NCBI GenBank assembly: GCA_002282015.1
Contig: NCIJ01000007.1
Location: forward strand, 1-51,289
Direction of reading: 5' to 3'
DNA length: 51,289 bases
DNA from: Sulfuricurvum sp. 17-40-25
Lineage (GTDB): Bacteria; Campylobacterota; Campylobacteria; Campylobacterales; Sulfurimonadaceae
Shown: positions 1-51,289 of the stretch, piece by piece
How the letters are laid out: each line of letters starts with the position of its first letter
How positions within the stretch are numbered: position 1 is the first letter of the stretch
Notes under the pieces: model-generated
Database searches by the model: none
What the model was told of the DNA's origin: nothing
What the model saw: only the letters and a program-made list of their open reading frames with translations
Made by a program: the position numbers and the translations under genes

Positions 1-7
1 GTATTGT

Positions 8-75
8 GTTGACATTAAAGTCAACGTTTTGAGATTGTCTCAAACCGTTTGACCTACTTAGTTTTCAATGATCGC
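8..75 (-). promoter_or_regulatory. rRNA-type leader with boxA-like antitermination site and small hairpins
   Basis: About 45 bases downstream of the promoter start, the minus strand reads GATCATTGAAAACTAAG (roughly 57-73). This resembles boxA of rRNA leaders, which recruits the Nus antitermination factors. Beyond it are two adjacent inverted repeats: a 7-bp stem with a 3-base loop (28-44) and GTTGAC/GTCAAC with a 6-base loop (8-25). No protein-coding frame of useful length is present. The boxA assignment rests on similarity to the Bacillus-type leader as I remember it. Confidence 0.5.
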
Positions 76-125
76 AAACTCAAACTCGTACCTTAACTCT
101 AGGTCTTCATCGTTTGTGGACGGGA

Positions 126-154
126 ATTATAGGGGAAAAGCTCCTTAATGTCAA
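126..154 (-). promoter_or_regulatory. Strong sigma-70 promoter firing leftwards, probable rRNA operon promoter
   Basis: On the minus strand a perfect TTGACA (149-154) is followed after exactly 17 bases by a perfect TATAAT (126-131). The next bases, TCCCGTCC, form a GC-rich discriminator of the kind seen at stringently controlled stable-RNA promoters, and the DNA upstream of the -35 is AT-rich. Consensus -35 boxes are rare at the other promoters in this window. Together with the boxA-like sequence downstream, this suggests the promoter of an rRNA operon whose 16S gene would lie beyond the left edge. The promoter is seen directly; the rRNA assignment is inference. Confidence 0.75.
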
Positions 155-179
155 TAGTATTTGGAAAGAATTAACTTTA

Positions 180-806
180 TCATGGATAAGTAACCGACAC
201 ATATCCTGTTTCTGGGCGAATTGTTATCGTTGCATTACCATCAACATGGCTTAGTGTAATATTACAATCGTTTTGAAGTAATCCAGAATAAGGTGGGGTC
301 ACTCCTGTAGAAATAGAATTGACATATGGACGACCTGTATTATCAAAGAAAAACTCAATCCATCCAGCATCGCAAGTTGAAACAATATTTGTTATGCCAT
401 AAGTATCAGTTAGGTTCATTCTCTTATTATTTCTTGCATCAGTAGGAGAATTGCCAACATATAAATATTTTTTTGTTAAAGGGTCGATTGCAGGTTCAGT
501 GTGGGTAGTTGTATCTATATTATTTTCCTTATCTGTATCATGAAATACCGCATAATAATATGTATCAGGTGTTCCAGATTCATAAAATCGAATTCGCCAA
601 AATCTTTCATACCATGTTGAATCCGTAGGATCATATTTATCATCCACCATTGCTAGATGTTGTGTATAACGGATATGACTAGCAACTTGTTCTGCAGCGT
701 CTTGCAATGGGTGACCCCTAAAGTTTGGCATGGCCAATACCGCCAATATTCCTATAACTATCAATACAAAAACAAGTTCCAATAATGTAAAAGCCAAACG
801 TTTCAT
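180..806 (-). CDS. Type IV pilin-like / type II secretion pseudopilin
   Basis: The protein begins MKRLAFTLLELVFVLIVIGI, a class III prepilin signal: a short basic leader, cleavage before Phe, Glu at position 5 of the mature protein, then a single hydrophobic helix that packs into the pilus core. The rest (about 180 residues) is a periplasmic domain with many Tyr, Asp and Thr residues, which I could not assign further. The start at 806 is chosen because AGGTGA lies 5 bases upstream; a GTG at 815 overlaps that ribosome site. It probably acts in a type II secretion or DNA-uptake pseudopilus, but no other pilus gene is nearby, so the machine is unknown. It lies downstream of aclBA after a hairpin. 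Confidence 0.85.
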   Translation of the reverse strand: MKRLAFTLLELVFVLIVIGILAVLAMPNFRGHPLQDAAEQVASHIRYTQHLAMVDDKYDPTDSTWYERFWRIRFYESGTPDTYYYAVFHDTDKENNIDTTTHTEPAIDPLTKKYLYVGNSPTDARNNKRMNLTDTYGITNIVSTCDAGWIEFFFDNTGRPYVNSISTGVTPPYSGLLQNDCNITLSHVDGNATITIRPETGYVSVTYP

Positions 807-887
807 AAAAATCACCTATATAAAAGTCAATTAACAGTGATTATAACAAAAGAATGAAAAAAGAAGAGAAAGAATATAAGGGATAGG

Positions 888-911
888 TTTCACCCGCGAG
901 TGCGGGAGAAA
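888..911 (-). terminator. Hairpin downstream of aclA
   Basis: A stem of CCCGC/GCGGG with a 4-base loop is extended across one mismatch by TTTC/GAAA. It sits just after the aclA stop. On the minus strand it is followed by pyrimidine-rich DNA, with a T-run only about 25-30 bases later, so it may act as a weak intrinsic terminator or as a 3'-end stabiliser of the aclBA mRNA. A very similar core hairpin lies at 41300-41317. Confidence 0.5.
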
Positions 912-912
912 G

Positions 913-2730
913 TTAAATTTCGTCTGCGTATTCTACGTTGTAAAGAATATCGTCAGTTGGATGACGGTACATAGGCATTCCAAGACGTTTTTCGTCCAAG
1001 ATATGTCCGATGAAACCGATTGAACGACCCACTACAAAGAATGCATTTAAGGCACCTGCATCAATGAAGCCATCAATATCTTCCTCTGAATAACCAAGAG
1101 CACGCCACATATCAACCATCAAGATACCAATAGTACCATCAACGTTCAAGATAAGGTTGTCTTTTTTAGACGTTGTCAACTTCTCTACTTCAAGAGCAAA
1201 ATCAAGCAACGGTGTACTTGGGAAAAATTCAGCAGCATATTTTTTCAAGCCAGATACACGGAGATCAGGATTACGAACTGATTTGATACGGTGACCGATA
1301 CCAGAAATCGTTTTTCCTTCTTTTTTCATGTAATCAATAAACTCAGCCGGGCTCATACCACGGTCATTTGCGTATTTGAAATATTTTGCTGCATCATCGA
1401 TTGCTCCACCGAAACGTGGTCCGATAGTCAAAAGACCTGTTACTAATGAACTGATAACATCTTTTCCTGCACGAGCTGTTACTTTTGCATTATGCGCACC
1501 TGATACAGCTGGACCGTGATCTGCAACTGTCTTGATAACCGTCTCAAGATAATCAGTAGCCCATTTTGGATAACGTTTTTTGAACCAAAGTAATGAGATA
1601 ACATCACCGATTCCAAAACCTGTTTCTGGAGTAGCTACAGAGCTGATTGGGTGACCAGCATAGGTTGCTTCATCACCACGGTCATCAGAAATCGTACAAA
1701 TGAACTCTTTTTTACGACGTACTTTTGGTACTGTACGTAATTCTGGCTCAACGATTTCAGTAATGACCCCCTCTTTTGTGAGTTTTGCGTATACATCCGC
1801 AATTGTTTTTGGAAGATCATTGAAACTTGCTGGTACGAACATACCGGCTTCTGCCATAGCAGTGTTTTTGTACGCTGCTGTTTCTGCATCTGCATTTGCA
1901 CTAGCACCTGCGTGACCGAATTGTACGCCTGAACTAAAGTGCTTAGCGATTGTACCGATACACCATGCAATAATCGGTTTTTTGATCAAACCTGATTTTA
2001 CTGCTTCGATGACTTTGTACTCTTCAGTACCCCCTACTTCACCAAGAAGAACCATGTATTTAACTTCAGGGTTACTTTCCATACGAAGAAGGTTATCAAT
2101 AAATACTGAACCTACGAAACGGTCTCCACCGATTGCAACACCCTCTGCAATACCATCCGCATTGATAGAGATGATGTTTGAAAGCTCATTAAACAAACCG
2201 CCTGAACGTGTTACAAGACCACATGAACCTGCACGGTGTAATTTAGAATTGATAATGTTTTCGATTGTTCCGCCAACGTTTGCGATTTTAAATGCGCCTG
2301 GTGCGATACCACCAACCGTTGCTGGTCCGATAACGATAACACCAGCATCACGAGCCGCTTGGTTCATTTTACGAGCTAGTCGCTCTGGAATACCTTCTGC
2401 AGTTACCATTACTGATTTAAACTGACCTTTAATAGCGATTGCTTCCATAGTAACATCGTATGCTGTACGAAAAGAAGCAAAGTTCAAAAGAACGTCTGCA
2501 TGAGGAAATGCTGCTGCTGCTTCTGCAGTATTACGGTAAACTGGTACCATAATCTCATCTGGACCATAGAAAAATTTCTCGAATTTATTACCAGATGTTG
2601 GTGCTACGATAGCAGCAACAGAAGGTTTTGTACGGTTGATAACATAGTCATAGTCCAACATACGCTGAATAGCACTTGCATTGTTGTTCCAGAAAATTGC
2701 TTGTGTGTCTTTGGTAAATAAAGCGCCCAT
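913..2730 (-). CDS. aclA: ATP citrate lyase, large (alpha) subunit
   Basis: With AclB this cleaves citrate to acetyl-CoA and oxaloacetate using ATP and CoA, the defining step of the reductive TCA cycle. The 605 residues follow the known layout: a succinyl-CoA-synthetase-alpha-like N-terminal half (CoA-binding and ligase regions) and a citrate-synthase-like C-terminal third. The segment FGHAGASAN places a histidine at residue 273, matching the phosphorylated catalytic His of the family. Full length, no disruption. It starts 9 bases after aclB ends, so the two are co-transcribed in the order aclB-aclA, as in green sulfur bacteria and other Campylobacterota. This enzyme is strong evidence for autotrophy. 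Confidence 0.97.
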   Translation of the reverse strand: MGALFTKDTQAIFWNNNASAIQRMLDYDYVINRTKPSVAAIVAPTSGNKFEKFFYGPDEIMVPVYRNTAEAAAAFPHADVLLNFASFRTAYDVTMEAIAIKGQFKSVMVTAEGIPERLARKMNQAARDAGVIVIGPATVGGIAPGAFKIANVGGTIENIINSKLHRAGSCGLVTRSGGLFNELSNIISINADGIAEGVAIGGDRFVGSVFIDNLLRMESNPEVKYMVLLGEVGGTEEYKVIEAVKSGLIKKPIIAWCIGTIAKHFSSGVQFGHAGASANADAETAAYKNTAMAEAGMFVPASFNDLPKTIADVYAKLTKEGVITEIVEPELRTVPKVRRKKEFICTISDDRGDEATYAGHPISSVATPETGFGIGDVISLLWFKKRYPKWATDYLETVIKTVADHGPAVSGAHNAKVTARAGKDVISSLVTGLLTIGPRFGGAIDDAAKYFKYANDRGMSPAEFIDYMKKEGKTISGIGHRIKSVRNPDLRVSGLKKYAAEFFPSTPLLDFALEVEKLTTSKKDNLILNVDGTIGILMVDMWRALGYSEEDIDGFIDAGALNAFFVVGRSIGFIGHILDEKRLGMPMYRHPTDDILYNVEYADEI

Positions 2731-2739
2731 ATTTTCTCC

Positions 2740-4056
2740 TTATTTCTCTAAAGCCATACGAACGATGTCAGTGACATGCGTTTCTGGCCCATAAACTTCG
2801 ATATAAAGACCTAGACGATCTGCTGCCTCTTTGATATCTTTAAGACCTTTTTCATAGTTCGGTCCGCCACGACGTACATAAATACGTGTATTGTGTGATT
2901 TAAGACGATCTGCATAAATCTCAAACGCTTGAATAATACCGGTAAAGGTTTTAGCAACGTCCGTAAAGTTTGCAATTGCTCCACCAATGATCAAAATTTT
3001 GTCTTGACCTTTTGGATCTTTGTGTCGTGTCATCAAATCAAAAACTGTTTCAGCATAGAATTGAGTTTCACCTGTAGTTGGTCCGCCTGAGTACTCACCG
3101 TAGTTAGCAAGATCAGCAACGTTTCCAGACAAGTCTGCAATCGTGTCAGCGTATACAACCGATGCTCCACCACCCGCAACCATAGTCCAAATACGGCCCA
3201 TTGGATTAAGAATAGTCAATTTTAATGAAGCACCTGATTTTGAGTCTGCTAATGCAATCGCTTTTTCTTCTGGAGATTGATCTTCCATACCAAATGCCGT
3301 TGGAAAATCAGCACCACACCATGCATCACCCATCATAAAGCCTGCTGTATCGTCAAGACGAGCAACAAGGTCAAGAATATGCATATCATTTTCAACCATA
3401 ACGATTGGATTGATCTCTAGGTAAGCAAAGTTTTGATCACGATAAAATTTATAAAATTGCTCTGCAAATGCGATGAAACGCTCTTTGTTTACTTCTGGAA
3501 TTCCAGCAGGAACATTCGCCCGGATTAAATGCTCGATATTTGCATCATCCATTGTGATTGGGATGGTTACTTCATTAACCTTTTCTTCCCAACCTTCTTC
3601 AACTTCCATACCGCCCTCAGCTGATAGATATAGAACATCGTCTTCACCAACTGTTGTTGCGGAGATGTAATACTCTTGATCTTGAGTGTGTGGAGTAAAT
3701 GGCTCAACGATAAAATGAGTCAAAGTCCCTTTTTGTCCTGTAAGAAGAATAGTCTCATGAGCGATTTTTTCATCAATCCATTTCGCAGCTTCTTCAAGCG
3801 TCACATCACCTGGTTTAGTAGTTTTGAATAAAACAAGATCGTTTTTACCACGTTTACCAAACAGCATGTCTGGTTTTGCAACTAATGCTTCTTGCTTCAA
3901 CCATTCAAATCCATGCTCTTGTGCTTTTGCACGTAGGTCATCACCATTTGTAACTAATACCGACTTAAAACCGTAGCGGAAACCGCTGAAGTAGTTTTCC
4001 CAATGCTTTGAGAAAATTGCTTTACCATCGTATTCACGAATCGCTCTTTGAGCCAT
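2740..4056 (-). CDS. aclB: ATP citrate lyase, small (beta) subunit
   Basis: The 438-residue partner of AclA resembles the succinyl-CoA-synthetase beta chain. It has an N-terminal ATP-grasp domain (about residues 1-240, including the LEINPIVM segment typical of the metal-binding region) and a C-terminal CoA-ligase-like domain with the glycine-rich stretch MVAGGGASVVYADTI. Its role is to bind ATP and help form the phospho-histidine on AclA. The start at 4056 has AAGGAG 6 bases upstream, and a TATAAT lies a little further up. It is the first gene of the aclBA operon. The family is well known and there is no obvious alternative. Confidence 0.96.
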   Translation of the reverse strand: MAQRAIREYDGKAIFSKHWENYFSGFRYGFKSVLVTNGDDLRAKAQEHGFEWLKQEALVAKPDMLFGKRGKNDLVLFKTTKPGDVTLEEAAKWIDEKIAHETILLTGQKGTLTHFIVEPFTPHTQDQEYYISATTVGEDDVLYLSAEGGMEVEEGWEEKVNEVTIPITMDDANIEHLIRANVPAGIPEVNKERFIAFAEQFYKFYRDQNFAYLEINPIVMVENDMHILDLVARLDDTAGFMMGDAWCGADFPTAFGMEDQSPEEKAIALADSKSGASLKLTILNPMGRIWTMVAGGGASVVYADTIADLSGNVADLANYGEYSGGPTTGETQFYAETVFDLMTRHKDPKGQDKILIIGGAIANFTDVAKTFTGIIQAFEIYADRLKSHNTRIYVRRGGPNYEKGLKDIKEAADRLGLYIEVYGPETHVTDIVRMALEK

Positions 4057-4087
4057 TGCAACTCCTTCGAAAAATCTTTTGGCGGTA

Positions 4088-4093
4088 ATTATA
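4088..4093 (-). promoter_or_regulatory. -10 box of the aclBA promoter
   Basis: The minus strand reads TTGATATAATTACC about 30 bases upstream of the aclB start, a perfect TATAAT. No good -35 is seen at standard spacing, which is usual for sigma-70 promoters of Campylobacterota, where the -10 carries most of the signal. Confidence 0.6.
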
Positions 4094-4149
4094 TCAAAGA
4101 GGAGCTATGGAATTACTCAATTGAACTAACTTCATCCTAAAAATGAACA

Positions 4150-5334
4150 CTAGTTGCGTACTTTAGTAACATAGCCAATATAAATGGGAGTCTTATTGTA
4201 ACGAATAGTAACTTTATCAAATTCTTCTCTTGGCTCTTCACTCAATACAGCCTTATAGCATTCACTAATGCCGTAAAAACGTAATCTGAGCTGAACCTTC
4301 TCATCATCGGTATGAATGCATACTATATCTTTTCGCTGTAATTGCGCTGCCAATTCTTTCATGACGTGCATTGGATAGGAGAAGTGACGAGTAGGATCTT
4401 TTAAAAAACGGTAAAAATGCTGATTAAAAAAAACGACCAATGTGTTAACCACTAAAATTACTAATGCTGTATAAAATAAGAGTTGGTAGCGTTTACGGAA
4501 TATCTTGAGACGTATACGGTAGGTGTGAAAAAATGTCTGTGCAGCTAATGGAAGAATAAGCATCACAAAAGGGGCAAATGATTGTATTTCAACCCTTTGC
4601 CGAAAGGATAATATCAATGACATTCCAAATGCAACGGCACCTATTAGCCACAATAAATCACGTTCATTGGTTATAAAACGACGGTACATCACGTAAAAAA
4701 GATACAAAAAGACAATAGGAGAAAAAATAGCCGCGTATATCCCTAATGCATCTAAAAAATGTCCGTGAGGGGATCCACCGATATAAAGTCCTGATTCAAT
4801 ATATCCAAGCACACTCAAGACTCCACCAAAAAGAGCGAGAGGATATCTTTTAAACATAATTCCATACAACATTACAGCAATAAATAAAGGAAAAAAAGAA
4901 GCATCAATCAATAAATAGACGGGCAACAATAGGTATGCGTATGTTCCAAAGCGTAAATAAAGATACGCAAATAAAAAGGTCAATACAATTTTTATTCCTG
5001 CTGGGTCTACGACAAGTGCGGCACTAGTAATACCAGGTAAAAGAACATAAACAAGCATCAACCATAGTCTATCAGATTCTCTAAAGAGGAAAAATCGACT
5101 TATAGCATATAACAAGAAGAAGGAAATGACATGTAAAGCGATCATAGGCAAACGCAGCGCTAAATCATTATGAGGAAAACTGTTAACAAAAAATTGAATG
5201 TAATAATGTAAAAAGCTAGTATCGTTATATAGAATGGATGCTTCGCTATAACCGATTGAAAGACCGCTAATTTGAGCTACGAGCAACGTCGTATGAAGTG
5301 TTATGAGTAGAAACAGAAAAACTATCGTTCTCAT
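4150..5334 (-). CDS. Polytopic membrane protein, glycosyltransferase-39-like
   Basis: 394 residues with roughly nine hydrophobic segments between residues 3 and 310, then a soluble C-terminal tail of about 80 residues. An early loop carries 'NDLALRLPMIALHVI', reminiscent of the R-x-P region of ArnT/PMT-type glycosyltransferases of the GT-C fold. I cannot confirm the catalytic acidic residues by eye, so function is unassigned; transfer of a sugar from a lipid carrier is one possibility. Its ATG overlaps the pabA stop by 4 bases (ATGA), so it is translationally coupled and is the last gene of the mqnE-pabA operon. No metabolic link to those two is evident. Confidence 0.6.
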   Translation of the reverse strand: MRTIVFLFLLITLHTTLLVAQISGLSIGYSEASILYNDTSFLHYYIQFFVNSFPHNDLALRLPMIALHVISFFLLYAISRFFLFRESDRLWLMLVYVLLPGITSAALVVDPAGIKIVLTFLFAYLYLRFGTYAYLLLPVYLLIDASFFPLFIAVMLYGIMFKRYPLALFGGVLSVLGYIESGLYIGGSPHGHFLDALGIYAAIFSPIVFLYLFYVMYRRFITNERDLLWLIGAVAFGMSLILSFRQRVEIQSFAPFVMLILPLAAQTFFHTYRIRLKIFRKRYQLLFYTALVILVVNTLVVFFNQHFYRFLKDPTRHFSYPMHVMKELAAQLQRKDIVCIHTDDEKVQLRLRFYGISECYKAVLSEEPREEFDKVTIRYNKTPIYIGYVTKVRN

Positions 5335-5900
5335 AACTTTAGAAAGTTATTGAGAATCTCATGGCCATATTCACTCATAATCGATTCAGGGTGAAACTGT
5401 ACACCATAAATTGGCTTTCCTTTTATTTCCAATGCCATGATTTCATGATCATCATCGCTATAGGCTGTTGGCACAATAACTTCTGGAAGATTTTCTTGAC
5501 TCACGATTAATGAATGATATCGTGTGGCTGTAAAGATTTCCGGTAATTTGTTAAAAATAGGGGTATTTCCCTTACATACCATTTTCGAGGTTTTCCCGTG
5601 CATCATTTTATTCGCACGTACAACATTTCCACCAAAGACCTGAGCAATGCTCTGATGCCCCAAGCAAATCCCAAGAATTGGGATTTTATCCGAAAAATAC
5701 CGAATTGCCTCAAGTGTAACACCTGCATCATCTGGTGTTGCAGGGCCTGGAGAGATGATCAGTTTTTCAGGCTTAAGTGCTTCAATTTCTTTTACTGTCA
5801 TCTCATCATTACGTATAATTTTAAGATCAGCACCTAATTCAAGACAATACTGAACGATGTTGTAGGTGAAACTGTCATAATTATCAATCATTACTATCAT
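5331..5900 (-). CDS. pabA: Glutamine amidotransferase subunit of aminodeoxychorismate/anthranilate synthase
   Basis: A class I glutamine amidotransferase of 189 residues. It hydrolyses glutamine and channels ammonia to a chorismate-using partner (PabB or TrpE). The catalytic triad is visible: Cys79 in GICLGHQ, and His170 and Glu172 in FHPES. The N-terminal signature DNYDSFTYN is typical of TrpG/PabA. The gene stands apart from any trp or pab partner here, so it may serve folate synthesis, tryptophan synthesis or both; I use pabA only as the likelier label for a lone copy. GGAG lies 8 bases before the ATG. It follows mqnE after 12 bases. Confidence 0.9.
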   Translation of the reverse strand: MIVMIDNYDSFTYNIVQYCLELGADLKIIRNDEMTVKEIEALKPEKLIISPGPATPDDAGVTLEAIRYFSDKIPILGICLGHQSIAQVFGGNVVRANKMMHGKTSKMVCKGNTPIFNKLPEIFTATRYHSLIVSQENLPEVIVPTAYSDDDHEIMALEIKGKPIYGVQFHPESIMSEYGHEILNNFLKL

Positions 5901-5912
5901 CTTCTTTTCTCC

Positions 5913-6992
5913 CTACCAAGCTTTAATAACATTATACAAACTATCGCGTTCGATAGGCACAAATCCACTGTTTTTGATCAAAGAAACATACTCATCCAGC
6001 TGTACACCGTGTGCGCTTTTGGCTCCTGCAGCAGAATTGATAGACTCTTTTTCAATCGTACCGTCCAGATCATTCGCACCAAACTCTTGAGACACCAATG
6101 CTAGATTTACCGTTGACGTCACCCAATATGCTTTGAGGTTGGGGACATTATCCAAGACAATTCGGCTAATCGCCATCGTTTTCAAAATCTCATGTGCGGT
6201 AATAAATTCTTTAACATTTAAAAAATTATTTTCACTTTGGTAAACAAGGGGAATAAAACAATTAAAGCCCCCCGTAATGTCTTGTAAATCACGTATGCGC
6301 ATCATGTGATCTACACGGTGAATACGCTCTTCAACGTGACCAAAAAGCATAGTCACATTAGACTTCATCCCTTTTTCATGCCATTTACGATGAATTTCAA
6401 TCCATTGTTGTGAATTTACTTTTCCTTTACAAATGTAATCGCGTACGGTTTCATCAAAGATTTCTGCACCGCCACCAGGCATCGAATCTACCCCGTTAGC
6501 GATCATCAAATCCAAAATTTCATCGTAAGTCTTCTCATATTCTTCAGCCAAGAAATGAACCTCAGCCGCTGTAAGTGCTTTGATGTGTAACTGTGGATGG
6601 CGCTCTTTGATTTTTCGAAACACCTCTAGATACCATTCTAAGCCTGTCTCAGGATTGTGTGCAGACACTATATGCACTTCAGATATACCACGACTTGCTA
6701 TATCATCCGTAATCGTCAAGATTTCTTCATGACTCATCGTATAGGGTTTTGGATTCTTTCGACTTGCACTGTAAGCGCAAAACTTACAGACATCTTTACA
6801 TATATTAGTCGGATTAATATGACGATTGATATTGAAAAAAGTTTGTTTTCCGTGCAGCGCCTTACGTCGCTCGTCTGCAAGTTCTCCAAGGGTAAATAGA
6901 TCTAAATCATATAATGCGGTGGCTTCTTCTAAACTCAAACGTTCTTGACGTTTTACTTTCTCAATAATATCCATTGGTTCAATCTTTATCAC
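5913..6992 (-). CDS. mqnE: Aminofutalosine synthase (radical SAM), menaquinone synthesis
   Basis: Radical SAM enzyme that joins the chorismate-derived enolpyruvyl benzoate to S-adenosylmethionine to make aminofutalosine, an early step of the futalosine route to menaquinone. The cluster motif CKDVCKFC (Cys65, 69 and 72, CxxxCxxC) follows NRHINPTNI, the sequence that separates MqnE from the related cyclase MqnC. Length (about 355) fits. The start is uncertain: a GTG at 6992 gives 359 residues, while an ATG at 6974 sits at a more reasonable distance from the TATAAT at 7007-7012. First gene of an operon with pabA and a membrane protein. Menaquinone would serve the molybdoenzyme encoded further right. 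Confidence 0.9.
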   Translation of the reverse strand: MIKIEPMDIIEKVKRQERLSLEEATALYDLDLFTLGELADERRKALHGKQTFFNINRHINPTNICKDVCKFCAYSASRKNPKPYTMSHEEILTITDDIASRGISEVHIVSAHNPETGLEWYLEVFRKIKERHPQLHIKALTAAEVHFLAEEYEKTYDEILDLMIANGVDSMPGGGAEIFDETVRDYICKGKVNSQQWIEIHRKWHEKGMKSNVTMLFGHVEERIHRVDHMMRIRDLQDITGGFNCFIPLVYQSENNFLNVKEFITAHEILKTMAISRIVLDNVPNLKAYWVTSTVNLALVSQEFGANDLDGTIEKESINSAAGAKSAHGVQLDEYVSLIKNSGFVPIERDSLYNVIKAW

Positions 6993-7006
6993 TTATTTTT
7001 GGACGC

Positions 7007-7012
7007 ATTATA
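7007..7012 (-). promoter_or_regulatory. -10 box of the mqnE operon
   Basis: GCTATAATGCG on the minus strand contains a perfect TATAAT. It lies about 15 bases from the GTG and 33 bases from the ATG candidate start of mqnE, which favours the ATG. Confidence 0.5.
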
Positions 7013-7037
7013 GCAAAAGAAATTGTGTTTTTAAGGA

Positions 7038-7973
7038 TCAGCAATCCAGTAAGACCGTGCAGTTTTTATTGGATTTCTTTGCGCAAAAGAGGGCTTTATC
7101 CGCACGACCCAAAATAGTGTCAAATGTATCTGCTGTTTGATGTATTGTGACTCCCACACTGATAGTTACATAAACACTTTGCCCTGAATACAACAGATTG
7201 CTTTTTTCGATTTTTGCACGAATCTTATCTGCTATCTCATACGCCTGCGTCTCATCACATCGGCTTAAAACAACTGCAAACTCTTCTCCCCCATAGCGAT
7301 ATACTTTATCGACTGTACGAATCATGGACTTGATGGTCTGTGCTAAAAAATACAGAATTTTATCCCCTGCCAAGTGACCATGCTCCTCATTGATGTATTT
7401 AAAGTTATCGACATCTATCATAATCAGTACCATCGAAATCTTTTTACTCTGCCCTGCTTCTATAACAGATTCTAAGTCTTCCATAAATCCTTTTTTATTG
7501 CCAACTTTTGTCAATGGATCCGTTGATAACGAAGAAAGCGTTTCTTGTAAATCAAGGGTGAGCTCATTGATTTTTGATTGTGCTTTCTCAAGTTCGTCTG
7601 ACAAATTTTTATTTAAAGTACTCAACCCCTCATTAAATGCAATATAGTTTTCCAACGTATTGGCAGGAGAATCAATGTATTCTTGTTGTTCATGTGCTAC
7701 AGATGCGATATCAGTATGCGACTCGGTAAACGACATCACAGAGCGCTTGGCAATATCGAGATATTTCGTGACATCATCCTTTGAATTGCCAACAACTTTT
7801 TGCTCAGAGTCTAGCTGATCTTTACGTAGTTGGGCATCCGCAATTTCTAAAAACAGTTTGTCAAAAATCTTTTTATACTGAGCAGGATATGGAGGGATTT
7901 TCATAGAGCGTATAGTTCCCATAACCTGATCATGGATGTCAAAAACTTTTTGATAGATACTTGTGCTGTTCAT
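7038..7973 (-). CDS. Cytoplasmic diguanylate cyclase
   Basis: 311 residues. The C-terminal GGDEF domain (about 150-305) has the intact active-site loop RYGGEEF and, five residues before it, the RxxD product-inhibition site (RTVD), so active c-di-GMP synthesis with feedback control is expected. The N-terminal half is helical, without membrane segments, and probably ends in a coiled coil (DELEKAQSKINELTLDLQE) that would pass on a signal or drive dimerisation. I do not recognise a sensory domain in it. GGGGG lies upstream of the ATG. The gene is divergent from glnD, and its promoter is the extended -10 at 8010-8015. Confidence 0.9.
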   Translation of the reverse strand: MNSTSIYQKVFDIHDQVMGTIRSMKIPPYPAQYKKIFDKLFLEIADAQLRKDQLDSEQKVVGNSKDDVTKYLDIAKRSVMSFTESHTDIASVAHEQQEYIDSPANTLENYIAFNEGLSTLNKNLSDELEKAQSKINELTLDLQETLSSLSTDPLTKVGNKKGFMEDLESVIEAGQSKKISMVLIMIDVDNFKYINEEHGHLAGDKILYFLAQTIKSMIRTVDKVYRYGGEEFAVVLSRCDETQAYEIADKIRAKIEKSNLLYSGQSVYVTISVGVTIHQTADTFDTILGRADKALFCAKKSNKNCTVLLDC

Positions 7974-8009
7974 CTTGCTTATCCCCCTCTTTTGAACCGT
8001 CTTGACATT

Positions 8010-8018
8010 ATTATAGCA
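8010..8018 (-). promoter_or_regulatory. Extended -10 promoter of the diguanylate cyclase gene
   Basis: The minus strand reads GTGCTATAATAATG: TATAAT preceded by TGC, an extended -10. It sits about 37 bases upstream of the ATG at 7973. Confidence 0.6.
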
Positions 8019-8068
8019 CTTGCTTATTTTTTATCCTCCCAACTTTCTTCAAAAAAATCATTTTTCGC

Positions 8069-8074
8069 TACAAT
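8069..8074 (+). promoter_or_regulatory. -10 box of glnD-glmS
   Basis: CGCTACAATTAAAT contains TACAAT 19 bases before the glnD ATG and is preceded by a T-rich stretch. The same GCTACAAT form recurs before the TorD-like gene and cmoA. Confidence 0.5.
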
Positions 8075-8093
8075 TAAATAAAAAGTAGCCCTT

Positions 8094-10601
8094 ATGAGTA
8101 TTACCGAAGATATTGAAGACCTCATCGAATCTAATGCCAGTGATTTTGAGATTTCAAAGCTGTTTAAAACCTTTATCAATGATTACAAAGATTCTTTAAA
8201 TGACCTTTTTGAACGTAATCAAGGTAAAGATTTTTTAGTAACACACACACGAACACTTGATACAGTTATCGTATTGATGTACAAAACCGTATTGCGTCGC
8301 ATGTTTGGAAACTATTTACCAATGCGCAGTAATATACCCATCGCCCTCATCGCTCTTGGAAGTTACGGGCGCGAGCAACTGTGTGTTCATAGCGATATTG
8401 ATCTCATGATCGTTCATGAAAATACCCCTGGTTACAATACCTCAGCGATCATTGAAAAATTTTTGTATCTTGCATGGGATTCAGGATTGAAACTTGGACA
8501 TCGTGTTCATGAAAGTGCTGATCTTCTAAAAGCGTCACGTGAAGACATCACTATCAAAACAGCCTTTATAGAATCACGCTTCATCGTCGGATCCCCTTTT
8601 ACCTGGGGAAGTGTTCAAAACTACCTGACTCAAATTCGTCATGACAACCCCAAAGAATTTGTCTTGGCAAAAATAGAAGAAGCAAATATCCGCCGTAGTA
8701 AATATCCTTTTTCTATGCAACCTAATATCAAAGAAGGTGTTGGAGGGCTACGTGATTCTCAACTACTGTATTGGATCGCTAAAACGGTTCATGGGGTAGG
8801 AAGGTTAAAAGAATTGACAGGAGTGATCTTCAATGAAGAACAATACCGAGAATATCGCATTGCCTTAGAACTGCTTTTTCGGGTTCGCAGTGCACTGCAT
8901 CTTTTAACAGGAAAACAACAAGACCAGTTGGTTTTAGAATACATGCCCAATATCGCCCGCCTTTTAGGCTTCGCAGATGAGCGTAAACTCGTTACCAAGC
9001 TCCTAGAAGCACAATGGCGCATCAATAATTTCACTCAAGTTTATGTTAAAAAAATGGCTCGTATCTACTTAAATGACCCATCCAAAACGGCTAAGATTCG
9101 GGAGGCTAGAGTCTCAAAAGGGTTTTACGCCATGGATGGTATTTTGTATGCTTCCTATAACTTGCCTATTCAACCCATCGATACCTTATTGAAGATTTTG
9201 ATCAATCTGGATGATAAGGAATGGGAATTTGATTCGAATGTTCTAGCTCATTTTACCTATGGCACGATAATACACCCACTTAAACCAAAGACCTATTCTT
9301 TGATACGTAAACTTTTTGAACGTGATCACTTATACGTTATTCTCAAACTTTTCTATGATGCCGGAATACTTCATCATCTCATCGGAGCATTTAAAAAAGT
9401 ACTTCATTTACCACAGTTTGATGGCTATCATCATTATCCCGTAGACTTTCATTCTATCAAGTGTATCCAAGCACTTGAATCGATTCATGACCCCTATGTT
9501 GAAAGTCTTTACAAACCATTAAGTCTCTCTGATAAACTGCTACTTAAAGCAGTCATACTATTACACGATACGGGTAAAGGTCGGAAGCAAAATCATAGTG
9601 AAGTAGGAACAAAACTAATCATTCCATTCGTAAAAATACTAGAACTTCCTTCAACGCAGTATGAACGTGCCGTGCTTTTAGTACGCCATCATGTCACCAT
9701 GAGTAATGTTGCGTATCGTGAAAATATTTACAATGAAAAAACCCTCTATAAATTCATGTCAAAAATCAAAACTCCTGAAAATCTCAAGCTACTTTACATT
9801 CTCACCTATGCAGATATAAATGGTGTCGGACCAGGTACGTATACTAGTTTTGGAGCTAACTTACTCCATGAGCTTTATGAAGCATCAATGGAGATATCCT
9901 CACAAAATGCTCGTCTCACGGATGCCGTAAAACGACAGCAAAAAGAACGTAAACTTACCCTGGACCCTGAATTTGGACTACTATCGAAAACGGAACAAAA
10001 AAAGCTTCTCTTAATTGAGTCCAATTTTTTCTTTTTCAAGCACACCCCAAATGAGATCCTCACTATTTCAAAAGAAGCATTCGGATGTCAAACATTTACC
10101 TATACGCTCGATATCCAAAGAGGTCTAGTTATCCATATTTTTCGAAAGATTCCTTTAAATTTAGGCTATCTTTTAGGAAAACTCAGTTATTTAGATGTCG
10201 CATCAATGGATATTTTCACCCTCTTTGATGGCATCAAATATTTTAAAATAGAATTTTTACAATCTCCTAGTGTAGAGAACCTGGACGATATCAAAATGGT
10301 TATTGAAGATGCATTCGATATGTCCAAAAAACTAGACCTTCCTAAACCCATTATCAAAGCAAAAGAGATCACGCTGGATTGTGATCACTCCATCAATTAT
10401 GCACAACTCAATCTCAATACTGCCAATCAACGTGGCTTATTGGCTTATTTTGTCCAATTGTTTGATGAAGCAAACATCAATATTGCTACTGCCAAGATAC
10501 ATACTAATAAAAATAGAGCACGAGACCACTTCTTAATCGAAAAACAAAACAGGATGTGCGATAATGCACGCCAAATTATTGCCAAATTGGTAGGAGAATA
10601 A
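8094..10601 (+). CDS. glnD: [Protein-PII] uridylyltransferase / uridylyl-removing enzyme
   Basis: Bifunctional nitrogen sensor that uridylylates PII signalling proteins when glutamine is low and removes UMP when it is high. The order of domains is visible in 835 residues: an N-terminal nucleotidyltransferase with GSYGRE (89-94) and metal-binding DID (101-103), a central HD hydrolase region with LHDTGKG near residue 493, and a C-terminal ACT-type region with RGLLAYFVQLFDEANINIATAKIHTN. Length is close to the usual 850-900. The 2-base gap to glmS implies one transcript, linking nitrogen sensing to a glutamine-consuming enzyme. Confidence 0.95.
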   Translation: MSITEDIEDLIESNASDFEISKLFKTFINDYKDSLNDLFERNQGKDFLVTHTRTLDTVIVLMYKTVLRRMFGNYLPMRSNIPIALIALGSYGREQLCVHSDIDLMIVHENTPGYNTSAIIEKFLYLAWDSGLKLGHRVHESADLLKASREDITIKTAFIESRFIVGSPFTWGSVQNYLTQIRHDNPKEFVLAKIEEANIRRSKYPFSMQPNIKEGVGGLRDSQLLYWIAKTVHGVGRLKELTGVIFNEEQYREYRIALELLFRVRSALHLLTGKQQDQLVLEYMPNIARLLGFADERKLVTKLLEAQWRINNFTQVYVKKMARIYLNDPSKTAKIREARVSKGFYAMDGILYASYNLPIQPIDTLLKILINLDDKEWEFDSNVLAHFTYGTIIHPLKPKTYSLIRKLFERDHLYVILKLFYDAGILHHLIGAFKKVLHLPQFDGYHHYPVDFHSIKCIQALESIHDPYVESLYKPLSLSDKLLLKAVILLHDTGKGRKQNHSEVGTKLIIPFVKILELPSTQYERAVLLVRHHVTMSNVAYRENIYNEKTLYKFMSKIKTPENLKLLYILTYADINGVGPGTYTSFGANLLHELYEASMEISSQNARLTDAVKRQQKERKLTLDPEFGLLSKTEQKKLLLIESNFFFFKHTPNEILTISKEAFGCQTFTYTLDIQRGLVIHIFRKIPLNLGYLLGKLSYLDVASMDIFTLFDGIKYFKIEFLQSPSVENLDDIKMVIEDAFDMSKKLDLPKPIIKAKEITLDCDHSINYAQLNLNTANQRGLLAYFVQLFDEANINIATAKIHTNKNRARDHFLIEKQNRMCDNARQIIAKLVGE

Positions 10602-10603
10602 AT

Positions 10604-12418
10604 ATGTGCGGAATCGTTGGATATGTCGGAAAAAAGCCTGTTAAACAAATTTTGATTGATGGGCTTCGCGAGTTAGAATATCGCGGCTACGATTCAGCCG
10701 GCATCGCCGTATTGCAAAATCACCAATTTTCTCTTTTTAAAGCCGTAGGAAAACTCATCAATCTCGAAGAAAAAGCGCAAGCCTTTGAAACCGAGGGATT
10801 CTCGGTAGGCATCGGCCATACACGTTGGGCCACTCACGGTAAACCAACAGAACTCAATGCCCATCCTCATCTGGGTAAAAACTCGTATGTTGTGCATAAC
10901 GGCATTATCGAAAATTACCAAGAACTCAAAACGATGCTCTCAAGTCATGGAGTTCATTTTTTAAGTCAAACCGATACCGAAGTCATTGTCCATCTATTCG
11001 AATATCATCTCAAAAATGCCTCCACACCTTTTGAAGCATTTACCCAAACACTGTATGAGCTCTCTGGTGCATACGCCGTTTTATTGGTCAATGCTTCCGT
11101 GAATGACACTATTTATTTTGCCAAACACGGTTCACCTATGATTATTGGACGTAATTCAGAGGGAGAAACTCTTTTTGGTTCTTCCGATGCCGCTATGATT
11201 GGAAAATGTCATGAAGTGATCTATCTAGAAGATGGTCATTACGGTTATGCTTCCAGTGATGGAATCAAACTGTTTGATGAAAAAGATCAAGCGGTAGATC
11301 TAAACTTTACCCCATTAAGTGAAAACAAACTCTCCGCGCAAAAAGAGGGTTACCGCTTTTTTATGGAAAAAGAGATCTATGAACAAAGCACCGTTCTCTC
11401 AGATACACTATTGGGACGACTCAAAGATGAAAGTATCAATTTTGAGGAATTAGACTCTCATCTATTTGAGGGAATCAATGAAATCAAACTCTGTGCCTGT
11501 GGGACAAGTTACCATGCCGCACTTAGTGCCAGCTATTTACTCGAACGCCATGCTAAGATCCGTACTTCTGTCGAAATCGCCAGTGAGTTTCGATACCGTG
11601 AACCTTTTCTGACACCTGATACTCTTTTTATTGTTATTAGCCAAAGTGGAGAAACAGCCGACACACTCGAAAGTCTCAAAATGGCCAAAAAATTTGGTCT
11701 CAAAACGATGGTTGTTTGTAATGTAGACAACTCTTCAATGGTCCGTTTAGCCGATGCTAGCATTCTGACCCGTGCCGGTATTGAAAAAGGGGTAGCATCT
11801 ACCAAAGCCTTTGCAACCCAAGTATGTGTACTTTGGATGCTAAGTCTCTTTTTGGCCAAACAGCGTAATACATTGGAAACAACAGAGATAAAACGCCAAA
11901 TTCATCTTTTACGCATGCTCCCATCGACTGTAACCGTTGATCCAGAACTGCACGAGCAGTTACGTCGTCTTAGTAAACGATACCTTCACGGGCATGGATT
12001 TTTCTTTATTGGACGCGATGTCTTTTTCCCACTTGCACTTGAGGGAGCCTTAAAACTCAAAGAGATCAGTTATCTTCATGCTGAAGGATACCCAAGCGGA
12101 GAGATGAAACATGGTCCTATCGCGCTTGCCGATCCTGAACTCTTTACCATTGCCCTGCTTCCACAGCATAAGCTGTACGAAAAGACCAAAAGTAATATCG
12201 AAGAACTCAGTGCACGCGATTCAACCATTTGCTCTATCAGTCCATTAGATTTTGATAAAGCTGACGATCATATTCGCACCAAGATGAGTGAAGACTATAT
12301 GTTAGAGTTTTTTGAGATGATGGTTGTTTTGCAACTCCTTTCGATGGAAATTGCTATTCGTTTAGGTAATGATGTGGATATGCCGAGAAATCTTGCTAAA
12401 AGTGTTACTGTCGAGTAA
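10604..12418 (+). CDS. glmS: Glutamine-fructose-6-phosphate aminotransferase
   Basis: Makes glucosamine-6-phosphate from fructose-6-phosphate and glutamine, the first step to UDP-GlcNAc for peptidoglycan and lipopolysaccharide. The N-terminal nucleophile is Cys2 in MCGIVGYVG. The glutaminase domain (about 1-240) carries GHTRWATHG and the HNGIIEN segment. Two SIS domains follow (CGTSYHA and SQSGETADT). The C-terminus ends in the expected PRNLAKSVTVE. Full length at 604 residues. AGGAG lies 7 bases before the ATG, inside the end of glnD. No glmS ribozyme sequence is seen upstream, as expected outside Firmicutes. Hairpins overlap the stop. Confidence 0.98.
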   Translation: MCGIVGYVGKKPVKQILIDGLRELEYRGYDSAGIAVLQNHQFSLFKAVGKLINLEEKAQAFETEGFSVGIGHTRWATHGKPTELNAHPHLGKNSYVVHNGIIENYQELKTMLSSHGVHFLSQTDTEVIVHLFEYHLKNASTPFEAFTQTLYELSGAYAVLLVNASVNDTIYFAKHGSPMIIGRNSEGETLFGSSDAAMIGKCHEVIYLEDGHYGYASSDGIKLFDEKDQAVDLNFTPLSENKLSAQKEGYRFFMEKEIYEQSTVLSDTLLGRLKDESINFEELDSHLFEGINEIKLCACGTSYHAALSASYLLERHAKIRTSVEIASEFRYREPFLTPDTLFIVISQSGETADTLESLKMAKKFGLKTMVVCNVDNSSMVRLADASILTRAGIEKGVASTKAFATQVCVLWMLSLFLAKQRNTLETTEIKRQIHLLRMLPSTVTVDPELHEQLRRLSKRYLHGHGFFFIGRDVFFPLALEGALKLKEISYLHAEGYPSGEMKHGPIALADPELFTIALLPQHKLYEKTKSNIEELSARDSTICSISPLDFDKADDHIRTKMSEDYMLEFFEMMVVLQLLSMEIAIRLGNDVDMPRNLAKSVTVE

Positions 12419-12425
12419 CACTTTT
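12398..12425 (+). terminator. 12-bp perfect hairpin over the glmS stop codon
   Basis: AAAAGTGTTACT (12398-12409), loop GTCG, then AGTAACACTTTT (12414-12425) form a perfect 12-bp stem with the A- and T-runs built in, a classical intrinsic terminator shape. The glmS TAA lies inside the second arm. The second arm can alternatively pair with 12430-12439, which is followed by a short T-run. Confidence 0.65.
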
Positions 12426-12528
12426 ACAAAAAAGTTACTTTTTAAAATAACTTTAACCTCTCTTTAGATACCCTGATTTCTTTAGTTTAATTTCATTAAT
12501 AAAAGTCGTCACAAGGAAATTTTCACGC

Positions 12529-14370
12529 ATGAAAACCAATCACAAAATTCTTTTTATTGTTGCCCTTATGCTTATTGGACTTGCTATTGCTACCATTACG
12601 AACGTTGCCCTTAACTTTCGCGAATATGGCTATAGTAATGCCATTGAAAAATCCAAAATGACCGCTGAAATCGTTCGAGACGGATTGACGGCACATATGG
12701 TCAATGAGGTAATGGATAAACGTCAGTTTTTTCTTTCTAATATTTCCGACCTCAAGGATGTTCAATCACTATGGATTGTTAGATCAGACAACGTAATTGC
12801 GCAACATGGTATGGGAATACCAAATGAGCGTCCCAGAGATGCAATTGATCGTAAAGTTCTTAAAGAAGGTATATCTGCCCAAAAAATAACCGAAGACTCT
12901 AAAAATGCAGTTTTACGTGTTACTATCCCCTATATAGCCTCTGCAAATGACAATCCGAACTGTTTAAGTTGTCACAACGCACAAGAGGGAGAAGTATTAG
13001 GTGCCATAAGTATGGAATTCAATATTAACGATGTTCGTCAAACAGGCGCTATGACCATTGCTAAAATTTTTGGTATCAATCTTCTCTTTTTAATCGTTGC
13101 ATTATGGGTCACCAATCATTATTTCAAACCTTACATCCATTTACTCGAAAATTTGCAGCAAGGGATAAAACGCGCTCGTAACGGGGACTTTACCTACCGT
13201 TTTAAAACAACACTCAAAGATGCCGGAAGTGAAGTAGCGGAACAAATGAATACCCTCTTTGAAAAAATGGAAGAGACTTTTTCAGGAATTAGAGACAATC
13301 TTAGTACTTTTATGTCTCGTTCAAATATTTCTTGTTCTGATCCCCTTAATTCGACTGGAATAATTATTAAAGAGCTCTCTGATGTTTATAAATTCAAAAA
13401 GACCATTGAACTTGACAGCAGCAAAGAAGCTATTTATGATCGATTTATTTACGTGCTTCAAGAAAGATTTCATTTCACCCATTTTGCATTGTATGAAGTA
13501 GAAAAAAAGAGTAAAGAACGTAAGCTTATTTACATTACGGATCATTCAAGTTTCTGTCTTCCAATTGTTGATCAAGATGCTATGGAGTGCCGTGCTTATC
13601 GTACCAATAGTGATATCTATTCAACTGATTTTCCTAATATATGCCAAAATTGTTCTGTTGATCACAAAGAATATACGTGCATTCCTCTGAATATTAATGA
13701 TGACTTGGCTCTTATTCTCTCGTATTCTGCAAAAAATACAACAACGATAGAAGCACTCAATCTCGTTTTGCCTAGTATTAAAAACTATTTTGAAGCAGCA
13801 AAAGCGGTTATTGAAAGCAGAACTCTCATGGACAAACTTCGTGATTCTTCACTGCGCGATGGAGCGACACATCTCTACAATCGCCGATTTTTAGAAGAAT
13901 TTATTGATAAAACTACTGAGCAAGCATTACGTTCACACCTTACCTACTCAATCCTTATGATTGATATTGACTATTTTAAAATGGTGAATGATACTTATGG
14001 ACATGATTCAGGCGATGTCGTCATCAAAACATTGGCCGAAATTTTACAACAAAACGTCCGAAAATCAGATCTCCCAATCCGTTATGGCGGTGAAGAGTTC
14101 TTAGTCTTATTACACAATACAACATCAGAAGGAGCTCTTCAAGTTGCACAAAAAATTCGTACTGTTTTTGCTGCTAAAAAATATCAATTTGGCAGTGATA
14201 CCGTTGAAAAAACTTTGAGTATCGGAATTTCCCATTTTCCTAGCGATGCTGATTCAATCTGGAAGGTCATCAAATTCGCTGATCTTGCCCTTTATGAAGC
14301 AAAGCATACAGGACGTAATCGTGTCATCGAATTCGAGCCAAGACTCTTCTCTGGCGGAGATACTTTCTAA
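12529..14370 (+). CDS. Membrane diguanylate cyclase with periplasmic haem-binding sensor domain
   Basis: 613 residues: a membrane helix (7-27), a periplasmic domain (about 30-170) with a single CxxCH site CLSCH (Cys145, Cys148, His149) for covalent haem c, a second helix (about 175-195), a HAMP-like linker, a GAF-like domain (about 285-430) and a GGDEF domain (about 450-605) with RYGGEEF and the RxxD inhibition site RKSD. The periplasmic part resembles the Tll0287/DUF3365-type haem sensor family. Expected role: sensing redox state or a small ligand outside the membrane and converting it to c-di-GMP. AAGGA lies upstream of the ATG. A close paralogue lies at 20152-21957. Confidence 0.88.
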   Translation: MKTNHKILFIVALMLIGLAIATITNVALNFREYGYSNAIEKSKMTAEIVRDGLTAHMVNEVMDKRQFFLSNISDLKDVQSLWIVRSDNVIAQHGMGIPNERPRDAIDRKVLKEGISAQKITEDSKNAVLRVTIPYIASANDNPNCLSCHNAQEGEVLGAISMEFNINDVRQTGAMTIAKIFGINLLFLIVALWVTNHYFKPYIHLLENLQQGIKRARNGDFTYRFKTTLKDAGSEVAEQMNTLFEKMEETFSGIRDNLSTFMSRSNISCSDPLNSTGIIIKELSDVYKFKKTIELDSSKEAIYDRFIYVLQERFHFTHFALYEVEKKSKERKLIYITDHSSFCLPIVDQDAMECRAYRTNSDIYSTDFPNICQNCSVDHKEYTCIPLNINDDLALILSYSAKNTTTIEALNLVLPSIKNYFEAAKAVIESRTLMDKLRDSSLRDGATHLYNRRFLEEFIDKTTEQALRSHLTYSILMIDIDYFKMVNDTYGHDSGDVVIKTLAEILQQNVRKSDLPIRYGGEEFLVLLHNTTSEGALQVAQKIRTVFAAKKYQFGSDTVEKTLSIGISHFPSDADSIWKVIKFADLALYEAKHTGRNRVIEFEPRLFSGGDTF

Positions 14371-14387
14371 CAAGCTGCTAGCTATCA

Positions 14388-14413
14388 TTACACGCTGCAT
14401 TCAGCACGTGTAA
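14388..14413. terminator. Hairpin between convergent genes
   Basis: TTACACGCTG, loop, CAGCACGTGTAA forms a 10-bp stem with a 2-base bulge. It lies between the convergent cyclase and TetR genes and is flanked by a pyrimidine-rich stretch on the right. A bidirectional terminator is likely. Confidence 0.45.
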
Positions 14414-14454
14414 ACTCTTTCCTCATCACCAATTTCGTCTTACCTACCATTTTG

Positions 14455-15087
14455 TTAGTTTTTAATTCGAACACCTTGGAAAAATATCTCGATGGTCTCA
14501 TCCACAATATGATCTGATTGACATTCCCCATAAAGATAACTTTCTATAAAACCATCCGAAATTTTTTTGAAAATAATTGCCAAATGTTTGTGGTTTGTAT
14601 TTTTACAAGGGATTAGACTACGAAGCTGGCGAATCAAATATTGATGAAGCTCATCAACGACACTATGATTCGAAATATCAAGTTTATGAAAAAAATAAGG
14701 ATCACTGGTTATTGGCTTGTTACGCTCATGTTCTGTTTGAATGAAAATAGCATATTTATATTTCAAATAAGTTTTTAGGTTTTCCAGAGGGTCACTACCC
14801 TCGTTCGATTTTAGATTGACAAGAAATGTTTCTAATTTTAATATCAGATATTCGACATAAAGCTCTTCTTTTGATCCGAATAAATTATAAATTGTCCCTA
14901 CGGATGTTTCAAGTTCTTTTGCTAGATCAGATATTTTAAAATGTTTATACCCAGTCTCGTCAAAGTACCGAGCTGCTGCATTAAAATAAAGCTCTTTTTT
15001 GACACGATTTAATTCTTCATTAATAATTTGTTTCAAATATTTTCCTGTTTTTTGACACATGATATCGAAAATATGATCTATTTTCAA
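14455..15087 (-). CDS. TetR/AcrR-family transcriptional regulator
   Basis: The N-terminal helix-turn-helix is clear: FNAAARYFDETGYKHFKISDL followed by AKELETSVGTIYNLFGSKEELY, the TetR signature. The remaining 130 or so residues form a helical ligand-binding domain that I cannot match to an inducer. The TTG at 15087 gives 210 residues; the ATG at 15060 gives 201 and is equally plausible, as neither has a good ribosome site. The gene is divergent from the SulP transporter, and a 15-base palindrome (15111-15125) lies between them. It most likely represses that transporter and itself in response to an unknown ligand. Confidence 0.85.
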   Translation of the reverse strand: MKIDHIFDIMCQKTGKYLKQIINEELNRVKKELYFNAAARYFDETGYKHFKISDLAKELETSVGTIYNLFGSKEELYVEYLILKLETFLVNLKSNEGSDPLENLKTYLKYKYAIFIQTEHERNKPITSDPYFFHKLDISNHSVVDELHQYLIRQLRSLIPCKNTNHKHLAIIFKKISDGFIESYLYGECQSDHIVDETIEIFFQGVRIKN

Positions 15088-15110
15088 TATAAATAACTAC
15101 ATATATTAAT

Positions 15111-15125
15111 TTGAACATAATTCAA
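15111..15125. promoter_or_regulatory. Palindrome TTGAA-N5-TTCAA, candidate TetR operator
   Basis: A perfect inverted repeat, TTGAACATAATTCAA, in the short divergent gap between the TetR gene and sulP. Position and symmetry fit an operator for a dimeric repressor; there is no direct proof. Confidence 0.45.
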
Positions 15126-15189
15126 TCTTAAGAAAGTGCGCGATAGACTTCCAATGTTAAAAAAGCATTTTTGCAAAGGATACCCTAGG

Positions 15190-16863
15190 ATGTTTCAATC
15201 GCTTAAAGATTCACTCGAACCTAAGCTGATCACGCTATGGCGGCTTAAGGGGTATTCAAAATCCGATTTTTATGCAGATCTCATCGCGGGACTTGTGGTT
15301 GCGATAGTTGCGCTTCCTCTTGCTATGGCGATAGCTATTGCATCTAACCTTCCACCAGAACGAGGACTATTTACTGCAATTGTCGCTGGATTTATCATTT
15401 CAGCACATGGAGGTAGCCGTTATCAGATTGGCGGGCCGACGGCTGCCTTTGTTGTCACGGTATCCATGGTGGCTATGGAACACGGGTATGAGGGCTTGGT
15501 ACTGGCGACCATAATGGCAGGGGTTATATTGATGATCATGTCATTTGTTCGTGCAGGAGAATTGATCAAGTTTATTCCTTATCCTGTGGTTATCGGGTTT
15601 ACTTCCGGTATTGCACTTCTGATCGCATTCTCTCAGGTACGCGACTTTTTTGGTCTTAAGGTCGAGACCATCCCTCCGGATTTTATCGATAAACTTATAC
15701 TTTACCTTGCACACATGGATGAGATGAATATCTATGCGGTTATCATCTCACTGATATCCATCGCCATCATCATTATTTTTAAAAAGTACCTTCCTAAGAT
15801 ACCGGGACCTATTGTCGTAGTTGTGCTTGCGGGTTTAGCCGTGTGGATGTTTAATTTACCTATTGAAACTATTGAGAGTCGTTTTGGCCCTATTCCCTCT
15901 ATGCTTCCGGCCCCTACATGGCCAGAAATATCCTTTGAAAAGTTACGCCTGTTACTGCCCGACGCCATCACCATTGCAACACTTGCGGCTATTGAATCGC
16001 TTCTCTCAGCTGTAGTAGCGGACGGTATGACCGGAACGCATCACAAATCAAATGCAGAGTTGTTTGGACAGGGTGTCGCAAACATTGCTTCAGGAATTTT
16101 CGGAGGGCTTCCTGCCACCGGTGCCATCGCTCGAACGGCTACGAACATCAAAGCGGGAGCACGCACACCTATGGCAGGCATTATGCATGCATTTTGGCTG
16201 TTTTTATTTATGCTTTTTCTCGCACCATTCATTATCAAGATTCCCCTTGCTGCTTTGGCTGCTATATTGATAGTCGTGGCATGGAACATGTCCGAAATCA
16301 AGCACATAAAAGAGATCATGAAAGCACCACGAAGCGATCGTATTATTTTGATTGTTACCTTTACACTAACGGTATTGATCGATTTGAATTTCGCTATTCA
16401 AGCAGGTATTGCGTTGGCTTCCATCCTCTTTATCAATTCAATGATGAAAGTAACCCAAATTCGTGTGGTAGAGAATGAAGAAGAAGACCCAGACTCAATT
16501 GCACGGAAAATTCTCCCTCACGGGGTCGAAGTCTATGAAATTCAGGGTCCACTCTTTTTCGGTATTGCTGAAAAGCTCATTAATACGTTAACAGTTTTTG
16601 AACATCTCCCGAAAGTTTTTATATTACGGATGCGATATGTTCCTCTTATTGATGCAGCAGGACTCCATGCTCTTGAAATTATTCATGAACGCCTAACAAA
16701 AGAGCATACAGTATTAATACTATCCGGTGTAAGTATAGAAGTACGGGCTCATATAAATGAAGCCTCTTTAAATAATCTTATTGGGGATGAAAACATTGTT
16801 AAGCATATTGATATGGCAATATCAAGAGCCTTTAAAATCACCAATGACTGTAAAAGCGTTTAA
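15190..16863 (+). CDS. SulP (SLC26) family anion transporter with STAS domain
   Basis: About 557 residues from the ATG at 15190, chosen because AAAGGA lies 9 bases upstream; earlier in-frame GTG/ATG starts lack this. Ten or more membrane segments (about 25-410) carry family features such as IAGLVVAIVALPLAMAIAIA, the GGPTAAF region and GGLPATGAIARTATN. A cytoplasmic STAS domain fills the last 110 residues. SulP proteins carry sulfate, bicarbonate or dicarboxylates; substrate cannot be read from sequence. Sulfate efflux from sulfur oxidation or bicarbonate supply to the carboxylating enzymes downstream are both reasonable. Several stretches look slightly more GC-rich than the neighbours. Confidence 0.9.
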   Translation: MFQSLKDSLEPKLITLWRLKGYSKSDFYADLIAGLVVAIVALPLAMAIAIASNLPPERGLFTAIVAGFIISAHGGSRYQIGGPTAAFVVTVSMVAMEHGYEGLVLATIMAGVILMIMSFVRAGELIKFIPYPVVIGFTSGIALLIAFSQVRDFFGLKVETIPPDFIDKLILYLAHMDEMNIYAVIISLISIAIIIIFKKYLPKIPGPIVVVVLAGLAVWMFNLPIETIESRFGPIPSMLPAPTWPEISFEKLRLLLPDAITIATLAAIESLLSAVVADGMTGTHHKSNAELFGQGVANIASGIFGGLPATGAIARTATNIKAGARTPMAGIMHAFWLFLFMLFLAPFIIKIPLAALAAILIVVAWNMSEIKHIKEIMKAPRSDRIILIVTFTLTVLIDLNFAIQAGIALASILFINSMMKVTQIRVVENEEEDPDSIARKILPHGVEVYEIQGPLFFGIAEKLINTLTVFEHLPKVFILRMRYVPLIDAAGLHALEIIHERLTKEHTVLILSGVSIEVRAHINEASLNNLIGDENIVKHIDMAISRAFKITNDCKSV

Positions 16864-16906
16864 ATTGGCGAATATTACTTTATTATAAATTAACTACAAA
16901 GGAAAA

Positions 16907-17467
16907 ATGATGCTTGAAATTCGATGGCACAGTCGTGCTGGTCAAGGAGCGGTTACGGGTGCTAAAGGCCTAGCGGAGGTTGTAGCAACTACTGGCAAAG
17001 AGGTGCAAGCATTTGCATTTTACGGTTCTGCAAAACGAGGTGCGGCCATGACCGCATATAATCGCGTGGATGACAAAGTCATCTTAAATCATGAAAAATA
17101 TATGCAACCTGACTACGTACTTGTAATAGATCCAGCACTGGTTTACACAACTGATATAACTGCAAACGAAAAAGAGGATACGATTTATATCATAACAACA
17201 CATTTATGTACTCAAGAGCTTATTGCTTCCCAGCCAAAACTTTTAGGGAAAAAAGTCTTTACGATTGATTGTATAAAAATTTCTCAGGAGACGCTTGGAA
17301 AAGCAATTCCTAATACACCAATGCTAGGTGCATTGATGAAAATATCGGGAATGTATGACATTGAATTTTTTAAAGAAAGTATGATAAGAGTTTTACAAAA
17401 ACTCCCTCAAAAAATGATTGATGCCAATATGATAGCTATTCAACGTGCATATGACGAAGTAAATTAA
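16907..17467 (+). CDS. porC: Pyruvate:ferredoxin oxidoreductase, gamma subunit
   Basis: 186 residues, very like the Helicobacter PorC sequence as I remember it: EIRWHSRAGQGAVTGAKGLA at the N-terminus, then FAFYGSAKRGAAMTAYNR and IPNTPMLGALMK. The gamma chain contributes to CoA binding and intersubunit contact. In an autotroph the complex runs as pyruvate synthase, fixing CO2 onto acetyl-CoA with reduced ferredoxin. First gene of porCDAB, with AAAGGA before the ATG and a TATTATAAAT -10-like sequence at 16881-16890, so the operon may have its own promoter separate from sulP. Confidence 0.93.
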   Translation: MMLEIRWHSRAGQGAVTGAKGLAEVVATTGKEVQAFAFYGSAKRGAAMTAYNRVDDKVILNHEKYMQPDYVLVIDPALVYTTDITANEKEDTIYIITTHLCTQELIASQPKLLGKKVFTIDCIKISQETLGKAIPNTPMLGALMKISGMYDIEFFKESMIRVLQKLPQKMIDANMIAIQRAYDEVN

Positions 17468-17483
17468 GGAAAAAAGGGAAAAA

Positions 17484-17888
17484 ATGATAGAAAATGGATG
17501 GAATCAATTTGAAATCGGAAGCGTACTTAGGCCTTTTTCCGGAGAAGTATCTGATGTATCAGTTATACAACCCGAAGATCGTCTCTACTCTGCATCTAAT
17601 TCGTTTAGTGTAAGTGTAGCTGATTGGCGTATTGAGAAACCTTTGTTCAAAAAAGAGCTCTGCATAGATTGTCAATTTTGTTGGATTTATTGTCCTGATA
17701 TGTCAATCATATCTCGTGATAAAAAAATGATCGGTGTTGACTATGATCACTGTAAAGGATGTGGAATCTGCGTTCAGGTTTGTCCCACTACTCCTAAAGC
17801 GCTACTTATGTTTCCTGAACAAGCAGACGAAGAGATCGAATTAGCTCAATGGCCTAAAAAAGAAACACAAGAAACAAAGGAAAACTAA
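17484..17888 (+). CDS. porD: Pyruvate:ferredoxin oxidoreductase, delta (ferredoxin-like) subunit
   Basis: 134 residues with two [4Fe-4S] motifs in the C-terminal half: CIDCQFCWIYCPD and CKGCGICVQVCPTTP. It carries electrons between external ferredoxin or flavodoxin and the catalytic beta subunit. The 50-residue N-terminal extension is typical of the four-subunit enzyme in this group. Its TAA overlaps the porA ATG by one base (TAATG), so synthesis of delta and alpha is coupled. Confidence 0.94.
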   Translation: MIENGWNQFEIGSVLRPFSGEVSDVSVIQPEDRLYSASNSFSVSVADWRIEKPLFKKELCIDCQFCWIYCPDMSIISRDKKMIGVDYDHCKGCGICVQVCPTTPKALLMFPEQADEEIELAQWPKKETQETKEN

Positions 17889-19108
17889 TGGCTGATATAT
17901 TCGAATTACGTGATTATGAAGTATGGGACGGAAACATGGCAGCAAGCCATGCATTACGCCAAGCACAGGTTGATGTTGTTGCAGCATACCCCATAACCCC
18001 TTCTACTCCTATCGTAGAAAATTATGGAAATTTTATGGCAAACGGCTATATTGATGGCGAATACATTCTAGCAGAATCCGAGCATGGTGCAATGTCATGC
18101 TGTATAGGTGCATCAGCAGCTGGTGGACGTGTTGCAACAGCAACAAGTTCACAAGGATTCGCGTTAATGCTTGAAACACTTTATTCTGCATCTGGGATGC
18201 GACTCCCGATCATACTCAATGTCGTTAACCGTGCTATAGGTGCCCCACTTAATGTGAATGGAGACCACTCGGATATGTACATGGGACGCGATAGCGGCTG
18301 GATTCAAATTGATTGCTATAATCCGCAAGATGTATACGATATGAATCTTCTTGCATTCCGTGTTTCAGAAGATCATGATATTCGTCTTCCGACTATGGTA
18401 CACCAAGATGGGTTTATGACATCTCATACTGCACAGAGAGTAAAAACACTTTCGGATGATGTAGCGTATAACTTCATCGGTGAATTTAAACCGATGAATG
18501 ACATGCTGGATTTAGACCATCCAGTCACCCATGGGGTTCAAACAGAAGAAGATTGGCACTTCGAACACAAAGCCCGTCAACATCATGCTCTTATGAGTGC
18601 TGTTATACCAAAAATTCAAGAGGCATTCGATGAGCTAAAAGTATTAAGCGGCCGTCAATACAACATCGTAGAAAGCTACAATATGAATGATGCTGAAGTA
18701 GCCATTGTTTGTATGGGTTCATCCGTAGAGACTGCCCTTGAAGTCTCTAATGAACTCTTAGCAAAAGGCATCAAGGCTGGTGTCGTTGGTATTCGCGTAT
18801 TTCGTCCATTTCCTCTTGTAGAAATTGCCGATGCACTTAAGAGCTGCAAGGCGATTGCTACACTTGATCGTTCAAGCCCAAATGGTACGGTTGGCGCACT
18901 GTTCAATGAAATTGCAGGAGCATTATTTAATACAAATACCCATGCGGTACTAACCAACTATATTTATGGTCTGGGCGGACGTGATTTGACAAAAGCCAGT
19001 CTACATACAATATATCGCGAACTTGAATCCAACGCTGAAAGTGGTAATGTAACTACCCCACTGCAACAATTTATCGGTCTTCGTGGGCCAAAACTTTCAT
19101 TTTTTTAA
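17888..19108 (+). CDS. porA: Pyruvate:ferredoxin oxidoreductase, alpha subunit
   Basis: 406 residues. The N-terminal domain has AAYPITPSTPIVE, the conserved thiamine-pyrimidine-binding and substrate region of the alpha chain, followed by the AESEHGAMSCCIGASAAGGR segment and ATSSQGF. The C-terminal transketolase-like domain includes GVVGIRVFRPFP. With beta it forms the active site for the reversible conversion of pyruvate and CoA to acetyl-CoA, CO2 and reduced ferredoxin. Full length and intact. Close similarity to the Helicobacter-type pyruvate enzyme argues against the 2-oxoglutarate version, though I cannot exclude it without alignment. Confidence 0.93.
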   Translation: MADIFELRDYEVWDGNMAASHALRQAQVDVVAAYPITPSTPIVENYGNFMANGYIDGEYILAESEHGAMSCCIGASAAGGRVATATSSQGFALMLETLYSASGMRLPIILNVVNRAIGAPLNVNGDHSDMYMGRDSGWIQIDCYNPQDVYDMNLLAFRVSEDHDIRLPTMVHQDGFMTSHTAQRVKTLSDDVAYNFIGEFKPMNDMLDLDHPVTHGVQTEEDWHFEHKARQHHALMSAVIPKIQEAFDELKVLSGRQYNIVESYNMNDAEVAIVCMGSSVETALEVSNELLAKGIKAGVVGIRVFRPFPLVEIADALKSCKAIATLDRSSPNGTVGALFNEIAGALFNTNTHAVLTNYIYGLGGRDLTKASLHTIYRELESNAESGNVTTPLQQFIGLRGPKLSFF

Positions 19109-19117
19109 GGAGAACAA

Positions 19118-20071
19118 GTGTCACAAGTAAAAACAAAAAATCTAAAAAATTTTTCAACATCAGCAGACCGTTTTGAAGGATCAAATCTTCTTTGTCCTGG
19201 ATGTGCTCACTCCATTATTGTCCGTGAAGTATTAAATGCAACCAATGATCATTTAATTCTTGGAGCATCAACGGGATGTCTCGAAGTATGTACAGCAGTC
19301 TATCCACACACTTCTTGGGATGTTTCTTGGATCCACATCGGTTTCGAGAATGGTTCCTCTGCCATAGCAGGGGCTGAAGCAATGCATAAAGCACTTAAAA
19401 ATAAAGGGCGCTTGAAGCAACCTGATCTTACACCAAAATTTGTAACGTTCGGTGGAGACGGTGCAACCTATGATATTGGCTTTCAATGGATTTCCGGATG
19501 TTTTGAACGTGGGCATAATATGATGTACGTGTGTTTGGATAACGAAGTGTACGCAAATACGGGTGGACAACGTTCCTCATCCACACCCATTGGGGCATCA
19601 GCGTCGACAACTCCTGCAGGTCGTATAAGCTATGGTGAAAAACGAAATAAAAAAGACATAATGGCGATTATGGCGGCACATGGTGCACCGTATGTGGCAC
19701 AAGTCGCTCCAAATAAATGGAGAGATATGGTTGCAAAAGTCCAAAAAGGGTTTTCAATCGAGGGACCCGTATTTATTAATGCAATGTCGGCATGTACCAC
19801 AGAGTGGAAATTTGCTCCAGAAGACACCATCGCTATCTCCGATTTAGCAACGGAATCCTTGGTTTTTCCATTATATGAAATAATTGACGGAACCAAACTT
19901 AATATTACATACCGTCCTAAAAATGTTCTTCCAGTGCGTGACTACCTAGGTGCGCAAGGGCGATTCAAACATCTTTTCACTAAACAGTACGAGTATATTA
20001 TTGATGAGTGGCAGTCACGTGTTGATGCAAAATGGGAATACCTTCAGCGCCGAGAAGATGCTTGTGTTTAA
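19118..20071 (+). CDS. porB: Pyruvate:ferredoxin oxidoreductase, beta subunit
   Basis: 317 residues starting at a GTG with AGGAG 6 bases upstream. The thiamine diphosphate motif is clear: GDGATYDIGF through DNEVYANTGGQ. CPGC near the N-terminus, a Cys in STGCLEVC and one in SACTTEW provide the ligands for the proximal [4Fe-4S] cluster. It is the catalytic chain of the complex and the last gene of porCDAB. The next gene is convergent. Confidence 0.94.
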   Translation: MSQVKTKNLKNFSTSADRFEGSNLLCPGCAHSIIVREVLNATNDHLILGASTGCLEVCTAVYPHTSWDVSWIHIGFENGSSAIAGAEAMHKALKNKGRLKQPDLTPKFVTFGGDGATYDIGFQWISGCFERGHNMMYVCLDNEVYANTGGQRSSSTPIGASASTTPAGRISYGEKRNKKDIMAIMAAHGAPYVAQVAPNKWRDMVAKVQKGFSIEGPVFINAMSACTTEWKFAPEDTIAISDLATESLVFPLYEIIDGTKLNITYRPKNVLPVRDYLGAQGRFKHLFTKQYEYIIDEWQSRVDAKWEYLQRREDACV

Positions 20072-20151
20072 TATTAACACTTTTTAGCCTTCTACTTGGA
20101 AGATGTATTCCCTCATACCTGACTGCACTTGAATGACTATAGAACTTGGTG

Positions 20152-21957
20152 TTAATTAGATTCTAGTAGTCTGGTATGAAATTTAACACTTAAATTTCCA
20201 CCCTCACGCTTTGCTTCATTCATAGCTAAACGTGCATATGCCAAACACTGTGCAATATCTTTGTGCTGCTGTGGAAATATTGCCGTACCAATACGCATCG
20301 TCTTAATGAAACCACTTGAATGTGCTTTGAGTTTTTTATTGGCAAAAAGGGAACGTATTTTTTCCCCGACATTATTAACATGTAAAGGATCACAGTCATA
20401 GAGTAAAACGGCAAACTCATCCCCTGAGATACGCGCGATAACATCACTCTCACGTAAAGAATCTAAAAGTGTTCGTCCAATTATGCGAATCGTTTCATCT
20501 CCCACTTTTTCCCCATACACATCATTTATCGTCGTGAAGTCATCCACATTCATAATCATAACACCATAAGGTATTGCTGTACGCTTGGATTCCTTTACGA
20601 TCATAAACATACGCTCTAATAAAAAGTTCTTTGTATACAGCCCACTCAGAGGATCGATGCGCTGTAGCTTTACAATATCCTCATGCATTTGATGATGTGC
20701 AATTTCTCCTCGAATAGCCTGAAGCGTTTCATTCACTATATGCGTATTGGAACAAACGCCATTGAGCATACTTTTTTTATCACTTACCATAGATACCACA
20801 AAAGTAGATCCACTGTTAATAGTATAGGGGACACATACATAATGTTCATTTGGGCTTATCATTTTAGGACAGATACCGTCTGGCATAGAGGAATCTACTA
20901 TTTCACCTGTTCTAGCAGCTCGGCATCCGCTTTGTGCATCGCATAAAATTACTTTCTTTTCATATACAATTTGTGTTTCTTCAGAAAGAGGGTTATACGT
21001 AATCAAATTAACGTCATCTATTTTAAATTTATCCGAAAAATGATGCGCAATATGGACGTAAGCTTCACTTGCATTGGCATCACGCTGAAGGGTATGTGTA
21101 AAAGTAGCTATATCATTCAAACGTGCACTTCCATCACTTAATGCCTGAAGAGGGTCATCTTCACTGTTTATTTGAATAATATCGGATAAATTTTCTTGAA
21201 TAGTTACCAGTGATGTTTCAAATTTTTCTATTAATCTATTCAATGCCTTAGCATCATTATCATCACTTAACTCATCTGGAATACGCGCACTTAAATCTCC
21301 ATTTTGTGCCAAGCGTGCGCATCTACCCATTGCATCAAAACGATCAAAATAGATAAGTACTTTTTTGTATAGAAAGAAGACCATTCCTCCAAAAAGTACC
21401 ACCAATAACAAAGAACCGATAATAATATTTCGATAACTTAAAGCCTTAAGATCATTTGCCTTCATCTCAACAGAAATGACTCCCAGCGTATCCCCAGCCT
21501 TAACATCATGGCAGCTTAGACAATCAAGTTTTCCATTAGCAGTTGCTTTGTAGGGCATCGATAAACGTACCGTGGCATCTTCAAATATCCCTCCGGTACT
21601 TTCAATAACCGTTTCACCACTCTCCAAAACGGATTTATCAATCCCGTCGCGAGCATCTTCTCCAAAGGGACCTTTACCGTATTGGTGGGATACTTTTGAA
21701 GAACGCACTAGCCACAACTGTTTCATGTTTTCTAAAGCAGTGACTTGATTAATAAACACATCACGCTGATCCATGGTTCCAGAAACCATATGGGCTGTAA
21801 GCCCGGCTTCAATAACCTTGGCTGTTGATAGGGCTTGTGATTCAGCACTTTTCGCTGATGCATTGCGTAAATCAACTATGCTATTGTAAAAAATGGCAAC
21901 AAATAAAAGTAGTAAGGAAGAGAACAAGAGGAAAGAAATTTTCGTTTTTAATTTCAT
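20152..21957 (-). CDS. Membrane diguanylate cyclase with periplasmic haem-binding sensor, paralogue of 12529-14370
   Basis: 601 residues with the same layout as the other copy: membrane helix (5-25), periplasmic domain with one CLSCH haem site (Cys146, Cys149, His150), second helix (about 178-198), HAMP-like linker, cysteine-bearing GAF-like domain, and GGDEF domain. The active-site loop is SGDEF, a variant usually still active, and the RxxD inhibition site RESD is present. The shared periplasmic pattern includes GLTAHMV, LWxVRS and RDxID. Divergence between copies is greatest in the linker, so the pair is not a recent duplication. AAGGG lies upstream of the ATG. Confidence 0.87.
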   Translation of the reverse strand: MKLKTKISFLLFSSLLLLFVAIFYNSIVDLRNASAKSAESQALSTAKVIEAGLTAHMVSGTMDQRDVFINQVTALENMKQLWLVRSSKVSHQYGKGPFGEDARDGIDKSVLESGETVIESTGGIFEDATVRLSMPYKATANGKLDCLSCHDVKAGDTLGVISVEMKANDLKALSYRNIIIGSLLLVVLFGGMVFFLYKKVLIYFDRFDAMGRCARLAQNGDLSARIPDELSDDNDAKALNRLIEKFETSLVTIQENLSDIIQINSEDDPLQALSDGSARLNDIATFTHTLQRDANASEAYVHIAHHFSDKFKIDDVNLITYNPLSEETQIVYEKKVILCDAQSGCRAARTGEIVDSSMPDGICPKMISPNEHYVCVPYTINSGSTFVVSMVSDKKSMLNGVCSNTHIVNETLQAIRGEIAHHQMHEDIVKLQRIDPLSGLYTKNFLLERMFMIVKESKRTAIPYGVMIMNVDDFTTINDVYGEKVGDETIRIIGRTLLDSLRESDVIARISGDEFAVLLYDCDPLHVNNVGEKIRSLFANKKLKAHSSGFIKTMRIGTAIFPQQHKDIAQCLAYARLAMNEAKREGGNLSVKFHTRLLESN

Positions 21958-22022
21958 AAATAATTACCCTTCATAAAGAAGGGTAGATTATAAACGTTTT
22001 AAAATAAATTTTGGGTAAAAGC

Positions 22023-23201
22023 TTAGTGACAGCCACATCCAGTACCACAACTTTCACCGCTAGAAGCAGGTGCTTCTTGCTTTGGAGCCGCTGCTGCTGT
22101 TGAACATGCAGATACACCTGGAGGTGTATTTGGTTGAATCGCCTGATTGTCAACTCCGCCCTCTGCATTGATCTTTTCAATTGCTGCCCAGATATCTTCT
22201 GCCGCTTTCATATAACGCTTTGCAGTCTCTGATGTTGGTACACAGTAAGTAACCGGTTTACCTTCATCTCCACCCGTACGAATAGATGGTTCAATAGGAA
22301 TTTGTGCCAAAATAGTAGTATCAAACTCTTTAGCCATAGCATCACAGGTGCCTTTTCCAAAGATGTCATATTCTACGCCAGTATCCGGAGCAATAAATCC
22401 AGACATATTCTCAACAATACCTGCAATTGGAATGTTTAATTTTTGGAACATATTCAAACTACGACGTGAATCATCCAATGCTACTTGTTGTGGCGTTGTT
22501 ACTGTAATACCTACAGTAACCGGAACACCTTGCGCCAATGTCAATTGTGCATCACCCGTACCCGGAGGCATATCGATAACAAGACAATCTAAATCTGACC
22601 ACATAATATCGCGCAAGAACTGCTCAATTGCTTTCATGATCATAGCACCACGCCAGATGAGCGCTTGCCCCTCGTCCATCAATGAGCCCATAGACATCAT
22701 CTCAACACCATATATCTTGATTGGAAGGACTTTATTGCCAACAACTTCTGGCTTCATTCCCTCAACACCTAACATACGAGGAATATTAGGTCCATAGATA
22801 TCTGCATCTAAAAGACCTACTTTTTTCCCTTGCATTGCAAGTGCGATAGCAAGGTTAACCGATGTAGTCGATTTACCAACCCCACCCTTACCTGAACTTA
22901 CCATGATAAAGTTTTTAACCTGTGGAGCCAGGTTTTTACCCTTAGAAGAGCTCTCTTTTGGCATTTTAGGTGCTTGAACGTTGATAACTACATCAGATGC
23001 CCCTGCACTTTTAAGAGCAGTTGTTGCTTCTGTTGTGATTTGCTGAGCCACTTCTGCTGCACTTGAAGTAATATCAACAGTAACGTTGACATTTTTACCC
23101 TCAATTTTGATTTCTTTTACAAATCCAAATGCAACGATATCCTTAGAGAATCCAGGATAAGTTACTTTCGACAATGCTGATTTTACAATTTCTTCTGTCA
23201 T
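22023..23201 (-). CDS. mrp: Mrp/NBP35-family iron-sulfur carrier ATPase with cysteine-rich tail
   Basis: 392 residues: an N-terminal MIP18/DUF59 domain (1-78), then a deviant Walker A P-loop SGKGGVGKS (about 103-111) and the conserved QLTLAQGVPVTVG region. The family binds and hands over [4Fe-4S] clusters at a dimer interface. Here the usual CxxC after VENMS is missing (the segment reads SGFIAPDTG), while a low-complexity Ala/Pro/Gln linker ends in ESCGTGCGCH, three cysteines and a terminal histidine. The tail may take over cluster or metal binding. AAGGA precedes the ATG. It follows thiC after 18 bases; thiC itself needs a [4Fe-4S] cluster. Confidence 0.9.
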   Translation of the reverse strand: MTEEIVKSALSKVTYPGFSKDIVAFGFVKEIKIEGKNVNVTVDITSSAAEVAQQITTEATTALKSAGASDVVINVQAPKMPKESSSKGKNLAPQVKNFIMVSSGKGGVGKSTTSVNLAIALAMQGKKVGLLDADIYGPNIPRMLGVEGMKPEVVGNKVLPIKIYGVEMMSMGSLMDEGQALIWRGAMIMKAIEQFLRDIMWSDLDCLVIDMPPGTGDAQLTLAQGVPVTVGITVTTPQQVALDDSRRSLNMFQKLNIPIAGIVENMSGFIAPDTGVEYDIFGKGTCDAMAKEFDTTILAQIPIEPSIRTGGDEGKPVTYCVPTSETAKRYMKAAEDIWAAIEKINAEGGVDNQAIQPNTPPGVSACSTAAAAPKQEAPASSGESCGTGCGCH

Positions 23202-23219
23202 ATTATTTCCTTAAAATAT

Positions 23220-24599
23220 TTAGTCTACTAAAGCAGCGTTTTTCTCTTCTTCTGCAATCCACGCCATTGATTCTGGATTATCCATAATCTGCTGTGTAAT
23301 TTTGTAACTACAAAACTTCGGTCCGCACATGGAACAAAACTCTGCATCTTTGAAAACATCCTGAGGTAATGTCTCATCATGGTACTCACGAGCACGCTCA
23401 GAATCCAGTGAAAGTTCAAATTGCTTGTTCCAGTCAAACGTATAACGAGCATCACTCATCTCATCATCGATATCACGGGCACCTTTACGTCCACGTGCGA
23501 TATCCGCTGCGTGAGCTGCGATTTTATACGCGATAATCCCGTTACGAACGTCTTCAGCATTTGGCAAGCCCAAGTGCTCTTTGGGCGTGACGTAACACAG
23601 CATAGAAGCTCCATGCCATCCACCTACAGCCGCACCAATTGCAGAACTGATATGGTCATATCCAGCTGCAATATCCGTTACCAGTGGCCCAAGAATATAA
23701 AATGGTGCTTCGTGACAGTATTCACGCTGGATTTTCATGTTACGCTCGATTTGATTGAGAGGAACGTGTCCTGGACCCTCGATCATAACCTGTACATTTT
23801 TCTCCCACGCACGCAGTGTCAATTCTCCTAGAACTTTAAGCTCGCTTAGCTGTGCGTCATCAGAAGCATCCGCTAAACAACCCGGGCGAAGAGAATCACC
23901 AAGTGATAGCGATACGTCATAACGTGCACAGATATCCAAGATATCATCAAACGCTGTATAAAATGGATTTTCACGGTGATAATGCATCATCCATGCAGCC
24001 ATAAGTGAACCGCCACGACTGACGATTCCCATTTTACGTTTTGCTACTTTTGGCATCGTTGAAAGCAAGAATCCAGCATGAATAGTGAAATAACTAACAC
24101 CTTGCTGCGCCTGACGCTCTAAAACTTCCAGCATTTTGTCAATACTCATGTCTTCAATTTTGTTACCCACATCATGCAGAATCTGATAAATAGGCACTGT
24201 ACCAATAGGAATCTTTGAGTTACCGATAACCGCACGGCGAATCTCATCCAAGTCTCCACCTGTTGAAAGGTCCATTGCCGTATCGGCTTTGTAATGTTGA
24301 GAAACTTGAATTTTTTCAATTTCACCTTGTACATCTGACGCAATAGCCGATGAACCAATATTAGCATTGATTTTACAACGAACAGCAATTCCGATCGCCA
24401 TTGGCTCAAGGTTTGCATGTTTAACGTTTGCCGGAATAATCAATCTTCCACGAGCTATTTCACTGCGAATTAGCTCAGGATCCAGATCTTCAATCTTTGC
24501 TATGTACTCCATCTCTTCTGTGATAATGCCTTGTTTGGCATAATACATTTGAGTAGGAGTAGCATCGTTTTTTCGTTTAGTGACCCATTCTGTTCTCAT
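23220..24599 (-). CDS. thiC: Phosphomethylpyrimidine synthase
   Basis: Radical SAM enzyme that turns aminoimidazole ribotide into hydroxymethylpyrimidine phosphate for thiamine. Diagnostic features are MCGPKFCS near the C-terminus (non-canonical radical SAM cluster, CxxCxxxxC), the [13 protein letters not shown] segment and [16 protein letters not shown]. The start is placed at the ATG at 24599, with AAGGAG 6 bases upstream, giving 459 residues; an ATG 21 bases earlier lies on the far side of that ribosome site. No TPP riboswitch sequence is recognisable upstream. Thiamine diphosphate is the cofactor of the porCDAB enzyme nearby. Confidence 0.96.
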
Positions 24600-24691
24600 A
24601 TTCTCTCCTTGGTCTTGCATAAAGCTATAGTGGACTTATAAATGATAGCCCCTAAAAGGGTCTTATCGGTTTCAATGTATATTAAAAATTT

Positions 24692-24736
24692 CAAGAACTT
24701 TTAGGAAAACTAATATCACCTTTATATATGTTCTTG
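24692..24736. repeat. Inverted repeat in the thiC-ispDF divergent gap
   Basis: CAAGAAC (24692-24698) and GTTCTTG (24730-24736) are exact inverted copies 31 bases apart, in the 226-base region between the divergent thiC and ispDF genes. The rest of that gap is AT-rich with several TATAAT-like boxes. A role in regulation is possible but unproven. Confidence 0.35.
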
Positions 24737-24786
24737 CTATCTTATATAATTTAACACAAACAAGATAAAAAAAAGCTTTTCGAGTG

Positions 24787-24792
24787 TATAAT
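24787..24792 (+). promoter_or_regulatory. -10 box of ispDF
   Basis: GTGTATAATTTCG contains a perfect TATAAT 33 bases before the TTG start of ispDF. A second TATAAT lies at 24745-24750. Confidence 0.5.
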
Positions 24793-24825
24793 TTCGTAAC
24801 AGTTATGTAAAATATAGGATATAAA

Positions 24826-25947
24826 TTGTCTGATTTGACACTTATTCTTCTCGCAGCGGGTAATTCTAGTCGTTTCAAAGTCCCCGTTAAAAAGCAATGG
24901 CTACGAATTGGTCATGATCCGCTTTGGTTGTTTGTTACCAATCGTATCACCAAAATGGTCTCTTTCGCGAACGTTATCGTCGTTGCTCATCCTGAGGAAC
25001 TGCCATTTATGCGATCAATGTGTGATATTACCCTTGTAGCTGGTGGATCAACACGCCAAGACTCTTTACGTAATGCGCTTTCACAAGTAGATACCCCTTA
25101 TGTGCTTGTGAGTGATATTGCCAGAGCCTGTATTGATTCTACTGTATTAACACGTCTTATTACTGCCCGTGAGCTAGCTGATTGTATCGTACCGACATTA
25201 GGTGTTAATGACACTATAGTGTATGGAGATGACACCATCGTACGTGAATCCATTAAACGGATACAAACTCCGCAACTGTCACGCACCACTATTCTACGCT
25301 TAGCCCTGGACACTACCCAAGAGTATACCGACGAAAGCAGTGCTATTGTTGCACATGGCGGAACACGTCATTATGTAGAAGGTGACATTCGTGCCGATAA
25401 AATCACTCGAATCGATGATCTTAGAGCCCTTGAGTGTTTAGGGTCCCCAGCGGCAATGACCTTTACAGGTAATGGATTTGACGTGCACCCTTTTGAAGAA
25501 GGTAAACAGATGGTTTTGGGAGGCGTTGAGATTGAATCTTCTTATGGATTCAAAGCCCACAGTGATGGTGATGTTGCCATACACGCTCTTATCGATGCCT
25601 TGTTGGGTGCTGCATGTATGGGAGACATTGGAATGCTCTTTCCTGATACTGATGAGGACTATAAAAACATAGACTCTAAAGTGCTGTTAACGCGGTGTGT
25701 TGAAAAAATTCATGCTTTTGGATTTGTGATTGCACATGCGGATATCACTGTTATCGCGCAAGTGCCAAAAATAGGCCCCTATAAAGAGCAAATGCGTAAA
25801 ACCCTGGCACCATTGATGGGACTTAGCCCCTCACGGTTAAATATAAAAGCGACCACAACAGAACACTTAGGGTTCATTGGACGCAAAGAAGGAGTGGGCG
25901 TAATGGCTACCGCTTCGTTACACTATTTTGATTGGATAAACGGATGA
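24826..25947 (+). CDS. ispDF: Bifunctional IspD/IspF, MEP isoprenoid pathway
   Basis: 373 residues joining 4-diphosphocytidyl-2-C-methylerythritol synthase (1-205, with LLAAGNSSRF as nucleotide-binding loop) to 2-C-methylerythritol-2,4-cyclodiphosphate synthase (210-370, with the metal-binding DVHPF, AHSDGDVAIHAL and GDIGMLFPDTD). The fusion is typical of Campylobacterota and alphaproteobacteria. The start is a TTG with AGGA 5-6 bases upstream. The stop overlaps the ATG of the regulator that follows (ATGA), the same neighbours as HP1020/HP1021 in Helicobacter pylori. Confidence 0.95.
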   Translation: MSDLTLILLAAGNSSRFKVPVKKQWLRIGHDPLWLFVTNRITKMVSFANVIVVAHPEELPFMRSMCDITLVAGGSTRQDSLRNALSQVDTPYVLVSDIARACIDSTVLTRLITARELADCIVPTLGVNDTIVYGDDTIVRESIKRIQTPQLSRTTILRLALDTTQEYTDESSAIVAHGGTRHYVEGDIRADKITRIDDLRALECLGSPAAMTFTGNGFDVHPFEEGKQMVLGGVEIESSYGFKAHSDGDVAIHALIDALLGAACMGDIGMLFPDTDEDYKNIDSKVLLTRCVEKIHAFGFVIAHADITVIAQVPKIGPYKEQMRKTLAPLMGLSPSRLNIKATTTEHLGFIGRKEGVGVMATASLHYFDWING

Positions 25948-26831
25948 ACGTATTAATAGTAGAAAATGAGATTTATCTCGCGCAAAGCATCGCTTCCAAG
26001 CTCAGCGACTTAAGCCATAACTGTGATATTAGCAGTTCAACCAAAGAAGCGCTCAAAGGGGTTCCCTATGATGTCGTTTTACTCTCAACCAACATCAGTG
26101 GACACGATATTTATCCTGTCATTGAAGCATACAAAGATGCCGTTGTTATCTTAATGGTGTCGTATGTCAGCAATGATACGGTTTCCAAACCACTAGCTGC
26201 TGGTGCAAAAGACTATATTCTCAAACCATTTATGATTGAAGAACTCATCCGTAAAATCCAACATTATCAAAACCATGAACGACTTCGTCGTCAAAATCAA
26301 ACCCATGAACGTTATTTAGCTCACCTATTTAACAGCATCAAAATTGAGGAAGATTTTGACAAGACAGAACTTCCTGTTATGATTTGCAGTGGGTATCAAA
26401 AATATGCCGATGCTTTTGCTTTTCGTTATGCTCAGCACAAAAACAAAACACTTCAATTTGTTTCTTTGAGTTCTAGCAAAGCACTACAAGATATTGCATC
26501 ATTACCCATTCACCATATTCTTTATATTACTGATTTTCAAAATTTCAAGAAAAGTGACCATAAACCTTTATTTGAGCTTTTGGAAAAACGTCAATGTATC
26601 ATTTCTACTACCGACTATATTGATCATGCTCCATTTCGTATGATTGAAGTTAAAAGCGAAAATCATCTATTTGACCAAGGTGAAATTTTACCGATCGAAG
26701 AATACGTCAAATACATCATGCTTAATTTCCAAAGCCGTTTTCCGGATACGGAACTGTCAAAAAAACTAGGTATTTCACGAAAAAGTTTATGGGAGAAAAG
26801 AAAAAAATATGGCATCGTCAAGAAAAAATAG
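25944..26831 (+). CDS. Atypical orphan response regulator, HP1021-like
   Basis: 295 residues from the ATG that overlaps the ispDF stop. A receiver domain (1-115) keeps the lysine (YILKPF) but lacks the phosphorylatable Asp: the segment VVLLSTNISG has Ser48 where Asp is expected, and the acidic pair is ENE. The C-terminus is an NtrC/Fis-type helix-turn-helix (ELSKKLGISRKSLWEKRKKYGI). Length, the Asp-to-Ser change and the ispDF neighbour match H. pylori HP1021 and C. jejuni Cj1608, phosphorylation-independent regulators linked to redox response and replication initiation. Cysteines at 27 and in MICSGY and RQCIIS could be redox-sensitive. Confidence 0.88.
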   Translation: MNVLIVENEIYLAQSIASKLSDLSHNCDISSSTKEALKGVPYDVVLLSTNISGHDIYPVIEAYKDAVVILMVSYVSNDTVSKPLAAGAKDYILKPFMIEELIRKIQHYQNHERLRRQNQTHERYLAHLFNSIKIEEDFDKTELPVMICSGYQKYADAFAFRYAQHKNKTLQFVSLSSSKALQDIASLPIHHILYITDFQNFKKSDHKPLFELLEKRQCIISTTDYIDHAPFRMIEVKSENHLFDQGEILPIEEYVKYIMLNFQSRFPDTELSKKLGISRKSLWEKRKKYGIVKKK

Positions 26832-27999
26832 AGCACTATATATTGATCAAGAAGCACTTTCTGCTCTTGCATTACTCAAATCGGGTATCCTATCTCCCGT
26901 AAAAGAGCTTATGAATGAGCAACAATGCACGCAAGTACTAAACAGTGGCATGTTTGATGGAAGTACATTCCCCTTTCCTCTCATTCTCTCCCCTAATGGT
27001 AAGAGTAATGAGGCTATTTTAATAAGTACACAAAAAGGAGAAGTCCTTGATCTTGTCTGCGATCAAGAAGTTGTAGGTGAAATTTGTGTAAACGAAGTTT
27101 TTGCTATTGACCCCGCCGAACGTTTACGTCAAATATACGGAACGGAAGATCTCTCTCATCCAGGTGTAAATGCCACCTTTAAACGACTTGGAAAGTATGC
27201 TATCTGCGGTGATTATACAATTGATACCACCTCAATATCCACTATACGCCAAACCATTAAAAATGCTCAGGATCAAATCGGAGCAAAACACACCACTGCT
27301 ATTTTTATGGCGGCTAATCCTCTTCACCGTGCACACGAGCGTCTTATTCGCCAAAGCTTGGAGAGAACCGATCTCATTGTTATCTTTTTATTAAAGCCCT
27401 ATAATAACGCTAATCTAAGTTATGATCTTCGTCATGATGTTCTTCAGTTTTTTGTTAATAATTATCTCCCCTTTAGCCGAGTTATTATTGTTCCATTGGA
27501 AAACAGCTATATTTTTGCCGGAAGCAATGAAGTGATTTTGGATGCCATCGTGGCAAAAAATTATGGATGTGACCGTCTCATGATTGGACAAAATCATGCT
27601 GGTATAGGAATGTATTACGATCGTAATGCTAATAAATCAGTTATTGATCGAATGAGGGGAATTGACATTGAAGTGTCTATGTCCAGTGAATACGTCTACT
27701 GCAATATGTGTAAAACACTCGTCAGTATTCAAACCTGCCCTCACGGACATCATCACCATATTTCCTACCATTCTGAATCGATACTTGAACTCATGAAACA
27801 AGGGCTCCTACCACCAGCGGTGTTGGTACGTAAAGAAATATCTTCACTGATTGTTTCTTCTTTGTATCCGAATCGATTTAAAAATTTGGCTAAACTTTAT
27901 TATGACATTATGCCGGTTAACGGTTTGCTCGAAGAACACACTGAAAAAGACTTTTATATTGAGCTTATGAAACTTTATCAAACCACATCACTTACCTAA
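26809..27999 (+). CDS. Divergent ATP-sulfurylase homologue with altered active site
   Basis: 396 residues with the overall fold pattern of sulfate adenylyltransferase: a PUA-like N-terminal domain, then a nucleotidyltransferase domain. The HxxH motif (NPLHRAHE) and the zinc-ligand region (YCNMC ... TCPHGHHHH) are kept. The residues that bind sulfate and ATP are not: the usual QTRN reads MAAN, GRDHAG reads GQNHAG, and the ISGTxxR segment reads ISYHSES. Function is therefore uncertain: a nucleotidyltransferase for another substrate or a non-catalytic protein. The start overlaps the regulator gene by 23 bases, with GGGAG upstream. Synteny ispDF-regulator-sat-pgpA resembles Cj1607-Cj1610 as I recall it. 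Confidence 0.8.
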   Translation: MASSRKNRALYIDQEALSALALLKSGILSPVKELMNEQQCTQVLNSGMFDGSTFPFPLILSPNGKSNEAILISTQKGEVLDLVCDQEVVGEICVNEVFAIDPAERLRQIYGTEDLSHPGVNATFKRLGKYAICGDYTIDTTSISTIRQTIKNAQDQIGAKHTTAIFMAANPLHRAHERLIRQSLERTDLIVIFLLKPYNNANLSYDLRHDVLQFFVNNYLPFSRVIIVPLENSYIFAGSNEVILDAIVAKNYGCDRLMIGQNHAGIGMYYDRNANKSVIDRMRGIDIEVSMSSEYVYCNMCKTLVSIQTCPHGHHHHISYHSESILELMKQGLLPPAVLVRKEISSLIVSSLYPNRFKNLAKLYYDIMPVNGLLEEHTEKDFYIELMKLYQTTSLT

Positions 28000-28008
28000 G
28001 GTACTCTC

Positions 28009-28518
28009 ATGAAATTAAATTGGTTTTTCCTCACCCTCTTTTACAGTGGGCATTCGCCAAAAGCTCCTGGAACAGTGGGAACACTTGTTTCTCTCCCCTT
28101 AGGTGTGGGCATATTAATGTTATTGGGCCCACAGACTTTATTTTTACTAACTTTGCTTATCACCCTCGTAGCTATTAAAAGTATTAATCGTTATGAGGCT
28201 CAAAGCGGGATTCATGACAATCAAAAAATTGTTATCGATGAGCTTGCAGGAATGTGGTTTGCCCTGAGTATTGCACCTGGTATTATGTTTACGTGGGGTG
28301 ATGTATCCACATTTAGTAATGGAATTGCCGTACAAATCATACTCAGCTTTATTTTCTTTCGTATGTATGACATTAAAAAGCCCTCTATTATTGGCCGTAT
28401 TGATCGTAATGTCAGCGGTGGATGGGGAGTGATGGGGGATGATATTGTTGCTGGATTTGCTGCGGGTATCAGTGCTGCCCTTGTCTGGCAGCTGATTCTT
28501 AAACTATTAGCATTTTGA
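28009..28518 (+). CDS. pgpA: Phosphatidylglycerophosphatase A
   Basis: Membrane phosphatase that removes phosphate from phosphatidylglycerophosphate to give phosphatidylglycerol. The 169 residues show GHSPKAPGTVGTLVSLPLG at the N-terminus, IVIDELAGMWFA (the conserved DE-GM core) and RMYDIKKPSIIGRIDRNVSGGWGVMGDDIVAG, the signature of the PgpA family, with about four membrane helices. It starts 9 bases after the sulfurylase-like gene and closes the ispDF operon. A 7-bp hairpin overlaps its stop. Confidence 0.95.
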   Translation: MKLNWFFLTLFYSGHSPKAPGTVGTLVSLPLGVGILMLLGPQTLFLLTLLITLVAIKSINRYEAQSGIHDNQKIVIDELAGMWFALSIAPGIMFTWGDVSTFSNGIAVQIILSFIFFRMYDIKKPSIIGRIDRNVSGGWGVMGDDIVAGFAAGISAALVWQLILKLLAF

Positions 28519-28535
28519 TGTATAAATTTACATCA
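28516..28535. terminator. Hairpin shared by convergent stops
   Basis: TGATGTA, 6-base loop, TACATCA: a perfect 7-bp stem that contains the pgpA TGA in its left arm and overlaps the TAA of the convergent gene at 28528. Candidate bidirectional terminator. Confidence 0.4.
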
Positions 28536-29019
28536 TCATTGGATCATCGGTCGGTTCAATCTCTTCATAGTCATTGACTATTTGATCTAATATTTTCTGT
28601 GTCTTTTTAATCTTTACGATATTTTCATCAAAAATAGATTTTGATGCAGGAAATGCGTCTCCAAGTTCCGTATAGATCAAAATACGTCCGCCAAAGTGAC
28701 GATTAAACTCATCAAATGCACCTCTTAGATATGCTTTACGCGTTGTGTGTCTAAATAATGCTTGTAACATTCTTTTACGTTCTTTGATTGGAATCGACTC
28801 ATCAATCGCTTCAGCCACACGCTTGATGTCCAAACGAGAAAAATAAACACCGCTTTGGAACGGTGAGAGAAGTTTATCGGTTAACTCATCTACAAATCCA
28901 GGTACTGGCTCATTATCTGGGTCATTTTCAGCAGTCGTATCACAATCTCCTGTATCACATTTATCCCGTACAAATTGATCAAACTCTGCTTTTAAATCAC
29001 TTAGTTCTGCTTTATTCAT
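28528..29019 (-). CDS. Small acidic protein of unknown function, last gene of the molybdoenzyme operon
   Basis: 163 residues that I do not recognise. The N-terminus is acidic with a CDTGDC pair (Cys21, Cys26). The middle (about 55-125) is helical and basic (IKRVAEAIDESIPIKERKRMLQALFRHTTRK), followed by FDEFNRHFGGRILIYTEL and a helical, acidic tail ending in DDPMMM. No membrane segment or signal peptide is seen, so it should be cytoplasmic. AGGAG precedes the ATG by 6 bases, and the gene starts one base after the preceding stop, so co-translation with the upstream genes is expected. A role in assembly or electron transfer of the molybdoenzyme is a guess from position only. Confidence 0.7.
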   Translation of the reverse strand: MNKAELSDLKAEFDQFVRDKCDTGDCDTTAENDPDNEPVPGFVDELTDKLLSPFQSGVYFSRLDIKRVAEAIDESIPIKERKRMLQALFRHTTRKAYLRGAFDEFNRHFGGRILIYTELGDAFPASKSIFDENIVKIKKTQKILDQIVNDYEEIEPTDDPMMM

Positions 29020-29020
29020 T

Positions 29021-29458
29021 CTATGCTCCTGTTGTTAATTCGTAAAAATAGCGTGTCATGGAATTGAGGGCTATGTCGTCTTGAAACTCATCGCATTGCG
29101 CAAACTTTTCCAGTGCAGATGGCATAATAAGTTCTCCGTAGAGTTGTCCATCTACGATACGAATAAAATCACTGTATCCAGCCTCTTGAGATGCTTCAGA
29201 AGCATGATCTAATAAGCTAAAGGCCTCTTCTTGATATTCCATTGAGATTACCGCACCGGTTAATTTTGAGCTTCGCATTTGTGAAATTGTAAAGGTAACA
29301 TCATCCGGGCGTATATTCATGGGAATTGCCATTGCATTGACATTATTTCCCTTGAACAATTTATTAACAATAGCACAAAAGCGACTACTATGTGCATTTT
29401 CGGCGATATACCCATAAAGTGCTGTTTCTGTTGTTATCGAATTATCATCGTTCATCAT
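29021..29458 (-). CDS. Stand-alone domain resembling the substrate-binding half of shikimate dehydrogenase
   Basis: 145 residues starting at ATG-ATG just after the iron-sulfur gene stop; longer upstream readings in the same frame overlap that gene and should be disregarded. The chain aligns by eye with the N-terminal domain of AroE: YGYIAENAHSSRF (for GxxxxHSxSP), AIPMNIRPDDVTFTISQMRSS (for LP-V-PEDL), LTGAVISMEYQEEAF (for GANVTIPYKEAV) and EASQEAGYSDFIRIVDGQLYG (for AQxIGAVNTIV-DGxLYG). The catalytic Lys is Gln76, the catalytic Asp is absent, and no NADP-binding Rossmann domain follows. Probably a non-enzymatic binding protein; its ligand is unknown. Confidence 0.65.
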   Translation of the reverse strand: MMNDDNSITTETALYGYIAENAHSSRFCAIVNKLFKGNNVNAMAIPMNIRPDDVTFTISQMRSSKLTGAVISMEYQEEAFSLLDHASEASQEAGYSDFIRIVDGQLYGELIMPSALEKFAQCDEFQDDIALNSMTRYFYELTTGA

Positions 29459-29459
29459 T

Positions 29460-30554
29460 TTATAACCCCCAAAGCTCGCGCGCTTCTTCCTCTTCGAGGC
29501 GACAACGGCGGCATATTTTTTCTCCTGCGACGGAACTGAACAAGCCATCGCATTCATCACATCGGCGTACTGCAAATCTTGCAAGGTTTTGAACACTAGG
29601 GACATACCACTCTTTGAGATTGTACGACGTCGAAAGAGTAATAGCATTTGGCTCACATACGTCATGACATAAATGACATTTGACACATAAAAAAGGATCG
29701 AAATCTATTTTAGAGTTACGCATGTCCGATGTCAGTGCTCCTGTAGGACATACGCGATAACACATTTGACACGCTGTACATAATTCTTCATCTAACAGTT
29801 TTTGAGACGTAAACGTAATTTTATCGCTTTGCACCACATGAAATTCACTAGGTACTTCAAAACGCTTTAATGCGGTAAAAAATAGTTTACGTCGATCCGT
29901 TATCTTTTTAGTCCGTAGCGCTTGAGTATGAGTACTATTCGTCGTATATTGTACAAATTCATCCGTCGTACGCTGTATCTCTTTTTCAAAATTACTGCGT
30001 GCTTTCCCTATTCCACGTAAGTGAAAGTTTTTGAAAAAATCTCGGCGATCTGCTTTTTCTTCAGGTACTTTCAAATCTATATACGCAATATCTTTTGTTT
30101 GAATCGTATAAGGTGATTGTATTGCTTCTAATAAATAATTAGAATTATCAATAGTCTTCATCATAACCGATAAAGTTTTTTCTCCTATCTCACATTGACC
30201 ACAATGCCCAATATCCAGAATAACACCTTCTTTCATTTGAGCAAAGGCAATTAATTGTTCGCTGCTTAATGCAGCGATACAAGGCACATTCTTTTGACAA
30301 GAGACAAGATTCTCTTCATCAGAGACAAATGAAAAGAAAAAATCAGTTGGATTAAAATCATCAAGTTGCAATGCTTCTGTAGGACACACAGCAACACATC
30401 CCGCACATCCAACACATTGTGATTGATTGATGGATGGAAGTCGCCCAGTAATGCTAATAGCACCCACAGGACATACATCAGAACAATGAGTGCAAATAGA
30501 GTTGACACTTAAAGCTCTAACACATGAGCTAGGAGAGAGATTTAAAAGGCTCAT
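29460..30554 (-). CDS. Multi-cluster iron-sulfur protein with C-terminal zinc ribbon
   Basis: 364 residues, cytoplasmic. It has four [4Fe-4S] motifs in two pairs: Cys11/21/24/28 and Cys47/50/53/57, then Cys259/262/265/269 and Cys290/293/296/300 (the last followed by Glu instead of Pro). Between them a domain carries Cys86, Cys92, Cys118 and Cys121 (SCQKNVPC and GHCGQC). A zinc-ribbon-like CxxC-x12-CxxC (332-351) ends the protein. The likely role is electron supply to, or cluster delivery for, the molybdoenzyme, but this is inference. Its ATG overlaps the TorD-like stop by 4 bases and the next gene starts one base after its own stop. Confidence 0.82.
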   Translation of the reverse strand: MSLLNLSPSSCVRALSVNSICTHCSDVCPVGAISITGRLPSINQSQCVGCAGCVAVCPTEALQLDDFNPTDFFFSFVSDEENLVSCQKNVPCIAALSSEQLIAFAQMKEGVILDIGHCGQCEIGEKTLSVMMKTIDNSNYLLEAIQSPYTIQTKDIAYIDLKVPEEKADRRDFFKNFHLRGIGKARSNFEKEIQRTTDEFVQYTTNSTHTQALRTKKITDRRKLFFTALKRFEVPSEFHVVQSDKITFTSQKLLDEELCTACQMCYRVCPTGALTSDMRNSKIDFDPFLCVKCHLCHDVCEPNAITLSTSYNLKEWYVPSVQNLARFAVRRCDECDGLFSSVAGEKICRRCRLEEEEARELWGL

Positions 30555-31174
30555 GAAACTTTAGGAACAACTGCACTTAACATTTCATTATCAGAAAGTA
30601 TAAATTCTAATGCCATTTCCGCTGTATCGTAATATAAAGGTGTACGTGATTCATACTTCATATTAATCAGATACATAGGTGCCCATTTTAAAAGATGGGT
30701 ATTTAAAAAACGATGCTGTACTGCCAATAATTCAGTTACAGATTCATGATCACTTTCTTCAATTGCTTTTATCTGAGCTTGACATAAGTGATGCATAAAC
30801 TCTAACTCAACACCAATATGATCCGAGGAAACAACACGTGCTACAGCGTAATCAACAATAAAGTCATAAGCACTGTAGATATCTGTTACAGGATTCGCAC
30901 CACCTGTTTCTATCATCTGATCAGCACGTGTATAAAAAGTCTCATAAGGGACTAAATGCAATAGTGAAAGGTTTGTAAAATCGGGATTCAAATACTCTTC
31001 TAAAAGCTTTTGATTTGATAGTGTGGTACGTAGTTCCCATTCATTCCAATGAGGTAAAAACTCTAAAACTGTTTTGTCTTCCATAAGTGTATTCAAAATT
31101 TCAACGTCAAGCTCTTGAAGCAAAATCCGAGAAAGAAGGGCATAAATATTACTACGTGCGATAATTTCATCCAT
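30551..31174 (-). CDS. TorD/DmsD-family molybdoenzyme chaperone
   Basis: 207 residues, helical and cytoplasmic. Family marks are LLSRILLQE near the start, VPYETFYTR, HIGVELEFMHHLC and LNTHLLKWAPM, the pattern of the TorD-type chaperones that bind the twin-arginine signal and assist cofactor insertion. The obvious client is the 1130-residue catalytic subunit encoded just upstream. A TACAAT at 31201-31206 could give this gene and the three after it a promoter of their own in addition to readthrough. Confidence 0.85.
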   Translation of the reverse strand: MDEIIARSNIYALLSRILLQELDVEILNTLMEDKTVLEFLPHWNEWELRTTLSNQKLLEEYLNPDFTNLSLLHLVPYETFYTRADQMIETGGANPVTDIYSAYDFIVDYAVARVVSSDHIGVELEFMHHLCQAQIKAIEESDHESVTELLAVQHRFLNTHLLKWAPMYLINMKYESRTPLYYDTAEMALEFILSDNEMLSAVVPKVS

Positions 31175-31200
31175 TAATCAGACCTTTAAATAGTGATGGG

Positions 31201-31206
31201 ATTGTA
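31201..31206 (-). promoter_or_regulatory. -10 box ahead of the accessory genes
   Basis: The minus strand reads TTGCTACAATCCC about 28 bases before the TorD-like ATG, in the only sizeable gap (87 bases) inside the molybdoenzyme operon. Confidence 0.4.
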
Positions 31207-31261
31207 GCAACTCTGACTAAAAAGTACATGAGAGAAGAAGATTAGAAAAAGGTATCAAGTC

Positions 31262-34200
31262 CTAAGACTTGATAGTAACGTCATATGCAGTTGAGTCAAG
31301 AGATACCCAAGGACGTTTAATATGGCGAGGGCGACGAATGGTTGAATTTGAATCCAAACCACGAGACAGCTGATCTCTCCATGCTTGATATACTTTAAAG
31401 TTATTATCATAATTTACAAAAATGTCACCAATCTTGTCACCCGGTTGAGCAGGCTCTAAGATAACTTTATGGTGCCAACAGTGCATACCTGAAATTGGAT
31501 CCGGATGAGGAGCTGCTACAGCATTTTGCCATGAACCACTCAATCCATCCCACCAAATGTTCTCAGAGTCACGGTTGTATTCTGCAAAACGCTCAGCTTT
31601 AAAGCCTTTGATTCCCTCAACATATTTGAGTTTACCGATTTTTCCATCCATTTGAATCTCAGCAACTGGAACACCAAAACTATTGATACCTGTAGTACCA
31701 CTATAGTCATCAATTTTAGTTTGTGCTCCTGCTTTACCGATATTAGCAGGTGATTCTTTGAGGAACTCTTTGTTATTCAAATCTCGTGGCGCAGTACTAG
31801 GATCCACTTTACCATCAGTTACACCATTTGGTACCGTTACATGGTTCGTTAATTTCCAACGTCCACCATGATGTGAACATGCTAATGTACCAGGCATAAC
31901 AGCCTCAGTAGGTACTGCCATTGCGACAAAGTAACCACTGTCTAGACCAGACACCGTATCCACAATCTTCACACGCATTGCATCACCACGCTTAAATCCA
32001 AGACGCTGTGCATCTTTTGTATAGATCCAAATCGGGTCATGGTTCTGTGAAATTTCCATCAAATGCTTAGAATTCGCAGAACGTGTATGAATATTATACG
32101 GTAAACGGAATACTGTATTTAGAGCAAATGAGTTTTCCTCTTTCATATACATGTGGTTAACATGTGAAACAAGGTGCACCATCTCTACTTTTTCTTTATC
32201 ATTACGCGGATAGAACGGCATTGCATACTCTCTCCACTTCCAGTCCGTAGCCCACTGTGTAAAGAACTCAAGTTTACGAGTAAGGGTTTCAAATCCTTCC
32301 ATCTTTTTACCGTCAATCTCAATACCAATAGTTGTATCTTTTCCGTGATGATCTTTGGCTTTAATAACACCAGCCGTACCAACACTCATAGAACCCGCAT
32401 CAAATTTGTGTCCGTGTGAAATAACTTCACCATCTTCAAATTTAAGCTCACGTTCCATAGCATTATAGATTTTATCTTCTTCCATCCATGCACCATGATC
32501 ACGTAAATAGGCATAGACTGGAAATTCTTCCTTACTGTAACGCTCATCATTAGTTGCTGTCTCTTTGAGTTTTGGCAAGTTATCACCAAATGCAGCATCG
32601 TACCATTCAGGAATCGTGACAGGTTTACCTGGATGACGTTTAGATTCCCACATTTTTTTGATACCTAGACTTCCGTCAGGATCGATGTAGTTAACACATA
32701 AATCAAAGAAGAACTCATTCTCTTCCCAAACCTCACCAAGACCCGCCTTAACGTGAGCCTCAAGTGTAGCACGGTTAGGATTTTTAGCTTTCCAGCCTGA
32801 TTTTTCCAATGCAACACGTAAAACCGGCTGACGAAATGAAGTCCATCTTGCAGGGAATGTTGCCTCAGAGTGTTGGTCATGACGCTCTCCGGCAAGTCCA
32901 ACTGGAAGTACATAGTCCATATACCAGTTTGTCTCTGACCATACTGGAGAGAGATTCATAGTGAGTTCCATCTTTGTTTCGTCTTTTAGAACTTCTATCC
33001 AACGGAAACCATCCGGATTAATCCAGACAGGATTGTACATACGTGGAATATAAACAGAAAGTTTACTTGGAACTTTCAATCCACGGTCATTCCATTTTTT
33101 CTGCCATGCGGTATCTGTTAATAGGTGTGGCAATAAATACGACATCTCATACGTTGACAAAGGCCACTCAGGAGGCCATGTTAGCTCATTCCAAACTTTG
33201 ACCTTTGGTACGTCTGCACCGCCTGCACCCTGTCCAAGTGTAGAGCTTCCACCCTTCCCAGATACAGAAATAACGTGCCAGTGGTGGAAGAATGTACCAC
33301 CCTCAGTACCGATAGCACCGCGAAGACCAATACAAAAATATGCCGCACGTCCGCCCATCCATGCACCACGGTTACCCGCAGCAGCAGCACGCCAGATATA
33401 CGTAGAAATTGCATCACCAGCCCAAATAAACATCTCGTAGAGTTTTTCAAGTTTATAAGCAGGGACATGTGTCTCTTTAACCGCATATTCAAGCGTATAA
33501 GGAGCATACATATCTTTTAAAAGAGCCATATAGTCATCAAATGAATTACCAGTCGGAGCTTTAGTAATCTGACCTTTTTCAAGCATAAAGTCAAGATGTT
33601 TGTGATCGTTCATCAAGGTTTCCCAGTTGAACCATTTTTTCACAAACTTCTTATCCGTCATATTTTCACTTAAAATACGATTTGCAAGATAAAGATAAAT
33701 AGCAGCTTCCGTACCAGGCCATGCAGCGATCCAAAGATCTGACATACCTGCAGAATTCGACATACGAGGGTCCATAACGACCATCTTCGCACCTTTTTTA
33801 CGTGCGTCAGCAATAAAACTAGCTGATTGCTGAAAGTAGTGTCCCGCATCCGCAGCATGAGACGAATTCAAGAAAATCAGCTTAGCATTAGCCCAGTCAG
33901 GACTTGAACGGTCATCATTTGCAGTCCAAATAGACGGTGTACGACCATTAGATGAACAAATGTTGGTGTGTGAGTTGTAGGAGTCAAGTCCCATTGTTTC
34001 CCAAACCTGAGGAACAAACCCGTTTTCATTTGGACGTCCGACATGGTACATCACTGATTTACGAGAAAGTTCATCCCCGTTACGTAGCGTATCACCCATC
34101 TTTTTACCGATGGTCGTCATCGCTTCATCCCATGTTGTACGAATCCATTTTCCCTCACCACGCTTAGAACCTGGTGCACGCTTAAGTGGGAAAGGAATAC

Positions 34201-34654
34201 GATCAGGATCATACATCTGTGACTGAACAGCATACCCTTTTGCACAGTTACGTCCACGTGAGGCAGGGTGCAATGGGTTACCCATGTATTTTTTAACGGT
34301 GAATGTCTTTTTATCGATCCATGCAGTTAATCCACACGACGCTTCACAGTTTGAACATGCAGTAGGAACCAGCATATAATCATTGACCATGATACCATCA
34401 GGGTTCTCTTCACTTTGTACGCCGTGACGGTTTATACCGCCACGTTTCCAGTCATTACCATCAAGCTCTTGGAAACCTTCCCACTGATCCAATGGTGGAT
34501 AAAATGATAGGCTGTCAGGAGTATTGGTAAATTTGCTGTTCTCTACAGACTCAGCAGCTGCATCAGTCGAGAATACGCCTTTTGCAATCGCAGCACCAGC
34601 AACGGTCATTGCGGCACCTTTTAAAAATGTTCTTCTACTTTCTAAATACATCAT
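31262..34654 (-). CDS. Molybdopterin oxidoreductase catalytic subunit (DMSO reductase superfamily), exported by Tat
   Basis: 1130 residues. A Tat signal (RRTFLKG, Arg7-Arg8, then a hydrophobic stretch and AAA) sends it folded to the periplasm. An N-terminal [4Fe-4S] site is Cys100/103/107/137. HTNICSSNGRT puts Cys233 where the molybdenum ligand is expected, pointing to the clade of polysulfide, thiosulfate, tetrathionate and arsenate reductases and sulfite dehydrogenase. The rest carries bis-MGD-binding domains, ending in the C-terminal cap region (TLACSHHGGRW). It is longer than PsrA/PhsA (about 760). Substrate cannot be assigned; with a sulfur-oxidiser-like gene set, an inorganic sulfur compound is the first guess. 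Confidence 0.9.
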   Translation of the reverse strand: MMYLESRRTFLKGAAMTVAGAAIAKGVFSTDAAAESVENSKFTNTPDSLSFYPPLDQWEGFQELDGNDWKRGGINRHGVQSEENPDGIMVNDYMLVPTACSNCEASCGLTAWIDKKTFTVKKYMGNPLHPASRGRNCAKGYAVQSQMYDPDRIPFPLKRAPGSKRGEGKWIRTTWDEAMTTIGKKMGDTLRNGDELSRKSVMYHVGRPNENGFVPQVWETMGLDSYNSHTNICSSNGRTPSIWTANDDRSSPDWANAKLIFLNSSHAADAGHYFQQSASFIADARKKGAKMVVMDPRMSNSAGMSDLWIAAWPGTEAAIYLYLANRILSENMTDKKFVKKWFNWETLMNDHKHLDFMLEKGQITKAPTGNSFDDYMALLKDMYAPYTLEYAVKETHVPAYKLEKLYEMFIWAGDAISTYIWRAAAAGNRGAWMGGRAAYFCIGLRGAIGTEGGTFFHHWHVISVSGKGGSSTLGQGAGGADVPKVKVWNELTWPPEWPLSTYEMSYLLPHLLTDTAWQKKWNDRGLKVPSKLSVYIPRMYNPVWINPDGFRWIEVLKDETKMELTMNLSPVWSETNWYMDYVLPVGLAGERHDQHSEATFPARWTSFRQPVLRVALEKSGWKAKNPNRATLEAHVKAGLGEVWEENEFFFDLCVNYIDPDGSLGIKKMWESKRHPGKPVTIPEWYDAAFGDNLPKLKETATNDERYSKEEFPVYAYLRDHGAWMEEDKIYNAMERELKFEDGEVISHGHKFDAGSMSVGTAGVIKAKDHHGKDTTIGIEIDGKKMEGFETLTRKLEFFTQWATDWKWREYAMPFYPRNDKEKVEMVHLVSHVNHMYMKEENSFALNTVFRLPYNIHTRSANSKHLMEISQNHDPIWIYTKDAQRLGFKRGDAMRVKIVDTVSGLDSGYFVAMAVPTEAVMPGTLACSHHGGRWKLTNHVTVPNGVTDGKVDPSTAPRDLNNKEFLKESPANIGKAGAQTKIDDYSGTTGINSFGVPVAEIQMDGKIGKLKYVEGIKGFKAERFAEYNRDSENIWWDGLSGSWQNAVAAPHPDPISGMHCWHHKVILEPAQPGDKIGDIFVNYDNNFKVYQAWRDQLSRGLDSNSTIRRPRHIKRPWVSLDSTAYDVTIKS

Positions 34655-34662
34655 CTACCTCT

Positions 34663-35562
34663 TTAGCTCATGTTTAACAATTGTGGGATAACTAACCATA
34701 CATGCTTGGTAATCCACAATCCGATTAGCGCTGATACAGCAGCGATTTTCAATAAATAATACGATTTATCTTTGATACTTTTGCATACTAAGGCCATTGG
34801 GATCAAAAATGCAACGATTTGACCAAGCCAGAACATAAAGGTATATTCTCCACCTTTGATAAATTCTAATGTAGCAATTACTTCTTCTGCTTTCATCGGA
34901 CCAAAAATTAATTCTGTCATGTACATCAAAAATGCAGTCAATGCACTAAATCCTAAGATCAATCCCAAATCTTTTTTGATTGGATCTGAAAATTTATTAC
35001 CACCAACCAAGATCATCGTTGCAGATCCTGCCAAAAATGCAGCCAACATCATCTGAATAGACTCCGTAGGCATCTGCCACAATTCGCGTGCTGTTGATTG
35101 TGCCATAAGACCCGCTGTATACAGTGTTACTGGAACGGCTAAAACAACCCCGTATCCCAGTAATTTATCGTACATTGCTTCATCTTTTTTCATATAAAGG
35201 AAATACGCCATACCCAAGATAATACCTACAAAACCAGTCGCCAACCATGCACCAATAGTAATCATAGATGTCATATGCGGATGGAAAAAGATATGCCAAA
35301 ATCTAAACATTTGGTGCAAGTCAATAACCGTGAAAAATAAGAATAGGTGAATAAATACGATTGATATCACTACCGATGGCAAACGTATAAAGCCAGTTTG
35401 TTCAGGATACTTTTTCAACAAATAAAATGCAACAAAAATAATACCGGTACCGATACTTTTTGCCCACATATTCATCGTAATAATCCAACCCCATACGATA
35501 CCAGGTAAAGCTACGTCAAGAACTACAACCGCATTGGTTGCTGCAATAATTTCGTGCGCCAT
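34663..35562 (-). CDS. NrfD/PsrC-type membrane anchor and quinone-interacting subunit
   Basis: 299 residues with eight or so membrane helices and short loops, the NrfD-like architecture. It should exchange electrons with menaquinone and pass them to or from the iron-sulfur subunit. The N-terminal GIVWGWIITMNMWAKSIGTG segment and the FFTVIDLHQMFRFWHIFF segment are typical. Its ATG overlaps the stop of the iron-sulfur gene by one base (TAATG), and the catalytic gene follows after 8 bases, so the three subunits are made together. Confidence 0.9.
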   Translation of the reverse strand: MAHEIIAATNAVVVLDVALPGIVWGWIITMNMWAKSIGTGIIFVAFYLLKKYPEQTGFIRLPSVVISIVFIHLFLFFTVIDLHQMFRFWHIFFHPHMTSMITIGAWLATGFVGIILGMAYFLYMKKDEAMYDKLLGYGVVLAVPVTLYTAGLMAQSTARELWQMPTESIQMMLAAFLAGSATMILVGGNKFSDPIKKDLGLILGFSALTAFLMYMTELIFGPMKAEEVIATLEFIKGGEYTFMFWLGQIVAFLIPMALVCKSIKDKSYYLLKIAAVSALIGLWITKHVWLVIPQLLNMS

Positions 35563-36200
35563 TAGTGGTGTCCTCCTACAGGTAAATGCGTAAGATTGTT
35601 AAACAATGAATGTCCTTCAGCTCTAAATGATGCTAATGGGTTAAGAGTAACATTACCGCCACCTACATAATAGTGATGAGGATCTGTCCCTTTTTCTGGC
35701 TTACGCACTTGTACATTGCCTTGATGCTCTTGAATGTATTTGCTGATGTTGGACATTGGATCATCCAAGTCTCCAAATATGTTTGCTTCTACCGGACAGG
35801 CAACAACACATGATGGCATCATTGCGCTGGCAATACGGTGTGCACAATAGGTACACTTATCAGCAGTTTGGGTCTGTGGATCAATATAAATTGCTCCATA
35901 TGGACAAGCCATAACACATCCAGCACATCCGATACAACGCTCTTTATCAATATTTACAATACCGTTTTCAATGTAGTGCAATGCACTTACGGGACAGATA
36001 CGTTCACATGGTGCATTCGCACAGTGGTTACAACGAAGTGGTGTAAACGTTCGCTTTGTTTCTGGAAAACTTCCTACATCTACATATTTTACACGAAGAC
36101 GCCATGTACTAAGAGGAACTTCATTCTCCACTTTACATGCGATCTCACAGCCCTTACAACCCATACATAGGCGAAGGTCTACTAAGAACCCTAATTGCAT
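35562..36200 (-). CDS. Four-cluster ferredoxin subunit of the molybdoenzyme
   Basis: 212 residues of the PsrB/DmsB type. Four cysteine groups are visible: CMGCKGCEIACK (12-22), CNHCANAPCERICP (57-69), CIGCAGCVMACP (about 89-99) and CTYCAHRIASAMMPSCVVACP, enough for four [4Fe-4S] clusters. There is no signal peptide, so it would be carried across the membrane with the Tat-exported catalytic subunit. The last 50 residues are His- and Gly-rich and unlike the core family. First gene of the operon; AAGGAG lies 5 bases before the ATG. Confidence 0.92.
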   Translation of the reverse strand: MQLGFLVDLRLCMGCKGCEIACKVENEVPLSTWRLRVKYVDVGSFPETKRTFTPLRCNHCANAPCERICPVSALHYIENGIVNIDKERCIGCAGCVMACPYGAIYIDPQTQTADKCTYCAHRIASAMMPSCVVACPVEANIFGDLDDPMSNISKYIQEHQGNVQVRKPEKGTDPHHYYVGGGNVTLNPLASFRAEGHSLFNNLTHLPVGGHH

Positions 36201-36263
36201 ATACTCTCCTTAAATTCTTATTGCTTTATACAATACTAATTATTTATTGTCGTTATGACGTGC

Positions 36264-36329
36264 TTTACGGCATTACTGCTGGCCTGATAATAACTAATTA
36301 TTGATTAATCGATTATAAATAGCCGTAAA
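36264..36329. repeat. Inverted repeat upstream of the molybdoenzyme operon
   Basis: TTTACGGC (36264-36271) and GCCGTAAA (36322-36329) are exact inverted copies 50 bases apart, in the 224-base gap upstream of the operon. Between them lies an imperfect palindrome near 36300-36313 (ATTGATTAATCGAT). A pair of operator half-sites is possible. I see no gene in this gap. Confidence 0.35.
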
Positions 36330-36424
36330 TTCTCGGCAACTTGTTACATTATGGAACTATGCTGTTTTATTAAGAAACAAATAGGGGGAAAAGAGGAGTT
36401 TTAACGTCATATACCCTAAAGGTA

Positions 36425-37717
36425 TTATGACTCTAGACGACAGCGAATTGAGGCTTCATGGGCTCCTAATCCTTCTGTATTAGCAATGAGGGCGCATGCT
36501 TCACCGATTTCATTGATCGCTTGACGTGAAAATGCAATAATAGAAGATTTCTTCATAAAGTTTTCTACTCCAAGCGGTGAGTAAAAGCGTGCTGTACCCC
36601 CCGTTGGCAACGTATGATTGGGACCAGCTACATAATCACCGATCGCCTCAGGTGTATTTGAACCTAAAAATATCGCACCCGCATGCTTAATAGATGCAAG
36701 TAGTTCAAAAGGATTTGCCGTAACCACCTCAAGATGCTCTGGTGCAATTTGGTTCATCAGGCCAACCGCCTCTTCCATTGTCTTGGTGATAATAATCGCT
36801 GCTCTATCTTCAATCGATTTACGGGCAATCACTTCTCGTGGCAATTTTTTTAACCATGATTCAATCTCAATAGCACATTCATCAGCAAGTGTTTGCGACG
36901 TTGTAATAAGAATTGAGCTTGCCATCTCATCGTGTTCTGCTTGGGATAGCAAATCAATAGCCATATGACGTGCATTGGCTGTCTCATCAGCTAGAATACC
37001 AATTTCACTAGGCCCTGCGATCATATCAATGTTCACTTCCCCAAATACCATCTTTTTAGCCGTAGCCACAAAAATATTTCCAGGACCCGTTATCACGTCC
37101 ACTTTTGGAATTGTTTGCGTTCCATAGGCCATTGCTGCAATCGCGCTTGCCCCACCTACTTTAAACACTTCACTCACTCCGCATAAATGGCAGGCTGCTA
37201 ATAATAAGGCATTGGGTTCATTATCAGGTGTTGGAGTACAAACGATGATTTGTTCTACTCCCGCAACTTGTGCTGGAATAACGTTCATCAACAGTGAGCT
37301 AGGGTATGCTGCTTTTCCACCTGGAATATAGAGTCCTGCACGATCCACTGCCGTCACTTTTTGCCCCAAAATAGTCCCGTTAGCTTCGGTATCAAACCAA
37401 CTGCGAGGAAGTTGCTTCTCGTGATAAGCACGAATGCGATCATAGGCCAAATGCAATGCTGCTTTAAGATTAGGCTCAAGTTCTTCATAGGCTGACTTCA
37501 TATCGGCAGTCTGTATACGAAGTTCAGAACCGTTTTTAGGTGTCCAACGATCGAATTTTTCAATATGCGCTACAAGTGCATCGTCTTGGCTCGTTCGTAT
37601 TTCATCAATCAAACTTTTAACAACTACAGATACGTGTTCCATGTCCATTTTTCCACGATTCAGTAAATCACTGAAAACCGTTTGAAAATTGACGTCACTG
37701 CTTTTGATAATGGTCAT
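36425..37717 (-). CDS. hisD: Histidinol dehydrogenase
   Basis: Zinc enzyme for the last two steps of histidine synthesis, oxidising L-histidinol to histidine with two NAD. The 430 residues show the family order: LYIPGGKAAYPSSLLMNVIPA (cofactor region), DVITGPGNIFVATAKKMV, DMIAGPSEIGILAD, DLLSQAEHDEMASSILIT (zinc/substrate ligands Gln and His) and IAPEHLEVV, with GPNHTLPTGGTAR near the end. Intact. It starts 12 bases after the thioredoxin-like gene in an aroK-trx-hisD transcription unit and is the only his gene in the window. Confidence 0.97.
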   Translation of the reverse strand: MTIIKSSDVNFQTVFSDLLNRGKMDMEHVSVVVKSLIDEIRTSQDDALVAHIEKFDRWTPKNGSELRIQTADMKSAYEELEPNLKAALHLAYDRIRAYHEKQLPRSWFDTEANGTILGQKVTAVDRAGLYIPGGKAAYPSSLLMNVIPAQVAGVEQIIVCTPTPDNEPNALLLAACHLCGVSEVFKVGGASAIAAMAYGTQTIPKVDVITGPGNIFVATAKKMVFGEVNIDMIAGPSEIGILADETANARHMAIDLLSQAEHDEMASSILITTSQTLADECAIEIESWLKKLPREVIARKSIEDRAAIIITKTMEEAVGLMNQIAPEHLEVVTANPFELLASIKHAGAIFLGSNTPEAIGDYVAGPNHTLPTGGTARFYSPLGVENFMKKSSIIAFSRQAINEIGEACALIANTEGLGAHEASIRCRLES

Positions 37718-37729
37718 GCGCTCCCTTTC

Positions 37730-38149
37730 TTATTTTTTTGTTGTTGTTTTTTTATACTCATCACTTACAATATCAAGTGCTTTTAGAAAGACTGTTGAAT
37801 CAACAGCACCCATCAATGGTTCAAATAAAGGTTCTCCATCGCTTTTCAAAAACCAAGTTGCAGGTGTCCCTCCAACGTAAAGATTATTGGGAAAAATAGG
37901 ACTTTCATCCACATATGCAATTGTTGCTATGTATTCCTTGTTAAGTTTTTGAATTACTTTTGGATTACTCAGGGCTGTTGATTCAAATTGAACACAAAAA
38001 TGACAATTATGATTCGAAATAATAAACATCATAGGTTTATTTTGGGCCTTGGATTGTTTAAGTGCCGTTGCATAATCTTTTTCCCATTTGATACCGCTAC
38101 CAAATACAGTGGAAAGTGTTACTAAAAGTACGAATAGTATTTTTGTCAT
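37730..38149 (-). CDS. Periplasmic thioredoxin-like protein (CHFC active site)
   Basis: 139 residues: a signal peptide (MTKILFVLLVTLSTVFGSG) and one thioredoxin fold with the redox pair Cys49-His-Phe-Cys52 and the cis-Pro segment GTPATWFL. It resembles the thioredoxin-related/DsbD-gamma group, acting in periplasmic thiol reduction or protein repair; the CHFC dipeptide does not fix a direction. Its ATG overlaps the aroK stop by 4 bases (ATGA). No partner gene is nearby. Confidence 0.85.
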   Translation of the reverse strand: MTKILFVLLVTLSTVFGSGIKWEKDYATALKQSKAQNKPMMFIISNHNCHFCVQFESTALSNPKVIQKLNKEYIATIAYVDESPIFPNNLYVGGTPATWFLKSDGEPLFEPLMGAVDSTVFLKALDIVSDEYKKTTTKK

Positions 38150-38655
38150 TTTTTTACCTTTTTTATAATCTCTTTTGCAATCGTGTTAACGTCTTTATCA
38201 CTGACATCAATCACAATATCCGCCACTGCCAAATACTGCGGAAGCCTTTCCTCATACAAAGCACGTGCTTTGTCGATATCTTGAAATAAAGGACGTTTCT
38301 TGAGCTTTTTATTCGCATCAGGATGGGCTAAAATACGTTCATAAATACGTTCAAACGGAGCATTTAATAAAACAATGGTTCCTACTTTCTTCATAGCAGG
38401 AACTTTGAAAAATCCGCCACCTGTAGAGATGATAGTCCCCTCTACTTGTTTTTTCAGCCATCGCGCTGTTTTACGCTCCAAGTTTCTAAAGTATTCTTCA
38501 CCTTCTTTGGCAAAGATTTCTTTTACTGAGCGGTTTTCCATACTCTCAATGACGTCATCCGTATCCAACGCCATCATAGCTGTTTGCTGAACCATTGCAC
38601 GAGCAACAGAGCCCTTACCAACTCCCATAAAACCGATTAAAACAATATTTTTCAT
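38146..38655 (-). CDS. aroK: Shikimate kinase
   Basis: 169 residues. It phosphorylates shikimate with ATP in the route to chorismate, the precursor used by mqnE and pabA products. Features are the P-loop GFMGVGKGS, ALDTDDVIE (substrate Asp), EEYFRNLE and ISTGGG. The P-loop is slightly unusual: the Ser/Thr that normally follows the lysine is Gly, with Ser next. No clear ribosome site is seen; a TATAAT lies at 38673-38678. The length is normal. Confidence 0.92.
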   Translation of the reverse strand: MKNIVLIGFMGVGKGSVARAMVQQTAMMALDTDDVIESMENRSVKEIFAKEGEEYFRNLERKTARWLKKQVEGTIISTGGGFFKVPAMKKVGTIVLLNAPFERIYERILAHPDANKKLKKRPLFQDIDKARALYEERLPQYLAVADIVIDVSDKDVNTIAKEIIKKVKK

Positions 38656-38672
38656 GATTTAGGACACTTTAA

Positions 38673-38678
38673 ATTATA
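38673..38678 (-). promoter_or_regulatory. -10 box ahead of aroK
   Basis: CAGTATTATAATTTAAAG on the minus strand holds a perfect TATAAT about 17 bases before the aroK ATG, implying a very short leader. Confidence 0.5.
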
Positions 38679-38731
38679 ATACTGTAATCATAACATGCAT
38701 AAACTTAGGAGTGACTCGTGAATCTTTGGGA

Positions 38732-40102
38732 TTACAGTGCAGTGTAATGATCACCACATCTAGGACTTGTCACAATTCCTTCTAAAGTTTGTATTTTAAC
38801 CGGAAGATTCATCGGACGGCGCATCGAGATCGGATCCACTTTACTAACGCTAAAGTGAAGATGAGGAGCCGTTGTATAGCCTGTATTACCAGAATAGGCG
38901 ATTAACTGACCTTTGGTAACTTTATCTCCAATCTTGACAGCCGTTCCACCCTGTTTTAAATGATAATAATTACCCATCGTTCCATCATCATGTTCTATAA
39001 CAACATAGTTGGCATAGGGACGATATTGAGGACTTGGACCGCCATAGTTATTAGAGACTTCAACCCCTACTACAATCCCATTGCGTGCTGCATAAATAGA
39101 CGTTCCCATCGGTAATGGAAAATCAATAGCGTAGGCAGAGAGTCCTTTATGCGATGTATCGCCATGATACCCTTGAGAAACACGTACTGCAGAACCTTTT
39201 GCAAAAGGAAGTCCGTAAACATACTCATCATTATGTTTTACAAACGGTGATCCACGTACCCAGCCATAGGATGATTTATAATCAACGCTCTGTTTGCTGT
39301 TAATGCGATCAAGGACTAATATCTTCTTTTTACTGTAACCTGTCAATTCGATGCTTAAAGGCAAACGGGTGCCTGTCTTCAAATTCGAAATACTTTCAAC
39401 ATCTAACGTCAAGGTAACACGATAAGGATTCAAGTTTTCTGCCTCAAATTCAATCCCTCCACTGTCACTGGTTTCTGCTGTAATCATGACGCTGTTACGT
39501 GAACCAACTTTTGCTGTTTTTCGTATTTTCTGTGCTTCTGAACGCTTTAAAATGCGTAGATGTTCTTCATAGGCCTGTTCTTGTTCAAGAACAAACTGAA
39601 GACTTTTTTTCTCTAATACTTCTTCATTACACAATACATCAAGACTTTTTATCGAATGTGTCGGAAAATTTTTTTGATAATACGCAATAGCCTCAGCTCG
39701 GATCCTAGGTTGATGCAAAGGTTCTAATTCAATAGAAGTCAAATGCTCAAATCGTTTGTTATCTTCTGTCTGTATCGCATCACTAAGCGACGTACGATAC
39801 AATTGATAAATCACCTCTTCTTGGGATGCCAGTTCTCGTAAGTCTTTGAGATACGTTCGTAAATGTTCTGGCTGTGGTTTTGAGAGTTTTGAGAGTACTT
39901 CTCCTGTGGACAATGTCTCTTTGACTCCGCTGCAAAAACGTTCAATTATTTTTTTTTCAGATGTGGTTAGTGTCTCTATATCCAACTGACGTAATTTTTG
40001 TGCATTGCGCTCAAGAGGCTTTGCCAAGGTGCCATAGGGTAGTGAATCTTGTCCATGCAGTAACAAAATAGCCAATATAATCATCACTACGATTTTTAGC
40101 AA
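38732..40102 (-). CDS. Periplasmic M23-family (LytM) peptidase
   Basis: 456 residues with an N-terminal signal peptide or anchor (LKIVVMIILAILLLHG). A long helical, charged region (about 25-200) comes next, then a beta-rich region, then an M23 domain (about 305-430). Zinc and catalytic residues are in SHKGLSAYAIDFPLPMGT (His and Asp) and APHLHFSV (HxH). This is the layout of peptidoglycan endopeptidases that shape the cell, like the Csd/Pgp proteins of Helicobacter and Campylobacter. It is upstream of aroK in the same direction, with a 76-base gap. Confidence 0.88.
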   Translation of the reverse strand: MLKIVVMIILAILLLHGQDSLPYGTLAKPLERNAQKLRQLDIETLTTSEKKIIERFCSGVKETLSTGEVLSKLSKPQPEHLRTYLKDLRELASQEEVIYQLYRTSLSDAIQTEDNKRFEHLTSIELEPLHQPRIRAEAIAYYQKNFPTHSIKSLDVLCNEEVLEKKSLQFVLEQEQAYEEHLRILKRSEAQKIRKTAKVGSRNSVMITAETSDSGGIEFEAENLNPYRVTLTLDVESISNLKTGTRLPLSIELTGYSKKKILVLDRINSKQSVDYKSSYGWVRGSPFVKHNDEYVYGLPFAKGSAVRVSQGYHGDTSHKGLSAYAIDFPLPMGTSIYAARNGIVVGVEVSNNYGGPSPQYRPYANYVVIEHDDGTMGNYYHLKQGGTAVKIGDKVTKGQLIAYSGNTGYTTAPHLHFSVSKVDPISMRRPMNLPVKIQTLEGIVTSPRCGDHYTAL

Positions 40103-40165
40103 ATATTTCCTTTTTCAATCCTATTTTCTTTCATATTATAGCTAATATGTAAATTTGGGGGTGAA

Positions 40166-40174
40166 TGCTATAAT
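40166..40174 (+). promoter_or_regulatory. Extended -10 promoter of fba
   Basis: AATGCTATAATACTCC contains TATAAT (40169-40174) preceded by TGC, an extended -10, 27 bases before the fba ATG. A T-rich stretch and GGGG follow before the start. Confidence 0.65.
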
Positions 40175-40201
40175 ACTCCATATTTTTTTTTGGGGTAGTT
40201 C

Positions 40202-41281
40202 ATGTCCAAACGTATATTAGAAGTAATTAAACCAGGTGTTGTATTCGGAAAAGATCTCAATACCTTGTTTGCCATTGCAAAAGAAGAAGGGTATGCTCTT
40301 CCAGCTGTTAACGTCGTGGGAACCGACTCTATTAATGCCGTACTTGAGGCTGCAAAACTGGTTAATTCTCCTGTAGTTATTCAGTTCTCAAATGGTGGTG
40401 CAAGCTACTATGCAGGCAAAGGGCTCAGTAACGAGGATGAAAAAGCGGCCATCGTCGGTGCAATCAGTGGTGCGATCCATGTTCACATGATGGCAGAGGC
40501 CTATGGTATTCCAGTAGTACTTCACACCGATCACGCAGCGCGTAACTTTTTACCATGGATCGATGCCCTGCTAGATGCAGGAGAAAAACATTTTAAAGAG
40601 CACGGAAAACCGTTGTTTAGCTCTCACATGCTTGACCTCTCTGAAGAAAGTCTTGAAGAAAACGTTGCTACGTGTGTTGAGTATCTCAAACGTATGTCAA
40701 AAATCGGTATGACGATCGAAATTGAACTAGGTGTAACCGGGGGAGAAGAAGACGGCGTAGACAATACCAATATTGATAACTCACTTCTGTATACTCAACC
40801 CTCAGATGTTGCTTATGCCTATGAGCAACTTATGAAAGTCAGTGAGAACTTTACTATCGCAGCTTCTTTTGGGAATGTTCATGGTGTTTATAAGCCGGGT
40901 AATGTTGTATTAACTCCATCTATTCTTGATAACTCTCAAGCCTACATTCAAGAGAAGTTTAAAACCGCACCTAAACCCGTAAATTTTGTATTTCACGGCG
41001 GATCAGGCTCAAGCTTAGAAGAAATCCGTGAAGCAATCAGCTACGGTGTTATCAAAATGAATATTGATACCGATACCCAATGGGCAACCTGGGAAGGAGT
41101 CAAAGACTATTATGAAAAATACAAAGACTACCTGCAAGGACAAATCGGGAATCCTGAAGGGGATGAAAAACCGAATAAAAAATATTATGATCCAAGAAAA
41201 TGGCTACGTGATGGGCAAAAAACTCTTGTAGCTCGTGTTAAAACTGCATTTAATGATCTCAATGCGATCGATCGTAACTAA
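40202..41281 (+). CDS. fba: Class II fructose-bisphosphate aldolase
   Basis: 359 residues, zinc-dependent type IIA. Metal and catalytic residues are in VVLHTDHAARN (His, Asp, His), VTGGEEDGVDN, FGNVHGVYKPGNV (zinc His) and FVFHGGSGSS. It interconverts fructose-1,6-bisphosphate with two triose phosphates; in an autotroph the main direction is gluconeogenic. Single-gene transcript with its own promoter, facing the PEB4-type isomerase gene. I recall the same pair next to each other in Helicobacter and Campylobacter. Confidence 0.97.
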   Translation: MSKRILEVIKPGVVFGKDLNTLFAIAKEEGYALPAVNVVGTDSINAVLEAAKLVNSPVVIQFSNGGASYYAGKGLSNEDEKAAIVGAISGAIHVHMMAEAYGIPVVLHTDHAARNFLPWIDALLDAGEKHFKEHGKPLFSSHMLDLSEESLEENVATCVEYLKRMSKIGMTIEIELGVTGGEEDGVDNTNIDNSLLYTQPSDVAYAYEQLMKVSENFTIAASFGNVHGVYKPGNVVLTPSILDNSQAYIQEKFKTAPKPVNFVFHGGSGSSLEEIREAISYGVIKMNIDTDTQWATWEGVKDYYEKYKDYLQGQIGNPEGDEKPNKKYYDPRKWLRDGQKTLVARVKTAFNDLNAIDRN

Positions 41282-41299
41282 GAAAAAGTAAGAAGAAAA

Positions 41300-41317
41300 T
41301 TCCCGCGAACGCGGGAA
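41300..41317. terminator. Hairpin between fba and the isomerase gene
   Basis: TTCCCGCG-AA-CGCGGGAA, a perfect 8-bp inverted repeat between two convergent genes. On the minus strand it is followed by TTTTCTTCTTAC, so it should stop leftward transcription best. Its core matches the hairpin after aclA. Confidence 0.65.
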
Positions 41318-41335
41318 ATACAGGTAGAAAATTAT

Positions 41336-42178
41336 TTATTTCGCGTAGGTAATTTTTGCTTTTGCTTTTAGAGAATTCATTTTCTTCTCCATAGACGCTT
41401 TAAACTTATCCATTTTTAAACGCTGCTCTATAAAGTTTTTCACTTCATCAAAACTCATTTTTTGTGCCGGTTTCTTATCTTCGAGATAGATGACATGGTA
41501 TCCGAATTGACTTTGAACCGGTTCAGAAGAAATCGTCCCCTCTCTCATAGAAAATACTGCATCATTAAACGATGGTACCATCTGTCCACGTGGAAAATAA
41601 CCTAAATCACCGCCCTTTGCAGCACTTGGTCCCGTTGATTTTGACTTAGCCTGAGCCGTGAATTCTACCTTTAACTTATCTCCAGAAAGACCTTTCATAC
41701 TTTGAATAACTGCTTCAGCATCCTCTTTTGATTTCATCAAAATATGGCGTGCACGTACTTTTTCTTTGTCTACAAACTCATCAGCATTTGCATCGTAATA
41801 CGATTTTACTTCTTTTGCGTCCACATTAATAGACTCAAATTGTTTTTGCTCCCAGACTTTTGCAGCAAGTTGCATCTTCATACGTTCCATTAAGACTTGC
41901 AACTCATGCTTATATTCTTTGGATTCTAATACACCTGTCTTCTTTGCATCTTCAAAAACAAGCTGCTGAGCAACCATACCTTCTATGATACGCTGACGTA
42001 GTTCATTTTGTTTATCTGCTGGAAGTGAATCAAATCGTCCTTGGGTTCCTTCTGCTAATACTTTATTTACTTCATCCGAAGTAATCGCATCCCCATTAAC
42101 TGTTGCTAAAACTGCTGCACTTGCAACTGAACCGCTCAATAACACGCCTAATACCCAAATTGAAAACTGTCGTTTCAT
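41336..42178 (-). CDS. Periplasmic peptidyl-prolyl isomerase / chaperone (PEB4-like, SurA/parvulin type)
   Basis: 280 residues with a signal peptide ending near ASA. The N-terminal helical chaperone domain starts ATVNGDAITSDEVNKVL. The parvulin domain (about 138-232) has VRARHILMKSKEDAE, GGDLGYFPRGQMVPSFNDAVFSM and SQFGYHVIYLEDK. It helps outer-membrane proteins fold. The sequence resembles C. jejuni PEB4 (Cj0596) and HP0175. AAGGA lies before the ATG and TATAAT at 42224-42229. Confidence 0.92.
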   Translation of the reverse strand: MKRQFSIWVLGVLLSGSVASAAVLATVNGDAITSDEVNKVLAEGTQGRFDSLPADKQNELRQRIIEGMVAQQLVFEDAKKTGVLESKEYKHELQVLMERMKMQLAAKVWEQKQFESINVDAKEVKSYYDANADEFVDKEKVRARHILMKSKEDAEAVIQSMKGLSGDKLKVEFTAQAKSKSTGPSAAKGGDLGYFPRGQMVPSFNDAVFSMREGTISSEPVQSQFGYHVIYLEDKKPAQKMSFDEVKNFIEQRLKMDKFKASMEKKMNSLKAKAKITYAK

Positions 42179-42223
42179 TGTTGTCCTTATTTTGTCTTTA
42201 TCTCAAGATTTTTTAATAGCCGA

Positions 42224-42229
42224 ATTATA
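42224..42229 (-). promoter_or_regulatory. -10 box of the PEB4-like gene
   Basis: GTATTATAATTCGG on the minus strand contains TATAAT about 45 bases before the ATG at 42178. Confidence 0.55.
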
Positions 42230-42267
42230 ATACAAATAAAAGAATATCACATACAAATTAATCAACA

Positions 42268-44181
42268 TTAAACGTGTTTAGTACTCTTACTTTCCTGTGC
42301 TATCTTTAAATAGCGTTCTATCGTTTGCAATAAGAAGTTTTTATCGATTGGTTTGGCAAGGTGTGCATCCAAACCAGCCCCAATAATTCGTTCTCTATCG
42401 CCAATAAGAGCATGTGCTGTTAGCGCAATTACTGGGGTGAATCCACGATTGTCACGCTTGTTTATCTCTTTAATGAGACGATTGGCCGTTAATCCGTCCA
42501 TTATCGGCATATCGATGTCCATTAGGACTAAATCATAAGGCTCTAACAAATAGGCATCAACCGCTTTTTGTCCATTGTCAACCGCTGTGACTTGGAAATT
42601 TTGTTGCTGTAAAATAGTTTCCAAGAGTCGAAGGTTAATGAGATTGTCTTCTGCCACTAAAATATTAATCGGTGTCTCTCTAGGAATAAAGGGAATATCC
42701 ACACTCGTATTAATGTACTCTTTTGGCATTGTATTCCATACAACTGAGAGTGTTTTGTGCAATGAACTTGGTAATAATGGAAGTGTAATGACGGATTTTA
42801 CAACTTCCAATAAAAGATCCGCTTTCTCACCGTATTCCAATTCTATTATAGGAACAATTTCCAGTGCAGGATAGGTCATTTTCAGGGATTCTATTTGTGA
42901 ATTAGAGATATGAGGTGTATCCATAAAAAGTATAGTAGAGTCAAACAGGACTCGATTAACCAGCGTAGTTATCGGTGTAATCTCAACATTAAAAAGATCC
43001 AAATATTTATGCAATAATGCACTCTGGGCTGATGCCAGATCTTGCGAATACAAAGCAGCGCGTGTCCCCTCAATAAATTCAAAACTTCCGGCTTCACTGA
43101 CTTTATGCCTAATTCTAAATGAGAATCGTGATCCGACTCCTTCTTGAGAGGCTAACATCAAATGAGAATTCATCATATCTACATATTTGTGACTGAGACT
43201 TAGACCAATGCCTAATCCATCTTTTCCACGCCGCTGATTTTCCCATGCAGAAGCAAAAGGGCGCAACAATGTCTTACTGTGTTCGGCATCAATACCAATA
43301 CCTGTATCACTAACGGCATATTCGACTTCAATGCTGCGATTTTCCTTTTTGACAACAATAATCTCCACGAGGATTTGTCCATTGATATCCGTAAATTTAA
43401 TGGCATTTTGAATCAAATTTCGTAAAATTGTCAAAATTTTATCCTGATCACCGGTTATTGTTTTAGGTAATCTAGGATCAATTAAAAACATAAGCTGAAT
43501 CTCTTTAGTCTCTGCCAACTCTTTAAACTGTACTGAAAAAGTTTCAAAAACTTCTACCGGAGCAAACACTTGAAATGCTGCGTGAATGTTTCCACTCTCT
43601 ACTTGCATGAGTTCTAGAAGATTTTCGATATTACGCATCATCGAGGAAGCACTTTTACTGACCATATCCACATACTCTTGCTGCCAAGAGCTTAAATGCG
43701 TCCCTTTTAGCAAATCAGTAAATCCGATAATAGCATTCATCGGCGTTCTAAATTCATGAGACATACTCGTCAAAAATTTCTTTTTAAACTGGTCAAAATA
43801 ACGTTCTGCAGCACGTGCACGTTCTATAATGGACGTATCTTTCAATACAATCGCTACGATTGGAACATCACCTAACAAAATTACTTCCGAACGAATTGCG
43901 ATATCGTATTCTTTTCCTTGTGCCGTTAGTTTTCCACGATATTCACCCGATTGCGACAATAAGAAAGAGAGTTCTATCCCCTGTGGTTTTAGCCATTCTT
44001 CGATGGAAGAAATCGCAACTGCACCTTCTTCTCCAAAAAGTGATAATAAGGATTTGTTTACCCCAAGAATCTCACCTGAAAGATACGTGTATAAAAAAGG
44101 ATCACTGTGCAAGTTTGCACATGAAGTCAACATTCCTGTAGAGGAAAGAAATTTTTCTTTAAATAGATCCGTGTAATCCAT
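42268..44181 (-). CDS. Hybrid sensor histidine kinase / response regulator (copy 1)
   Basis: 637 residues, no membrane helices. Order: a PAS-like N-terminal domain (about 15-125), HisKA with SMSHEFRTPMNAIIGF (phospho-His142), HATPase_c (about 245-365, including DTGIGI and GLGIGLSLS), a receiver-like domain without a usable Asp (about 370-490), and a true receiver at the C-terminus with LVLMDIDMPIMDG and a conserved Lys in HLAKPID. A cytosolic phosphorelay kinase whose signal and output are unknown. AGGA precedes the ATG. It follows its paralogue after 11 bases. Confidence 0.9.
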   Translation of the reverse strand: MDYTDLFKEKFLSSTGMLTSCANLHSDPFLYTYLSGEILGVNKSLLSLFGEEGAVAISSIEEWLKPQGIELSFLLSQSGEYRGKLTAQGKEYDIAIRSEVILLGDVPIVAIVLKDTSIIERARAAERYFDQFKKKFLTSMSHEFRTPMNAIIGFTDLLKGTHLSSWQQEYVDMVSKSASSMMRNIENLLELMQVESGNIHAAFQVFAPVEVFETFSVQFKELAETKEIQLMFLIDPRLPKTITGDQDKILTILRNLIQNAIKFTDINGQILVEIIVVKKENRSIEVEYAVSDTGIGIDAEHSKTLLRPFASAWENQRRGKDGLGIGLSLSHKYVDMMNSHLMLASQEGVGSRFSFRIRHKVSEAGSFEFIEGTRAALYSQDLASAQSALLHKYLDLFNVEITPITTLVNRVLFDSTILFMDTPHISNSQIESLKMTYPALEIVPIIELEYGEKADLLLEVVKSVITLPLLPSSLHKTLSVVWNTMPKEYINTSVDIPFIPRETPINILVAEDNLINLRLLETILQQQNFQVTAVDNGQKAVDAYLLEPYDLVLMDIDMPIMDGLTANRLIKEINKRDNRGFTPVIALTAHALIGDRERIIGAGLDAHLAKPIDKNFLLQTIERYLKIAQESKSTKHV

Positions 44182-44192
44182 TGCTGTTTATC

Positions 44193-46139
44193 CTATGCTG
44201 TGACGTGTAAATATTTATGTAAAACATACTCGAGTTTCTCGCGTGTCAATGGCTTAGAGATATAATCATCAAGCCCTTTTGCCAGAATATATTCCCTATC
44301 ACCTTCCATGGCTAACGCTGTTAAGGCAATAATAGGCATTTTTCCAACACCACTCACCCCTTCTTGTGCTTTAATCTCTTGTGTGGCTAAAATACCATCT
44401 TTAACCGGCATATCGATATCCATAAAAACAATATCAAACTTTTGATTGCGGCATGCTTCAACACCTTCATCCCCATCCGATGCAGTTACTACATTAAGTC
44501 CATACTCTTTGAGCAGTAATTTGATCAATCGCTGATTGATCAAATTGTCTTCAACGACAAGCGCATTGATACCACGTTGCAAATGAGGGACTACAGCTTC
44601 AGCTTGTTTTTCCAAATTTAGAACATCAATTAAATGCTTTAACAAAGTTGTAGGTAAAATCGGCTTAGTAAGACCTACATCAATAACGTGCATTGTACGT
44701 GCAAGAAGCTGCTCGTTTTGGTCCAATACCAAAATTGTTTTACAGGTACGTTTCATCGCTGAAAGCTTCAATATCCAGTCACTTTTTTGTTGTGATGCAA
44801 TAAAATACACCATATCCGTTGCATCAAAGACAGTAGCATCGATAAGATGGGTTTTCGTTACACTGATTCCAAAACTTCGTAAATAATTGGTAAGATGATT
44901 CGCATCATCCAAACGTTTTTCATCCAGTAAGACAACTTTTGCACTGTGTGCATTGATCATTCGCATTGCTTGGTCAGATGATCCCTCTAGCGTGAAGGCA
45001 AAACTAAAAGCAGAACCTTTTCCCTCTTCACTCGTGATTTTTAACTCTCCGCCCATCAAATTGATTAATCCGTGTGACAGGCTCAAACCTACACCCAAGC
45101 GATTATCGGCGTGATCTCCTGATACAAATGGTCGTGTAATATAGCTAAGTTCACTTTTACTGATCCCCTTACCGGTATCCTTAACCGCAAATCCGATATT
45201 ACAGGTTCCTGACGTATTACGCTTTAAGAGTTTAACATCAATTGTGATACGTCCTTGCGGCGCAGTGAATTTCAAAGCATTATTGAATAAATTATTTAAA
45301 ACCTGTTTGATTTTACGACTGTCACCAATTAAATGTGTTGGAAGTTTTGGATCAATAAAAAAGTGGACATTAACCCCTTTTTGATTCCCTAAAGAGACAA
45401 AACTGCGAGCTATCTCTTCCATTTCTGTAATAATATTAAAATCAGATTTACTAATTGTCAGTCGCCCCGTTTGCATTTGAGCAAGATCCAGTAAGTTTTC
45501 AATATTAGACATCAAGTTACGTGCAGAACCCTGTACTGAGTGTATGTATTCAAGTTGAGTTTCTGTCGGAGTTGTTTTAGTCAAAAGATCAACAAAGCCC
45601 AATATCCCATTCATCGGGGTACGAAACTCATGCCCGATATTGGCCAAAAATTTTGTTTTCATATTCTCGACTTGCACTACTTCATCTTGTAATGCCACCA
45701 TATTACTGCGATCTTCCAATCGAAGTAAATAAAGTTCACTTGAACCTTGATTTAACAAGGTGGATGTTGCCATCATCGAATGACGATTACCCTTTGCATC
45801 CATTATGCCAAGTCCGTATCCATTAGGACAATGTGTACGAATATAATCCAACCAGCTCTTATCGTATTCGGTAAAGACTTCTTCATCTTCATCGTTAAAT
45901 AATTCGCGGATACTCTCATACTTTGTACGTAATTCTTCGATCGTTTTTACCTGTACTAATGCAAAAAAAGCTTTGTTCGCTCCAATCCATCCATTCTCTT
46001 TCGTAAAGAATAAAATGGCGCACGGATCCGTGTCCAATATCTTATAAAAAAGCTCTTTATCTATATTATACTCTGCAGCTGCCATCGTACCGGTGGACCT
46101 ACCACCTATGAGATTCATCATCCATTTTTTGAACTCCAA
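44193..46139 (-). CDS. Hybrid sensor histidine kinase / response regulator (copy 2)
   Basis: Up to 648 residues with the same order of domains as copy 1: a PAS-like region (about 25-155), HisKA with NIGHEFRTPMNGILGF, HATPase_c with DTGKGI and GVGLSLS, a degenerate receiver-like domain, and a C-terminal receiver with IVFMDIDMPVKDG and YISKPLT. The start is uncertain: 46139 is a TTG, while an ATG at 46121 has GGAG 12 bases upstream. It is transcribed before copy 1 as a tandem pair that arose by duplication and has diverged widely outside the motifs. Confidence 0.88.
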   Translation of the reverse strand: MEFKKWMMNLIGGRSTGTMAAAEYNIDKELFYKILDTDPCAILFFTKENGWIGANKAFFALVQVKTIEELRTKYESIRELFNDEDEEVFTEYDKSWLDYIRTHCPNGYGLGIMDAKGNRHSMMATSTLLNQGSSELYLLRLEDRSNMVALQDEVVQVENMKTKFLANIGHEFRTPMNGILGFVDLLTKTTPTETQLEYIHSVQGSARNLMSNIENLLDLAQMQTGRLTISKSDFNIITEMEEIARSFVSLGNQKGVNVHFFIDPKLPTHLIGDSRKIKQVLNNLFNNALKFTAPQGRITIDVKLLKRNTSGTCNIGFAVKDTGKGISKSELSYITRPFVSGDHADNRLGVGLSLSHGLINLMGGELKITSEEGKGSAFSFAFTLEGSSDQAMRMINAHSAKVVLLDEKRLDDANHLTNYLRSFGISVTKTHLIDATVFDATDMVYFIASQQKSDWILKLSAMKRTCKTILVLDQNEQLLARTMHVIDVGLTKPILPTTLLKHLIDVLNLEKQAEAVVPHLQRGINALVVEDNLINQRLIKLLLKEYGLNVVTASDGDEGVEACRNQKFDIVFMDIDMPVKDGILATQEIKAQEGVSGVGKMPIIALTALAMEGDREYILAKGLDDYISKPLTREKLEYVLHKYLHVTA

Positions 46140-46225
46140 ACAATACCCCTACACTCAAGATCACACTCATTAACATAAGCCATATATTGTAACACAAAAA
46201 TTCCATGTGACTGTTTATCCCATAA

Positions 46226-46234
46226 TGCTATAAT
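46226..46234 (+). promoter_or_regulatory. Extended -10 promoter of nth
   Basis: AATGCTATAATTTGC contains TATAAT (46229-46234) after TGC, 22 bases before the nth ATG. It is nearly identical to the fba promoter core. Confidence 0.65.
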
Positions 46235-46256
46235 TTGCAAAAATGAGTTTATCGGT

Positions 46257-46904
46257 ATGAAAAAAGCAACAAAAAAAGAGATTGAAGCTATAAAGTTTGA
46301 GTTAGTGTCCCGGTACGATGATGCTGTCACTGAACTCACCTATAGCAATGCTTATGAGCTGGTCATTGCAGTGGCCCTTTCCGCTCAATGTACGGATAAA
46401 CGCGTGAACCTCATCACCCCAGCATTATTTAGTGCTTATCCGACTCCCTATGATTTAGCCAAAGCAGACCTTCCAGACGTTAAAAACTTACTGCAAACTT
46501 GCTCTTTTTTCAACAATAAAGCAATCAATCTCATCGAAATGGCAAAACGCGTTGTCGATGTCTATAATGGAGAAGTCCCTCTGGATGAAAAAGAGCTCAT
46601 CACGCTAGCAGGGGTTGGGCAAAAAACAGCTCATGTTGTCTTGATTGAATACACAGGAGCGAATTTAATGGCGGTAGACACCCATGTTTTCCGTGTAAGT
46701 CATCGTCTGGGACTCAGCGATGATCTCACACCTGCCACAACTGAAGCTACCCTAGTTAAAAAGTTTAAAACAAACCTGCATCAGCTTCATCAGGGGATGG
46801 TCCTTTTTGGCCGTTATATCTGTACCGCTAGAAACCCTAAATGCGATGACGGATGTTTTTTACAGCAGTACTGTAAAACGAAGGAAAGTTTTAAACCCAG
46901 ATAG
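46257..46904 (+). CDS. nth: Endonuclease III (DNA glycosylase/AP lyase)
   Basis: 215 residues. It removes oxidised pyrimidines and nicks the abasic site. The helix-hairpin-helix with catalytic Lys is LAGVGQKTAHVVL, and the catalytic Asp is in AVDTHVFRVSHRLGL. The C-terminal cluster motif is C-x6-C-x3-C-x5-C (CTARNPKCDDGCFLQQYC), one residue longer in the middle spacing than the usual C-x6-C-x2-C-x5-C. It should still bind [4Fe-4S], but this is unusual. It sits 13 bases before the small lipoprotein gene, so the two may share a transcript. Confidence 0.94.
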   Translation: MKKATKKEIEAIKFELVSRYDDAVTELTYSNAYELVIAVALSAQCTDKRVNLITPALFSAYPTPYDLAKADLPDVKNLLQTCSFFNNKAINLIEMAKRVVDVYNGEVPLDEKELITLAGVGQKTAHVVLIEYTGANLMAVDTHVFRVSHRLGLSDDLTPATTEATLVKKFKTNLHQLHQGMVLFGRYICTARNPKCDDGCFLQQYCKTKESFKPR

Positions 46905-46917
46905 GATAAAATCACCC

Positions 46918-47133
46918 ATGATTAAAAGATTACTCCTCTTTTTTGTGATGCTAATGTTTACCGGTTGTGTGAATGAACGGGGCGTTAGTTTGCGCTACTA
47001 TAACGATTGTGAGGAATATTATGATGCCCAAGGGTATTATCATAAAAAATGCGATGAAAACATCGTGGACTACAGTGATGTCAAAAAAGCATTAACCTCA
47101 CCTGCTACCGCTGCAAATCCAAAAGTATGGTAA
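46918..47133 (+). CDS. Small lipoprotein of unknown function
   Basis: 71 residues from the ATG at 46918, with AGGA 11 bases upstream; a longer reading of this frame runs back into nth and is not credible. The N-terminus MIKRLLLFFVMLMFTGC is a lipoprotein signal with lipobox FTGC, so Cys17 would be lipidated. The mature part is rich in Tyr and Asp and has two more cysteines (YNDCEEYYDAQGYYHKKCDE) that could form a disulfide. I do not recognise the family. Confidence 0.75.
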   Translation: MIKRLLLFFVMLMFTGCVNERGVSLRYYNDCEEYYDAQGYYHKKCDENIVDYSDVKKALTSPATAANPKVW

Positions 47134-47147
47134 GTTGTAGAGGCTTA

Positions 47148-47864
47148 CTATTTACACGCAATAAAGGTTGCGAAATTTGCCCATCTAAATAAAACGTCGC
47201 AGCTTGAAAAACCGCTTTTTTTCGCCATTTCAATATTTTCGATCATCGTATACGGTATCAGTACATTTTCCAAAGCTTCGCGCTTTTGCATGATTTCGTA
47301 TTCACTGTACCCCTGCTCTTTTTTAAAACTGTAATAACAATCGATGAGTTGTTTATTCAAAGTAGCATTTTCACTCAGTACTTTTTCACTAAAGATAAAG
47401 ACACCACCCTCTTCTAAAGAGTCGTATATCTTACGCAAAAGAGTTTCTCGTACCATGGGGCGGATAAACTGCAGTGTGTAGTTGCAAATCACTACCTTAG
47501 TACGTCCAAAAGGATATTCGAGTATGTCTCCCTCGACTAACGCAATCTTGGACCCATACGCTTCTATTTTTTTATGGGCATGTTCTATCATGGCAGTTGA
47601 ATTATCAATACCGATCAACTCAATATTATCCATGGAAGTTACAGAACGCTCAATCTCTAGGAGTAACGAAGCCGTTGAACATCCCAAATCAATAACTCGT
47701 CCACCCTCATGCAGTGCATTGATTGAAAACTGTCGAGTCAGCTGTAACGATTCCTTGTAAAAAGGGACTGAACGACCCAGCATATCGTCAAATACAGCTG
47801 CAACATCAGCATCGAATTCAAATTGTTTAGAAATAGGTTTGGTGAATAAAGTATCGGTGTTCAT
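47148..47864 (-). CDS. cmoA: Carboxy-S-adenosyl-L-methionine synthase
   Basis: SAM-dependent enzyme that makes carboxy-SAM from SAM and prephenate for uridine-34 modification of tRNA. Features are VAAVFDDMLGRSVPFY near the start, the nucleotide motif RVIDLGCSTASLL, LIGIDNSTAMIEHA and ICNYTLQFI. I place the start at the second Met (47864, 238 residues) because a TACAAT -10 overlaps the first ATG at 47873. That start lies 7 bases after the -10 and has no ribosome site, so the mRNA may be leaderless. The partner cmoB is not in the window. Confidence 0.9.
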   Translation of the reverse strand: MNTDTLFTKPISKQFEFDADVAAVFDDMLGRSVPFYKESLQLTRQFSINALHEGGRVIDLGCSTASLLLEIERSVTSMDNIELIGIDNSTAMIEHAHKKIEAYGSKIALVEGDILEYPFGRTKVVICNYTLQFIRPMVRETLLRKIYDSLEEGGVFIFSEKVLSENATLNKQLIDCYYSFKKEQGYSEYEIMQKREALENVLIPYTMIENIEMAKKSGFSSCDVLFRWANFATFIACK

Positions 47865-47871
47865 AAGCAGC

Positions 47872-47877
47872 ATTGTA
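47872..47877 (-). promoter_or_regulatory. -10 box of cmoA
   Basis: CGCTACAATGCTGCTTATG on the minus strand: TACAAT with the ATG starting 7 bases after it, the usual distance to a transcription start. Confidence 0.45.
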
Positions 47878-47907
47878 GCGAAAAGAATTGTTTTAAGAAA
47901 AGGTGGC

Positions 47908-47939
47908 GCGACGAAACACCATTATGCACCTTTCCTAAA
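47908..47939 (-). terminator. Possible terminator downstream of pyk
   Basis: The minus strand carries AAAGGTG, a loop of about 20 bases, and CACCTTTT followed by CTTAAAACAATTCTTTTC. The stem is 7 bp. It lies after the pyk stop and before cmoA. Weak but placed correctly. Confidence 0.35.
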
Positions 47940-47973
47940 ACATACCCGATTACTAGCAAAACATGGTCCATAT

Positions 47974-49470
47974 TTAAAAAAGTGTAGGCGCTATTTCTAC
48001 CGCTTTTTTTGTTTTCACCGTTGCATTTTTACACTCTTCAAAAAAGGTGATTTCATGCTCTCTTAAAATGCGGATGGTATTGGTCGTTCCCTTTACTCCT
48101 ACAGGGTCTCCGGCTGTAAAAATATAGGTTTTTGTTTTATCGATTATTTTACGTGCTAGTCCACGTACCATAATGTCACCTAACATCTCTTCGAGCTTCC
48201 CTTTTTTGGTCAAATATGCAGGTACAACTCCCCACACAATGGTCAGCAAACGGGCCACACGTTCATCGTGCGTAGCAGCATAAATAGTCATTTTCGGGCG
48301 ATAACGTGCAAGTTTAATCGCAGATTGACCCGAGGTCGTCATCGCAATAATCCCAGCAGCATGCAAAGAATCACCCAACCGTACAGCCGATTCATGAACC
48401 GTATCCATAGGGTCATGATGTTTAAACTCTAAAAATTTATCAAACGGATAGATCTCTTCAATCGATTGAATCGTATTGACCATGGTCTCAACAACCAAAA
48501 CAGGGTTATGCCCAACAGCTGATTCTTCTGAGAGCATCACGGCATCCGTTCCATCCAGTACGGCATTAGCCACATCGCTTATCTCAGCGCGTGTTGCTGT
48601 CTCTTTTTGGGTCATTGATAACAGCATCTGAGTAGCGGTTATTACAGGCTTTGAAGACTCATTAGCTTTTCGAATCAACATTTTTTGAATGGTTGGAACG
48701 CGATGATAAGGAACTTCAATTCCCAAATCGCCTCGCGCTACCATAATCCCATCTGAAGCTTCTAATATTTCATCAATATTTTCAACCGCATCAAACTTCT
48801 CAATTTTTGCAAACAGTTGAACCTCCCCGTTAAGGGAATGGACGATTTTTCTAGCTTCAATCATATCCGCAGCATTTTGTACAAAAGAGATTGCCATAAA
48901 ATCAACGCCATTGGCAACACCCCATGCCATATCTAAACGGTCTTTTGGTGTGAGTACATCAATACCCAATCGTGTATTAGGAAAGTTAACCCCTTTTTTA
49001 GAACCTAACTTACCTTGATTCTCGATAGTAATCCGTACATATTTTTCTTCACAGGCAACAACACTGGTACGGATATTGCCATCGTATAAATAGATTGCAT
49101 CCCCGATATTGAGCATTTTTAAGATCTCGCTTTGGTTCAAACAGGTTCGAAAGTGGTTGTCACCTACCTTTTCCCCTTCAATCTCCTCATAATACAAATC
49201 AAGGATGTCGTTAGGGTGTAAATCAAACTCCTCTTTTAAAATACCAATACGAATTTTTGGACCGCTTATATCTTGCAATATCCCGACAATAAGGCCTGTT
49301 TCACGCATGGCTTGACGAATATTATTTAAAACTCCCAAATGATATTCATGTGTACCATGTGAAAAATTCAAACGAAAAACATTTACTCCCGCACGGATCA
49401 TTCCCGATAAAGTTTCGACACTTTCTGAAGCAGGTCCGACAGTTGCTAAAATTTTGGTTCGTTTTTGCAT
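47974..49470 (-). CDS. pyk: Pyruvate kinase
   Basis: 498 residues. It converts phosphoenolpyruvate and ADP to pyruvate and ATP. The N-terminus KRTKILATVGPASES, VFRLNFSHG, the metal-binding IMVARGDLGIEVP and the active-site helix PVITATQMLLSM are all intact, followed by the C-terminal regulatory domain. GGGG lies upstream of the ATG. In a reductive-TCA autotroph it gives flux between phosphoenolpyruvate and the pyruvate made by porCDAB. Transcribed alone. Confidence 0.97.
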   Translation of the reverse strand: MQKRTKILATVGPASESVETLSGMIRAGVNVFRLNFSHGTHEYHLGVLNNIRQAMRETGLIVGILQDISGPKIRIGILKEEFDLHPNDILDLYYEEIEGEKVGDNHFRTCLNQSEILKMLNIGDAIYLYDGNIRTSVVACEEKYVRITIENQGKLGSKKGVNFPNTRLGIDVLTPKDRLDMAWGVANGVDFMAISFVQNAADMIEARKIVHSLNGEVQLFAKIEKFDAVENIDEILEASDGIMVARGDLGIEVPYHRVPTIQKMLIRKANESSKPVITATQMLLSMTQKETATRAEISDVANAVLDGTDAVMLSEESAVGHNPVLVVETMVNTIQSIEEIYPFDKFLEFKHHDPMDTVHESAVRLGDSLHAAGIIAMTTSGQSAIKLARYRPKMTIYAATHDERVARLLTIVWGVVPAYLTKKGKLEEMLGDIMVRGLARKIIDKTKTYIFTAGDPVGVKGTTNTIRILREHEITFFEECKNATVKTKKAVEIAPTLF

Positions 49471-49566
49471 ATTCTTTCCCCATAATTAATAATTTTACTT
49501 TAGTGCATAGTAACATATTTAAATTACAATTTTAGTATTTTTGTCGATATTACACACGCCATCTCA

Positions 49567-50295
49567 GTGATTATAGAGGTGAATTTAACTACAATTAATA
49601 ACCTACTAATTAAATTGGAATCTAGTAAATCTATGCAAGAACGAGCCATTGAGACTGATATTGTTTTAATTGATATAATCGACTTCTCACGTCTTGAAAT
49701 GTCTAAACAGCTTGAACTCATCACGTTTCTTTCCCAAAGTTATAGAAAAATGATTCGAAAACTGTTGGAAAATTCAGATATACCTTTGGAAAAAATGCTT
49801 CAGGGCATTATTCCCACCGGTGATGGCTTTTATTGTATTTTACATCCAAAACTCAAAGGCTTCGGCCCCATTCTTGGACTATCATTTAACCATTTTTCCG
49901 ACTATATTGCAAAAGAATACCCCTATTTCAAAGGTATTAGAGTAGCCGTACATACTGGAAAAATACATCAATTTGAAGATATTTTAGGACAAGAAAACTT
50001 TGTAGGCGATGGACTAAATGAGTGCGCACGTTACGTTGAAATGAAAAATATGGTCGCCAATACCGTGTTTATTTCGGATACTGCTTTTAACTCATTAGAA
50101 ACCTTCCTAAGTGATCATGAAGATTTTTCAGATCTTTTAAAAAAATGTGAGTTTCGATGCAGCGCCTTGCACACTTTTCATGATAAACATGAAATCCTAC
50201 GCAATGGTTATTTAATTTGGATGCGTCAAGGAGGCATTATCTCCCCTCCAAAACAAGACTGGTTAACCCCAAAAAGGAAAAATCATGCGATTTAG
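49567..50295 (+). CDS. Class III nucleotidyl-cyclase-like protein
   Basis: 242 residues, soluble. The catalytic pattern of class III cyclases is visible: VLIDIIDFS (metal Asp36), PTGDGF (metal Asp86) and FVGDGLNECARYVE with the transition-state Asn151 and Arg155. The purine-selecting Lys and Asp are not where expected (IIPTGD lacks the Lys; Asn replaces the Asp), so substrate may not be ATP. No sensor domain is present. The start is uncertain: a GTG at 49567 is given, but an in-frame TTG near 49614 or the ATG at 49633 are possible. It overlaps the next gene by 11 bases, suggesting a functional pair. Confidence 0.65.
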   Translation: MIIEVNLTTINNLLIKLESSKSMQERAIETDIVLIDIIDFSRLEMSKQLELITFLSQSYRKMIRKLLENSDIPLEKMLQGIIPTGDGFYCILHPKLKGFGPILGLSFNHFSDYIAKEYPYFKGIRVAVHTGKIHQFEDILGQENFVGDGLNECARYVEMKNMVANTVFISDTAFNSLETFLSDHEDFSDLLKKCEFRCSALHTFHDKHEILRNGYLIWMRQGGIISPPKQDWLTPKRKNHAI

Positions 50296-50953
50296 TATTG
50301 ATGAATATGCAAAAACATTTAAAATGTCCAAAGAAATGATACAAAATAAGATTAGAACCAAACGTCTTAACTATATTATTGAATCGGGTGTGACCTACAT
50401 CATTGTTCCTAAAAGTTCACTTGATGAAGAAAAACGACAAGAGATACAGGAGTCTACAAAACAAACAGCTCCTGTAAATGCACCGACAACTGCATCTCCA
50501 AAAACAAGCGTTGGAATGGTCATTTCTCTCTATCAAAAAGAAAATCACCATCTAAAACAAAAGATCAAAGAACTAGAAGCAAAAATAGACCGCCTTACCA
50601 ACGATAAAGAAGAGATGCTCATAGCAGAGCGCACCCGTATTGAAGAAATTTACACGGCAAAAGATGAACAGCTTAAAAATATTCTAGAAGTACTCAGTAC
50701 TAAATTAATGCTTTCCAATAACAGCCAAGCCGTACATGACGTCGATGTTGCCCAATCCAGTCCTATCTCCATTGAGCCAAAAGGTGTTATAGAATTAAAA
50801 CGCTATTTAAAATTTATTGGCATTGGCAGTGAAGATCGTAAATTGGTTCGTCGTCGCTTTACAGAGCGCTTTGGCAGTGATGTACGTATTATCCAGCGAG
50901 AGGGCGAGTTTTACGTCGATTTATCGAAATACGACTATACCGATCTTCTTTAG
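50285..50953 (+). CDS. HTH and coiled-coil protein of unknown function
   Basis: 222 residues in three parts: an N-terminal MerR/excisionase-like helix-turn-helix (RFSIDEYAKTFKMSKEMIQNKIRTKRL), a linker rich in Thr/Pro/Ala, a coiled coil (about 80-140), and a C-terminal basic domain (ELKRYLKFIGIGSEDRKLVRRRFTERFG) ending in YVDLSKYDYTDLL. It resembles Campylobacterota-specific conserved proteins, but I cannot name a family with confidence. Possible DNA-binding or scaffold protein. AAGGAAAAATC precedes the ATG, which lies inside the end of the cyclase-like gene. Confidence 0.7.
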   Translation: MRFSIDEYAKTFKMSKEMIQNKIRTKRLNYIIESGVTYIIVPKSSLDEEKRQEIQESTKQTAPVNAPTTASPKTSVGMVISLYQKENHHLKQKIKELEAKIDRLTNDKEEMLIAERTRIEEIYTAKDEQLKNILEVLSTKLMLSNNSQAVHDVDVAQSSPISIEPKGVIELKRYLKFIGIGSEDRKLVRRRFTERFGSDVRIIQREGEFYVDLSKYDYTDLL

Positions 50954-51289
50954 CCTTTAACAAGGCACCTACCATCATCCCCCTTCCTCTTTTTATTATT
51001 AACTTTTAGTTTATTGGATTTTACACATTTATATACGATAAAATGTATAAAATATACATATGATATATGAATATGACATAACATAAATAAAAATTATCGA
51101 AATCAACTATTGCAGACAAATGAGTAAATAATACAAGATCACGGAGAACCACAACCAATGTTCGTTTGTTTGTATCAGAGGTAATGAGGATTACGGTTTT
51201 ATAGGGGACCAGTAATACTTCTATCATTTACTGTAGACAAAAGTTTAGTCCATTTTTTACTGTAATTTCAATTCATTCATTCATACAGA
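50954..51289. other. AT-rich intergenic region at the right end
   Basis: No credible gene. A short stem GCCTT/AAGGC (50953-50966), starting at the last base of the stop codon, could be a weak terminator. The middle is very AT-rich with several TATA-like boxes. Two similar elements, TATTGCAGACAAATG (51108-51122) and TTACTGTAGACAAAAG (51228-51243), form an imperfect direct repeat, and the end has a TCAT-rich tract. It may be the promoter region of a gene beyond the right edge. Confidence 0.4.

Follow-up and report, generated by a model that had tools for sequence, protein, structure and literature searches.

The window, i.e. the whole stretch of 51,289 nucleotides analysed here, is a Sulfuricurvum contig from its own genome (G000), which is 99.99% complete and has Sulfuricurvum MAGs with ~90% protein identity as its closest named relatives. 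A Pfam scan gave the gene order ispDF-cemR-satX-pgpA on the forward strand. The bifunctional isoprenoid gene ispDF (24826..25947; IspD and YgbB matches) is followed by cemR (25932..26831), which encodes an atypical response regulator of the HP1021/Cj1608 (CemR) type as judged by its Response_reg match, its gene order and a C-terminal Fis-type HTH, the match to which is below the Pfam cut-off. The open frame starting from ATG 26809 encodes an ATP-sulfurylase-fold paralogue of 396 aa (26809..27999), here given the working name SatX, and pgpA for phosphatidylglycerophosphatase A (28009..28518; PgpA match) lies downstream to it. The start of satX overlaps with the 3' end of cemR by 23 nt (26809..26831), and the two genes are likely to be translationally coupled. 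The preliminary description of this DNA had placed MAAN, GQNHAG and ISYHSES in the satX frame, with an HP1021-type regulator and pgpA as its neighbours, and both the motifs and the neighbours were borne out. Further downstream, a 221-aa ORF on the reverse strand (29021-29686) has a shikimate-dehydrogenase substrate-binding domain (PF08501) as its sole domain, and its neighbours in the region 28528-34654 encode a polyferredoxin, a nitrate-reductase-delta-type chaperone and a 1130-aa molybdopterin oxidoreductase.

The N-terminal PUA-like domain of SatX (residues 5-135, 26821..27213; PUA_2, E=8e-18) precedes an ATP-sulfurylase catalytic-type (Rossmann) domain (residues 150-349, 27256..27855; PF01747, E=1.6e-53) and a conserved C-terminal tail (residues 350-396, 27856..27996) with G372 and an invariant F382-Y383. 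The AlphaFold2 model of the protein (mean pLDDT 81.6) matched best with the Thermus ATP sulfurylase 1v47 (Z 32.4, rmsd 3.0 over 336 residues), and residues 4-357 share the fold of the homomeric Sats 1v47, 8a8d, 1jhd and 4dnx with Z of 29-32. The closest folds after Sat were PPAT (at VIA Z ~14-15), NMNAT and PanC, and weak Pfam matches to Citrate_ly_lig were also seen. SatX scored far below both curated Sat cut-offs of NCBIfam, NF003166 (188.3 vs 387) and TIGR00339 (142.7 vs 322.95). The fold, the domain order and the listing of this gene as Sat in the literature (PMC7952632, PMC4584964) would favour a genuine, divergent ATP sulfurylase working in sulfate assimilation as annotated, and the residues expected of such an enzyme were compared across the family.

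Two alignments were made, the first with 80 SatX relatives and four canonical Sats from elsewhere in Campylobacterota, and the second with 78 SatX and 8 canonical Sats, for which four Sats from other phyla were added and two SatX with degenerate N-termini were omitted. In yeast ATP sulfurylase, Gln195 and Arg197 bind sulfate, and HxxH and ISGTxxR are the nucleotidyl-transfer signatures. The equivalents of Q195, R197 and D291 (yeast numbering) were kept in all eight canonical Sats, and the sulfate Gln, the sulfate Arg and the GRD Asp were each found in 0/78 SatX. In the window protein, MAAN (residues 167-170, 27307..27318) replaces the sulfate-binding QTRN, GQNHAG (residues 260-265, 27586..27603) replaces GRDHAG and ISYHSES (residues 318-324, 27760..27780) replaces ISGTxxR. 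The position of the GRD Arg is occupied by Q, R, K, E or L, with Arg in 21/78 SatX, and on the tree this position (Arg-290) underwent 16 changes. None of the 78 SatX had the S-x-T pair of ISGTxxR, and four of them had its Arg; the canonical eight keep S, T and R, including the Thermus Sat, which has an S-M-T variant of this segment. Thus, the alignment with Sats and Campylobacterota homologues that had been proposed in the preliminary description found the replacements to hold throughout the family, and the motif changes in the window are therefore not a matter of chance. Furthermore, positions 167, 168, 170, 261, 264, 323 and 326 of SatX showed more variation than its median position, and since most catalytic positions vary in this way, the old site is no longer maintained and not merely altered. 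The HxxH motif had been described as kept, which is true of the window protein (HRAHE, residues 173-177, 27325..27339; both H173 and H176 present) but not of the family: at this first position 65/78 members have H, 10/78 have N and 3/78 have T, and the His was lost in 3 independent events on the tree. The second His (H176) and the following E177 were invariant (78/78).

The family keeps a different set of residues. The zinc knuckle C298-x2-C301-x8-C310-x-H312 (27700..27744), also recognised earlier as a kept zinc site, was invariant in both the first (80/80) and the second (78/78) alignment, and in the latter P311 and G313 were invariant among the SatX as well. It leads into a family-specific motif, CPHGxHH-x3-Y (residues 310-320, 27736..27768), with H315 in 78/78, H316 in 76/78 and Y320 in 77/78 members, and the full motif was not found in the 8 canonical Sats. 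Further held positions are P335-P336, R341 and F382-Y383, the last pair lying in a C-terminal extension that is missing from the canonical Sats compared. A Cys3His zinc knuckle is known from Thermus and archaeal Sats, and SatX keeps the knuckle residues of the zinc-site Sats 1v47 and 8a8d, as known here from sequence. The zinc ligands are partly lost in the canonical Sat of Acaryochloris, and therefore the knuckle is not required by the Sat fold, whereas it is absolute in SatX. As suggested by superfamily geometry, H315, H316 and Y320 may face H176, the loop 316-321 being modelled with a confidence of <50. When compared with the homomeric Sats (PF01747; NF003166, TIGR00339), SatX shares the PUA-like and Rossmann domains, the zinc ligands and the second His of HxxH, but it is without QTRN, GRD and ISGTxxR, has a variable first His, carries CPHGxHH-x3-Y and the conserved tail with F382-Y383, and is locked to cemR and pgpA and not to sulfur genes. 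Within Sulfuricurvum, the dN/dS of satX was ~0.03-0.05, with dS near saturation, and the gene is under strong purifying selection. These features together make it quite likely that the zinc/His site underlies a new, conserved role.

The PUA-like N domain was present in 24/26 SatX members scanned, and the N-terminal variants come from Campylobacter-family genomes. SatX of G232 (L079) is without this domain, that of G211 (L082) carries an extended low-complexity stretch at its N-terminus, and in those of G026 (L083) and G222 (L081) the N-terminus is shortened or diverged; all four retain an intact zinc/His core. Since the N domain appears to be dispensable and the core remains intact, the conserved function probably resides in the Rossmann domain, the zinc knuckle and the C-terminal part. 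A mainly structural, metal-handling or RNA-binding protein that is non-catalytic and unrelated to CemR would agree with the zinc ligands and CPHGxHH being invariant or nearly so and with the wide occurrence of the PUA-like domain; the same domain is, however, missing or diverged in the four variants, and the conserved H176/E177 in the old cleft would be left unexplained, which makes such a role unlikely.

An enzyme acting on a new substrate is the main rival to be weighed, and the preliminary description had named another nucleotidyltransferase as one form of the new function. In this case, the sulfate pocket would have been opened (Q and R to M and A) for a larger acceptor of nucleotidyl or phosphoryl transfer, and the zinc/His-His/Tyr loop would take over the catalytic part of ISGTxxR. 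The invariant H176 and E177 would also fit with retained phosphoryl chemistry, the GxNHxG loop is kept in most SatX lineages, and PPAT, NMNAT and PanC as nearest folds after Sat point in the same direction, as do the essentiality calls in Campylobacter jejuni and C. coli and the retention of satX after moving away from cemR (both given below). The HxGH nucleotidyltransferases (PPAT/CoaD, NMNAT, PanC and citrate lyase ligase) have the Rossmann core and the second His in common with SatX, and they keep HxGH and ISSTxxR-type signatures; neither signature set is complete across the SatX family, and the ISSTxxR-type motif is missing. The loss of ISGTxxR in 78/78 members and the replacement of the first His in three independent clades that keep the gene weaken the nucleotidyltransferase reading, some of the family f2 genomes have an eroded GxNHxG loop, and we know of no gap at a nucleotidyltransferase step in the phylum that SatX could fill. 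A new-substrate transferase is thus regarded as possible but rather doubtful.

The genomic context of sulfur metabolism was then considered for the annotated function. SatX was the only Sat-like protein of G000, a point in favour of the annotation; the genome-wide search of G000 found no second, canonical Sat, and neither CysN above cut-off nor a PF01507 APS/PAPS reductase domain was present. PF01507 was also not found in five other SatX-bearing genomes (G009, G060, G025, G011 and G061), and two genomes of the same genus (G133 and G217) contain CysN and high-scoring PF01507 proteins besides SatX. The search for AprA gave no signal in any genome, controls included, and hence was uninformative. 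Relatives that keep QTRN and GRD, which had been named earlier as evidence against a changed function, do exist in the phylum (L084, L086, L087 and L088), but these are canonical Sats encoded by separate genes that keep ISGTxxR and GRDHAG as well. They belong to the same superfamily and share the CxxC...CxH zinc site with SatX, with only 26-27% identity, and a canonical Sat and SatX coexist in three genomes. L084 and L086 exceed at least one of the two NCBIfam Sat cut-offs and L088 is slightly below, and in L084 and L086 the canonical sat adjoins an APS-kinase-like gene as judged by sequence motifs. The cassettes of L084 (1000-1497, 1498-2568 and 2572-3537) and L086 (998-1522, 1519-2571 and 2573-3538) consist of Sat, an APS-kinase-like and, also judged by motifs, a pyruvate-kinase-like gene, and may be units for PAPS supply in which the third gene is unusual.

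The missing sulfate residues, together with the lack of CysN, APS/PAPS reductase and canonical Sat in the nearly complete G000, suggested that SatX is neofunctionalised and mis-annotated. With both sulfate-coordinating residues missing in every aligned member, and with same-genus genomes that have high-scoring PF01507 proteins also carrying CysN, a genuine ATP sulfurylase has become very improbable. The residue comparisons argue strongly that SatX is not a sulfate adenylyltransferase, and it would almost certainly do something other than sulfate activation despite the label 'sulfate adenylyltransferase' in nearly every Campylobacter-related genome. Surveys have recorded 'Sat' in all Sulfurimonas genomes examined, sometimes as the only gene of the pathway, and have called the lone sat conspicuous (PMC4584964, PMC7952632, PMC4674564). 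Sulfurimonas indica NW8N is among the strains treated in PMC7952632, and its SatX carries MGVN/GRNHAG/CPHGQHHQ; the lone 'Sat' of the other surveyed strains would be SatX as well. If true, this would resolve the puzzle of why Sulfurimonas and other Campylobacterota have a solitary 'Sat' but neither AprBA nor the remaining genes of sulfate assimilation. The sulfur-pathway maps that count SatX as the sulfate-activating enzyme in these bacteria are probably wrong, and if SatX is not a sulfurylase, the published reconstructions should drop it.

The SatX query found a match in 239/298 Campylobacterota genomes, a count that includes at least one genome (G122) whose match is a canonical Sat only. In the FastTree phylogeny, all 78 SatX were placed apart from the 8 canonical Sats on a long stem of 1.5 substitutions/site. 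Judged by tree and alignment, SatX is a single family, a neofunctionalised Sat paralogue carrying the wrong annotation. The gene is cleanly missing in several lineages, where an ispDF-cemR-pgpA junction is left (L170-L173 and L175), and satX of L080 (G262, contig 5) seems to be split by a frameshift near residue 107, which could mean either a pseudogene or an assembly error. Such losses and the frameshifted copy would be expected of a relic in decay that persists through its place in an essential operon; the low dN/dS and the residues invariant across the sampled phylum speak against decay so clearly that we give this explanation hardly any weight. The earlier proposal of a new function in place of decay is thus upheld by a near-universal gene under purifying selection that is also called essential by TraDIS in C. 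jejuni and C. coli.

The linkage of satX with cemR was examined as a clue to this function. At nearly all SatX loci, satX has cemR directly upstream and pgpA downstream, and the overlap with cemR is exactly 23 nt in 147/162 measured loci, a set rich in close relatives. Among 13 SatX-less genomes searched, full-length CemR was found in 12, and co-occurrence adds little because CemR is near-universal in the phylum. The remaining one, G007, gave partial receiver-domain matches only and is the sole tested genome of the phylum without SatX and without full-length CemR. The rate of CemR relative to IspDF was 1.30-1.47 in SatX-less lineages against a median of 1.17, an effect that rests on about three independent losses with individual lineages within the SatX-positive range. 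CemR was also faster relative to PgpA, and PgpA did not evolve faster where SatX was lost. The faster evolution of CemR after SatX loss fits with a changed constraint on CemR, and a search for CemR positions conserved only in SatX-positive genomes found no convincing interface. In three genomes satX lies apart from cemR (L038, L044 and L040). It has moved beside a queH-like gene in G134 and G044, where ispDF-cemR-pgpA closed up, and in G249 it stands before pgpA with cemR elsewhere. In L038 and L044, which belong to one family (compared with L235 and L236), satX is divergent from the queH-like gene and is followed by a small lipoprotein-like gene.

In C. jejuni and Arcobacter, energy metabolism is under the control of CemR, which is deletable (Cj1608; PMC11334517), and relatives of CemR have been described as redox-regulated via a Cys (PMC12632262). 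TraDIS classified Cj1609, the C. jejuni gene at the satX position, as essential in C. jejuni and C. coli; in the two further species of that study it was core without being essential (PMC10077673). The transposon used in that work carried a promoter and a putative terminator (PMC10077673), and hence the essentiality of Cj1609 may reflect polarity on pgpA. Unless this is so, an essential Cj1609 next to a deletable cemR implies that SatX does more than serve CemR. In aerotolerant strains of C. coli, a change 'sat A290V' has been reported (PMC5366326).

The near-universal adjacency, the exact overlap and the CemR rate shift count, indirectly, for a link of SatX with CemR, and the essentiality of Cj1609 with a deletable cemR and the relocation of satX in three genomes count against a CemR-only role. 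The ligand-sensing partner of the regulator suggested in the preliminary description thus has indirect support from the overlap and the CemR rates and is weakened by the essentiality and relocations. In the favoured explanation, the old active-site cleft would have been remodelled around the zinc/His/Tyr site, and SatX would be a ligand-, metal- or redox-responsive (pseudo-enzyme) partner that is produced together with CemR and may feed energy or redox state into the CemR circuit rather than transferring an adenylyl group. Taken as a whole, i.e. a neofunctionalised Sat paralogue that does not activate sulfate and acts as a zinc/His-site partner made with CemR, this explanation is plausible though short of probable. 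The CemR-linked sensor or partner role specifically is put forward tentatively, as the favoured reading with the new transferase next. Similarly, that an ex-sulfurylase became, once and early in Campylobacterota, an undescribed zinc/His sensor or enzyme coupled to CemR and needed by C. jejuni and C. coli to grow is a tentative proposal. A near-universal gene called essential in these two species is likely to be translationally coupled to the main energy regulator of the phylum, and its invariant zinc/His/Tyr residues provide a direct list of mutants.

For SatX outside the phylum, a contig scan covered the best 80 of 523 confirmed matches. The plasmid records contained one SatX, from Sulfurovum mangrovi, and all other records, among them a Phaeobacter match (L223), were <33% identical; the four of these that were aligned (L224-L227) are canonical Sats. 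In the Sulfurovum mangrovi record (L222, NZ_CP087125.1), ispDF-cemR-satX-pgpA ends a linear 395-kb 'plasmid', possibly a chromosome fragment, and the annotated satX CDS stops ~47 codons before the end of the tblastn match.
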